A stretch of 41,612 bases of DNA from an uncultured Treponema sp. GTDB taxonomy: Bacteria; Spirochaetota; Spirochaetia; Treponematales; Treponemataceae. How positions within the stretch are numbered: position 1 is the first letter of the stretch; each line of letters starts with the position of its first letter. A program made the translations under genes and the position numbers. The stretch lies in contig CASGBA010000016.1 of NCBI GenBank assembly GCA_949299755.1, forward strand, positions 1 through 41,612. Reading direction: 5' to 3'. The notes below the pieces were generated by a model, which searched no databases, was not told the origin of the DNA, and saw only the letters and a list, made by a program, of their open reading frames with translations. This document shows positions 1 through 41,612 of this stretch, piece after piece.

Positions 1-95
1 ACCGTGCGCAGCCAGGCACCCATTGTGATATCCGCGAATGCAGAAGTGGTTACCAGCAGCAATACTACTGTAACTGCAACAAGAAGTTTTTTCAT
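1..95 (-). CDS. Exported protein, N-terminal fragment (probable outer-membrane protein)
   Basis: Only the first 31 or so codons lie in the window; the gene runs off the left edge. The start is ATG at 95-93, with a strong GGAGG at 108-104. The N-terminus is two Lys, a long Leu/Val core and an Ala-Phe-Ala cleavage site, followed by mature sequence beginning Asp-Ile-Thr-Met-Gly-Ala-Trp. This is a clear Sec signal peptide. From memory, similar mature starts occur in treponemal outer-membrane proteins, but the fold cannot be judged from this fragment. Confidence 0.7.
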   Translation of the reverse strand, partial: MKKLLVAVTVVLLLVTTSAFADITMGAWLRT

Positions 96-307
96 TCTTT
101 TAGCCTCCAAGTTAAAAAATTATTTTCAGTTAGTTCATTGAAAACCAGAGAATAACTATAAGAAAATCCGGGACAGACGAGCCTGCTTTGCCCCGGAATT
201 TCATTCAAATCCAGAGCAAAATATTCTGACTCCACCTGCCACAGGAAGCGAACCGCTTTATAATTTCATTTAAACGTGATATATTGCCGGTATAGCAGGA
301 ATTCAGC

Positions 308-1666
308 ATGGAAAATAAAACAGTTTTTTCGGAAGGTTCCCTTTGCAGGAACATACTATTTTTCAGTCTGCCCCTTATTTTCACGAACCTGCTTCAGGTT
401 TTATTCAGCATGACCGATATAGCGGTTCTGGGAAGATTCGCAAGCCCAGAATCCATGGGGTCTGTGGGTTCCGTAGCGATATTGGTTTTCATGTGCACCG
501 GGATTCTCATGGGATTCGGCTCAGGGGTGAATGCCATTGCAGCCTTTTACATCGGCGCAAAAAATGAAAAGAACATCGGAGAAACCGTCCATACGTCAGC
601 AATAGTGAGTTTCTTTGCCGGCGTGGTGATATGCGTTCTTGGAATTATATTCGTGCGTCAGGTTCTTGAACTCATGGGAACAAAGGACGTACTTATAGAA
701 GGCTCCGTCCTTTATTTCAAAATATACATGACCGGAATGCCCGCACTGGCATTCTATAATTTCGGGAACGGCATTTTAAGTGCAGACGGGGATACCAAAT
801 CCCCACTTCGGTTTCTGATGGTATCAGGTTTTTTCAATGTTGTGCTCGACCTTCTCTTTGTCGTTTTTTTCAAAATGGACATTGCAGGAGTCGCCATTGC
901 GAGCGTGGTGGCTCAATATGTTTCCGCGATTCTGGTTTTCATCAAATTGTATAGAAAAAAAGATGCTCTTGCCCTGCGATTCAGAAAACTCCGTATCACG
1001 GAAAACAAACTGCAGCGTCTGCTGAAAATAGGAATACCTGCCGGAATGCAGAATGCGATTTTCGCCTTTGCAAATATTTTTATCCAGGTGGGCATAAATT
1101 CTTTTGACGCATCGATGGTCATCGCCAATTCCGCGGCTTCAAATTCTGATCCCCTTGTTTACAATGTGATGAGCGCATTTTACGTGGCTTGTGCAACTTC
1201 CATCGCACAAAATTACGGGGCGCAGAAAAAAGAACGGATATTAAAAAGTTGTTTTATCAGCATGGGGTATGCTTTCTTCTCTGCGGCCGCCCTCGGGATT
1301 TTTCTGATAATTCTTGGCAGGGACTTCATTTCAATCTTCACAACGGATCCCGTCATAATAGAGCTGGGAATGAAACGCCTTACCATCATGTCCGCTTCCT
1401 ACTGCATTTCTTCTTTCATGGATACTTCGATTGCGGCCTCCAGAGGCCTCGGGGAAACAATGGTTCCGACAATAATCGTAATCATCGGTTCCTGTGTTTT
1501 CAGAATCATCTGGATTTATACTGTATTCGCATATTTTAAAACGATAGAATCCCTGTACCTCCTTTTCGCTTTTTCCTGGACAATCACTGCTGTGGCGGAA
1601 ATTGCATATTTCATAAAATTTTACAAAAAACGGATAGGCGCTTTGACGGAATCAACGGCAATATAA
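308..1666 (+). CDS. MATE family efflux transporter
   Basis: This 452-residue polytopic inner-membrane protein has the two six-helix halves of MATE antiporters, which expel drugs or metabolites using Na+ or H+ gradients. Evidence is the N-terminal pattern of polar start, Leu-Pro-Leu-Ile-Phe and Met-Thr-Asp-Ile-Ala-Val-Leu-Gly, plus a second matching repeat after about residue 235. Length is normal for the family. ATG 308 is preceded by AGGA at 297-300. It stands alone, divergent from the exported protein at the left edge. It is one of three MATE genes here; all three are different, so recent duplication is not indicated. The substrate cannot be told. Confidence 0.93.
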   Translation: MENKTVFSEGSLCRNILFFSLPLIFTNLLQVLFSMTDIAVLGRFASPESMGSVGSVAILVFMCTGILMGFGSGVNAIAAFYIGAKNEKNIGETVHTSAIVSFFAGVVICVLGIIFVRQVLELMGTKDVLIEGSVLYFKIYMTGMPALAFYNFGNGILSADGDTKSPLRFLMVSGFFNVVLDLLFVVFFKMDIAGVAIASVVAQYVSAILVFIKLYRKKDALALRFRKLRITENKLQRLLKIGIPAGMQNAIFAFANIFIQVGINSFDASMVIANSAASNSDPLVYNVMSAFYVACATSIAQNYGAQKKERILKSCFISMGYAFFSAAALGIFLIILGRDFISIFTTDPVIIELGMKRLTIMSASYCISSFMDTSIAASRGLGETMVPTIIVIIGSCVFRIIWIYTVFAYFKTIESLYLLFAFSWTITAVAEIAYFIKFYKKRIGALTESTAI

Positions 1667-1781
1667 AAACAGGGGGCATCAATACTTATACGGATAAATT
1701 TTACATTCCATACGCTAAACATATGGTAAAATATGCGGCATCGGTAAAACATTAAAACATCATACGGACACCGGAGGCTTT

Positions 1782-3395
1782 ATGAAGGTTCTTATTATCG
1801 GCGGCGTTGCCGGAGGCGCGACAGCCGCAGCCCGGCTCAGAAGGCTGGACGAATCCGCTGAAATCATCATGTTCGAGCGGGGGGATTACATTTCTTTCGC
1901 AAACTGCGGACTTCCCTATTACATCGGCGGGGAAATTACAGATAAAAGCGCTTTGACCGTGCAGACACCGGAAAGTTTCAAAAGCAAACTGAATGTGGAT
2001 GTCAGGGTACGGGAGACGGTAACGGCGATAAACCGGAAGGAAAAGACAATTACCGTCCAGAAAGCTGACGGCTCAATTTATACAGAAAGCTATGACAAAC
2101 TGCTGGTCTCCCCCGGTGCGGCTCCGGTAAAACCGCCGATGGAAGGAATGGACGCTCCCAATGTGTTCACGCTCAGAAACATTCCAGACACATACAAAAT
2201 GGATGAATTCATTTCCCGGAACAAGCCCAAAACCGCGGCAATTATCGGCGGCGGTTTTATCGGCCTTGAGATGGCGGAAAACCTGAAACGCCGGGGACTG
2301 GAGGTAACGGTTATTGAAGCCGCACCACAAATTGCGGCGGTTCTTGACGAGGATACGGTCTGCGACCTCCAGAATTATCTGAAAACAAAAGGAATCACCG
2401 TTAAGACAAATGTCAAGCTCAACAGCATTGGGGAAACCGGCTGTGACATGGTTCTTGTTTCTGTAGGGGTAAAGCCAGAGTCGGAGCTTGCCGCCGCCTG
2501 CGGACTTGAAACCGGAATAAAAGGTGCCATCATTGTGGATGAATATCTGCGTACCAGCGATCCGGATATTTACGCTGCGGGTGACGCTGTCCAGGTACGG
2601 AACTTTGTCACCGGCGGCGACGGATATGTCCCGCTGGCTGGCCCCGCCAACAAGCAGGCGAGGATTGCGGCGGACAATATCGCCGGGGGAAACAGCACTT
2701 ACAAGGGAACCCAGGGCACCTCCGTATTAAAGGTTTTCGGAATGACGGCGGCTGCCACCGGTTTGAACGAGCGTGCGGCAAAGGCCGCCGGGCTTCCCTA
2801 CGACAAAGTGTTCCTGTACAGCGCGAACCATGCCACTTATTATCCCGGAGCGGAATTCATGAATCTGAAAGTTATCTTTGACACAACAAACGGAAGGATT
2901 CTGGGAGCCCAGGCAGTTGGTTCCGGCGGTGTGGACAAGCGGATTGATGTACTCGCAACCGCAATCCGGGGAGGAATGACAGCGGCGGACTTGTGCGACC
3001 TGGAACTGGCTTACGCCCCGCCCTTTTCTTCCGCAAAAGATCCGGTGAATATGGCCGGGTACGTTATAGAAAACCTGCTTACCGGCAAGGTGGCACAGAT
3101 TCACTGGCACCAGGTGGACGAACTTACCGGTACCCCCGGCTTGCAGCGGATTGATGTCCGTCCGGCAGCCGCTTATGCCGGAGGAACAATCCCAGGTGCG
3201 GTTTCAATTCCCCTTACGGAACTGCGTAACCGTCTGGGCGAACTGGACAAGAGCCGGCCGGTGTATGTCAGCTGCCAGACCGGACTGAACAGCTACATTG
3301 CCTGCCGGATTCTTACCGGACACGGATTCAAGGCGGTAAACCTTGCCGGCGGTTACCGGTTGTATGACTCGGTGCGCAGGGCACGGGAAGAATAA
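1782..3395 (+). CDS. CoA-disulfide reductase fused to a rhodanese domain
   Basis: This 537-residue flavoprotein belongs to the CoADR-rhodanese class, cytoplasmic NAD(P)H-dependent reductases of CoA disulfide, CoA persulfide or polysulfide. Residues 1-30 carry the FAD Rossmann motif Gly-Gly-Val-Ala-Gly-Gly. Cys42, in Phe-Ala-Asn-Cys-Gly-Leu-Pro-Tyr-Tyr-Ile-Gly-Gly, is the single redox cysteine typical of CoADR. A second dinucleotide fold (Ile-Ile-Gly-Gly-Gly-Phe-Ile-Gly) lies near residue 155, and the dimerisation domain runs to about 440. The C-terminal 90 residues are a rhodanese domain with active Cys498 (Val-Ser-Cys-Gln-Thr-Gly). GGAGG precedes ATG 1782. The peroxiredoxin gene starts 20 bp downstream, so the pair probably forms a thiol/peroxide-stress operon. 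Confidence 0.93.
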   Translation: MKVLIIGGVAGGATAAARLRRLDESAEIIMFERGDYISFANCGLPYYIGGEITDKSALTVQTPESFKSKLNVDVRVRETVTAINRKEKTITVQKADGSIYTESYDKLLVSPGAAPVKPPMEGMDAPNVFTLRNIPDTYKMDEFISRNKPKTAAIIGGGFIGLEMAENLKRRGLEVTVIEAAPQIAAVLDEDTVCDLQNYLKTKGITVKTNVKLNSIGETGCDMVLVSVGVKPESELAAACGLETGIKGAIIVDEYLRTSDPDIYAAGDAVQVRNFVTGGDGYVPLAGPANKQARIAADNIAGGNSTYKGTQGTSVLKVFGMTAAATGLNERAAKAAGLPYDKVFLYSANHATYYPGAEFMNLKVIFDTTNGRILGAQAVGSGGVDKRIDVLATAIRGGMTAADLCDLELAYAPPFSSAKDPVNMAGYVIENLLTGKVAQIHWHQVDELTGTPGLQRIDVRPAAAYAGGTIPGAVSIPLTELRNRLGELDKSRPVYVSCQTGLNSYIACRILTGHGFKAVNLAGGYRLYDSVRRAREE

Positions 3396-3415
3396 TCGGA
3401 TTCGAGGAGTTTGCG

Positions 3416-3871
3416 ATGCTTTCAGTTGGAGACAAGGCGCCGGCTTTTACATTACCGGATCAGGACGGGAATCCGGTTTCCCTGGGGGATTTTGCCGGTT
3501 CCAGGGTTGTGGTTTATTTTTATCCCAAGGACAATACTCCGTGCTGCACCCGGCAGGCTTGCGCTTTCCGGGATTCATACCAGGTGTATCGGGAACGGAA
3601 TATCGTTGTTATCGGCATAAGCAAAGACAGCGTAAAAAGCCACCGGGGTTTCGCTGATAAACAAAGCCTGCCCTTCATCCTGCTTTCTGACCCGGAACAC
3701 AAAGTGATAGAAGCCTTCGGTGCATGGCAGGAAAAGAAGCAGTACGGCAAAACCTTCATGGGCACAGTCCGCTGCACTTTCGTGCTGGACGGAACCGGAA
3801 CGGTTACCCACGTGTTCCCGAAAGCCAAACCGGACACCAACGCCGCGGAAATCCTCACCGCATTGGAGTAG
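3416..3871 (+). CDS. bcp: Thioredoxin-dependent peroxiredoxin, Bcp/PrxQ type
   Basis: A 151-residue cytoplasmic thiol peroxidase reducing H2O2 and organic peroxides. The active-site segment reads Asp-Asn-Thr-Pro-Cys-Cys-Thr-Arg-Gln-Ala-Cys. Cys44 is the peroxidatic residue and Cys49, five residues on, is the resolving one, the atypical 2-Cys arrangement of Bcp/PrxQ. Cys43 replaces the usual Gly, which is uncommon. GAGGAG lies just upstream of ATG 3416. It is 20 bp behind the CoADR gene on the same strand and very likely cotranscribed. Its stop codon abuts a convergent radical-SAM remnant, so the original downstream sequence has been lost. Confidence 0.95.
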   Translation: MLSVGDKAPAFTLPDQDGNPVSLGDFAGSRVVVYFYPKDNTPCCTRQACAFRDSYQVYRERNIVVIGISKDSVKSHRGFADKQSLPFILLSDPEHKVIEAFGAWQEKKQYGKTFMGTVRCTFVLDGTGTVTHVFPKAKPDTNAAEILTALE

Positions 3872-4140
3872 ATGGAAACGCGGACTACATTGTCTGCCGC
3901 TGCAAACTGCCGGAGAATATCCCGGGTGATATGGTATTTTTCTTCAAGGGGATTGTAACAATCCGTTACCGAAGAAAGAAACACACGGCTGTTTTTCAGT
4001 TTTGCGGTATTTACCGGATTGGGACAGGTTTTAATATCGATAAAGGTTCCCCACTTTTCAGCATGGTTCGTAAAGCGTTTCATGAAACAGGCGTAACAAT
4101 ACTTGCAGGCATGGGGACAACCCACATAAGGATTTATCAC
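3872..4140 (-). pseudogene. Radical SAM protein remnant (spore photoproduct lyase-like subgroup)
   Basis: About 88 codons are recognisable. They begin Val-Ile-Asn-Pro-Tyr-Val-Gly-Cys-Pro-His-Ala-Cys-Lys-Tyr-Cys-Tyr-Ala, so the CxxxCxxC motif for the 4Fe-4S cluster is intact. They continue through Phe-Leu-Ser-Ser-Val-Thr-Asp-Cys-Tyr-Asn-Pro-Leu-Glu. Homology-like sequence stops within a few bases of the convergent bcp stop codon; the open frame continuing to 3520 is only antisense to bcp. The usual first 15-20 residues are also missing, since the frame opens with GTG at 4140 just after the upstream ATP-grasp gene. Both ends are therefore cut and the barrel is absent, so catalysis is not expected. 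Confidence 0.75.
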
Positions 4141-4144
4141 AAAA

Positions 4145-4999
4145 TCACAGCGCAGTTTTCATTGATTCAAAAAAATCAGGAACGCTTTGGCTTTTGCACA
4201 AACCGCTTACGGAACCGTCACCTGTTTCAAGAATACTCCATGATCCACCGGCGGTTTCCCCATAATCGATAGTATAAAATGGAGACGGAAGGTCTTTATA
4301 TTTTTCAACCAAAGACTCCGGCGGTGGCGGACATTCGCTGTCTTGCCCGGAATTAGGATTCAGACTGACAGCCGTGTTCCCAATGTAAAACGCCCTCCAT
4401 TCATTTGTGGAACCATTATATTTCTTTAAATCAATGTATTCTTTGATACATATACCGCCTGTAAAAAGTTTTCCCCGGTATTCCCTGAAAGCTTCCAGCC
4501 AATGATTGAAATCTTTTTCCGAAATGTCCGCTGAAAAGAACGGCGGGAATTCAGTTCCTTTTTCGGATTTTACAAAATCTTTCACCATAAAACGCTGGAA
4601 ACGCTTTTTGATTTCATCCAATTCAATCTTTGTATTGTCAGGATAAACCAGAATTCCGGGAGTGTCATCCTTTATATAAGGATAAACATTCGGGAAAAGA
4701 TGCATCAGGCTGTATGATTTCGGCTTGGTGACAAGATTGAGTTTCCGTTCTTTCAGACGGTTGTAAAAGTTTTCGTACTGACCGGGCTTCATCATCCAGC
4801 CACGGTAAATGCAGGTTGTATCTTCTTCAAACCGTTTATTCAAACGCAATATGTTGTTTTCAACAAACTCATCGAAGTCAAAAAAAATAATCTGGAAAAA
4901 ATTTGCGGCGTCATTCCATTCTTCATGGAAAAAGGAATCAACGGTATTGAGGGAATTTATTTCACAAGGAAAGATGATGGCGGATTTTCCAGAAGACAT
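4145..4999 (-). CDS. ATP-grasp domain protein (DUF4343-like)
   Basis: A 284-residue soluble protein resembling the DUF4343 ATP-grasp group, which ligates carboxylates to amines or thiols using ATP. The substrate is unknown. The C-terminal third has the expected ligand-binding pattern: Glu-Trp-Arg-Ala-Phe-Tyr, then Asn-Pro-Asn-Ser, then Tyr-Thr-Ile-Asp-Tyr-Gly and Ile-Leu-Glu-Thr-Gly-Asp-Gly. An upstream in-frame ATG at 5011 exists. I choose the ATG at 4999 because a GGAG lies six bases before it, whereas 5011 has no ribosome site; that GGAG is itself part of the upstream ATG-GAG codons. It ends 4 bp before the radical-SAM remnant. Confidence 0.75.
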   Translation of the reverse strand: MSSGKSAIIFPCEINSLNTVDSFFHEEWNDAANFFQIIFFDFDEFVENNILRLNKRFEEDTTCIYRGWMMKPGQYENFYNRLKERKLNLVTKPKSYSLMHLFPNVYPYIKDDTPGILVYPDNTKIELDEIKKRFQRFMVKDFVKSEKGTEFPPFFSADISEKDFNHWLEAFREYRGKLFTGGICIKEYIDLKKYNGSTNEWRAFYIGNTAVSLNPNSGQDSECPPPPESLVEKYKDLPSPFYTIDYGETAGGSWSILETGDGSVSGLCKSQSVPDFFESMKTAL

Positions 5000-5071
5000 T
5001 ATTATCTCCATACAATTTATGTTCTGCTGAAATTATAAAACACACATAAAACGAAAGCAATCGGAAATTTT

Positions 5072-5509
5072 TCAGGGACAGTTTCCTGTATAATTTTCCT
5101 GATTCTCTTCCTTCAGCGAAACAATGTCCCGGGCGTAAATCCGTAATCCGTTTTCAAACACCAGTGAGCCGGTTTGCTCATCAATGCTTTTAAGGCGCCC
5201 GGTTTCAGTGACGGTGCTGCCGCCATCTTTGTGCTCGTCCGGAACAAAAAAGGAAACAGTGACAACGGGATGCTGCGAAATACGCTGGCGCAAATCATTG
5301 AGTGCGCTGTCGGTTTCGGAAAGCACATCGTCAGCGGCGACAATTCGCCGTTCAGTGAGCCGGGCTGTTTCCGTGATGGCGGCGCCGTGACCGGTCAGGG
5401 CGGCGAAGGGAGCGAACTGTGCCGCACGGTCTTGGACGGGCATACGTGGATGGTTGGGGAAAACGGGAGGCTCCATCCAGATAATATCTTCGTAAGGGAA
5501 ACCACTCAT
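5072..5509 (-). CDS. YolD-like family protein
   Basis: A 145-residue protein with the family signature near its start: Asn-His-Pro-Arg-Met-Pro, then Asp-Arg-Ala-Ala-Gln-Phe-Ala-Pro-Phe-Ala-Ala-Leu-Thr-Gly. A helical segment and a small beta-rich C-terminal half follow. YolD-like proteins are found next to Y-family polymerases in Firmicutes and treponemes; their molecular role is unsettled. The start codon overlaps the polymerase stop in an ATGA arrangement (5506-5509), so translation is coupled and the two products probably act together in damage tolerance. Confidence 0.88.
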   Translation of the reverse strand: MSGFPYEDIIWMEPPVFPNHPRMPVQDRAAQFAPFAALTGHGAAITETARLTERRIVAADDVLSETDSALNDLRQRISQHPVVTVSFFVPDEHKDGGSTVTETGRLKSIDEQTGSLVFENGLRIYARDIVSLKEENQENYTGNCP

Positions 5510-7053
5510 GCCTTGTGCCCTCCTATCTGCCGGTTCCTCTCCCGGGCGGTTGCGCCTTCCTCAAGGCTGCTGCCTTTCAACAAAGCGTTTTTCCCGAACC
5601 GCTTTTTAACGGCAACAGCAGTCTCCTGCAGTTTCTTTTCCCTTTCAAGCTCAACACGCCCGGACTCCTGCTCTTCCTGAAGCAAGCCGCTGCCGCTGAA
5701 AAGGTCAGGCTGAAAGGGCGGGGAGAATCTGTCCGCATCCCCTTCGGGAAGAATCCGGTTTGCCGAAAGATTAAGGCGGCGGACAGTCAGCGTTTTGTCG
5801 GTAATGCGGTCATAAAGTTCCAGTACGGCGTCCGTCAGCTGTTTGGAGGAAGCGCTCCGCTGTTTCAGGTTGGCAGTACCGTGGGCGTGCTTCGGAATGC
5901 GGCGGCCATAAGGGTCAACCGTAACCTCACCCCGGTAACTTTGACTGCGTTCAGGGTCGGAGAGATTTTCAATATCGTAGCCCACTGTCAGCACCAGCTG
6001 GTTTGTGGTGAGCCTCTTTTCAGTCAAATCGAGCGCAAGCATCTCCGCCATTTCCCGCAACACGAGCCGGGCTTTGCTGTTCGTGTACGGCGACTGGAGA
6101 ACCTGCCCTGAAGCGATGCTGGTGTTTTCAGGACGGTAGGATTTTATATCGGACATGGTGCACGGTTCCCTGCCCCACGCATGGTCAATCAGCAATTCAG
6201 CATTCACGCCGAAAAGTTTGTAAAGCAATTCGCCGTTATGATAATCGCCTCTCTTTCCCAATGAACAGCGGGCGACATCACCCATCGTATAAAGACCGTG
6301 CGCTTCCAGTTTACGTGTGTAACCCTTCCCTATCCGCCAAAAGTCAGTCAAAGGCCTGTGCGTCCACAATTTGCGCCGGTAAGACATCTCATCCAATTCA
6401 GCGACACACACGCCGTCCTCATCGGCGGCAGTGTGCTTCGCTTCAATGTCCATGGCGATTTTGCAGAGGTAAAGGTTTGTCCCGATTCCGGCAGTCGCAG
6501 TCATTCCGGTTGTTTCCAAAACATCGAGGATGATTTTCTTTGCCAGCTGCCGGGCATTTATTCCGTAGGTTTTCAAATAAGAAGTGACATCCATAAAAAC
6601 TTCATCAATGGAATACACATGGATATCTTCCGGCGCAATGTATTTAAGGTAAACCCGGTATATTTCAGTGCTCACTTCGATGTAACGCGCCATTCTTGGA
6701 GGCGCCGTGAGATAATCCGCCGCCAGTTCCGGATGTTCCTTCAATTCAACGGCATCACAGGAAGAACCGATTAAACGCCCTCCCAGCGCATTGCGGCGCC
6801 GCTCTTCATTAACCTTTTTCATCCGCTGCACAACTTCGAAAAGGCGCGAACGTCCTGAAAGTCCGTAAGTTTTCAGTGAAGGTGTAACCGCGAGGCATAT
6901 TGTTTTCTCGGTGCGGGAAGCGTCGGCAACAACCAGATGAGTCCGCAACGGATCAAGGCCACGTTCCCGGCACTCCACCGAGGCGTAAAAGGATTTAATG
7001 TCAATGGCGATATAAAACCTGCCGGTGTTTTCCCGGGCATCCTGAACAACCAT
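5506..7053 (-). CDS. Y-family DNA polymerase (DinB/UmuC-type, translesion synthesis)
   Basis: A 515-residue error-prone polymerase. The first palm motif, Tyr-Ile-Ala-Ile-Asp-Ile-Lys-Ser-Phe-Tyr-Ala-Ser-Val-Glu, puts one metal-binding Asp at residue 18. Tyr-Ser-Ile-Asp-Glu-Val-Phe-Met-Asp supplies Asp150 and Glu151. The helix-hairpin-helix region (Trp-Arg-Ile-Gly-Lys-Gly) and the little-finger domain follow. The C-terminal extension is charged, as in the UvrX/YqjW-like group that pairs with YolD. The ATG at 7053 lacks a good ribosome site, so the exact start is uncertain; catalytic sequence begins only about 12 residues in. No convincing LexA box was found upstream. Confidence 0.93.
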   Translation of the reverse strand: MVVQDARENTGRFYIAIDIKSFYASVECRERGLDPLRTHLVVADASRTEKTICLAVTPSLKTYGLSGRSRLFEVVQRMKKVNEERRRNALGGRLIGSSCDAVELKEHPELAADYLTAPPRMARYIEVSTEIYRVYLKYIAPEDIHVYSIDEVFMDVTSYLKTYGINARQLAKKIILDVLETTGMTATAGIGTNLYLCKIAMDIEAKHTAADEDGVCVAELDEMSYRRKLWTHRPLTDFWRIGKGYTRKLEAHGLYTMGDVARCSLGKRGDYHNGELLYKLFGVNAELLIDHAWGREPCTMSDIKSYRPENTSIASGQVLQSPYTNSKARLVLREMAEMLALDLTEKRLTTNQLVLTVGYDIENLSDPERSQSYRGEVTVDPYGRRIPKHAHGTANLKQRSASSKQLTDAVLELYDRITDKTLTVRRLNLSANRILPEGDADRFSPPFQPDLFSGSGLLQEEQESGRVELEREKKLQETAVAVKKRFGKNALLKGSSLEEGATARERNRQIGGHKA

Positions 7054-7329
7054 ACAAATGGAAGTATATCAAATCATATTCCGGAACGCTATACCGGCAA
7101 TATGAAACAGTCACCGTCAGAATCAGGTATTCACCATTTGATTTATAAATAAAAACACACCACGGTTACGAGTTTGCCTTTGATGGCGGTGTCCCGGAAA
7201 CAGGTGGAACCATGAAACCTCACCGGGTTATATCTGAATGCATGAAATCCGACAAACAAAAGGGTGCAATAAATCATTCATGCATCAGCAGACTTACCGG
7301 CCGCACACTTCAACCACACTTCAGCACAC
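7054..7329. other. Intergenic region upstream of the polymerase gene
   Basis: Nothing convincing is coded here. The plus-strand frame over 7212-7796 is antisense to the kinase-like gene for most of its length and lacks a ribosome site. The stretch must hold the polymerase promoter, but no clear -35/-10 pair was found. Confidence 0.5.
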
Positions 7330-7353
7330 AAAAAAACAATCCGGTGCACCGGA
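7330..7353 (-). terminator. Rho-independent terminator of the MarR-MATE-kinase operon
   Basis: On the minus strand a perfect 14-base palindrome (TCCGGTGCACCGGA, 7353-7340) can form a 5-bp stem with a 4-base loop. It is followed by TTG and a run of seven T (7336-7330). It lies 39 bp past the kinase-like stop codon. Confidence 0.75.
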
Positions 7354-7391
7354 ACCGCCGGCAAAACATAAACCGTGGTGTGCACATTTTC

Positions 7392-7970
7392 TCAGTACAA
7401 ACTTTTGAGAACCTCCACACACTTACCAATTCCGAGTGTGCCGCTGTACAAGGTAATGTCATAGTTGGGGGCATAACCCCATTTCATATCGGTATAAAAA
7501 CGGTAATAGGCCGCGCGCCTCTTGTCCATCTCCTTCAGATGCTGGACAGGCATATCACCACCTTCCTTGTACACAGAGACAATGCGCTCTTCCCGGAATT
7601 TCATGCCGGCATGAATGAAAACCTTCAGACAGTCCGCCGTGTCCCGGAGAATATAGTCAGCGCAGCGTCCCACAATCACGCAGGATTCCTTTTCCGCCAA
7701 ATCAGTGATGATTTTATACTGGATTTTCCAAAGATAGTCGGCGTTGCTGGGCGCAGATTCCCTGTGGGAAAAAAGCGTGGACAGGAATCCGCCTGACGCA
7801 TACTCACCCGCTTCTTTGACATAGCTTTCATTGAATCCGCTTTCTTCAGCGGTTTTCCGCAGCAAATCCTTATCATAGCAGGTGATACCCAATTCAGAAG
7901 CAAGCTGCTTGCCGATGTCACGGCCGCCGCTTCCGTATTCACGGCTGATAGTGATAATCCTGTTTTTCAT
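7392..7970 (-). CDS. Cytidylate kinase-like family protein
   Basis: A 192-residue P-loop protein of the cytidylate-kinase-like family. Its N-terminus reads Ile-Ile-Thr-Ile-Ser-Arg-Glu-Tyr-Gly-Ser-Gly-Gly-Arg-Asp-Ile-Gly, the family's modified nucleotide-binding loop. Val-Ile-Val-Gly-Arg-Cys-Ala-Asp-Tyr-Ile-Leu follows near residue 90. Whether it phosphorylates CMP is not shown; many members are orphans next to transporters. A longer frame starts at 7991, but AGGAGG is positioned for the ATG at 7970 and begins right after the MATE stop codon. It is the third gene of the MarR-MATE operon. Confidence 0.88.
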   Translation of the reverse strand: MKNRIITISREYGSGGRDIGKQLASELGITCYDKDLLRKTAEESGFNESYVKEAGEYASGGFLSTLFSHRESAPSNADYLWKIQYKIITDLAEKESCVIVGRCADYILRDTADCLKVFIHAGMKFREERIVSVYKEGGDMPVQHLKEMDKRRAAYYRFYTDMKWGYAPNYDITLYSGTLGIGKCVEVLKSLY

Positions 7971-7992
7971 AAAGCGTAACCTCCTTGTCAAT

Positions 7993-9387
7993 TTATGCTT
8001 TCAACGCCTCAAGCGTATGGTGTTTCTTTAAATAATGCCGTTCGTATAGAAGTAATATCAGTGAAAGCAGGAAAGCCAGCCCGTCGGCGACAGGCCCTGT
8101 CCACAACACACCGGTTACCCCCATGAACAGCGGGAGAATCAAAGCGGCAGGCACAAAGAAAATTATCTGGCGTGCCAGAGAAAGGACAGCGGATTGAACC
8201 GGCTTGCCCACAGCCTGCAGATACACCGCGGTGACGGTCTGGAACCCGGTTAGCGGACAGAACAGCAGGAAGATGCGGAATGCCATCACGGCGAATTCGT
8301 TGTAAAGTCCTTCTTCCGAACCGAACAGGGACACGACGCTCATCGGCGCAAACTGGAAAATCAAAAAACCGATAACCGACACAACCTCCGATGCAACCAG
8401 CGCGATTTTCAGCGCCTGCCTCACCCGTTTATAGTTTTTTGCGCCGTAATTGAATCCCAAAATCGGTTGCGCTCCGGTGGCGATTCCCAAAAGGATTGCA
8501 ATCATAATCTGATTGACCTTCATCACAATACCGGTCGCCGTCAGGGGAATTTCGGAACCGTACACGGAAGCGGCGCCATACCGTGCCAGCAGGTTGTTGG
8601 TCAGCGCCATTACAATCGTGATGGCGAACTGGGTGATGAAACTGCTCAGCCCGAAAGCCAGGATGTTTGCGCAGGTTCTTCCGTCCGGGCGGAACGAGGC
8701 TGAATCGGGGCGGACGGTTTTAAACCGGGGCATATATACAACCGACACAACGAATGACGCCACCTGGCCGATGACAGTCGCAATCGCCGCTCCTTTCACT
8801 CCCATGTGAAACACAAAGATGAATACCGGGTCAAGAATCACATTGATGACCGCACCGATGACCATGGAAAACATGGCATACTTGGGGCTGCCGTCCGCCC
8901 GGATCATGGAATTGATGGCGGCGGAAATCATCATGAACGGAAGACCGGTTCCGATTATGACTCCGTAGTCAAGGGCATAGGGACGCAGTATGTCCGTCGA
9001 GCCGAACAATGTCAAAAGCGGGTTTATCCATACCAGGAACACAACCGTCAGCAGGATACTCACAACCGTCACCAGGGAGACGGCGTTACCCACACCTTTT
9101 TTCGCAACCGCAATCTGCCCTTCCCCCAGCTTGAGGCTCAAATAGGCGGCACCGCCGTTGCCAATCATCATCGCAAACGCCAACGCCACAATGGTAATCG
9201 GGAAAACCACGTTGGTCGCCCCGTTACCGAGATAGCCGACACCCCTGCCGATAAAAACCTGGTCCACTATGTTGTAAAGGGAATTGACCAGCAGGGCGAT
9301 TACGCTGGGAACGGAAAATTTCACAATCAGCCTGCCGACCGGTTCCGTCGCAAACAGGCTGTGGTTTTCAGTCATTGAATTTTCCAT
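7993..9387 (-). CDS. MATE family efflux transporter, MarR-controlled
   Basis: A 464-residue polytopic pump of the MATE group that includes MepA-like proteins. The N-terminal pattern is Glu-Pro-Val-Gly-Arg-Leu-Ile-Val-Lys-Phe-Ser-Val-Pro-Ser, then Asn-Ile-Val-Asp-Gln-Val-Phe-Ile-Gly. Two homologous halves are visible, the second with Gly-Ala-Gln-Pro-Ile-Leu-Gly-Phe-Asn-Tyr-Gly-Ala. AAGGAG precedes ATG 9387 by nine bases. It lies downstream of a MarR gene and has an operator-like palindrome just ahead of it, so it is probably induced by a ligand of that regulator. MepR/MepA of Staphylococcus is a precedent for a MarR-MATE pair. Confidence 0.94.
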   Translation of the reverse strand: MENSMTENHSLFATEPVGRLIVKFSVPSVIALLVNSLYNIVDQVFIGRGVGYLGNGATNVVFPITIVALAFAMMIGNGGAAYLSLKLGEGQIAVAKKGVGNAVSLVTVVSILLTVVFLVWINPLLTLFGSTDILRPYALDYGVIIGTGLPFMMISAAINSMIRADGSPKYAMFSMVIGAVINVILDPVFIFVFHMGVKGAAIATVIGQVASFVVSVVYMPRFKTVRPDSASFRPDGRTCANILAFGLSSFITQFAITIVMALTNNLLARYGAASVYGSEIPLTATGIVMKVNQIMIAILLGIATGAQPILGFNYGAKNYKRVRQALKIALVASEVVSVIGFLIFQFAPMSVVSLFGSEEGLYNEFAVMAFRIFLLFCPLTGFQTVTAVYLQAVGKPVQSAVLSLARQIIFFVPAALILPLFMGVTGVLWTGPVADGLAFLLSLILLLYERHYLKKHHTLEALKA

Positions 9388-9404
9388 AGATGCACACTCC
9401 TTCT

Positions 9405-9424
9405 GTAATTACGTAATTAGTTAC
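9405..9424. promoter_or_regulatory. Probable MarR operator ahead of the MATE gene
   Basis: A perfect 14-bp palindrome, TAATTACGTAATTA, spans 9406-9419. The overlapping segment 9413-9424 (GTAATTAGTTAC; GTAACTAATTAC on the minus strand) matches 11 of 12 bases of the core of the larger palindrome before the MarR gene. It sits 18 bp or more upstream of the MATE start, between MarR and MATE, so the pump may have its own regulated promoter. Confidence 0.65.
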
Positions 9425-9438
9425 CTATTTGCACAGGC

Positions 9439-9464
9439 AAACGCCTCCTTTCCGCAGGGCGTTT
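9439..9464 (-). other. Hairpin between MarR and MATE genes
   Basis: A 7-bp inverted repeat, AAACGCC (9439-9445) and GGCGTTT (9458-9464), flanks a 12-base loop. There is no U-run after it on the minus strand, so it is at best a weak attenuator or processing site between the MarR and MATE genes. Confidence 0.35.
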
Positions 9465-9479
9465 ACCGCCGGCGGCGGG

Positions 9480-9914
9480 TTACTCCGATTCAATGTTTTC
9501 CAGAATTTTGTCGGCAAGCTTCACTAGTTCGTGTTTCTGGCCGGGCGTCAAAGACCTGCATAACTCCGCAAAAACCTCTTCATCATGGGCAAGAATCATT
9601 TTGTAAATTCCGGAGGATTTCTCCGTGCAAACCACATTCTTATACCGCCGGTCTTTGGCGCAAGGAACGCACCGGATAAAGCCCTTGCTTTCCAGCCGCT
9701 GTAAAAGATTCGTCATCGCCGGATGGGTCACGTATTCCAGCCTTTCCAAATCATTTTGATGGATTTCAGTTTCGCCCGCCGCTTCCAGGCGGCTGATTGA
9801 GCCGAGAACCCGCAGTTGAACCGAGGTTAAGCCCAGGGTGGCAGCCTTTTCATCCAGCTTCTTACGGAAAGCCCGGTTAATCACCGCTATTTTCAATCCA
9901 AAAGGCATCAGCAT
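9480..9914 (-). CDS. MarR family transcriptional regulator
   Basis: A 144-residue winged-helix repressor. The DNA-reading region is Ile-His-Gln-Asn-Asp-Leu-Glu-Arg-Leu-Glu-Tyr-Val-Thr-His-Pro-Ala, then Leu-Leu-Gln-Arg-Leu-Glu-Ser-Lys-Gly-Phe-Ile. The wing follows with Lys-Asp-Arg-Arg-Tyr-Lys-Asn-Val, where the Asp-Arg pair is the family hallmark. N- and C-terminal helices for dimerisation flank it. A purine-rich GAGGAGGGAGGAG precedes ATG 9914. It heads an operon with a MATE pump and a kinase-like gene, and a perfect palindrome directly upstream suggests autoregulation. Efflux control is inferred from context. Confidence 0.93.
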   Translation of the reverse strand: MLMPFGLKIAVINRAFRKKLDEKAATLGLTSVQLRVLGSISRLEAAGETEIHQNDLERLEYVTHPAMTNLLQRLESKGFIRCVPCAKDRRYKNVVCTEKSSGIYKMILAHDEEVFAELCRSLTPGQKHELVKLADKILENIESE

Positions 9915-9937
9915 AAAGACGCCGCTCCTCCCTCCTC

Positions 9938-9959
9938 AATAAGTAACTAGTTACTTATT
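9938..9959. promoter_or_regulatory. Perfect 22-bp palindrome, probable MarR autoregulatory operator
   Basis: Each 11-base arm reads AATAAGTAACT on its own strand, with no spacer and no mismatch. It begins 24 bp upstream of the MarR start. The inner GTAACTAGTTAC recurs almost unchanged (11/12) before the MATE gene, which supports a shared operator. Confidence 0.75.
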
Positions 9960-10021
9960 ATATATTTTCTTCCGTCCGTGTCAATACGGAGCCGGCACAA
10001 AATCCATGGAAAGTATAAGGC

Positions 10022-10056
10022 AAAAAAAAGCCGCACGGGGATTCACCGCCGTGCGG
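10022..10056 (-). terminator. Rho-independent terminator of the FadL-like gene
   Basis: On the minus strand CCGCACG (10056-10050) pairs with CGTGCGG (10037-10031) and is followed by a run of eight T (10029-10022). It starts 24 bp beyond the stop codon of the outer-membrane protein gene. Confidence 0.9.
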
Positions 10057-10079
10057 ACTTAAATTCAGTTCAGAAAAGA

Positions 10080-11384
10080 TTAAAAGGGCAATCTGTATGT
10101 GGCGCCAATGGCGAACATGAAGAGGTTCTTCTCAAGCTCTATGCCGTAGCTCTTGCCTTCGTTGCTCACCGCATAATCTTCGGGGAAGTATTTGACATAG
10201 GTCATGCCGCCTGTCAGCGAAAGGTTTTCTATCGGGCGAACTTCAACACCGGCTCCAACCTGGAAGCTGTCGAGGACAGGGTTGAACACATTGTTGGAGT
10301 CATTTGAAACGCCCTGATTTCCGTAGGCGACACCGAGGCTCGCCGTAACGAATTTATTGAAGTCGTAGTCCGCTCCGACGGCGATTTCAAAGGAATCATC
10401 ATAATCTGTCTCACCGAGGATGCTGTTCATTTCGGCGAACCGGTTGAGGTACCAGTTCAAGCTGGCGCTGACATAAAGCGCATCGATAACCTGATATCCA
10501 ACACCGAAGTTCAGCACAGGGGAAATATCCGTGCGGAATTTGTTCCCGTCTTTAATCCCGAAATCTGAAGCAAGGTCGCCTTCAACATCTTTCAATTCAT
10601 ATTCCAGATTGGATGCCATCTGGAACTGCATGGAAACATCGAGCCTCTGCAGGGGTTTGACGTGCACGCCGAATACACCGGAGAAGGCGAAGGCGTCAGC
10701 GGCGTAGCTGATTTCGTTTCCTCCGTTACCAAGCCCTGTAAGATGAGAGCTTTTAATACTCATTTCCTGGGTTCCGTAGGTGAACCGCAGGGCCGCACCG
10801 ATGGACACCATGTCCATGATTGCGTAGGCACCCCCAAGCTGTCCGCCGTAGGTGATGGAACTTACGGAAAAGTCATGATCCTTTCCGGCGGCAAAAAGTG
10901 CATCCGCAGCGTCAGTCTGTCCAGCCATCATCTGAGCAAGACCGGCTTTGGCAAACAAAAGCGTTGTCGCGGAAGTTCCGTCGGGATAAGAAAGGCTTCC
11001 GCCGCCGGCATAAACACCGAAGTTACCGAACACAGACCAGTCATCGTGTTTATAAACCACATCAACATTGGGATAAAGCCAAACAAAGGTGTTGTCCTTA
11101 TAGGTTGTTCCGCTCAAACCAACGTTTGAAAGGTCAGCGTCTTTTTCCAGAGTGTTTATATATTCTTTCGCCACGAACTGGTTGCCGGCTTCGATATAAA
11201 GTCCGTCTTCCATGAAAGCGGTACCGGCAATATTGTAAAACGAAGCTTCCGGTCTTTTGGTCTCAGTATTCCGGCTCGGATTGCGCAGATAACCGGGAGA
11301 CATATTGCTCTTGTTTTCGATACCTCCCGCAAAAACCACACCGGCCAGAAGAAAAAGCGCGCAAATCGCTGCAACTTGTTTCAT
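10080..11384 (-). CDS. FadL-like outer-membrane beta-barrel protein
   Basis: A 434-residue exported protein. Residues 1-19 are a signal peptide (Met-Lys-Gln, hydrophobic core, Val-Phe-Ala cut). The mature start, Gly-Gly-Ile-Glu-Asn-Lys-Ser, followed by Arg-Asn-Pro-Ser-Arg-Asn-Thr and Ala-Ser-Phe-Tyr-Asn-Ile-Ala-Gly-Thr-Ala, matches the FadL/TodX plug pattern known in treponemal FadL orthologues. The rest alternates polar and hydrophobic residues in many strands and ends in Leu-Pro-Phe, a terminal Phe as expected for the BAM signal. FadL proteins import hydrophobic compounds such as fatty acids; the substrate here is inferred. AAAGGAG precedes ATG 11384. The gene is monocistronic with a strong terminator. 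Confidence 0.8.
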   Translation of the reverse strand: MKQVAAICALFLLAGVVFAGGIENKSNMSPGYLRNPSRNTETKRPEASFYNIAGTAFMEDGLYIEAGNQFVAKEYINTLEKDADLSNVGLSGTTYKDNTFVWLYPNVDVVYKHDDWSVFGNFGVYAGGGSLSYPDGTSATTLLFAKAGLAQMMAGQTDAADALFAAGKDHDFSVSSITYGGQLGGAYAIMDMVSIGAALRFTYGTQEMSIKSSHLTGLGNGGNEISYAADAFAFSGVFGVHVKPLQRLDVSMQFQMASNLEYELKDVEGDLASDFGIKDGNKFRTDISPVLNFGVGYQVIDALYVSASLNWYLNRFAEMNSILGETDYDDSFEIAVGADYDFNKFVTASLGVAYGNQGVSNDSNNVFNPVLDSFQVGAGVEVRPIENLSLTGGMTYVKYFPEDYAVSNEGKSYGIELEKNLFMFAIGATYRLPF

Positions 11385-11405
11385 ACTAAACTCCTTTTGT
11401 TAAGT

Positions 11406-11436
11406 ATTATATTGACATTATAACTTTTTTTGTCAT
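11406..11436 (-). promoter_or_regulatory. Candidate promoter of the FadL-like gene
   Basis: On the minus strand ATGACA (11436-11431) and a perfect TATAAT (11411-11406) are 19 bp apart, with the start codon 22 bp further on. The spacing is longer than ideal, so only the -10 is convincing. Confidence 0.4.
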
Positions 11437-12273
11437 CTTGTAAATATATCTGGGTGAAAAAGAATGAAAAAACCTGCAATATTTTGACATTTTATGAGTT
11501 ATGCTGACACCATATCCCAGTTTCCTTCCCGGCGGGCAAGGCTCCCCTCCCCCACCCACAGGTTTCCGGGAAGCCCTGCCACGCCTTGCGGCGACCCGGC
11601 GGCCGGTGGCTCCGTGTTTTCCAGGGTTTCTCCCAAAACCACGGCGGAAGCCGTGCCAAGGCGGTAAAAAAAAGCGCCCGGATTGCCGGGCGCTTTGGAA
11701 GAAGCGGCGCTGTTTCTTGTACCAGCACTTGGGGCAGACACCGTTCTCATTCAGGGCGATTCCGCACCAGGGGCAGCGGTCGATTTTGTTTTTTGTTGTA
11801 AATTCCGATGAAGCCGCATTAACGCCGCTGGTGAAGGTGATTTTGGCGATATTCAATTTGTCTTTCAGGAGGTCGTAAACAATCTTTATCATTCCTTCAA
11901 CGGTCATTGTCTCCTTTGTGACCACAAGACGGCTGTCCGGATAAGCGGTCGCCAATTCCGTTTTGAATGCCTCGCCTTTCATTTTGTTCGTGGGTGCGCC
12001 GTTCTTTATACCCTGGGCCTCGTATACCTGCAATATGGCTGGAAGCAAAGGGTCGTCTTCCCTCAGAATCAGGGCGTGGTCAAAATTCTTCAGAACACTC
12101 CATGCCGTCTTTTGAATTTCGTTGCACGGGAAAACCATGTTCACCCCGGGTTCAATACTGTCTTCAACTTCGATGGTAAGAACACCGGTGTGTCCGTGCA
12201 GATATTGCGCCTCTCCCTTGAATCCGTAAAAACGGTGGGCGTACTGCAAATCAAATGTCGTGATGCTTCTCAT
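11407..12273 (-). CDS. 6-pyruvoyl/6-carboxy-tetrahydropterin synthase (QueD/PTPS-like) with zinc-finger tail and no natural stop
   Basis: The first 190 or so residues are a PTPS/QueD-fold enzyme acting on dihydroneopterin triphosphate in queuosine or folate synthesis. Zinc ligands are His12 of Tyr-Ala-His-Arg and the pair in Leu-His-Gly-His-Thr. Phe-Asp-His and Thr-Lys-Glu give the other catalytic positions. The usual Cys four residues before His-Gly-His is Ala, preceded by Glu, so this may be a PTPS-III-type or altered enzyme. Two CxxC pairs near residues 167-182 form a zinc ribbon. The frame then has no stop: it crosses a perfect terminator at 11666-11696 and continues as GC-rich low-quality sequence. 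I consider the last 95 or so residues not genuine. AAGGAG precedes ATG 12273. Confidence 0.8.
   Translation of the reverse strand: MRSITTFDLQYAHRFYGFKGEAQYLHGHTGVLTIEVEDSIEPGVNMVFPCNEIQKTAWSVLKNFDHALILREDDPLLPAILQVYEAQGIKNGAPTNKMKGEAFKTELATAYPDSRLVVTKETMTVEGMIKIVYDLLKDKLNIAKITFTSGVNAASSEFTTKNKIDRCPWCGIALNENGVCPKCWYKKQRRFFQSARQSGRFFLPPWHGFRRGFGRNPGKHGATGRRVAARRGRASRKPVGGGGEPCPPGRKLGYGVSITHKMSKYCRFFHSFSPRYIYKMTKKVIMSI
11666..11696 (-). terminator. Rho-independent terminator inside the open frame of the QueD-like gene
   Basis: On the minus strand three A-U pairs and an 8-bp GC stem (GCGCCCGG, loop CAAT, CCGGGCGC) are followed by a run of eight T (11673-11666). None of the three frames has a stop between the zinc-ribbon codons and this hairpin. 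Confidence 0.85.
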
Positions 12274-12334
12274 AAGAATCTCCTTGTAAAGTTATTATCC
12301 AGAGGCTGACAACCCCGCAAAAGCAAAATTATTT

Positions 12335-12736
12335 TTACCGCTTCCGTCCCGCTTCCTTTTTCTTGCAGCCGGGGCAAATTCCGCGGAATATGATGTCGCA
12401 GCCGGTAAAATCAAAGCCGTGCTTATTCCGGATGTTTTTATCCAAATCAGGAATAAAAGGCATATCCACATCAAACACCTTTCCACATTTCTCGCACTTG
12501 ACATGGTAATGGCCATGGCAGCAATGGTCAAAGTGCTCCGGGCCGTCGGGAACATTCAGTTTGTGTATCTGTCCGGTTTCATCCAATCTGTTCAAATTCC
12601 TGTACACAGTCCCCCTGCTGATGGACGGGTGCTCCTTAGAGACCTCATCGTAAACCTCGTCCGCAGTAGGATGGTTCTGCATTTTCTGCACAGCCGCAAG
12701 CACGACAGAGCATTGGATTGTATTGCGCCTAATCAA
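12335..12736 (-). CDS. Fur family regulator, PerR-like
   Basis: A 133-residue metal-dependent repressor. The winged helix contains His-Pro-Thr-Ala-Asp-Glu-Val-Tyr-Asp and Ser-Arg-Gly-Thr-Val-Tyr-Arg-Asn-Leu. The metal region has His-Phe-Asp-His-Cys-Cys-His-Gly-His-Tyr-His. Two structural-zinc CxxC pairs follow (Cys-Glu-Lys-Cys and Cys-Pro-Gly-Cys), as in PerR and other zinc-bearing Fur proteins. The PerR-like reading suggests peroxide or iron control, but the specific metal cannot be read from sequence. A longer frame begins at ATG 12775. I prefer TTG 12736: AAGGA lies seven bases before it, and the longer start would fall inside the operator and ahead of the -10 box. Confidence 0.88.
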   Translation of the reverse strand: MIRRNTIQCSVVLAAVQKMQNHPTADEVYDEVSKEHPSISRGTVYRNLNRLDETGQIHKLNVPDGPEHFDHCCHGHYHVKCEKCGKVFDVDMPFIPDLDKNIRNKHGFDFTGCDIIFRGICPGCKKKEAGRKR

Positions 12737-12779
12737 TATTATGTCCTTATTAGTATTATATCCTAATAAGGACATAATA
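12737..12779. promoter_or_regulatory. Fur/PerR autoregulatory operator overlapping its promoter
   Basis: Two perfect 17-bp arms (12737-12753 and 12763-12779; core TTATGTCCTTATTAG) are separated by nine bases. On the minus strand the -10 hexamer TATAAT (12760-12755) lies in the spacer, and the gene's ribosome site AAGGA lies in the proximal arm. A protein bound here would block both RNA polymerase and the near-leaderless mRNA start. Confidence 0.75.
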
Positions 12780-12872
12780 AGGCATTCCTATACCCCTGTT
12801 AAGCCCTTTTTTGCTTTTTTTGATTTTAAATAGGGATGCGGGAATTTTATTGACATGGCATGAAAAAAAGGT

Positions 12873-12950
12873 TCATTCCTTTAATTCCATCTCGTCTTCC
12901 ATTTTCACAAATCCATATTTTTCATACAATTGTCGTCCCATATCCGGCGC
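12873..12950 (-). pseudogene. GNAT acetyltransferase C-terminal remnant
   Basis: One minus-strand frame reads Ala-Pro-Asp-Met-Gly-Arg-Gln-Leu-Tyr-Glu-Lys-Tyr-Gly-Phe-Val, then Lys-Met-Glu-Asp-Glu-Met-Glu-Leu-Lys-Glu and a TGA at 12875-12873. This is the typical last strand-helix of GNAT acetyltransferases. Nothing of the acetyl-CoA site is present. Its left part overlaps the last codons of the DUF1848 gene in another frame, so the two were joined by a deletion near 12950. Confidence 0.65.
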
Positions 12951-13848
12951 TTTCCATGACACGTTCCGTTACGGTATCTTCCGCCGTCAGGGAGGAACAC
13001 AGCAGGGGACTTTCAGGGTTGTATTGCACAGTGATATTTTCCTGCCGGTTGGCATAACAATAGACGCACTTATTCAGGCAGGTATTATAGGCTCCCACAT
13101 CAATACTTTTGGCACAGCCGCACCCGGGACGCTGGGAACTGTCTTTCTTAAAGGAATAATCTTTACCGGTAATCTTATTTACCAGTACGGAATCGATGCA
13201 ATGAGCCTGCCCGATACCGGGAAGCCGAAGCAGGGCTTTTTCGCAGCAGGCTTCCACTGCAATACCGTACTTGTTTGCAGCTTCCGGCAGGAAAGGAGCA
13301 AATTCAAGGATTTGACTTTCCGTTACTTCCGGAACCCCTTTTAGGCGCAGCCTGTTTTGTATTTTAGGGTAGTAATCCAGAAAACTTACAACGCATTTTT
13401 CCGTACAGTTTTCAAGCTTTGAGGCAATGTATTCAAACCACTTTTTGTGATAATCAAAATTGAAACGCTCCGTAAAAAATATGGGGTCATACCGCCAGAC
13501 AAGCCTTTCTTTGCCCAGCCGCTCTGAGAGTTTTTTGAACCGTTCTATCTGAATCCTTTTTTCCGGTATGTTTTCTTCTATTGATTTGTCATAAGAAGTA
13601 ATTGTGTACTGGAAATAATATGTATATCCCAGGCTGTCAATGATTTTTAAATCTTCCAGGAATTTGGCGGAAGGATTTTTTGTCCAGAACACAATACACT
13701 CAATCGTTTCCGGGGATAAGCTGATTTTGGAGACCTGACGGGGATTTACCGGATTGCGGACACAGAGAAAACCTTCTTTTAACCTGTTGATAAACCAGTC
13801 CCCGTAATGAGCAGGAATATCCGTCCTCCGGGATACGCTTAATATCAA
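12922..13848 (-). CDS. DUF1848 domain protein
   Basis: A 308-residue cytoplasmic protein of the DUF1848 family. It begins Ile-Leu-Ser-Val-Ser-Arg-Arg-Thr-Asp-Ile-Pro-Ala and includes Val-Phe-Trp-Thr-Lys-Asn-Pro. It has a C-terminal cysteine cluster: Gly-Cys-Gly-Cys-Ala-Lys-Ser-Ile-Asp, then Cys-Leu-Asn-Lys-Cys-Val-Tyr-Cys-Tyr-Ala. The CxxxCxxC spacing looks like a radical-SAM cluster placed at the wrong end; the family's reaction is unknown to me. The start is TTG 13848 with GGAGG eight bases upstream. The last seven or so residues (Gly-Tyr-Gly-Thr-Thr-Ile-Val) come from fused acetyltransferase DNA, so the native C-terminus was replaced. Confidence 0.8.
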   Translation of the reverse strand: MILSVSRRTDIPAHYGDWFINRLKEGFLCVRNPVNPRQVSKISLSPETIECIVFWTKNPSAKFLEDLKIIDSLGYTYYFQYTITSYDKSIEENIPEKRIQIERFKKLSERLGKERLVWRYDPIFFTERFNFDYHKKWFEYIASKLENCTEKCVVSFLDYYPKIQNRLRLKGVPEVTESQILEFAPFLPEAANKYGIAVEACCEKALLRLPGIGQAHCIDSVLVNKITGKDYSFKKDSSQRPGCGCAKSIDVGAYNTCLNKCVYCYANRQENITVQYNPESPLLCSSLTAEDTVTERVMESAGYGTTIV

Positions 13849-13999
13849 ATCACATCCTCCATTGCCACCGCAGCTTTTGCAAAGTTTTAAGCAATACTTT
13901 CTTATTTACCTGTTTATATAGTATAATCCGTAAAGGTATATTTATATACTCCCATTGCAATTTATGTGCATAATTTATGACCGGGGCGAGAAAACTACA

Positions 14000-16750
14000 A
14001 TGACACAGCAGGAACAACAAAAAAAAGCAAAAGAATTTGCGGCAATATGGGCAGACCGTGGCGATGAAAAATCAGAAACCCACAATTTCTGGATTGGACT
14101 TTTACATTCAGTGTTTGGCATTGAAAACGCCGAAAACATAATCGAGTTTGAAAAACGGGTTTCTTTGGGACACACTTCTTTTATTGACGCTTATATAGAA
14201 AACACCAGCGTCTTAATCGAACAAAAAAGCATAGACATAGATTTACGCAAAGCTTACAAACAGTCAGACGGTGAAATGCTTACTCCTTTTCAGCAAGCCC
14301 GCCGGTACGCTTCCAACCTTCCCCGTTCCCTTGCTCCCCGCTGGATACTTACCTGCAACTTTAAAAGCTTTCTGGTTTACGATATGGAACGCCCCAACAG
14401 CGAACCACAAGAAATCCTTCTTAAAAACCTGGAAAAAGAATATTACCGGCTTTCATTCATTGCAGAAAAAAACAATATCCATCTGCAAAAAGAAATGGAG
14501 CTTTCCATCAAAGCCGGTGATATTGTAGGGGAAATTTACGATAAACTTCTAAAGCAGTATAAAAATCCTGACAGCGAAAAAACACTAAAAAGCCTTAATA
14601 TGCTCTGTGTCCGCCTTGTTTTTTGTCTTTATGCCGAAGATGCCGGAATCTTTAAAACAAAAAGCCAATTCCACGACTTTCTGCAAAGCTATTCTGCGGA
14701 AAATCTCCGTGGCGGTATGATTGCCCTTTTTAAAATCCTTGATACAAAAGAAGAAGACAGAGATCCAGAATCAGCCCAAAAACTTTTGGATTTTCCCTAT
14801 GTAAACGGCGGACTTTTTACCGAAGAAGACCTGTCAATTCCCCAGTTTAACCAGGAAATAAAAGACCTGCTTTTGGAACAGGCCAGCGCGGATTTTGACT
14901 GGTCGGACATAAGCCCCACAATTTTTGGTGCGGTTTTTGAATCAACATTAAACCCGGAAACCCGCAGAAGCGGCGGAATGCACTATACAAGTATTGAGAA
15001 CATTCACAAAGTAATTGACCCGCTCTTTATGGAAGATTTACAAAAAGAGTTTGATGAGATATGTAAAATAAAAGTAAAAGCAAACCGCAATAATTCCCTC
15101 CGTGATTTTCAGAAAAAACTGGGAAGCCTTACATTTTTGGACCCGGCTTGCGGTTCGGGAAATTTTCTTACTGAAACATATTTGAGTTTGAGGAAACTTG
15201 AAAACAAGTGTATAAAACTCCGGCTCGGTATTGAAGGCGGTGCCCTTGACGTCTTTGGTGACGAATTTGCCATTCAGGTAAACATAAGCCAGTTTTACGG
15301 AATCGAAATAAACGACTTTGCCGTTGTTGTTGCAAAAACTGCTCTCTGGATTGCAGAAAGCCAGATGATGAAAGAAACCGCCAACATTCTTCAGCGTAAT
15401 CTGGATTTTTTACCCCTTAAAAGTTACACAAACATCATAGAAGATAATGCCCTGAGAATTGACTGGGAAACGGTTGTTCCTAAACAAGAATTGAATTACA
15501 TAATGGGTAACCCGCCATTTGTGGGAAGAAGATATAGAGAAAAGGAACAACAGAAAGATATAGCCCAATTCTTTTCATATAAAGATATTGATTATGTTGC
15601 TTGTTGGTATTATAAAGCTGCTCAAGTAATTCAAAAAACAAAAATTCGTTGTGCATTAGTTTCTACTAACTCAATTACACAAGGCGAACAGGTTGCACCG
15701 TTGTGGAAACCATTATTTGAAAATTTTAATATCAATATTGATTTTGCCTACAGAACATTCCGCTGGGACAGCGAAGCCAATATAAAAGCCCATGTACACT
15801 GCGTAATCATCGGTTTTAGTGCTGTTGAAAATATCCAAAAGGCAAAGCGAATTTACACTACTGGTACATCATTTATTAACGCAAATAATATCAATGGATA
15901 TTTAATTGATGCTCCGAATATTTTTATTGGAATACAATCAAAACCAATTTGTACTGTTCCTCAAATGAAAAATGGAAATGTACCTCTTGATGGTGATGCT
16001 TTGAAAATTGAAGAAGAGGATTTTTCTCAATTTAAAGATTGCAAATGGGTAAAACGACTTATGGGAGGAAGAGAGTTGTTGCACAATGAAAAACGATATG
16101 TTCTATGGCTTGTAGGAATATCGCCCAAAGAAATTAAAGCAAACAAAAAAGTTTATGAGCGTGTTGAACAATGTCGTAAAAACCGATTAGCCATGAAAGA
16201 TAAAAGTACTCAGAAATTGGCAGATACTCCAACTACATTCAGAGATACAAATAATCCTGAAAATTATATTGCTTTACCAATGGTTTCATCAGAAAAAAGA
16301 ATGTATATTCCTATGTCCTATTTACATGATGATGTTATCCCAACAAACCAAATTCAAACAATTCCTAACGCCACTTTGTTTCACTTTGGAGTTCTTACTT
16401 CAAAAGTTCATAACGCTTGGATGCGTGCCGTGTGCGGTCGCCTAAAAAGTGATTATCGTTATTCAAAGGACATTGTATACAACAATTTCCCTTGGCCCTC
16501 GCCTACAGAAGCCCAAAAGGCAAAAATAGAAGAGACTGCCCAGGGTATTTTAGATGCCCGTTCAAAGTATCCTGATTCAAGTCTTGCCGATTTATACGAC
16601 GAAACAGTCATGCCCGCATCCTTGCGGAAAGCCCATCAGGAAAACGACAAAGCTGTCATGACCGCTTACGGCTTTGACTGGAAAACCATGTCAGAGTCAG
16701 AGTGTGTGGCTGAGTTGTTCAAAATGTATCAAAAGCTGACACAGGGTTAA
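14000..16750 (+). CDS. Type IIG (MmeI-like) restriction-modification enzyme
   Basis: A 916-residue single-chain enzyme that methylates adenine and cleaves unmethylated DNA. The N-terminal PD-(D/E)XK nuclease has Asp63 and Glu74-Gln-Lys76. The helical connector spans about residues 150-340. The N6-adenine methyltransferase follows with the SAM loop Asp-Pro-Ala-Cys-Gly-Ser-Gly-Asn-Phe (380 on) and catalytic Asn-Pro-Pro-Phe (504-507). The target-recognition region lies at about 615-810, and a conserved C-terminus contains Phe-Pro-Trp-Pro. Length matches MmeI (about 919). A TTG-started frame opens at 13955, but family alignment favours ATG 14000. The recognition region is visibly more AT-rich than its flanks. 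No separate specificity or nuclease gene is needed. Confidence 0.92.
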   Translation: MTQQEQQKKAKEFAAIWADRGDEKSETHNFWIGLLHSVFGIENAENIIEFEKRVSLGHTSFIDAYIENTSVLIEQKSIDIDLRKAYKQSDGEMLTPFQQARRYASNLPRSLAPRWILTCNFKSFLVYDMERPNSEPQEILLKNLEKEYYRLSFIAEKNNIHLQKEMELSIKAGDIVGEIYDKLLKQYKNPDSEKTLKSLNMLCVRLVFCLYAEDAGIFKTKSQFHDFLQSYSAENLRGGMIALFKILDTKEEDRDPESAQKLLDFPYVNGGLFTEEDLSIPQFNQEIKDLLLEQASADFDWSDISPTIFGAVFESTLNPETRRSGGMHYTSIENIHKVIDPLFMEDLQKEFDEICKIKVKANRNNSLRDFQKKLGSLTFLDPACGSGNFLTETYLSLRKLENKCIKLRLGIEGGALDVFGDEFAIQVNISQFYGIEINDFAVVVAKTALWIAESQMMKETANILQRNLDFLPLKSYTNIIEDNALRIDWETVVPKQELNYIMGNPPFVGRRYREKEQQKDIAQFFSYKDIDYVACWYYKAAQVIQKTKIRCALVSTNSITQGEQVAPLWKPLFENFNINIDFAYRTFRWDSEANIKAHVHCVIIGFSAVENIQKAKRIYTTGTSFINANNINGYLIDAPNIFIGIQSKPICTVPQMKNGNVPLDGDALKIEEEDFSQFKDCKWVKRLMGGRELLHNEKRYVLWLVGISPKEIKANKKVYERVEQCRKNRLAMKDKSTQKLADTPTTFRDTNNPENYIALPMVSSEKRMYIPMSYLHDDVIPTNQIQTIPNATLFHFGVLTSKVHNAWMRAVCGRLKSDYRYSKDIVYNNFPWPSPTEAQKAKIEETAQGILDARSKYPDSSLADLYDETVMPASLRKAHQENDKAVMTAYGFDWKTMSESECVAELFKMYQKLTQG

Positions 16751-16786
16751 CGGACACTTTCCGCCGGATGACAGGCACCGAATGAT

Positions 16787-17350
16787 TCATTTTCTTTTCA
16801 ATAACATTATTCCGTAACTCTTTATCCGCTCATCACCGGTGCCATAGCTCCGCTCAGTGACACCGTTTATTTCATTTACTCCGTCACCGTCTTCATCTTT
16901 CAGGGTACTGTCTATAAAAAAGACATTCCCGTTTTCAATCCTGTCAAATATGGCAATATGGGTTATCGAAGAAGAATTTTTTTCCCCCATAAAAATCAAA
17001 TCTCCCCGTCTGGGAGTCTCGGTTTTAACCGAATATGTTCTATATAAAGCTGATGAAGATGCGTCCGCAAAAAGCAAACTGTAATCCGTACCGTCAACGG
17101 CATACTTGTAACACATGACCACAAGACCGGAACAATCAATGGTGATGGCCCGTAAAGGATCTTGTCCGCCCCATCCATACTCCGTGTCAGAATCCCGGTA
17201 AAGACCGGCAAAGTAAAACGCCCTGCCGCTTATTTCCGCCGGACATTCTATTTTTTCAAAAGCCTCCGTGCCGCCAGTCAAACTGCAACAGGTGAAAAAC
17301 AGGGACAATGTGATTAAAGGAATTACCGCCGTTATTTTCATTTTTTTCAT
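16787..17350 (-). CDS. NlpC/P60 family lipoprotein (cell-wall peptidase)
   Basis: A 187-residue secreted cysteine peptidase that probably cuts peptidoglycan stem peptides. The N-terminus (Met-Lys-Lys-Met-Lys, hydrophobic core, Phe-Phe-Thr-Cys-Cys-Ser) is a signal peptide with a relaxed, spirochaete-style lipobox. The catalytic Cys is in Ile-Asp-Cys-Ser-Gly-Leu, the His in Ile-Thr-His-Ile-Ala-Ile-Phe, and the polar third residue follows in Phe-Ile-Asp-Ser. Pro-Arg-Arg-Gly-Asp-Leu-Ile-Phe is the usual family strand. I take ATG 17350 because upstream codons disrupt the signal peptide. It is convergent with the restriction enzyme gene. Confidence 0.85.
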   Translation of the reverse strand: MKKMKITAVIPLITLSLFFTCCSLTGGTEAFEKIECPAEISGRAFYFAGLYRDSDTEYGWGGQDPLRAITIDCSGLVVMCYKYAVDGTDYSLLFADASSSALYRTYSVKTETPRRGDLIFMGEKNSSSITHIAIFDRIENGNVFFIDSTLKDEDGDGVNEINGVTERSYGTGDERIKSYGIMLLKRK

Positions 17351-17491
17351 TGTATCACCAAAAATAAGCATTCCGCAAGAAGGATGAAACATAAGCCGGG
17401 CAAGAAAACTGAACCGGGAAACCGCACAGGAATCCCGTTATTGATTTTTCACCGCAAATAATTTAGTGTATCCGTACCGGAGATATTTGCA

Positions 17492-18175
17492 GTGAATAAA
17501 TTCATCAGGAACGAGCTTCAGAACTGGAAACCGCTGGAAGTCGCCTGGCTGGTTACGGCATGCCTCATAATATTGTCCCTTTCGGTATATTGGGAAGAGA
17601 ACATCATCGGCATAATCTCTTCAATCAGCGGTATATTATGCGTAATCCTCACCGGGAAAGGCAAACTTTCATCCTATATTTTCGGGATGATTAACACCGT
17701 GTTGTACGCCTACATTGCATTCACAGCCAAATACTACGGCGAAGTAATGCTCAATGTTTTCTATTATGTACCCATGAATGTGGTGGGATTCATTCTGTGG
17801 AGCCGGAACATAAACCAGGAAAACCAGGAAGTGGTCAAAACGGAATTAAAAAGCAAATTCAAGGTTTTGATTTTCGCCCTGTCATTCGCCGCCGTATTCC
17901 TTTACGGACTGATATTAAGGCAAATGGGAGGCGCACTGCCCTTTGCCGACAGCGCCAGCACTGTGTTTGCGGTGACCGCACAAATCCTGTGCGTGAAGCG
18001 TTGTACTGAACAGTGGATTATGTGGATTCTGGTCAACATCCTTAATATTTCCATCTGGGCAATTAACTTTTCAAAGGGCGGTGACAACATCGCAACCCTT
18101 CTTATGTGGAGCGTTTTCCTGGTTAACGCTGTCTTCATGTTCATCAAATGGCACCGGGAATCAAAATCGAAATAG
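17492..18175 (+). CDS. pnuC: Nicotinamide riboside transporter PnuC
   Basis: A 227-residue inner-membrane protein with about seven helices of the PnuC (SWEET-like) fold. Motifs include Trp-Leu-Val-Thr near the start, Lys-Gly-Lys-Leu-Ser-Ser-Tyr-Ile-Phe-Gly-Met-Ile-Asn, and Tyr-Tyr-Gly-Glu-Val-Met-Leu-Asn-Val-Phe-Tyr. The C-terminus has Glu-Gln-Trp and a conserved Trp-Ile-Leu-Val-Asn. It takes up nicotinamide riboside by facilitated diffusion, trapped by phosphorylation. The start is GTG 17492 with GGAG upstream. The nadR-like gene follows immediately, its AGGAGG overlapping this stop codon, so uptake and trapping are encoded together. No NAD riboswitch was recognised upstream. Confidence 0.93.
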   Translation: MNKFIRNELQNWKPLEVAWLVTACLIILSLSVYWEENIIGIISSISGILCVILTGKGKLSSYIFGMINTVLYAYIAFTAKYYGEVMLNVFYYVPMNVVGFILWSRNINQENQEVVKTELKSKFKVLIFALSFAAVFLYGLILRQMGGALPFADSASTVFAVTAQILCVKRCTEQWIMWILVNILNISIWAINFSKGGDNIATLLMWSVFLVNAVFMFIKWHRESKSK

Positions 18176-18185
18176 GAGGCTGTTC

Positions 18186-19187
18186 ATGTACAACGTGGGA
18201 TTATATGCGGGTTCTTTCAATCCGCTTCATCTGGGGCACGTCAGGTGCATAATCCAAGCCGCGAACCAGTGCAAAAAGCTTTTTATTTTTTTGTGTGTCG
18301 GGAACAGACGCAACGAAATAGACAAGAAAATAAGGTACCGGTGGCTTTACCGGCTGACCAAGCACATCGGAAACGTGAAAATATTTTTTCTGGAGGATGA
18401 CGCCGAGACAAAGGAAGCCTATACGGAAGAATTCTGGGAAGTGGATTCCATAAAAGTCAAGGAGGCTGTCGGAGAAAAAATCGACGCCGTTTTTTGCGGG
18501 GATGACTACAAGGGCAAGGATTCATTTTACAGCAGACACTACAAAGACTCGCAGCTGATTTTTTTTGAAAGAAGCGGAATCAGCTCCTCCAAAATCCGGG
18601 AGAACGTTTACAAACACTGGGACTGCATTCCCAATATTGTAAAACCATACTACACAAAGAAGGTGTTGCTTTTAGGCGGCGAAAGCACCGGCAAGTCCAC
18701 CCTGACCATAAACCTTGCCAATTACTACAACACAAATTACATCGAGGAAGCGGGAAGGGATTTGTCGGAAAAGTCCGGAACGGATTTGCTGATGCTTTCT
18801 GAAGATTTTACGGAAATACTTCTTACCCATAAATTGAATGAAATCAGGGCCATGGAACACAGCAATAAATTGCTGTTTGTGGACACGGACGCCATAGTCA
18901 CCAATTTTTATATGCATTTCCTGAAGGATGAAAACATAGCCGGCAACGAAAGGCTGGCGCAGGCAATCATTCAGATTAACCGGTATGAACTTATCCTGTT
19001 TCTGGAACCGGATGTGGAATTTGTTCAGGACGGAGACAGGAGCACCGTCATCAAAAACGACCGGCTCAAATACAGCAACGAAATAAAAAAGATTCTGGAC
19101 AACAGCGGCGCCGAATACCACTCCATAAGAGGAGACTACCAGGAACGGTTCCGGAAAGCGGTGGCTCTGACAGACGGCTTGTTTTGA
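18186..19187 (+). CDS. nadR: NadR-type NMN adenylyltransferase / ribosylnicotinamide kinase
   Basis: A 333-residue bifunctional NAD-salvage enzyme. The N-terminal nucleotidyltransferase (about 1-165) has Gly-Ser-Phe-Asn-Pro-Leu-His-Leu-Gly-His and Ile-Ser-Ser-Ser-Lys-Ile-Arg. The C-terminal kinase begins with the Walker A Gly-Gly-Glu-Ser-Thr-Gly-Lys-Ser-Thr near residue 165 and has Phe-Val-Asp-Thr-Asp for metal binding. It converts nicotinamide riboside to NMN and then NAD. The N-terminal helix-turn-helix of enterobacterial NadR is absent, so it is not expected to be a repressor. A longer in-frame start exists at 18081 inside pnuC; ATG 18186 with AGGAGG is clearly better. Confidence 0.94.
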   Translation: MYNVGLYAGSFNPLHLGHVRCIIQAANQCKKLFIFLCVGNRRNEIDKKIRYRWLYRLTKHIGNVKIFFLEDDAETKEAYTEEFWEVDSIKVKEAVGEKIDAVFCGDDYKGKDSFYSRHYKDSQLIFFERSGISSSKIRENVYKHWDCIPNIVKPYYTKKVLLLGGESTGKSTLTINLANYYNTNYIEEAGRDLSEKSGTDLLMLSEDFTEILLTHKLNEIRAMEHSNKLLFVDTDAIVTNFYMHFLKDENIAGNERLAQAIIQINRYELILFLEPDVEFVQDGDRSTVIKNDRLKYSNEIKKILDNSGAEYHSIRGDYQERFRKAVALTDGLF

Positions 19188-19418
19188 TCCCCGGCATATT
19201 TTTGCCGCAGAAAATCCACCGGAAAATATTACTGACGCTGAATGAGAGATGCAAAATAAAACTCCTGACGGTTATAGGCAGCATCATAAAATATCTGTTC
19301 TTCACATTCGTGGCAGTGACGGTCAATGACTATAAAGAATATTTGCCATACAAATAAAAGTATTTATTGCACTGAATAAAAGTTTGCACTTGCTATCTTT
19401 CATCTCATAAAAAATAAC
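19188..19418. other. Intergenic region after nadR
   Basis: A 57-codon frame opens with TTG 19184, overlapping the nadR stop, and ends at 19357. It encodes a basic segment, then a hydrophobic stretch (Tyr-Leu-Phe-Phe-Thr-Phe-Val-Ala-Val-Thr-Val). It has no ribosome site and I do not recognise it; it may be chance or a remnant. A weak CGGC/GCCG hairpin at 19192-19207 is not a convincing terminator. Confidence 0.25.
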
Positions 19419-19446
19419 TTTGCAAACTCCCAAAAGAATGTATAAT
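19419..19446 (+). promoter_or_regulatory. Promoter of the SH3-domain protein gene
   Basis: TTTGCA at 19419-19424 and a perfect TATAAT at 19441-19446 are 16 bp apart. The start codon is 22 bp downstream with AAGGAG in between. Confidence 0.6.
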
Positions 19447-19468
19447 TAAACAGTAAAAGGAGAGTTCC

Positions 19469-20404
19469 ATGAATAAAAAAATGATGCTGGCTGTAGTACT
19501 GCTGGTAAGCGTTGTGACGGCTGTTTTCGGAACAGATTTTGAGGAAAGAATCAATGAAAAAACATGGCTTCGTGAATATTTCAACGAGGTTATTTACCGG
19601 AAAGACAGGGACATTATACTGGAATATCAAGACAGCTTTAAAGTCAGAATAACCGACTATGAACCTCTTTATGATGAGACGTTTTGGTATAGTGCGCTAT
19701 TTATGTTTTGGGATAGAATCGAATGTTCCCGATTAATTGACAATAGGAATGTTTATAAAATTTGGATGGATAAAGCAAGTTTCAATTATAAGGTTAATAA
19801 ATTCAACCAAAATCTGTATGAGATTCAAATTGAAGATATCCGTATTACACAGAGACAGTATGAGGAGTTTTTAGAAGACGGACATGACATGAAGTTTGCG
19901 CTTGATGCAACGGAGCCAGAGTACAGCTTTTATTTCCGTTTTGACGGTGACTATCTTTACATATATCTGGAAGACGGGAAGACCCTGTATGAAACATACT
20001 GCGCATATGATGAGGCAGAAGCAGATGCATTGTACAGTGCGATTTGCTTTAACAAATTTGATAAGTTATATACAAGATTTACCTTTCCCCGACACGCAGA
20101 CGGTACCTGTGAATATGAAACAAAGGAAGAAACCGGAGCGAAAGCGGTAAGGATTGAGGGAGGATGGTATCTGGCGGCGGAAAATTTGCGGCTGAGGAAA
20201 GATGCGGATATATCCAGTGAAATCATCACCACAATGCAGGCAGGTACTCTGGTGGAAATACTTTCAACCGGCAAAGAAGATACGATAGACGGAATTACAG
20301 GTGACTGGGTAAAGATACAGGTAGTTACTACCAGCTTTGACAAAGATGACAATACCATAGAATCGGGAACAGAGGGCTGGTGCTTCGGCGGCTATTTAAA
20401 GTAG
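19469..20404 (+). CDS. Secreted protein with C-terminal bacterial SH3 domain
   Basis: A 311-residue exported protein. Residues 1-21 are a signal peptide (Met-Asn-Lys-Lys, Leu/Val core, Val-Phe-Gly). The middle (about 25-220) is not recognised; it is rich in aromatic and acidic residues and probably periplasmic. The C-terminal 80 residues form an SH3b domain: Ala-Glu-Asn-Leu-Arg-Leu-Arg, Met-Gln-Ala-Gly-Thr-Leu-Val-Glu-Ile-Leu, Gly-Asp-Trp-Val-Lys-Ile and Gly-Trp-Cys-Phe-Gly-Gly-Tyr-Leu. From memory, this SH3 pattern with an inserted Lys-Glu-Asp-Thr-Ile-Asp-Gly-Ile is common in treponemes, where it may bind cell-wall material. It has its own promoter. Confidence 0.85.
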   Translation: MNKKMMLAVVLLVSVVTAVFGTDFEERINEKTWLREYFNEVIYRKDRDIILEYQDSFKVRITDYEPLYDETFWYSALFMFWDRIECSRLIDNRNVYKIWMDKASFNYKVNKFNQNLYEIQIEDIRITQRQYEEFLEDGHDMKFALDATEPEYSFYFRFDGDYLYIYLEDGKTLYETYCAYDEAEADALYSAICFNKFDKLYTRFTFPRHADGTCEYETKEETGAKAVRIEGGWYLAAENLRLRKDADISSEIITTMQAGTLVEILSTGKEDTIDGITGDWVKIQVVTTSFDKDDNTIESGTEGWCFGGYLK

Positions 20405-20445
20405 ATATTAGGGTATAAAGCTATGGAGTCACAAGGAGTAAAACG

Positions 20446-20541
20446 ATGAAAAAACTGCTGACAGTCTTGTTTTTAATAACAAGTGTAACTATGTTGTATG
20501 CAGAAGCACCCGAGCTTAAGAACATGATGCCCAACAGCTGA
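20446..20541 (+). pseudogene. Truncated exported-protein gene (signal peptide remnant)
   Basis: AAGGAG and ATG 20446 open a 31-codon frame ending in TGA 20539-20541. It is a clean signal peptide (Met-Lys-Lys-Leu-Leu, hydrophobic core, Leu-Tyr-Ala) followed by Glu-Ala-Pro-Glu-Leu-Lys-Asn-Met-Met-Pro-Asn-Ser. After the stop the same frame gives only eight more codons before TAA. It looks like the head of a secreted protein, 41 bp after the SH3 gene, whose body was replaced by the repeat-immunity gene. Confidence 0.6.
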
Positions 20542-20593
20542 CTGTTCGGAGACCTGAATGTTAAATAAAGCAATGTGATAGAGACACAGAATA

Positions 20594-23500
20594 ATGAGCG
20601 AACATTGTGAATTCGATTTTGAAGAATTAGACAACGATGAGTTACGGATTGATGAAAAAAGAACAGGGCTTTCCGGCGAGGTTCAGCGCTACAATATCGT
20701 AATAAAAAAAGCTTGGATTCCTTGGATAATAACTGCATTACGCAACTTTACTGTTGACGATTATGATACACGGGACAAGTCTGTCAAGAATGAATATGAA
20801 GACTGCAACCTGGTGCTGGCGATCCGGCTGTCAGAAAAAAGTTATTCTCATGTTGAAATACTTCCGCTGTGGAAAGATGCAAAGAGAGCGGTAACACCTG
20901 CCATTCAAATACCTTATTTGTCCCGGAATAAAACAAAGCTGATGTCGGAGTTCATAGAACCCTTTTTAGTTGAGTTATCACAATTTCTTACGGAAGAAGA
21001 GCGGGAAAATCTTCCGCCCCCGTGGACTGAAAATGAAAAGAAGGAAAACAGCCAGGCTGACAACAGAAAAGCTTTTCTGAAATTTGTGGAAGCAATGTTC
21101 GTTAAAAACAAAAGGGGAGAAGCCAAAATGTCCGATGCCTTTGAATTTTATTTTGAGGAATCGGATAATGACGAAATACGTATTTTCGAAAAAATAATAT
21201 TGTTGGATGAAGCGGACAGTATGCCTGTGTACCATTGTATTGTCATAAAAAAGGCGTGGATTCCATGGATAATAACCACATTGAGAGAGCTTCCCTTTGA
21301 GGATTATGACATCAATATGCCGGAAAATATATGGGATAGACATATCGTCCACGAATATGAAGGATGCCAACTTAGTCTGGATTTTTTACCCTCCGTAGAG
21401 AATTATTCGAGCCTTCAGATAATGGCTTTGTGGAAGGAACAGAAGGAAAAGACAACGCCGTTTATTGAAATACCGTATCTGTCCTGGGATAAAACAATGT
21501 TAATGTCGGAATTCATCGAGCCTGTCTTGGTTGAGTTGTCGCAATTCCTCACGGAAGAAGAAAGGAAAAAACTTCCGCCTCCCTGGAGCGAAAACAAAAA
21601 ACAGGAAGGCGCCCCCGCCAATGATGGAAGCGGTTCCCTGAAGTTTTTCAAAGCAGTAACCGGTATAACGAAACACGGGCAGCCGGTAAAAGAATATCAG
21701 GTTAGGAAAGGTGTGGGTGTTGATTTCGAATTTAATTTTAAGGAAGAATCAGGCAATGAAGAATTAAATGATGATGAGTTGGAAATCAATGCAAAGAGAA
21801 CAGATTCTTTCGGCAGGGGGAAATGGGAAAGTGTCATCATAAAAAAAGCCTGGATACCTTGGATAATCACCGCATTAAGGAATGCCACTATCGGTGATTA
21901 CAATACACCGCAAAGTCTCATAAATGAGTATGAAGACTGCAACTTGATTTTATTCATAAAGACAGCGCCCTTGGATTATTCCTATGTTAAAATTCATCCG
22001 GTCCGGAAAAATGAAGATAAGAGTTCATGGGATATTGAAATACCCTATGTGTCCCGGAAAGAAACAAACTTGATGTCGGAATTTATAGAGCCGTTTTTGG
22101 TTGCATTGTCGCAGTTTCTCACGGAAGAAGAAAGAAAAAAACTTCCCCCACCCTGGACTGTCAACGAAAAGCAAGAACCCTGTCAAAAGCCCTGCGCTAA
22201 TCTCCCTTTCTGGTTCGGGGTATGGCTCGAAGGCAAAGAACGGTATGAAGCTGCAACCGCCGAACCGGACAATAAACCGGATGGTGAGCAGATGACGGCA
22301 GAAATTGAAAGGGCAATAAAATATCAAAGAACGAACGATGCAAAAGTCAATTTTGAATTTCATTTTGAAGAAACAGACAATGACGAATTGCGGATTAACG
22401 GAAAAAGAACCGGTACATTCGGTGGCGGGCAGGAGAAAAGTATCGTAATAAAAAAAGAGTGGATACCCTGGATTATATCCACGTTGAGAAAATTCCCTGT
22501 CACGGCGTATGCAAGCGAAGGCATTGCGGAAATCGAAGATGAAGAATATGACGAAGACGCCGCAATCGAATATGAAGACTGTAAATTAATATTAAAGATT
22601 TGTCCGATGGAAGGATATTCCTATATAAAAATATTCCCCCAGTGGACAGATAGAAAAAGGATAACTCCTGCACTTGAAATACCTTATTTCCCCTGGCAGC
22701 TAAAAAAGGAGCATGGCCATACCCTGACGGGAACGTGGCGTTATGACCGTTTCGAATTTAATTTTGAAGATTTGGACAACAACCTGAAAATCATGTCGGA
22801 ATTTATAGAACCCTTTTTGGTTGCCTTGTCACAGTTTATTCCGAAAGAAGAACGGAAAAAACTTTCCCCGCCATGGAGTGCCAAAGGCGAAATACGTATT
22901 AACACCAGAACCGGCAGCTCTTTCGGTACCGAGTCATGGGATTCGTGGGATAGTGTTGTCATAAAAAAAGAGTGGATACCCTGGATAATAAACACTTTGA
23001 GGAATCTTACCTATATGGATTATGCTCGGGATCTCGGTCATATAAAATGTGAATATGAAGACTGCGAATTGATAATATTTATAAATCCGAGAGAAGGATT
23101 TCAGTCAACTGTTGAGATATGGCCTTCCTGGAAGAATGAGAAACGGCGGACACCGGCAATTGAGATACCTTATTATGATGCAGCCGGGAATAAAGCTAAA
23201 CTCATGTCGGAATTCATAGAGCCCTTTTTGGTTGAACTGTCACAATTTCTTACTGAGGAAGAGCGGGAAAATCTTCCGCCCCGGGTAAGAGTGGTGAGGG
23301 ATAAAGTAAAACCCCAGGAATATTTTGACGAAAGATTTAACAAAGATTCCCAAAATCTGAAAGAAATACTGCAAAAATATCATCGTGATATTGAGACCGG
23401 CGAACATCGGGCGGAACCGGACATAAGAGCGTTTGAATATCAAATATATACTTATGCATTTTACAAATTCTATACAGGATATTCCTTAGGGGTAGACATG

Positions 23501-24010
23501 CATGAGCTGCTTCCCGAAGTAGACCTTATCATAAGAAATTTGATTGACACAACGATGGAAATGGATCGTGGCTATGATGATATGGAAATGATTATATACT
23601 TAATCATTCTTTTTAAACGGACAGAATTTCTGGATGAATATAAGGAGTTATTACAAAAATCGAAAATGAGGGATTTTTACCTGGATTATCTTATGGTGAC
23701 AGTGGACCCCACATGGCAGATAAGTACGGAAAAACTCCGGTGTCCTAAACATACACAGCCGTTATACGAGGTGGTGATGCTGTCAAGAGAAAACAAGACG
23801 GAAGCCGTCCAGCGGTTAAAGAGGTATCTTAAAAGGCAGTGGCTTTTGACATTACGGAATGGAGTAATAACGCACAATGATCTGAAAGACGGCAATTACC
23901 GGGGGTATTGGTGCATCGCCGCCGCCGCTTTGGTAAAAGCTCTCAAACTTGACGATACGGAACTGAAAGACTGTAAATACTATCCCTACGATATGGCTCA
24001 TTTCTGTTAG
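20594..24010 (+). CDS. Five-repeat protein with C-terminal PoNi (DUF1910/DUF1911) immunity domain
   Basis: A 1138-residue protein with no signal peptide or membrane segment. Five copies of a domain of about 140 residues recur. Each has Phe-Glu-Phe near its start, then Val-Ile-Lys-Lys-(Ala/Glu)-Trp-Ile-Pro-Trp-Ile-Ile (from about residues 36, 217, 414, 617 and 788), then Tyr-Glu-(Asp/Gly)-Cys, then Met-Ser-Glu-Phe-Ile-Glu-Pro and a Pro-Pro-rich end. I do not recognise this domain. Residues from about 905 match PoNi: Tyr-Phe-Asp-Glu-Arg-Phe early, and late Tyr-Arg-Gly-Tyr-Trp-Cys-Ile-Ala-Ala-Ala-Ala-Leu-Val-Lys-Ala-Leu, then Tyr-Tyr-Pro-Tyr-Asp. PoNi proteins neutralise PoNe DNase toxins. The whole looks like a fused polyimmunity protein; this function is inferred. 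The ribosome site is weak, so the start is provisional. Confidence 0.85.
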   Translation: MSEHCEFDFEELDNDELRIDEKRTGLSGEVQRYNIVIKKAWIPWIITALRNFTVDDYDTRDKSVKNEYEDCNLVLAIRLSEKSYSHVEILPLWKDAKRAVTPAIQIPYLSRNKTKLMSEFIEPFLVELSQFLTEEERENLPPPWTENEKKENSQADNRKAFLKFVEAMFVKNKRGEAKMSDAFEFYFEESDNDEIRIFEKIILLDEADSMPVYHCIVIKKAWIPWIITTLRELPFEDYDINMPENIWDRHIVHEYEGCQLSLDFLPSVENYSSLQIMALWKEQKEKTTPFIEIPYLSWDKTMLMSEFIEPVLVELSQFLTEEERKKLPPPWSENKKQEGAPANDGSGSLKFFKAVTGITKHGQPVKEYQVRKGVGVDFEFNFKEESGNEELNDDELEINAKRTDSFGRGKWESVIIKKAWIPWIITALRNATIGDYNTPQSLINEYEDCNLILFIKTAPLDYSYVKIHPVRKNEDKSSWDIEIPYVSRKETNLMSEFIEPFLVALSQFLTEEERKKLPPPWTVNEKQEPCQKPCANLPFWFGVWLEGKERYEAATAEPDNKPDGEQMTAEIERAIKYQRTNDAKVNFEFHFEETDNDELRINGKRTGTFGGGQEKSIVIKKEWIPWIISTLRKFPVTAYASEGIAEIEDEEYDEDAAIEYEDCKLILKICPMEGYSYIKIFPQWTDRKRITPALEIPYFPWQLKKEHGHTLTGTWRYDRFEFNFEDLDNNLKIMSEFIEPFLVALSQFIPKEERKKLSPPWSAKGEIRINTRTGSSFGTESWDSWDSVVIKKEWIPWIINTLRNLTYMDYARDLGHIKCEYEDCELIIFINPREGFQSTVEIWPSWKNEKRRTPAIEIPYYDAAGNKAKLMSEFIEPFLVELSQFLTEEERENLPPRVRVVRDKVKPQEYFDERFNKDSQNLKEILQKYHRDIETGEHRAEPDIRAFEYQIYTYAFYKFYTGYSLGVDMHELLPEVDLIIRNLIDTTMEMDRGYDDMEMIIYLIILFKRTEFLDEYKELLQKSKMRDFYLDYLMVTVDPTWQISTEKLRCPKHTQPLYEVVMLSRENKTEAVQRLKRYLKRQWLLTLRNGVITHNDLKDGNYRGYWCIAAAALVKALKLDDTELKDCKYYPYDMAHFC
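20600..23280 (+). repeat. Five tandem domain repeats of about 510-610 bp
   Basis: Anchor codons for the Trp-Ile-Pro-Trp motif recur near 20710, 21250, 21850, 22455 and 22970. Those for Met-Ser-Glu-Phe-Ile-Glu-Pro start at 20942, 21503, 22072, 22793 and 23204. Spacers between copies are hydrophilic and variable. The fourth and fifth copies are interleaved: the opening of copy five precedes the end of copy four. Confidence 0.85.
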
Positions 24011-24031
24011 GGAATAATGTAGAAGCTTATC

Positions 24032-24279
24032 ATGACTGAAGTGTGCAAATCACTTGCAGGAATCATACTGGTGGAAAACTTTCTACAAGTATATATGATA
24101 AAATCTTATATAGAAGGATTCGATAAGCAACTTTTTCGGGTGAATTCAAAAGGTTTTTTGGAGTATTTAATTTAGAATAATGGAATTATATAAAAGATAA
24201 ATTGAGAATATATGAATTAGAAATAAATAAAATATTAATCTATAATAATGAGGATGGATTCTGGTATGTTGAAAAATAA
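24032..24279 (+). pseudogene. Degenerate AT-rich gene remnant
   Basis: A 47-codon frame (ATG 24032, stop TAG 24173-24175) is followed in another frame by coding-like sequence. That sequence reads Trp-Asn-Tyr-Ile-Lys-Asp-Lys-Leu-Arg-Ile-Tyr-Glu-Leu-Glu and ends Asp-Gly-Phe-Trp-Tyr-Val-Glu-Lys with TAA 24277-24279. At least one frameshift and a nonsense codon separate the pieces. The tail overlaps ATG 24266 of the next gene, the arrangement of a formerly coupled operon. Family not recognised. Confidence 0.4.
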
Positions 24280-25057
24280 AAACCAAATTTTAATAAAAGA
24301 TAAAATGATAAAAATTACAAAACCTTTTAAAGAACTTATTCTTTTAAAAGAAAAAATTGGGACAATATCACAATTAAAAACTATAATACAATCTTCTCCT
24401 TTACATTTCAAATTCGGATTCAATTTCTACAATTACTACGATGTTATTTTTGAATATGAAAATGAAAAAATAACTTGGAAAGCAATCTCTTGTAAAAAAG
24501 GAGAAGAAGAAATTACAAATAATAAGTTGTATAATCCAATGGAAAGTCAGGAAATAGTAAACGACATAGACAATATTTTAAAGTTGAAAATTCCGCAGAA
24601 ATATTTGCAAACGTTAAACGGGAACAATTATGAAACCTTTGAAAAAAGATTAGACTATATTACAGTTTCATCAAAAGAAGAATTCAATGAACTAAAACGG
24701 GCTGAACAAAATGACAATTTTAAGACAACAGACGAATGTCTTGATTTTATGATTGAAGAAGTAAAAAAAGCGTTTGGTTCAGATGCTGAAAACTTTAAAA
24801 TCATAGATAATTATGATTATCATGGCTGGCATATAAATTTTACATTTGAAGCATACAAATCATTTACAGTAAAAATACATCATGAACTTGCAGATGGAGC
24901 CCAGATTGTAATAGGAAGTGATGAACAAATAAAAAAAGGAGATATGGAACATTATTTTAATATTCCGATGTCTGCAAATGATTTTGGAAGATTAACAGCA
25001 AAAGAATTTCTTGCCCAATTAAAGCAGAATCTTGAGTTACGTCTTAATAAATCTTAA
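24266..25057 (+). CDS. Hypothetical protein, possible immunity or effector-associated gene
   Basis: A 263-residue soluble protein that I do not recognise. It is Lys/Asn/Ile-rich, in line with local AT richness. It seems to have two halves: an N-terminal alpha/beta part with Tyr-Tyr-Asp-Val-Ile-Phe-Glu-Tyr, and a C-terminal part with Tyr-His-Gly-Trp-His-Ile-Asn-Phe-Thr-Phe-Glu. No signal peptide or membrane helix is present. ATG 24248 is an alternative start; 24266 overlaps the end of the upstream remnant and has GAGG in reach. Its place behind a PoNi-type gene and its foreign base composition suggest a toxin-immunity neighbourhood, but no function can be assigned. Confidence 0.6.
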   Translation: MLKNKNQILIKDKMIKITKPFKELILLKEKIGTISQLKTIIQSSPLHFKFGFNFYNYYDVIFEYENEKITWKAISCKKGEEEITNNKLYNPMESQEIVNDIDNILKLKIPQKYLQTLNGNNYETFEKRLDYITVSSKEEFNELKRAEQNDNFKTTDECLDFMIEEVKKAFGSDAENFKIIDNYDYHGWHINFTFEAYKSFTVKIHHELADGAQIVIGSDEQIKKGDMEHYFNIPMSANDFGRLTAKEFLAQLKQNLELRLNKS

Positions 25058-25135
25058 CCACCTGTCACCCTACAGAAAGGCATTTTGAAAAACCATAGTC
25101 GGGAATAAACATCAACGGCATTCTGGTTCCGCACA

Positions 25136-25242
25136 AAGGATTGGAGCCACGCCGGAGGCGGCCGCTTTCTGAACGGAGTGAAGAAAGCGGCTGGAGCGGC
25201 AGCGGAATGGCGGAAAGCCTGGTTTTTGCGCCAGCAAAAATG
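25136..25242. repeat. GC-rich double hairpin in an AT-rich intergenic region
   Basis: GCCGCTTTCT and AGAAAGCGGC flank an 11-base loop near 25158-25189. A second hairpin has TTTTTGC, four bases, and GCAAAAA near 25223-25240. Composition differs sharply from both neighbours. It could be a REP-like element or the scar of a mobile element; the second hairpin could also stop transcription before the flavodoxin gene. Confidence 0.45.
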
Positions 25243-25313
25243 TGCCCAAATAAAAATAAATAAAACAAAATATGTTATAATAAACAAATACAAAATTATG
25301 GAGAAAATAAAGC

Positions 25314-25838
25314 ATGGAAAAACTGATTGTTTATGGCAGCCAATATGGAACAACCAAAAGATACGCAGAAAAATTTTCTGAAATGACCGGTGTGCCTTGC
25401 CTAAGCTATGAAAATGTAAAAACCCTGTCGGGTTACGGTTTGGTAATACATTTTGGGGGCTTGTATGCAGGCGGTGTCAAAGGTTTAAAGACAACTGTCA
25501 AAGCATTGCAAGAAAACACAAAGTTAATCATTGTTACCGTGGGGCTTGCCGATGTAACAAATGAAGAAAACACAAACAATATTAAAAAATCCATCAGCCG
25601 GCAAGTCCCTCCAGGGATTATGAAGGACACGACTATCTTTCATTTAAGGGGCGGCATTGATTATCAAAAACTGAACTTTGTACACAAAACCATGATGACC
25701 CTTTTGTATAATAAAGCCAAGAATCTTCCGGAAGAAAAGAAAGATGCGGAAACAAGGGCGATGATAGAAACATTTAATAAGGCAGTGGATTTTACCGACT
25801 ACAATGCACTAGGCCCAATTATGGAAGCAATACAATAA
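25314..25838 (+). CDS. Flavodoxin-domain protein (HemG-like size)
   Basis: A 174-residue FMN-binding protein. The phosphate loop is Tyr-Gly-Ser-Gln-Tyr-Gly-Thr-Thr-Lys-Arg-Tyr-Ala. Ile-His-Phe-Gly-Gly-Leu-Tyr-Ala-Gly-Gly gives the isoalloxazine loop, and Phe-His-Leu-Arg-Gly-Gly-Ile-Asp-Tyr resembles the HemG/flavodoxin group. The physiological partner is unknown; a haem role is not supported by context. GGAG precedes ATG 25314, and a perfect TATAAT lies at 25276-25281. The gene appears monocistronic. Confidence 0.88.
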   Translation: MEKLIVYGSQYGTTKRYAEKFSEMTGVPCLSYENVKTLSGYGLVIHFGGLYAGGVKGLKTTVKALQENTKLIIVTVGLADVTNEENTNNIKKSISRQVPPGIMKDTTIFHLRGGIDYQKLNFVHKTMMTLLYNKAKNLPEEKKDAETRAMIETFNKAVDFTDYNALGPIMEAIQ

Positions 25839-25845
25839 AACCCGT

Positions 25846-25866
25846 AATCCGGAAAGTTTCCGGATT
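25846..25866. other. Strong hairpin after the flavodoxin gene
   Basis: Ten-base arms AATCCGGAAA and TTTCCGGATT meet around one G, giving a stem of about eight pairs. No T-run follows on either strand, so termination is possible but unproven. Confidence 0.45.
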
Positions 25867-25982
25867 GATGTAATGAAAGATATTTTATTTTTACGCAATG
25901 ACTGCCGGATGAAAACCAAACGGGCTTTAATTTCTGTAGATTTTGATTAAGCCGGCTGTATTCTTGCTCCGGGCAAACAAAC

Positions 25983-26029
25983 AGGTTATGCAATTTACCT
26001 TTGCCTTACTTCCTCTTATCGTATAAAAT
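25983..26029 (+). promoter_or_regulatory. LacI-type operator and promoter of the regulator gene
   Basis: The operator AGGTTATGCAATTTACCT (25983-26000) directly abuts a -35 TTGCCT (26001-26006). Seventeen bases follow, then TAAAAT (26024-26029). The same unit recurs before the MATE gene at 27319-27365 with the same spacing. Transcription would start near 26036, which favours ATG 26077 as the start codon. Confidence 0.7.
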
Positions 26030-26076
26030 CCTTGATGGGTAAAACACAAAATCCCACAGACAAAGAGGCGGCAGGA

Positions 26077-27102
26077 ATGGAAGAACAGGGAATAGACCAC
26101 AGAAAAGAGCACCGGGTCAGGATTTACGACATTGCGGAGGAACTGGGGCTTAGCACTGCAACGGTTTCCAATGTGATTCACGGAAAGACGAAAAAAATTT
26201 CCGACAAGACGGTAAAGCGGGTCATGGCACTTTTGGAAAAGCGGCAGTATTTTCCCGGGGTGGCAGACATCTTACTGGCGCAGAACGATTCCAGAATCAT
26301 CGGGGTATTTGTCAACGACCACGAAAAATACGAAGGGCACACTCTGGAGGATTTTTTTATTTCTTCTTCCATCAATTATCTTTCCACAGAAATCGAAAAC
26401 AGCGGCCGGTTCATGATAATAAAAAAAGCAAAACAGGCTGAAGAAATCATCCGGTTTGCTTCCATGTGGAACATGGAGGGAATTGTTGTCATGGGTTTTT
26501 GTGAGCAGGATTATCTTTATCTCAGGAACCACATGAGAATTCCCTTTGTGGTCTACGACGGCATTTGCGGAAAGACTGAAAGGATATTCAATATAACTTT
26601 GGACAACTACGGCGGAGGGCTTCAGATGGGACGGTACTTTAAGGAAGCCGGACACCGGAAAGCCCTGTGTGTTTCAGACAACAGCATAGGAATTGACCTG
26701 GACAGAATGGAGGGTTTCCGGGAAGGTTTTGCCGGGGATGTGGAGTTTCTGCTGGTTCCCATGAAAAAAGAGGAACGATGGCAGTTTTACCTTCAGCACC
26801 TGGAAAAAATAAAAAGCGTTACCGCTATTTTTGCGGTTTCGGATTACTACGCCATTGACCTGATGAGTTTTTTGAACGGGCAGGGAATCTCTGTTCCAAA
26901 AGATATTTCCCTTGCGGGTTTTGACGACATTCCCGTTTGCCAAATGATAAACCCTCCCCTTACAACAATAAAGCAGGACAACCACCTGCGGGCAAAGCTG
27001 GCTGTGGAAAAACTGAAAGACCTAAAGGAAAACAAAGAAACCGACCCGGAAATCGTACTGCCGGTTTCCCTGGTGGTGCGGAAAAGCACTGCCCCGCTTT
27101 AA
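26077..27102 (+). CDS. LacI family transcriptional regulator
   Basis: A 341-residue repressor. The headpiece reads Val-Arg-Ile-Tyr-Asp-Ile-Ala-Glu-Glu-Leu-Gly-Leu-Ser-Thr-Ala-Thr-Val-Ser-Asn-Val-Ile-His. It is followed by a periplasmic-binding-protein-like sensor with Gly-Phe-Asp-Asp-Ile-Pro near residue 285 and Thr-Thr-Ile-Lys-Gln-Asp. The hinge lacks the canonical motif and the sensor sequence does not reveal the ligand. An open frame extends back to 26032, but GAGG eight bases before ATG 26077 and the promoter position support the shorter start. A MATE gene follows 290 bp downstream with a matching operator, so the regulator probably controls itself and the pump. Confidence 0.93.
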   Translation: MEEQGIDHRKEHRVRIYDIAEELGLSTATVSNVIHGKTKKISDKTVKRVMALLEKRQYFPGVADILLAQNDSRIIGVFVNDHEKYEGHTLEDFFISSSINYLSTEIENSGRFMIIKKAKQAEEIIRFASMWNMEGIVVMGFCEQDYLYLRNHMRIPFVVYDGICGKTERIFNITLDNYGGGLQMGRYFKEAGHRKALCVSDNSIGIDLDRMEGFREGFAGDVEFLLVPMKKEERWQFYLQHLEKIKSVTAIFAVSDYYAIDLMSFLNGQGISVPKDISLAGFDDIPVCQMINPPLTTIKQDNHLRAKLAVEKLKDLKENKETDPEIVLPVSLVVRKSTAPL

Positions 27103-27318
27103 CAGAAACAACAGGGAAAGCCGGGGAGCAAAGCAGCCCAAAACTACAGGCTTTGGCAAAAACAACCCACACTGAATATAACGGGAACATAACCCTGTCC
27201 CCCAACACACACACAGCAGGAACACACCGCAACATCACTTTCTATATGGCACAAGATGGAACAACCCACAAAGCCTGTTGGCAGGAATCCTGAACAAAAA
27301 AACACTCTGTTTCTTTAC

Positions 27319-27365
27319 AGGTTACGCATTTAACCTTTGACAGGGGATATGCCGGTTTGTAAAAT
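27319..27365 (+). promoter_or_regulatory. LacI-type operator and promoter of the MATE gene
   Basis: The operator AGGTTACGCATTTAACCT (27319-27336) has perfect 6-bp arms AGGTTA/TAACCT. It abuts a perfect -35 TTGACA (27337-27342), then 17 bp, then TAAAAT (27360-27365). Over 23 bases it matches the site before the LacI gene at 20 positions. The rest of the gap from 27103 holds nothing recognisable. Confidence 0.75.
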
Positions 27366-27391
27366 ATTATCAAAACAAACGGAGGTATCCG

Positions 27392-28735
27392 GTGAAAAAA
27401 AATGACAGTTTTTTCAAAACAGTGTGCGCTCTTGCAGTTCCCGTAACCTTGCAGTCCATGCTCCAATCTTCTTTTAGTATTGTTGATCAGATTATGATTG
27501 GCCAGCTGGGAACTGTCAGCGTGGCAGGAGTGGGACTTGCGGGAAAATTTTCCTCCATATATTCAGTGGTGATTTCCGCCATTGGTGCAGTAGCCGGAAT
27601 CATGATTGCCCAGTATCTGGGACAGAAAAATAAATACGAGGTCAGAAAAAGTTTTTATACAAACCTGATTTTGGGTACAGTCATTGCAGGATTGTTTATG
27701 TTTTTCTGCGTACTTTTCCCGGAGCGGATTATGGGGCTGTACACAAAAGACACTGCCACCCGGGAAGAAGCGGGAAAATATCTTGCCATCGTTGCAGGAA
27801 CCTTTCTGCCCCTGGCAGGAGCCACGCTGCTTTCGACTTTGTTCCGCTGCATAGAAAAAGCCCGACTCCCTTTATACGCAACCATTGCCTCCGCCCTTTT
27901 GAACACCGGGCTGAATTATGTTTTAATCTTTGGAAAACTGGGATTTTCCCCCATGGGGGCAAGGGGCGCCGCCGTTGCAACCCTGATTTCCCAATGTGCA
28001 AATCTTGTACTGATGCTTTTGATGTTCCCCAAAAAGAATTCCGTCCTTAAAAAACCTGAACAGGAAGAAACCGAAAACGCAGCCCTGAACTGGAAACAGT
28101 ATCTTTCCATGCTGCTTCCGATTCTTGCCTGCGAAGTCCTTTGGAGTCTGGGCGAAAATGTTTACGCCGGTATTTACGGCCACATGGGAACCAAAGCGGC
28201 TGCCGCCATGACATTGATAAACCCCATACAGGGACTGGTGATAGGAGCCCTCTGCGGTTTGTCCCAGGCAGCAGGAGTCATCGTGGGGAAAAAACTTGGA
28301 ACCGGAGACTACAGCGATGCATACAAGGCTTCAAAAAAACTGATTTTTTACGGAGCGGCAGGTTCCGTTTTCCTTTCTGTCATTGTTGTTTTAACCGCAG
28401 GCTTTTACGTACAAATTTACCAGGTGGAAGAAGTGGTCAAACAATTAACCGTCCGGATACTTTATGCCTATGCCCTGGTGGCACCTTTTAAAGTGCTGAA
28501 CATGATTCTGGGAGGGGGAATTATCCGCAGCGGCGGCCGCACAAAATATGTTATGTACATCGACATAATCGGAACCTGGATATTCGGCGTCCCATTGGGA
28601 TTTTTGGCAGCCTTTGTATTAAAGTTGCCTATCCCCTATGTGTACTTTATTCTCTCCCTGGAAGAATGTATCCGCTTTGCAATATCTGTAGGAGTTTTTC
28701 GCAAGCAGAAATGGATGCAACAACTGGAAGCGTAA
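27392..28735 (+). CDS. MATE family efflux transporter, LacI-controlled
   Basis: A 447-residue pump with about 12 helices. It begins Phe-Phe-Lys-Thr-Val-Cys-Ala-Leu-Ala-Val-Pro-Val-Thr-Leu-Gln and Ile-Val-Asp-Gln-Ile-Met-Ile-Gly-Gln-Leu-Gly. The second half contains Glu-Val-Leu-Trp-Ser-Leu-Gly and Gly-Leu-Ser-Gln-Ala-Ala-Gly. The start is GTG 27392 with GGAGG ahead. It has its own strong promoter under a LacI-type operator, unusual for a MATE gene. The link to a sugar-sensing family hints at export or uptake of a metabolite rather than a drug, but that is inference. Confidence 0.94.
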   Translation: MKKNDSFFKTVCALAVPVTLQSMLQSSFSIVDQIMIGQLGTVSVAGVGLAGKFSSIYSVVISAIGAVAGIMIAQYLGQKNKYEVRKSFYTNLILGTVIAGLFMFFCVLFPERIMGLYTKDTATREEAGKYLAIVAGTFLPLAGATLLSTLFRCIEKARLPLYATIASALLNTGLNYVLIFGKLGFSPMGARGAAVATLISQCANLVLMLLMFPKKNSVLKKPEQEETENAALNWKQYLSMLLPILACEVLWSLGENVYAGIYGHMGTKAAAAMTLINPIQGLVIGALCGLSQAAGVIVGKKLGTGDYSDAYKASKKLIFYGAAGSVFLSVIVVLTAGFYVQIYQVEEVVKQLTVRILYAYALVAPFKVLNMILGGGIIRSGGRTKYVMYIDIIGTWIFGVPLGFLAAFVLKLPIPYVYFILSLEECIRFAISVGVFRKQKWMQQLEA

Positions 28736-28857
28736 AGTTCTTTGCCAGGTCAGGCAAAGCAGCCTGATAGGGTTTTAAGAAATAAGATTTATCCTGAAAT
28801 CTTGATGGAGTGTATTTATTCTACTAAAATACTTTTGCCTTTATGGAGAGTGAAACG

Positions 28858-29310
28858 GTGTTAAAAAAATATAAATTCGGTTTTGAACCCTGGGGCTTAT
28901 TCCTGTTTATAATTATTATGATACCGAATTTCTTTTGGTTTATTTTTCCACCCCGGGAGGATGTACTAAGAACAGATTCAGCAACAAAAACAATTGATGT
29001 GATAGGCTCTGTATTTCAGGTTCTTATGATAGCCACTTTGTGTACCTTAAAGAACAAGGAAAGCAAGAAAATAAGGCTGACACCTTGTATCATCATTACG
29101 GCAGTCTGTTACCTGTTATATATTACCGGCTGGATATTTTATTATTGCGATATAACCGGAAAAAGTATTATTTTAGTTCTGACCCTCGCCCCTTGTCTTG
29201 CATTTTTATTTTTCGCCATTGACAGAAAAAACAGAATCGCAATTATCCCGGTTTCAGTTTTTACACTATGCCATCTTGTTTACAGTGTGGTAAACTTTGT
29301 TATCCGGTGA
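28858..29310 (+). CDS. Small integral membrane protein, unknown function
   Basis: A 150-residue protein with four or five hydrophobic helices (around 12-30, 45-65, 75-95, 100-120 and 125-145) and short charged loops containing Lys-Asn-Lys-Glu-Ser-Lys-Lys. I do not recognise the family. The frame opens at ATG 28843, but the GGAGAG within those first codons is ideally placed for GTG 28858, which I take as the start. No operon partner is evident. Confidence 0.6.
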   Translation: MLKKYKFGFEPWGLFLFIIIMIPNFFWFIFPPREDVLRTDSATKTIDVIGSVFQVLMIATLCTLKNKESKKIRLTPCIIITAVCYLLYITGWIFYYCDITGKSIILVLTLAPCLAFLFFAIDRKNRIAIIPVSVFTLCHLVYSVVNFVIR

Positions 29311-29371
29311 ATTTACCTTTACTGCAATTTTATTGTTCCCGTGGATGGTGTATTCTAAAATGAAATCATAA

Positions 29372-29787
29372 AGCATAAAACACCATGCTTTAACCCAGGA
29401 AGTGCAGGAATGGCTTGACAGGCAGATTACCCACTACCGAAAATGGAATTTCGGTAGTGGGCAGTAATACTGAAAGAAACCGGCATTATGATTGGACAGT
29501 GCGGGCTTACCATGCAGCCTTGGAAAGAAACCGAAGTACTGGAAATCGGCTACCTTTTTAACCGGGCGTACTGGCACAAAGGTTATGCAACGGAGGCCGC
29601 AAAAGCCTGTAAAAAATACGCCTTTGAAACCCTCCAGGCAGAAGAAGTTTGCTCGATTATCAGGGACATAAACACCGCCTCCCAAAATGTTGCCATAAGA
29701 AACGGAATGGGAAAAACAGATTCTTGGACAAAACATTACCGGGGTGTGGATATGCCCCACTACCGCTATATTGTCCGCAGGAAATAA
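29372..29787 (+). pseudogene. GNAT acetyltransferase pseudogene (RimJ/RimL type)
   Basis: The frame from 29372 reads His-His-Ala-Leu-Thr-Gln-Glu-Val-Gln-Glu-Trp-Leu-Asp-Arg-Gln and reaches Lys-Trp-Asn-Phe-Gly. A one-base loss near 29452-29458 shifts it to Ala-Val-Ile-Leu-Lys-Glu-Thr-Gly-Ile-Met-Ile-Gly-Gln-Cys-Gly. From there a good acetyltransferase C-terminus runs to TAA 29787: Ile-Gly-Tyr-Leu-Phe-Asn, then His-Lys-Gly-Tyr-Ala-Thr-Glu-Ala for acetyl-CoA binding. The N-terminal third is missing, with a TAA right before 29372. An open frame begins at ATG 29488, but it lacks the first strands and a ribosome site. Confidence 0.8.
29430..29461. repeat. Perfect 13-bp inverted repeat at the acetyltransferase frameshift
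   Basis: CCCACTACCGAAA (29430-29442) and TTTCGGTAGTGGG (29449-29461) are separated by six bases. The right arm contains the point where the acetyltransferase reading frame is lost. Confidence 0.85.
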
Positions 29788-29873
29788 TTCAAGCCGAGAG
29801 GTTTTGAAATATAAGCGGTTATTCCGCTACCGGCAAAACCACAAAAGAATTTTTCTGCCCCAGTCCCTGTCGT

Positions 29874-31118
29874 TTAATAAAATTTTTCAAGGAAAATATC
29901 ACATGTTTTGCAAAGTTGCCGTATGCTTTTGACAAAAATATTCTGGCATTTGATGGAATCAGATCTGTCAATCGCTTTGCCGGAAGAAAGGATTTCTTCA
30001 ATTTCTTTCCGTTTGTTTTTGCTTACATTGCGAAGGAATTTTTCTCTTATTTCCTCATCGGTGTAAGCGATAGCTTTGACAAGTATTTCAGAATTTTTTT
30101 GTATGAGCTTTTGCACGGAAATGTCATCGAAATAAATCACATCCTCAAAGAAGATTGCAGTACGATGAATGCGCTCTACAATTTCATCAAGATAATTTGC
30201 TTTAAGCACATCCTCAAATTTTTTCCACATATCATGGCCAAGCTCTTCTATACAAGTGCAAAACCTGACATCGGCGCAAACTAAATCATCACGGGAAGCC
30301 CCGAATATGTCAAGGAATTTGCAGAGACTTTGTCTTAGATTTATCGCATTTTGAAACTGCGCCTGGAAACACTTCACTGTATCCTCTTCGGTTCCATAAT
30401 CCTCCAACAAAGTTTTAATTTTATCCAGTGAATTTTCTTCGGCGAATTCCAGAAGCATTTCCCTGAGCCTTTTCCTTAAATCGGCGGAAGTCTGAATAAA
30501 ATAATCCACGTTCTGTAAAACGGCGGCTTTTAATTCATCCAAAGTCATCGCAGGTTCTTGGATTTCCTCAGAGTTCTTTTGTTTTTCATTGCAACATTCT
30601 AATTGAGATTTCATCCAGCTTTTAGTTTGCCGCTCAATATCCTGTTCTCTTTGCCGGCATAATTTGGCTTCTTCTTCCATAATTGAGTCAATAAGATTTG
30701 GATATATTGAATAAAACTTTGAACCGATTTTCTCCCCCATCATTGCAGCGAATATTTTGCAGACAACATGCGGATTCTCTCCACGTCCAACTGCGAGAAC
30801 ACCTTCTGAAGCCATCATAAGGGCAAGTTTCTCATTTCCTGAAAATGATGCGGGATCTAAAGCGTTGATGGAATAATATGCGATATTGGAAATAACCTTT
30901 TCGTTTATGCCATCTATAAGATATTCAAAAAGGCGTTCTATAATTGTTTTAGACTTGTCAGGAAGGGACAAGTTGAATTGTGTATCAAGGAACCCTTCAA
31001 GGGCAAGGATACCTTCACGGCGTGCAAGTATGCTCGCCCTCAAGATGAACTCTGCCATGTCCAAAAGGGTTTTTTCATCCCCTTCATCAGCCAAGGGTAA
31101 AACCGGAAAAAGTGCCAT
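29874..31118 (-). CDS. MotA-cytoplasmic-like / FliG C-terminal-like hybrid protein
   Basis: A 414-residue soluble protein without signal peptide or membrane helices. Residues 18-45 (Ala-Arg-Arg-Glu-Gly-Ile-Leu-Ala-Leu-Glu) and 105-120 (Glu-Gly-Val-Leu-Ala-Val-Gly-Arg-Gly-Glu-Asn-Pro) resemble the cytoplasmic loop and tail of the stator protein MotA. Residues 145-185 are charged and probably coiled. Residues 300-414 match the FliG C-terminal torque domain: Glu-Ile-Val-Glu-Arg-Ile, Phe-Glu-Asp-Val-Ile-Tyr-Phe-Asp-Asp and Arg-Glu-Lys-Phe-Leu-Arg-Asn-Val-Ser. A role at the periplasmic flagellar motor is inferred. AGGAGG precedes ATG 31118. No other flagellar gene is nearby. Confidence 0.7.
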   Translation of the reverse strand: MALFPVLPLADEGDEKTLLDMAEFILRASILARREGILALEGFLDTQFNLSLPDKSKTIIERLFEYLIDGINEKVISNIAYYSINALDPASFSGNEKLALMMASEGVLAVGRGENPHVVCKIFAAMMGEKIGSKFYSIYPNLIDSIMEEEAKLCRQREQDIERQTKSWMKSQLECCNEKQKNSEEIQEPAMTLDELKAAVLQNVDYFIQTSADLRKRLREMLLEFAEENSLDKIKTLLEDYGTEEDTVKCFQAQFQNAINLRQSLCKFLDIFGASRDDLVCADVRFCTCIEELGHDMWKKFEDVLKANYLDEIVERIHRTAIFFEDVIYFDDISVQKLIQKNSEILVKAIAYTDEEIREKFLRNVSKNKRKEIEEILSSGKAIDRSDSIKCQNIFVKSIRQLCKTCDIFLEKFY

Positions 31119-31233
31119 AAAAACCTCCTGTAATTTCTGTACGATGTTATAATTTTTTATTTTACAATAATATAAAAGAAAAAAATTGGTCGTTTAATTT
31201 TTTTTACAAAATTTTGATTACACTCTAAACTTT

Positions 31234-31251
31234 TATAAAATATATTTTATA
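31234..31251. promoter_or_regulatory. AT palindrome between divergent genes, possible TetR operator
   Basis: TATAAAATATATTTTATA is a perfect 18-bp palindrome, 42 bp before the TetR-like gene. The region is nearly all A/T, so chance symmetry is possible. Confidence 0.35.
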
Positions 31252-31293
31252 TTATATCTGTCTCTTGGATTTAAATAGAAAATACAGAAGATT

Positions 31294-31641
31294 ATGCCTA
31301 AGCAAGTTGTCACCAGGGAATTGATTGAAGAAACCGCATTTAAAATCACCCGCAGAATGGGAATTGATGCGGTCACAGAAGAAAATATTATAGAGAGACT
31401 CGCATGCACCACCAGGATGATTCATAAATATTATCCTGATATAAAAGACTTACAAGAAAATGTCAAGGAAAGAACAGTTGCTTTTATAAAAGACTATTAC
31501 AAAAAATATATCCATGTACCGGATCCTGATGCAGCCCGCAGAGCCCATTGGTTATTGACCCTAAAGGAAAGCAGATTGGAAAAACTTTTTTTCCAAATCC
31601 GGAGTGAGCGGCTAACCAAACTTTTAGAAAAAAATGGATGA
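31294..31641 (+). CDS. Short TetR-like DNA-binding protein
   Basis: A 115-residue protein whose first 60 residues look like a TetR/AcrR helix-turn-helix: Val-Thr-Arg-Glu-Leu-Ile-Glu-Glu-Thr-Ala-Phe-Lys-Ile, Met-Gly-Ile-Asp-Ala-Val-Thr, then Arg-Met-Ile-His-Lys-Tyr-Tyr-Pro-Asp-Ile. TetR proteins are normally about 190 residues, with a ligand and dimer domain that is mostly absent here, so it is truncated or a minimal variant. It ends 64 bp from the convergent histidine kinase gene. The ribosome site is weak. Without the dimer domain its regulatory ability is doubtful. Confidence 0.55.
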   Translation: MPKQVVTRELIEETAFKITRRMGIDAVTEENIIERLACTTRMIHKYYPDIKDLQENVKERTVAFIKDYYKKYIHVPDPDAARRAHWLLTLKESRLEKLFFQIRSERLTKLLEKNG

Positions 31642-31704
31642 TTAAAAATCCTGAAGCACTTACACATATTCCCCTCCCCTTCCTCAATACTGACAGAAAA
31701 AAAA

Positions 31705-32982
31705 TCACACCGGGAATTCCAGGCGTACAGAGGTTCCCTCCCCGGCGGAGCTTGTAATGCGCAGCGTGCCGTTAAGTTGTGCCGCACGGGAATACATTCC
31801 CCTAATGCCAAGCTGTATCCGCTCCCCGGATTCGTCAGAAACGCCGTCCCCTGCAAAACCGGATACAAGGGCTTTTTTCACATCGAAACCGCAGCCGTCG
31901 TCGGTGACAAAAACGACAATGTGTTTTTCAGCGGATTCGGATTCAGAGGAAAGCCGGATAATCACGGATGTTTCCTGTGCCTGGGAATGGCGGGCGGCAT
32001 TGGAGAGGCTTTCCTGTATAAGCCGGAACACATTCAACTTGGACTGGTCTGAAAGCGAATTCAGAATGTCCCGGGCATCATTTCCGCAGGAATAGGTGCA
32101 CTTTATGTTTTGCACCGCGGCAAAATTCCTGCACAGCAGGGAAACCGCATCGTACAAAAAACCTTCTTCCAGTTCAGGGGAAACAAGATTCCGGCAGATG
32201 CTGCGCAGTCGCTGTGAAACATTCTTCGTAAGAGCCTGCATTTGAAAAAGGGAATCAGAAAATTCCGCCGGAACCGTCCCGGCTTGGGCAGGAGACCGGG
32301 AGGTTTCAATATTGTCACACACCTTGGACAACAGCAGGTGCTGGGCATTCAAATCCTGAAGCACGGTATCGTGTATCTCCCGGGAAATCCTCTGGCGTTC
32401 GGCTTCCTGGGCGTGTATGATGGCAACCGCATCCTCGCTTTCCCGTTTCGTCCGCTTTACGCTGTAACGGTAGAACACGGCAATCAATACGCAAAGCACC
32501 GTCACAACAGCAAACGCCACCAGAAGCCGCATATAAATTACATTCGACCAGAGTAAAATCCCGGAATAATTCCGCATAAGACAAGCCATGTTTTCCCCAA
32601 GGGAAAGGCGCAGCTGCATATAATCCGCTTCTGTCCGTCCGGATTTTTCGAACAGGGAAAAAGCCTGGGACAGCCCCTCCAGGGAGTCTTTCCAGTTTTT
32701 GAATTCTGAAAAAGAACCCATGTTCTTTTCATAATAGTATGTGAAATATTCAAAAGAATTTATTTCTGTTTCAATTTCATCCTTGAATTCCGCCACAGCT
32801 TTTTCAAAGGCGGCGTTACCTTCCCTGAATTCCGTGTCATCAAGTTTCTGCCACGCATCAAACAGCGGAACATTCCTGCCGCCTTTGCAACCTGAAAGCA
32901 CCCACAGAACCAGAATAAAAAGCGCCAGAGTCTTTATCATTCTTTTTACCGGGAAGCGGTATTCCGCCACAGAAAGCCACAT
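31705..32982 (-). CDS. NarL-type sensor histidine kinase with lipobox-like N-terminus
   Basis: A 425-residue sensor kinase. Residues 15-32 form a hydrophobic stretch ending Leu-Ser-Gly-Cys, a classical lipobox (Cys32). A helical extracytoplasmic sensor of about 118 residues, a membrane helix (about 151-172) and a HisKA_3 domain with phospho-acceptor His204 (Arg-Glu-Ile-His-Asp-Thr-Val-Leu-Gln) follow. The ATPase has Asn-Ala-Ala-Arg-His (N box), Asp-Asp-Gly-Cys-Gly-Phe and Gly-Ile-Arg-Gly-Met. A frame extends to 33075, but ATG 32982 comes right after the upstream stop with AAGGAA in reach. It is the third gene of an operon with its response regulator and an ECF-S-like protein. Confidence 0.9.
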   Translation of the reverse strand: MWLSVAEYRFPVKRMIKTLALFILVLWVLSGCKGGRNVPLFDAWQKLDDTEFREGNAAFEKAVAEFKDEIETEINSFEYFTYYYEKNMGSFSEFKNWKDSLEGLSQAFSLFEKSGRTEADYMQLRLSLGENMACLMRNYSGILLWSNVIYMRLLVAFAVVTVLCVLIAVFYRYSVKRTKRESEDAVAIIHAQEAERQRISREIHDTVLQDLNAQHLLLSKVCDNIETSRSPAQAGTVPAEFSDSLFQMQALTKNVSQRLRSICRNLVSPELEEGFLYDAVSLLCRNFAAVQNIKCTYSCGNDARDILNSLSDQSKLNVFRLIQESLSNAARHSQAQETSVIIRLSSESESAEKHIVVFVTDDGCGFDVKKALVSGFAGDGVSDESGERIQLGIRGMYSRAAQLNGTLRITSSAGEGTSVRLEFPV

Positions 32983-32986
32983 CCTT

Positions 32987-33586
32987 TTATTCCTTCCTTT
33001 TTGAATACAGCCTGCGGATTTTTGCGGCAAGAAAATACACCAGCAGAGCAAGTATGAGGGAAACGGTTTTGTCAATCAGATTAACCGGAAGGCGAACCAG
33101 GAATGCCACCGCAAAATAGGACACCCCCGAAGTGAGGAGCACAAAAACGGAGGTACTGAGGGAAGACGGCTCCAGATAATCTGCACCGGTAAAATAAAGG
33201 AGGGATGCGATGATTGTTCCTTCAACAGTGACTAAAACCACGATCAGAATAAGAATCCATACAATGCCTGTCCAGGGAACGGGCTTTCCGTTCCTGCTGA
33301 AAAGACGGATAACCAGCACAATGGTCAGGCTGCAAATCACCCACAAAAAGTTTGTGTTTGTGTCGAAAAGCGAAGCGAACAGATGGCCCAGGAAAGCCGC
33401 AATGCAGCCTGCGGCCGGACCGTAAAAAGATGCAAGCATTGTGAATACTGTATCGAGAAAAAGCGGAATCTTGAAAAACTCACGGATGACAATCAGCAGG
33501 TGATTAAGGACACCGCAGAAGATTCCCAAAACAAGCTGCACTTTGATGGAAGATGCGGGGAATGTCCGGGGAAACAAACGGTTCAC
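32987..33586 (-). CDS. ECF transporter S-component-like membrane protein
   Basis: A 199-residue protein with five or six helices. The N-terminal half, with Phe-Lys-Ile-Pro-Leu-Phe-Leu-Asp-Thr-Val-Phe-Thr, then Tyr-Gly-Pro-Ala-Ala-Gly-Cys-Ile-Ala-Ala-Phe-Leu-Gly-His, matches substrate-binding S components of ECF vitamin transporters. No ATPase or T component is nearby. The start is GTG 33586, overlapping the response regulator stop (GTGA). Lying between regulator and kinase genes, it may serve as a membrane sensor for the two-component system rather than as a transporter; that is inferred. Confidence 0.7.
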   Translation of the reverse strand: MNRLFPRTFPASSIKVQLVLGIFCGVLNHLLIVIREFFKIPLFLDTVFTMLASFYGPAAGCIAAFLGHLFASLFDTNTNFLWVICSLTIVLVIRLFSRNGKPVPWTGIVWILILIVVLVTVEGTIIASLLYFTGADYLEPSSLSTSVFVLLTSGVSYFAVAFLVRLPVNLIDKTVSLILALLVYFLAAKIRRLYSKRKE

Positions 33587-34290
33587 AACTTTCCTCCATC
33601 AACGGGCATAGACGCATCGGGCATAGAAGAATCTTTATTGAACACCTGTATGGTAACACCACCCGATTTACTGTTCCCGCAGAATTTATTTATAAGCTCA
33701 CGTTTGTTTGTGATGCCCAGTTTGTCGTAAATAATACTCAGATGGTTTTCTACTGTCCGTTTCGAGATATTCAGCTGCTCCCCTATCTGCCCGTTGTCCA
33801 TTCCGTCCAGCAAACACACGGCGACCTGCTGTTCCTTTTTTGAAAGCACAGACAAAAGCACCGAAGCCGAATTCATTTTTTCCTGCAAATCCCTCTGAAC
33901 ATACTGGTTTCCCCGGGACACGGTTTCCAATGCCGAAAGCAGCTCCTTTCCGTCGGTGTCTTTTGTGATATATCCGTATGCGCCCCGCTCAAGGGCCTGC
34001 ATAACGGAAGGCACGCTGTAAAAAGCCGAATACATAATACATTTTATTCCCCGGCCAGAAGCGTTTATCATGGATACCGCGTCACAACCGCTTTCCGTGC
34101 CCAGCTGTTTGTCCACTATCGCAATGGTTCCCTCCGGGACAGGAACCCCGTTTTTCAGCAGAGCCTCCAGTTCAGAAAGGGATGCAAGACGGGCTACCAC
34201 TGTACAGCCGTGGCTTTCCAGATAAGAAGAAAGCCCTTCCTGCATCATGCGGTGGTCATCAAGAATAATGATAGAAAACGGAGTATCCAT
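33583..34290 (-). CDS. NarL/LuxR-type response regulator
   Basis: A 235-residue two-domain regulator. The receiver has acidic residues Asp11-Asp12, phospho-acceptor Asp60 (Ile-Ala-Ile-Val-Asp-Lys) and Lys110 (Tyr-Ile-Thr-Lys-Asp). The LuxR helix-turn-helix follows: Leu-Ser-Lys-Lys-Glu-Gln-Gln-Val-Ala, Asn-Gly-Gln-Ile-Gly-Glu-Gln-Leu-Asn-Ile-Ser and Thr-Val-Glu-Asn-His-Leu. A 20-residue tail past the DNA-binding domain is unusual. The frame reaches back to 34317; ATG 34290 fits the family start. It is first in the operon, coupled by a 4-bp overlap to the ECF-S-like gene and through it to the kinase. Confidence 0.93.
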   Translation of the reverse strand: MDTPFSIIILDDHRMMQEGLSSYLESHGCTVVARLASLSELEALLKNGVPVPEGTIAIVDKQLGTESGCDAVSMINASGRGIKCIMYSAFYSVPSVMQALERGAYGYITKDTDGKELLSALETVSRGNQYVQRDLQEKMNSASVLLSVLSKKEQQVAVCLLDGMDNGQIGEQLNISKRTVENHLSIIYDKLGITNKRELINKFCGNSKSGGVTIQVFNKDSSMPDASMPVDGGKL

Positions 34291-34323
34291 AGCCTTAGAA
34301 CCTGCCAAAACACACAAAGATAG

Positions 34324-34821
34324 TTAGAGTATAACATACCAATTTTAAAAACGCAAAAAATTAAAAAAGGCTGGATAGAACCAGAAATCAGCGACTGCGT
34401 CCTTTCCGAAGGCGGCGGCCGCCGGATAACCCGCAAAGGGAACACCCATATCAGCGGCTGCGAGCCGGATCGCGGCCTCGCCGTAAACGGATTCTGTGTC
34501 GAACAGTTTGACGGAAAAAATGTTTTTACCAATCTGGAAGGAGGTCTTGAGTCTGCCGTCTGTCCGGGCTGCGGAAAAAATGTCGGGGAACAGTTTTACG
34601 ATATGACGGGAGAATGGTTTAGCGGCGAAGGCAATCCCCCGGTTCCCTGCCCCGCCTGCGGAAAAAGTTTTGACATCTGGGATTATATTCCGGAGCCGCC
34701 CTGGGGATTCAGCCAGATCGGGTTTACCTTCTGGAACCTTTGGGACATGACGGATGAGTTTGTGGAGGAATTCGCCGCCGTTTTGGGCGAACCGGTACGG
34801 GTGGTTTGGGCGCACCTGTAA
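34324..34821 (+). pseudogene. Zinc-ribbon protein lacking a start codon
   Basis: The frame is open from 34324 and clearly coding from about 34354: Lys-Lys-Gly-Trp-Ile-Glu-Pro-Glu-Ile-Ser-Asp-Cys-Val. Two CxxC pairs follow (Cys-Pro-Gly-Cys-Gly and Cys-Pro-Ala-Cys-Gly-Lys), with a conserved-looking end Val-Arg-Val-Val-Trp-Ala-His-Leu. No ATG, GTG or TTG occurs until ATG 34603, which would drop half the zinc ribbon. Either the 5' end was lost at the response regulator promoter or a rare ATT/ATA start is used. Function unknown. Confidence 0.6.
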
Positions 34822-34869
34822 ATCCCTCCGGAAAGTTTTCCTAAAAAGATTTTACAGCCGGAAAACCGT

Positions 34870-35217
34870 TCAGTTTATCCGCGCCATCAACTCTACTTCC
34901 GATTCCTGCATTTTTTCCGCGAAGTCTTCCGGGGACTGTGGATTTAAAGGAATCTCCAAGCCGAAAGTCTGTATTGTTCCGCCGAAACCTTTAAGCTCAA
35001 AGGTTTTGTTTTCGTCCGCACCGTTTCCTTTTTCGTTCCGTGGAAAAATAAAACCGCCCCGGGGGATTTTCATCACGTGCATATAGGTTACAAGCTGGAA
35101 CAGGTCTTCCCGGGCAATTTTTCCGCCTGTTATTTTTTTGTACTTTGCATCCAGAACCCATTCGTCCGGCTTGTAAAAATCAGGATAGATACGGCTGTAA
35201 TTTTTATCAAAATAACG
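34870..35217 (-). pseudogene. McrC-like nuclease C-terminal remnant
   Basis: About 115 codons end at 34870. They read Arg-Tyr-Phe-Asp-Lys-Asn-Tyr-Ser-Arg-Ile-Tyr-Pro-Asp-Phe, then Trp-Val-Leu-Asp-Ala-Lys-Tyr-Lys-Lys-Ile, then Glu-Asp-Leu-Phe-Gln-Leu-Val-Thr-Tyr-Met-His. Pro-Asp-Phe plus Asp-Ala-Lys is the PD-(D/E)XK core seen at the C-terminus of McrC, the nuclease subunit of 5-methylcytosine restriction. The upstream part and the mcrB GTPase gene are absent. It begins where the acetyltransferase pseudogene ends. Confidence 0.7.
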
Positions 35218-35663
35218 AATTATACACGTATTTAATCTCAGGAAGCGCTGTTCCGTCTAGTGTGTTGGAGGAAAATTCCTCCGTGGAAATAAAGTCCTGT
35301 TTTTCGTAAAAGTGCCTAGCGGAATAATTTTCTTTAAATACCCACAAATAAATTCCGGCGCTTTCCGTCCTTTTTTAGTTTGGCAAGAGAAAAGTCTTGG
35401 AGCATCTTCCCGAATCCCTGTCCTGTATATCCGGGAAGAATGTATATGGAATAGATTTCGTTCCAATCCGAAAGTCGGCAGACCTGGATTTTCCGAAACT
35501 GCAAATCCCCACAGGTTTTTCGTTTCCCGGTATACAACAAAAGGCAAGAAAAGTATTCTTCCTGGCTCATCAATTTTAGAAGCTCAAAAGCCTTTGGGAA
35601 TTGAGTCAAGAAAAGAATGGGAACAATTTTTTGTAAAAATGGTTCTGATATACCATAACTCAA
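35207..35663 (-). pseudogene. GNAT acetyltransferase pseudogene with several frameshifts
   Basis: Pieces in three frames join into one acetyltransferase. The first is Phe-Leu-Asp-Ser-Ile-Pro-Lys-Gly-Phe-stop-Ala-Ser-Lys-Ile-Asp-Glu-Pro-Gly-Arg-Ile. The second is Tyr-Ser-Ile-Tyr-Ile-Leu-Pro-Gly-Tyr-Thr-Gly-Gln-Gly-Phe-Gly (acetyl-CoA loop). The third is Gly-Ile-Tyr-Leu-Trp-Val-Phe-Lys-Glu-Asn-Tyr-Ser-Ala-Arg-His-Phe-Tyr-Glu-Lys, ending at TGA 35209-35207. Frame changes fall near 35500 and 35358. It directly follows the HD gene and its N-terminus is missing. Confidence 0.8.
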
Positions 35664-36232
35664 ACACCCAATTCTTCGTGCCGGACTCTCATTCCTTCAA
35701 GACAGCGGAGAATTACATCGTTTAATTCCATTCCCAGCATTTGGGAGCCTTCTTTTATCACGTCCCGGTTACAGCCTGCTGCAAAGGCAGGAGTTTTGAA
35801 TTTTTTTGTTACGGATTTTAATTCCATGTCCATAACACTTTTTGAAGGCCGTGCCATGGCACAGGCAAAAATAAGCCCGGTCAATTCATCTATGGTGTAC
35901 AGCACTTTTTCCATTCTGGTGACCGGTTCCAAATCACAGCATAATTTCCAACCGTGACTTTGAATAGCGTGGATAAGTTCATCGCTGATGGCAGGAAAAG
36001 AATCCCGCTCGCTTTCAAGAATTTCCTTAACCTTTACACAGTGCTGTTCAGGATATTTTTCAAAATCAAGGTCGTGGAGAAGCCCCGTAACCTGCCAAAA
36101 CTCACCGTCCTCCCCTTCCTGCTCTGCCCAGTACACCATAACAGCAGAAACTGTAAGGCAATGCCGGCGGAGTGTACTTCCGGTTACATATTTATCAAGT
36201 AATTTTTGCGCTTCAGTTATAGTCATGCTCAT
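35660..36232 (-). CDS. HD domain protein (predicted phosphohydrolase)
   Basis: A 190-residue cytoplasmic HD-superfamily protein. Metal ligands are His in Leu-Arg-Arg-His-Cys-Leu-Thr-Val, the His-Asp doublet in Gly-Leu-Leu-His-Asp-Leu-Asp-Phe-Glu, and later His in Gln-Ser-His-Gly-Trp. The end has Asp-Glu-Leu-Thr-Gly-Leu-Ile, typical of small HD hydrolases of unknown substrate. The frame runs back to 36307, but AGGGGA precedes ATG 36232. Downstream lies only pseudogene sequence. Confidence 0.85.
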   Translation of the reverse strand: MSMTITEAQKLLDKYVTGSTLRRHCLTVSAVMVYWAEQEGEDGEFWQVTGLLHDLDFEKYPEQHCVKVKEILESERDSFPAISDELIHAIQSHGWKLCCDLEPVTRMEKVLYTIDELTGLIFACAMARPSKSVMDMELKSVTKKFKTPAFAAGCNRDVIKEGSQMLGMELNDVILRCLEGMRVRHEELGV

Positions 36233-36309
36233 AGTAATCCCCTTTGTAAGAATACCACAAAATTTATTTTCTTCAAAGAGAGTTTGGTGGAGGACACCAG
36301 TATGCAATA

Positions 36310-37021
36310 GTTTTTAGATGAAGTAATGGGAAAATATATTTACTATTGTGTTTCATCATAACATGAAAGTCTAAAAAGTCTTTCATGTTAATAAAACCTA
36401 AAGAAAATTTCTCAATAATTTCTCAATAACCATACAGCTTAGAAAACTTAGAAATCTTACGAAGATTTACATATTGCCGAAATACCAGAAATCTTTTTCT
36501 AATATGTTGCCAAGATATCAATCATTATGATATTCTTGCATTCAACTCGTCAGATTAAAAGTGTTTTGTTCCAGTAATTAAAAAAAATTGTCTTCAATTA
36601 TTGAGACAATTAAATGGAATACCATACCAAATCCAAACATCAAAATTATCATATCCATTGTAAAACAATAACATTCGTATACGATCTGACCTTTTTTAAT
36701 CGTTTCTAATATTCATCATTACTTTCCAAAATACTACTAATCCATTTATATGTAAACTCTACATACTTATTAAACCTATCTATATTGTGCTATTTTATCC
36801 ATGGTGCTAAATGATATATATTCTATTTAGATGAATAACAACCTTATCAGTTGATTTCTTCTTTAGTTACTATGATGTCAGTCTTAGCAAAGACATATAT
36901 TTGGTTGTTGATGTTTTCATTTTTATATATTTAATAAATATACAATACTTAATACACAAACCCGTTCTTGAAATTCCCAAAATATACTTTCTAGTACCAG
37001 TTAAATTATTTATAAAATAAG
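36310..37021. other. AT-rich noncoding region with structured DNA
   Basis: About 700 bp without a credible gene. An 11-bp inverted repeat (TAACATGAAAG, 36359-36369; CTTTCATGTTA, 36380-36390) lies near its left end, and the direct repeat TTTCTCAATAA occurs twice near 36408-36430. A minus-strand open piece ending at 36578 encodes a short hydrophobic segment (Met-Ile-Ile-Leu-Met-Phe-Gly-Phe-Gly-Met-Val-Phe) and may be a membrane-protein remnant. It has no ribosome site. Confidence 0.5.
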
Positions 37022-37065
37022 ATAATCACAGATTTAATAGTTTTAAGTATTAAACCTGTGATTAT
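37022..37065 (-). terminator. Large AT-rich stem-loop after the split membrane gene
   Basis: Eighteen-base arms (37022-37039 and 37048-37065) pair with one mismatch around an 8-base loop. On the minus strand it lies 18 bp past the stop of the membrane gene and is followed by CTTATTTT, so it could end that transcript. It is larger than a usual terminator. Confidence 0.5.
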
Positions 37066-37082
37066 AATAATGTAATATTATT

Positions 37083-37737
37083 CTATTTATCTTTATTTAA
37101 CATTTTTGCATGGCAAAGACACTTCATTAAACATGTTTTAGTATATTCTTTTTTATGAGAAAGTAAATACACAATTGTTACTAGTGAAATCATAATTACC
37201 ACTATTCCCACTGTATTCTCGGCCTGTTCTATTTTTAAATCTCTAATTGAAAAAATGATTTCTTCAAGCCTATTTAAAATAAAACCAACAAAACAAGATA
37301 TAAAGAGTGAAAAAATGAATTTTATATAACTTCCACTATTCATATCCAATTTAAGAAGCTCAATAGTATTTTCCAAATCTGAATTTGTAATTCCTTGTTT
37401 TTTACAACAAACTGCAAAACTATGCCAAATGGATGTTTTTTCTGGTTTTAACTGTAATTTTTTTTACGTATATCTTAGATATTTTATTATCAATAACTTT
37501 TGAATAAATCAAGACCATGATAATTAATAACAATAAAGTACAATAAGAAAGGTGAAAAAATATTTTTCCTTCTAGATTATCAAAAATGCAAAATAAAATA
37601 GGACATGATAATATTACAATTTCTATTATAAATTGTAAAATCGATGTTTTACCCCCACACTCAAAAAAAATTCTTTGTATTTTTTCTTCTGTTTCCTGAA
37701 TTGGATCATGTACTGCTACGTTGTTTTTCTTAGACAT
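37083..37737 (-). CDS. Four-helix membrane protein gene interrupted at an A8 tract
   Basis: Two adjacent frames (37420-37737, ATG; 37083-37376, nominal TTG) appear to be one gene. The first encodes two membrane helices and ends just past an A8 run (37465-37458). Removing one A continues the protein without a stop through Lys-Leu-Gln-Leu-Lys-Pro-Glu-Lys-Thr-Ser-Ile-Trp-His-Ser and into the second frame with two more helices, about 217 residues in all. The TTG has no ribosome site, arguing against two genes. The family is unknown. It lies downstream of the ATPase-protease pair on the same strand. Phase-variable slippage, programmed frameshifting, decay or sequencing error would all fit. Confidence 0.6.
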
Positions 37738-37891
37738 TGTTATAACTCCTTGTTTTTATGTAATTCCACGGTACAAGGGAATAATATTCCTGTACCGGAA
37801 AAAAGATTACTAAACAATAACTGTCTGTAACAGAAAAAGTATTGGTATATCTTTATAAAATATTAAAAAAACCGGTATATCACTTGTATTT

Positions 37892-40102
37892 TTATTCCAG
37901 TTCAATTTCCTCTTGTACTTTATTGTAAACATTAATCCTTGTTTCAATATCAATTTTGTTGACTAAAATTCCACGAAGCTGACATTGTTGGATAAAACTA
38001 TCTATTCTGTTTTTTCCATTTATTTCTTTCAGTGTAATTACAATTCCAAACTTTAAGTTTTTTCCGTATTTTTCAGGAAGCCGTTCAGCAGTTTTCAAAC
38101 TAACACCCCAGTCCTGTAAAGTATACACAGTCTTTGAGCGGTGACTCCCGTCAAATTCACCGATATGTTTTATATTATCCCACTTGCGAAAAAGATTTCT
38201 TGCTTTACTTTCTTTTGTAAAAGAATTATCCCTGTCATACTGTTTATTTTTATCAATAGATTTAATCTTTCCGTGATTATCGATTCTTCCAAACTGTAAA
38301 TTCAATTCAGTCGTTGTGTAATCCACCCCCTGATTTCTAAAACATTTAGGGAAATAGCATAATGTAGCTTTTGCAATAAATGGTTGCTTTTCGTTTACAA
38401 CAGGAACAGGAATCTTATAAAAATATGTATCCCATTTTTCTGAAACTCCGCTCATAAAAAATCTAATTTCATCATCCTTTGACTGCAAAATATCTTCTAT
38501 CCTCGTAGGAACAACTCCAAATCCTATCTCAAAAGAAGAATTTTGAGGTTTATCCCATCCAGCTGCACAATCAACAAGCAAAGCTTTGGAAATTTCTCTG
38601 CTTAATCCTACGACTTGTATCATGTACGCAAGTTTCCTCGCAATCCACGGTGCTGCAAAAGATGTTCCTGTTCTGACAACTTTTCCTCCACCGTAATACA
38701 CAGTCATTTCCTGCCCCTTCACACCTCCATAATAACTAACATCAGGTTTCGTAAAAAAAGACAGGACAGGCCCCTTTCTAGTATATGAAGCCGGATTCTT
38801 TTTCAAATCAACAGAATTTACAACCATTGCATTGATTGAATCTGCCGGAGAACCTATCCGTTCTTGATTTTTCCTTGTTTTATTTGTTCCTGCAACAACA
38901 AATATAATATCATTTTCATACTGCAATTCATCTAATAATGCACCCATAGGTGAAATAAAGTTATCTTCAATTTCTAGTTCAGAACCAAGACAAAAAGTCC
39001 ATACTTTAATATCCTTATTTGTCGTGACAATTTCCCGCACTTTCCGTAAAAGAGTGAATACGCTGAACTTTTTCCCGGTAACCACTCCAAAATGTCTGAC
39101 CCTGAACCTACCACACCCATCGTCAAGTTTTGGATTCAACGTAGGACCGTCAACAAGTATTGAAGAAACCATTGTTCCGTGATCTTTATCTTCCATGGTT
39201 ACAGGAATATTCGAATCAACAAGGTTTTTGTATTCAACCCATTTTGAAAAATACACTTGATCATCAAATAAGGTATCAATAACACCGATGACAGGTTCAT
39301 TTCCGGGACTTGGGATAAAAATATCCTGCTCGATTTTCTCGCTTTCAATTTCATCAAAAGTTAAGGTATTTAAATCTGTCACTGCCATCGCAATAAGATA
39401 GGGCGCGTTATCCCTGAGAATACTGTATTGTTCCGAGGTTAAAAGAAAGGAATTTGAATCAAACTGCCCGATATTCATCAGGTTAATATTCAATTTTCTG
39501 AAAATTTCCTGATAAGAAATTCCAGTAGCATAAAGAGTTACAATTTGAGCATCTTCTAAAACCGGTTTTTCAAATTCTATCTCAATTCCTTCCACAAAAA
39601 ATGAATCCACAAGAATATTTTTAAATGCACTTTTTGAGATTTCCTTAAAGTCCAAAGTTATTCCACCATTATCAATCATTTGAAAAGTTTCATTTGAAAT
39701 TATTTCCGGTAACTTATCAGCAACGATATTGATTACACTTTCTATTCCATAAACGGATTGTATCAAGGCATCCTTTGATAAACAGTATGTAATTATATGT
39801 TTTGGATCCTTGTCCTTGCTGAATTTTGCTCCGACAATTAAATCATTTGTTTCATTCCCTTTTTCATAAAGCAAATTTTGAATTCGATTGCTCTTTGCCA
39901 CAGTTTCAATATACCGGACTGTTACTAGAGTTTTTTGTATTAAAGTTTCTTTTATCCAAAAATTTAATACATCTTTCAACTGATTCCGTAAATCTATTAA
40001 GTGTGAAAGAGTTACTGATTTATTTGCAGGAAGTTTCCGCCCCCCTCCTCCGGTATTTGACTTTTGTTCAAATTGTACTTTTAACCGAAGTAAATTATTC
40101 AT
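37892..40102 (-). CDS. Subtilisin-like S8 family protease partnered with an AAA ATPase
   Basis: A 736-residue cytoplasmic serine protease; there is no signal peptide. Residues 1-260 are an unrecognised N-terminal region. The S8 domain has Asp276 (Val-Ile-Gly-Val-Ile-Asp-Thr), His308 (Lys-Asp-His-Gly-Thr), oxyanion Asn407 (Ala-Gly-Thr-Asn) and Ser481 (Gly-Thr-Ser-Phe-Ala-Ala-Pro), so the triad is complete. A C-terminal domain of about 200 residues, probably beta-rich, follows. GGGAGG precedes ATG 40102, and the gene overlaps the ATPase gene by 8 bp, so the two are translationally coupled. Similar subtilase/ATPase pairs are known from other bacteria; a defence or toxin-like role is inference. 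Confidence 0.85.
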   Translation of the reverse strand: MNNLLRLKVQFEQKSNTGGGGRKLPANKSVTLSHLIDLRNQLKDVLNFWIKETLIQKTLVTVRYIETVAKSNRIQNLLYEKGNETNDLIVGAKFSKDKDPKHIITYCLSKDALIQSVYGIESVINIVADKLPEIISNETFQMIDNGGITLDFKEISKSAFKNILVDSFFVEGIEIEFEKPVLEDAQIVTLYATGISYQEIFRKLNINLMNIGQFDSNSFLLTSEQYSILRDNAPYLIAMAVTDLNTLTFDEIESEKIEQDIFIPSPGNEPVIGVIDTLFDDQVYFSKWVEYKNLVDSNIPVTMEDKDHGTMVSSILVDGPTLNPKLDDGCGRFRVRHFGVVTGKKFSVFTLLRKVREIVTTNKDIKVWTFCLGSELEIEDNFISPMGALLDELQYENDIIFVVAGTNKTRKNQERIGSPADSINAMVVNSVDLKKNPASYTRKGPVLSFFTKPDVSYYGGVKGQEMTVYYGGGKVVRTGTSFAAPWIARKLAYMIQVVGLSREISKALLVDCAAGWDKPQNSSFEIGFGVVPTRIEDILQSKDDEIRFFMSGVSEKWDTYFYKIPVPVVNEKQPFIAKATLCYFPKCFRNQGVDYTTTELNLQFGRIDNHGKIKSIDKNKQYDRDNSFTKESKARNLFRKWDNIKHIGEFDGSHRSKTVYTLQDWGVSLKTAERLPEKYGKNLKFGIVITLKEINGKNRIDSFIQQCQLRGILVNKIDIETRINVYNKVQEEIELE

Positions 40103-41144
40103 TCTCTAAACCTCCCTTTAATTCCCGGGATGCCTGGCTTTTGGAAACTCCGGACAACAATTCTATTTCCCTGAGGGTAAACCCCTGTTCCTGCAATTGA
40201 GTTATCTCTATTTCTTTACAATGTGTTAGATCCTTGTACAAACGCTTTAAATAATCGTACTCATCACCGGGTTTGCTGAAGGCGATAGAAGTTTTAATGA
40301 GGTTTTTCAAATCTCCAGGATAAGGAATATGTTCCGACAACTGCATAATTTTTTTAAAAGCCCTGATATTTTTTCCTGCAAACTTAAACTGGGTCAGGTA
40401 AAAATTAAGCAAAACTTCTGATATTTCGAGAAGATCATTCCGTGTATATCTGTTAAAATCCACTGTTTTATCGAATCTTCGTATCAATGCTTTATCAAAA
40501 GCCTGATACAAGTTAGTTGTAGCAATAAGAACCAACTGGTTATTAAGGTTATCAAAGCCTTTTAAGATTGCAGAGGTTGCCCGTCCCATTTCCCGTAAAT
40601 CATTGGAATTAGTTCTGTCCATAGCAATGGAATCAATCTCATCAAAAAGAATAATCACTTTATCGGGATAATTTATTTCATTCAACTGTTTGAACATTTC
40701 GCCAATATTTTTAGCTGTCTGTCCCAGTTTACTATCAATGATTGTTTCAAAATCAACGATAAATAACTCCCGGTCTAAAATTCGGGCAATTTGTTTGGCA
40801 GACTCCGTTTTACCAGTTCCGGGATCTCCGTAAAACAGGAATTTGTTTATACCTACATTGTGGCCTACGGCATTTATAATACCCAGAATATCTTCTTTTA
40901 TTTCATCCGGCAAAGGCAGTGGATCTTGAGTGGTATTTAATTTTCTGAAAAATGGAAGATTATCCTCGTTCATTTGGGGAACAAAAGTGTTTGCACTTGA
41001 CAACTGGGCCAAAATATATTCTGCCAGCTGGGCATCCCCAGAAGCATCAAACTCTTGAGCAATTTCGTAAGCCTCATTCCGGAATGCAGAATCGTTACCT
41101 TCTGCATGATAGCGGATTAAATTAATAATACTTTTCTTTTTCAT
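40095..41144 (-). CDS. AAA ATPase with C-terminal helix-turn-helix
   Basis: A 349-residue AAA-family ATPase. Walker A is Gly106-Asp-Pro-Gly-Thr-Gly-Lys-Thr113. Walker B is Ile-Ile-Leu-Phe-Asp168-Glu169. Sensor 1 is Asn211 in Ala-Thr-Thr-Asn, and Arg222/Arg223 are finger candidates. An N-terminal helical domain of about 75 residues precedes it. The last 35 residues (Gln-Gly-Phe-Thr-Leu-Arg-Glu-Ile-Glu-Leu-Leu-Ser-Gly-Val-Ser-Lys-Ser-Gln-Ala) form a resolvase-like helix-turn-helix, so the protein could also bind DNA. GGTGG precedes ATG 41144. It probably loads or controls the downstream protease. Confidence 0.88.
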   Translation of the reverse strand: MKKKSIINLIRYHAEGNDSAFRNEAYEIAQEFDASGDAQLAEYILAQLSSANTFVPQMNEDNLPFFRKLNTTQDPLPLPDEIKEDILGIINAVGHNVGINKFLFYGDPGTGKTESAKQIARILDRELFIVDFETIIDSKLGQTAKNIGEMFKQLNEINYPDKVIILFDEIDSIAMDRTNSNDLREMGRATSAILKGFDNLNNQLVLIATTNLYQAFDKALIRRFDKTVDFNRYTRNDLLEISEVLLNFYLTQFKFAGKNIRAFKKIMQLSEHIPYPGDLKNLIKTSIAFSKPGDEYDYLKRLYKDLTHCKEIEITQLQEQGFTLREIELLSGVSKSQASRELKGGLENE

Positions 41145-41166
41145 GACTCTGCCACCTTACAATATA

Positions 41167-41209
41167 ATTATAACACACTTGGGACAAAATGTATATATTT
41201 GGGACAAAA
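41167..41209 (-). promoter_or_regulatory. Promoter and paired direct repeats before the ATPase gene
   Basis: TTGGGACAAAA occurs at 41179-41189 and again at 41199-41209, exactly 20 bp apart, about two helix turns. On the minus strand a -10 TATAAT (41172-41167) and a weak -35 TATACA (41195-41190) are 17 bp apart, so the repeats flank the -35. This is a plausible regulator site, possibly for the ATPase's own helix-turn-helix. Confidence 0.55.
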
Positions 41210-41321
41210 AATATTGTATTTTATTGATATAAAAGAGATGCCGCATGCTGGATTTTAACGAAAACAAGGCCTTTTATAGGCTATCCGTGCAAATAACCTT
41301 GTGATAGTTTATTATATAATT

Positions 41322-41440
41322 AGGCGGACAAAGAAATAGGCAGGGTAGGAAACCTGTTCCATACCGACCCGAGATAGAAATATATTATAAACTGACTAAT
41401 TAAAGAAATTACTACTAAAAAGGTAAATAATTTAAAGCTA
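41322..41440 (+). other. Possible degenerate 5S rRNA-like sequence
   Basis: From 41322, AGGCGGACAAAG and then AGGAAACCTGTTCCATACCG (41348-41367) closely resemble the 5' half of bacterial 5S rRNA (helix III region), with two single or double base losses. The 3' half is only vaguely similar (TACTACTAAAAAGGTAAATA near 41410) and cannot pair with the 5' end. If real, it is a fossil, not a working gene. The rest of 41212-41508 holds nothing recognisable. Confidence 0.35.
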
Positions 41441-41510
41441 AAAAATTTTTGTAAGATGTGGTTAAATTAATTTAATATTGAAATAAACACAATTATATTT
41501 GACAAATATG

Positions 41511-41612
41511 TGTCTGTAATGCCTAACCGCAACTTGGACTAAAACAGGAAAGCTAATAAGGTGTATAATAACAAAAGGACGTACACCTTATGGGAAGAAC
41601 AAGAAGAAAGTT
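41511..41612 (+). mobile_element. IS3-type insertion sequence, left end (partial)
   Basis: At the window edge ATG 41590 opens a frame reading Met-Gly-Arg-Thr-Arg-Arg-Lys, the usual beginning of IS3-family OrfA transposase proteins. AAGGA (41575-41579) is its ribosome site and TATAAT lies at 41564-41569. Sequence from about 41511 (TGTCTGTAATGCC) probably includes the left inverted repeat, but the right end is outside the window, so the boundary is not proven. It marks the edge of the AT-rich island. Confidence 0.55.
41556..41591 (+). promoter_or_regulatory. Hairpin enclosing the transposase ribosome site
   Basis: Perfect 10-bp arms ATAAGGTGTA (41556-41565) and TACACCTTAT (41582-41591) enclose a 16-base loop containing AAGGA. 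The right arm includes the first two bases of the start codon. In a transcript entering from outside, this fold would limit translation. Confidence 0.6.

Follow-up and report, generated by a model that had tools for sequence, protein, structure and literature searches.

Can a protein that joins both sides of the torque interface of the flagellar motor, and lacks the parts that would place them in the membrane and in the rotor, still act on the motor? The question is raised by one gene in the window, the 41,612-nucleotide stretch of DNA from an uncultured Treponema sp. that we analysed (assembly GCA_949299755.1, contig CASGBA010000016.1). The gene begins with ATG and encodes a soluble hybrid with a MotA-type head and a FliG_C tail (Table 1). 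It is not surrounded by a flagellar operon; its neighbors are a GNAT gene that has been truncated and a small ORF that weakly matches TetR-like proteins. The source genome (2.35 Mb in 23 contigs) contains every motor gene searched for, namely one MotA, one FliM, one FliN, and FliG1 and FliG2; the hybrid is its third FliG_C protein, beside the canonical FliG1 and FliG2. A near-identical full-length copy is found on contig JAHLFV010000001.1 (L073), which was binned as Candidatus Treponema excrementipullorum, and the protein L074 in genome G267 is a second full-length homologue.

Table 1. Positions in the window of the hybrid gene, its signals and the segments of its product.
Feature	Position	Strand	Basis
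CDS, 414-aa MotA-FliG_C hybrid	29874..31118	minus	L073 ortholog 98.6% identical; L074 full-length relative 39% identical
Shine-Dalgarno AGGAGG	31124..31129	minus	5 nt upstream of the ATG, read directly
Membrane-free MotA cytoplasmic domain, residues 8-137	30708..31097	minus	profile match 8.0e-41; hhalign; PDB profile; fold
R33-REGILAL-E41 motif, equivalent of E. coli MotA R90...E98	30996..31022	minus	family alignment
Short loop, about residues 87-96, at the site of the MotA TM3-TM4 hairpin	30831..30860	minus	about 75 MotA residues skipped by hhalign; no TM
Second MotA cytoplasmic motif SEGVLAVGRGENPHVV, residues 104-128	30735..30809	minus	aligned to MotA MIIEGVLSIQTGDNPRIL
Helical linker, residues 138-311, not FliG_M	30186..30707	minus	no Pfam family above cut-off
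FliG_C domain, residues 312-408	29895..30185	minus	Pfam 7.1e-13; hhalign to orphan FliG set 99.1%
Terminator-like hairpin (weak)	29814..29828	minus	past the stop codon; consensus match only, at about chance level

The head, linker and tail of the hybrid

The original prediction placed MotA-like motifs and a FliG-like end in one protein, and profile searches agree: the N-terminus matched MotA, and the C-terminus FliG_C. The head family profile aligned with 14 spirochaete MotA sequences at 99.6% probability (hhalign, E 3.7e-24). This alignment spans both cytoplasmic halves and skips about 75 MotA residues that hold TM3 and TM4. In a profile search of the PDB only MotA/PomA chains rose above noise (best 4.7e-18), with two matching stretches that flank the missing hairpin, and a single-sequence NCBIfam scan gave a faint MotA signal over residues 21-85 (E 0.005 and 0.02). 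An ExbB/TolQ origin of the head was rejected, the hhalign control against 14 ExbB/TolQ-type proteins giving 0.1%; the Pfam scan of the hybrid found no match to PF01618, the channel part of MotA_ExbB.

Structure prediction of residues 1-150 alone points to the same relatives. A single-sequence AlphaFold model (best of five, mean pLDDT 72, pTM 0.69) had only MotA/PomA chains in its nine best PDB rows (Z 11.5 to 8.0), led by the MotA chain 8UCS_C (Z 11.5 over 115 residues, rmsd 2.8); the rows below begin at Z 7.2, and most of the others lie at about 5 or lower. The Foldseek E-values of this model are not significant alone (best 0.095), and the argument rests on the ranking and the VIA Z-scores; Z alone can mislead with helical folds, but in this case fold and sequence point the same way. 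A full-length model from a two-sequence alignment had a pLDDT of 37 and was not used. Judged from profiles and model, the head is a true MotA cytoplasmic domain without the membrane hairpins. The predicted loss of the stator membrane helices is likewise evident: all four are absent, TM3-TM4 being missing from the alignment, and no transmembrane helix was detected, the highest 19-residue hydropathy being 0.89 versus 1.71 in the MotA of the same genome.

The charged residues by which E. coli MotA contacts FliG are R90 and E98. The hybrid keeps both charges, as R33 and E41; in the family the first position is R in 39 of 46 members, and the second is E or D in 43. The conserved core of the family alignment, whose proteins range from about 140 to 580 aa, reads KARREGILALEE ... 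VDG ... EGxLxIQxGxNP ... G.

The tail matches Pfam PF01706 (FliG_C) with E 7.1e-13 and 49.2 bits (cut-off 23.3), and the hybrid falls below the cut-off of the FliG model TIGR00207 (33.8 versus 226.7 bits). On its sequence, the tail is a true but divergent FliG_C. It had been described as very like the FliG torque domain, which holds for the FliG_C fold but not for the charges: of the five classical positions only D288 (as E) is clearly kept, and K264, R281, D289, and R297 are replaced. More of these charges are kept in most family members, in the fusions from other spirochaete families, and in the orphan FliGs. Neither FliG_N nor FliG_M with its EHPQ motif was matched in the Pfam scan of the hybrid, as had been anticipated. 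The linker is common to L074 and, in part, to L079. A reading of the middle region (about residues 190-305) as a degenerate FliG_M was rejected, as hhalign to FliG gave only 0.5-2.3%, and no Pfam match to a PilZ (scanned up to E = 1) or glycosyltransferase domain was found in the hybrid.

Membrane-free MotA domains across the Spirochaetota

The head is one member of a recurrent family, found in gut treponemes, to which the source belongs, and in at least five other families of the Spirochaetota, with FliG_C fused to it or encoded next to it. With residues 1-300 as query, homologues were found in 23 of the 274 genomes of the source's taxonomic family, nearly all from one genus; a profile search for the head found 27, in 4 of 20 genera. 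The hybrid gene is absent from both sister genomes of the source's own genus, and its distribution within the taxonomic family is patchy. Most genomes compared are MAGs or drafts, and the genes at each locus were counted from ORFs called mechanically. TM3-TM4 are absent in all membrane-free MotA members. A single origin of these domains is compatible and weakly supported (77/64); it did not emerge from a quick FastTree run.

In the source's taxonomic family there are about 26 membrane-free MotA loci. About 13 are fused to FliG_C and 8 have a FliG-containing gene adjacent, which by our own count from the locus listings makes about 21 of 26 with either arrangement. Five other Spirochaetota families contribute seven MotA-FliG_C fusions of 245-347 aa, which are surrounded by ordinary metabolic genes. 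The repeated occurrence of MotA with FliG_C, fused or adjacent, is, at the level of sequence, a Rosetta-stone pattern. Atypical FliG_C matches in the close relatives G012, G029, G031, G035, and G011 proved to be ordinary FliG1, mostly beside an M16 peptidase, and were rejected as orthologs of the hybrid.

Other architectures occur as well. Two MotA domains are found in one chain in L082:9186-10271 and, outside the source's taxonomic family, in L226. The chain L226:1030-3288 combines them with a long LRR region and a FliG_C end recognised by eye. Some relatives end in a FliM/FliY-type SQDEIDALL tail. The 382-kb plasmid pTS2 of Treponema saccharophilum carries three complete membrane-free MotA copies and a broken one. 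Its proteins WP_002704070.1, WP_002704066.1, and WP_141607231.1, annotated as hypothetical, contain membrane-free MotA domains as the hybrid does; unlike the hybrid they lack FliG_C, and they have C-terminal SADEIDELL/SQDEIDALL-type tails that resemble the N-terminus of FliM/FliY. WP_141607231.1 (L083:10084-11022) may also contain domain I of DnaN, the beta clamp (Pfam E 0.0077), which its chain would combine with membrane-free MotA and the EIDALL tail. In L208:3821-7524 an AAA+ ATPase, a FliN-like protein, and a weakly MotA-like protein are encoded in a row.

In the family pairs compared, other than the window and L073, selection is purifying, with dN/dS from 0.04 to 0.38. The window/L073 pair gave 0.59 from only ten changes, which are too few to be informative on selection for the hybrid gene itself. 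We conclude that the membrane-free MotA domains are a recurrent and undescribed spirochaete family of detached motor parts. No report of a natural MotA-FliG fusion was found in the literature searched, the coverage of which is incomplete.

Proposed action at the rotor-stator contact

Lacking all membrane helices, the hybrid cannot be an ion-driven stator. With MotA/PomA stators it shares both cytoplasmic halves, the contact motif R..G...LE, and the fold; it differs from them by the absence of the four membrane helices, the ion path, and MotB anchoring, and by its fusion to FliG_C. With the switch protein FliG it shares the C-terminal domain, but it is without FliG_N (the FliF anchor) and FliG_M/EHPQ (the FliM contact), and the charges of the torque helix are mostly gone.

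We propose, with a probability of roughly 0.45, that the hybrid is a soluble mimic of the rotor-stator interface, whose head would bind the cell's own FliG_C in competition with the stators. The head would display the surface by which MotA grips FliG_C, its most likely target being FliG_C of the cell's own rotor (FliG1/FliG2). Competition with the real stators at this native contact would act as a clutch or brake, and the tethered FliG_C tail may serve self-association, autoinhibition, or docking. An interaction with the native motor and an influence on motility would fit the conserved contact residues and, by analogy, structure 8UCS. This structure was obtained by engineering a C. sporogenes fusion, MotA1-262-FliG239-333, in which the tethered FliG_C docks between MotA cytoplasmic domains and is gripped by two neighboring ones (PMC11302681). 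The order MotA, linker, FliG_C is the same in the hybrid; however, the engineered protein is man-made, with membrane helices and MotB, whereas the natural hybrid is soluble. Because the grip in 8UCS needs two MotA domains and the hybrid has one, its head must dimerise or bind weakly.

The original prediction that such a protein could compete at, or bridge, the interface and act as a brake or adaptor agrees with the MotA contact residues that are retained and, by analogy, with 8UCS. For this copy bridging is the weaker option, given how few torque-helix charges are left in its FliG_C. These lost charges, the non-flagellar surroundings, and the patchy distribution count against a decoy.

Soluble proteins at the FliG/MotA interface are already known in the brake YcgR, a PilZ protein, and the clutch EpsE, which offer an analogy to the proposed role. 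However, these motor binders have folds unrelated to the hybrid and are not made from motor parts. In the present family, the two halves of the interface have themselves been released from the motor as soluble proteins, repeatedly and under selection. Should these parts bind the motor, they would be natural dominant-negative probes both of the torque contacts between MotA and FliG and of signalling between CheY and FliM, and would contribute to understanding how spirochaetes tune their periplasmic flagella. The natural MotA-linker-FliG_C fusion also offers a soluble start for work on an interface so far captured only via an engineered membrane fusion.

Orphan motor parts and alternative explanations

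Genomes that carry the membrane-free MotA family have up to seven FliG_C and seven FliMN_C matches versus two each. The surplus consists of FliGs that are short and have no FliG_N, of FliM-FliN chimeras, and of a single chain of 816 aa (L098:710-3160) that unites UPF0227 (esterase-like), FliM, FliN, and FliG M+C, and adjoins a membrane-free MotA. In L075 and L080, too, UPF0227 genes are found beside MotA-FliG_C genes. It is established for the motor that FliG_N joins FliG to FliF, that EHPQ in FliG and GGxG in FliM are the site pair joining these two proteins, and that the EIDALL-type peptide of FliM binds CheY. EHPQ is kept in none of the 12 orphan FliGs that have letters at this site, and the GGxG segment in none of nine orphan FliMs. 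A LSQDEID-type CheY-binding peptide is recognisable in eight of the nine (degenerate in one of the eight), and the torque-helix charges R281/E288/D289 are present in most orphan FliGs. Since FliG_N, EHPQ, and GGxG are lost while the CheY peptide and the torque charges are kept, the orphan parts appear to be detached from the ring with their peripheral contacts preserved. This is how decoys would be expected to look, unable to join the ring and yet able to touch its partners. We tentatively extend the proposal to a so far undescribed regulatory class of the Spirochaetota, made from the motor's own parts, that would titrate CheY-P and rotor-stator contacts. Such a class would take in MotA freed of the membrane, FliG that lacks the FliF anchor, and FliM-FliN chimeras, all of which would have shed the ring-assembly sites and kept the surfaces that bind stator, rotor, and CheY. 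The hybrid would then be its most compact form, with the two halves of the torque interface united in a single polypeptide.

The main alternative explanation, which we consider less likely, is that the MotA-like and FliG-like parts form a soluble cytoplasmic complex of their own with PcfJ-like proteins and FliM-FliN chimeras, and that these motor parts were co-opted for signalling or as a scaffold that has nothing to do with torque. An orphan FliG gene adjoins a membrane-free MotA gene in seven loci (L085, L088, L090, L092, L096, L097, and L197), the L098 chain is found in the same company, and the loss of FliG_N leaves no anchoring to FliF. PcfJ-like genes are the commonest neighbors of orphan FliG/FliM genes (10 of 92 neighbors scanned, at about ten loci). 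Those directly beside an orphan FliG or FliM-FliN gene (PF14284) were seen in L189, L190, L090, L092, L099, L196, L201, L203, and L204; we know of no role of PcfJ in motility. However, the EHPQ and GGxG sites needed to hold FliG and FliM together are gone, and the retained CheY-binding peptides point to the chemotaxis motor. Moreover, besides the hybrid the genome of the window has no orphan part, only canonical FliG1, FliG2, FliM, and FliN, which leaves this copy without such partners.

Still less probable is that the family rides on DNA that is mobile or spreads horizontally and that it benefits this element, for example by slowing or redirecting host motility, which would keep the decoy biochemistry and change the beneficiary. 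The DNA of the hybrid locus is 93-98% identical to the Ca. T. excrementipullorum contig, whereas around FliG2 and FliM/FliN the identity between these genomes is only about 73-75% where they align. This difference means either recent transfer or misbinning, and the L073 bin is 83% complete and 5% contaminated. The patchy distribution, the copies on pTS2, and the PcfJ-like neighbors, whose family is found in phages too, would also suit a mobile element. However, the L073 contig may simply be misbinned, no transfer genes were seen beside the hybrid gene in the window, and no relative was found in IMG/VR scans or the phage collection; the fusions in five other spirochaete families lie among ordinary metabolic genes. 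PHROGs matched only the PcfJ-like neighbor, plus one weak match of a relative, and a reading of the family as a defence system found no match in PADLOC.

That the hybrid is a degenerating, functionless remnant of flagellar genes is very improbable: the divergent FliG_C with its lost charges and the dN/dS of the window/L073 pair would agree with decay, but the ORF and its ortholog are intact, the Shine-Dalgarno sequence is strong, the MotA contact motif is retained, dN/dS is low in the family, the same architecture recurs across families, and random decay would not be expected to remove TM3-TM4 so precisely from every member. Among the four readings, a competitor acting where the cell's own rotor and stators meet is the one that we favor, with moderate confidence.

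The window and L073 differ on both sides of the hybrid gene. The adjacent GNAT acetyltransferase gene (28747-29787 in the window) is 5'-truncated, with 99 aa versus 170 aa in L073, and its start is replaced by a 648-bp stretch that carries a 155-aa hydrophobic ORF. Directly upstream of the hybrid ortholog, L073 has an extra 7.3 kb (L073:651-7944), the counterpart of which in the window is at about 31160-31176. By eye, its translations include radical-SAM/SPASM-like genes with a common N-terminal PqqD-like repeat and an amidohydrolase-like gene. This extra segment looks like a peptide-maturation cluster that was either inserted there or lost from the window.
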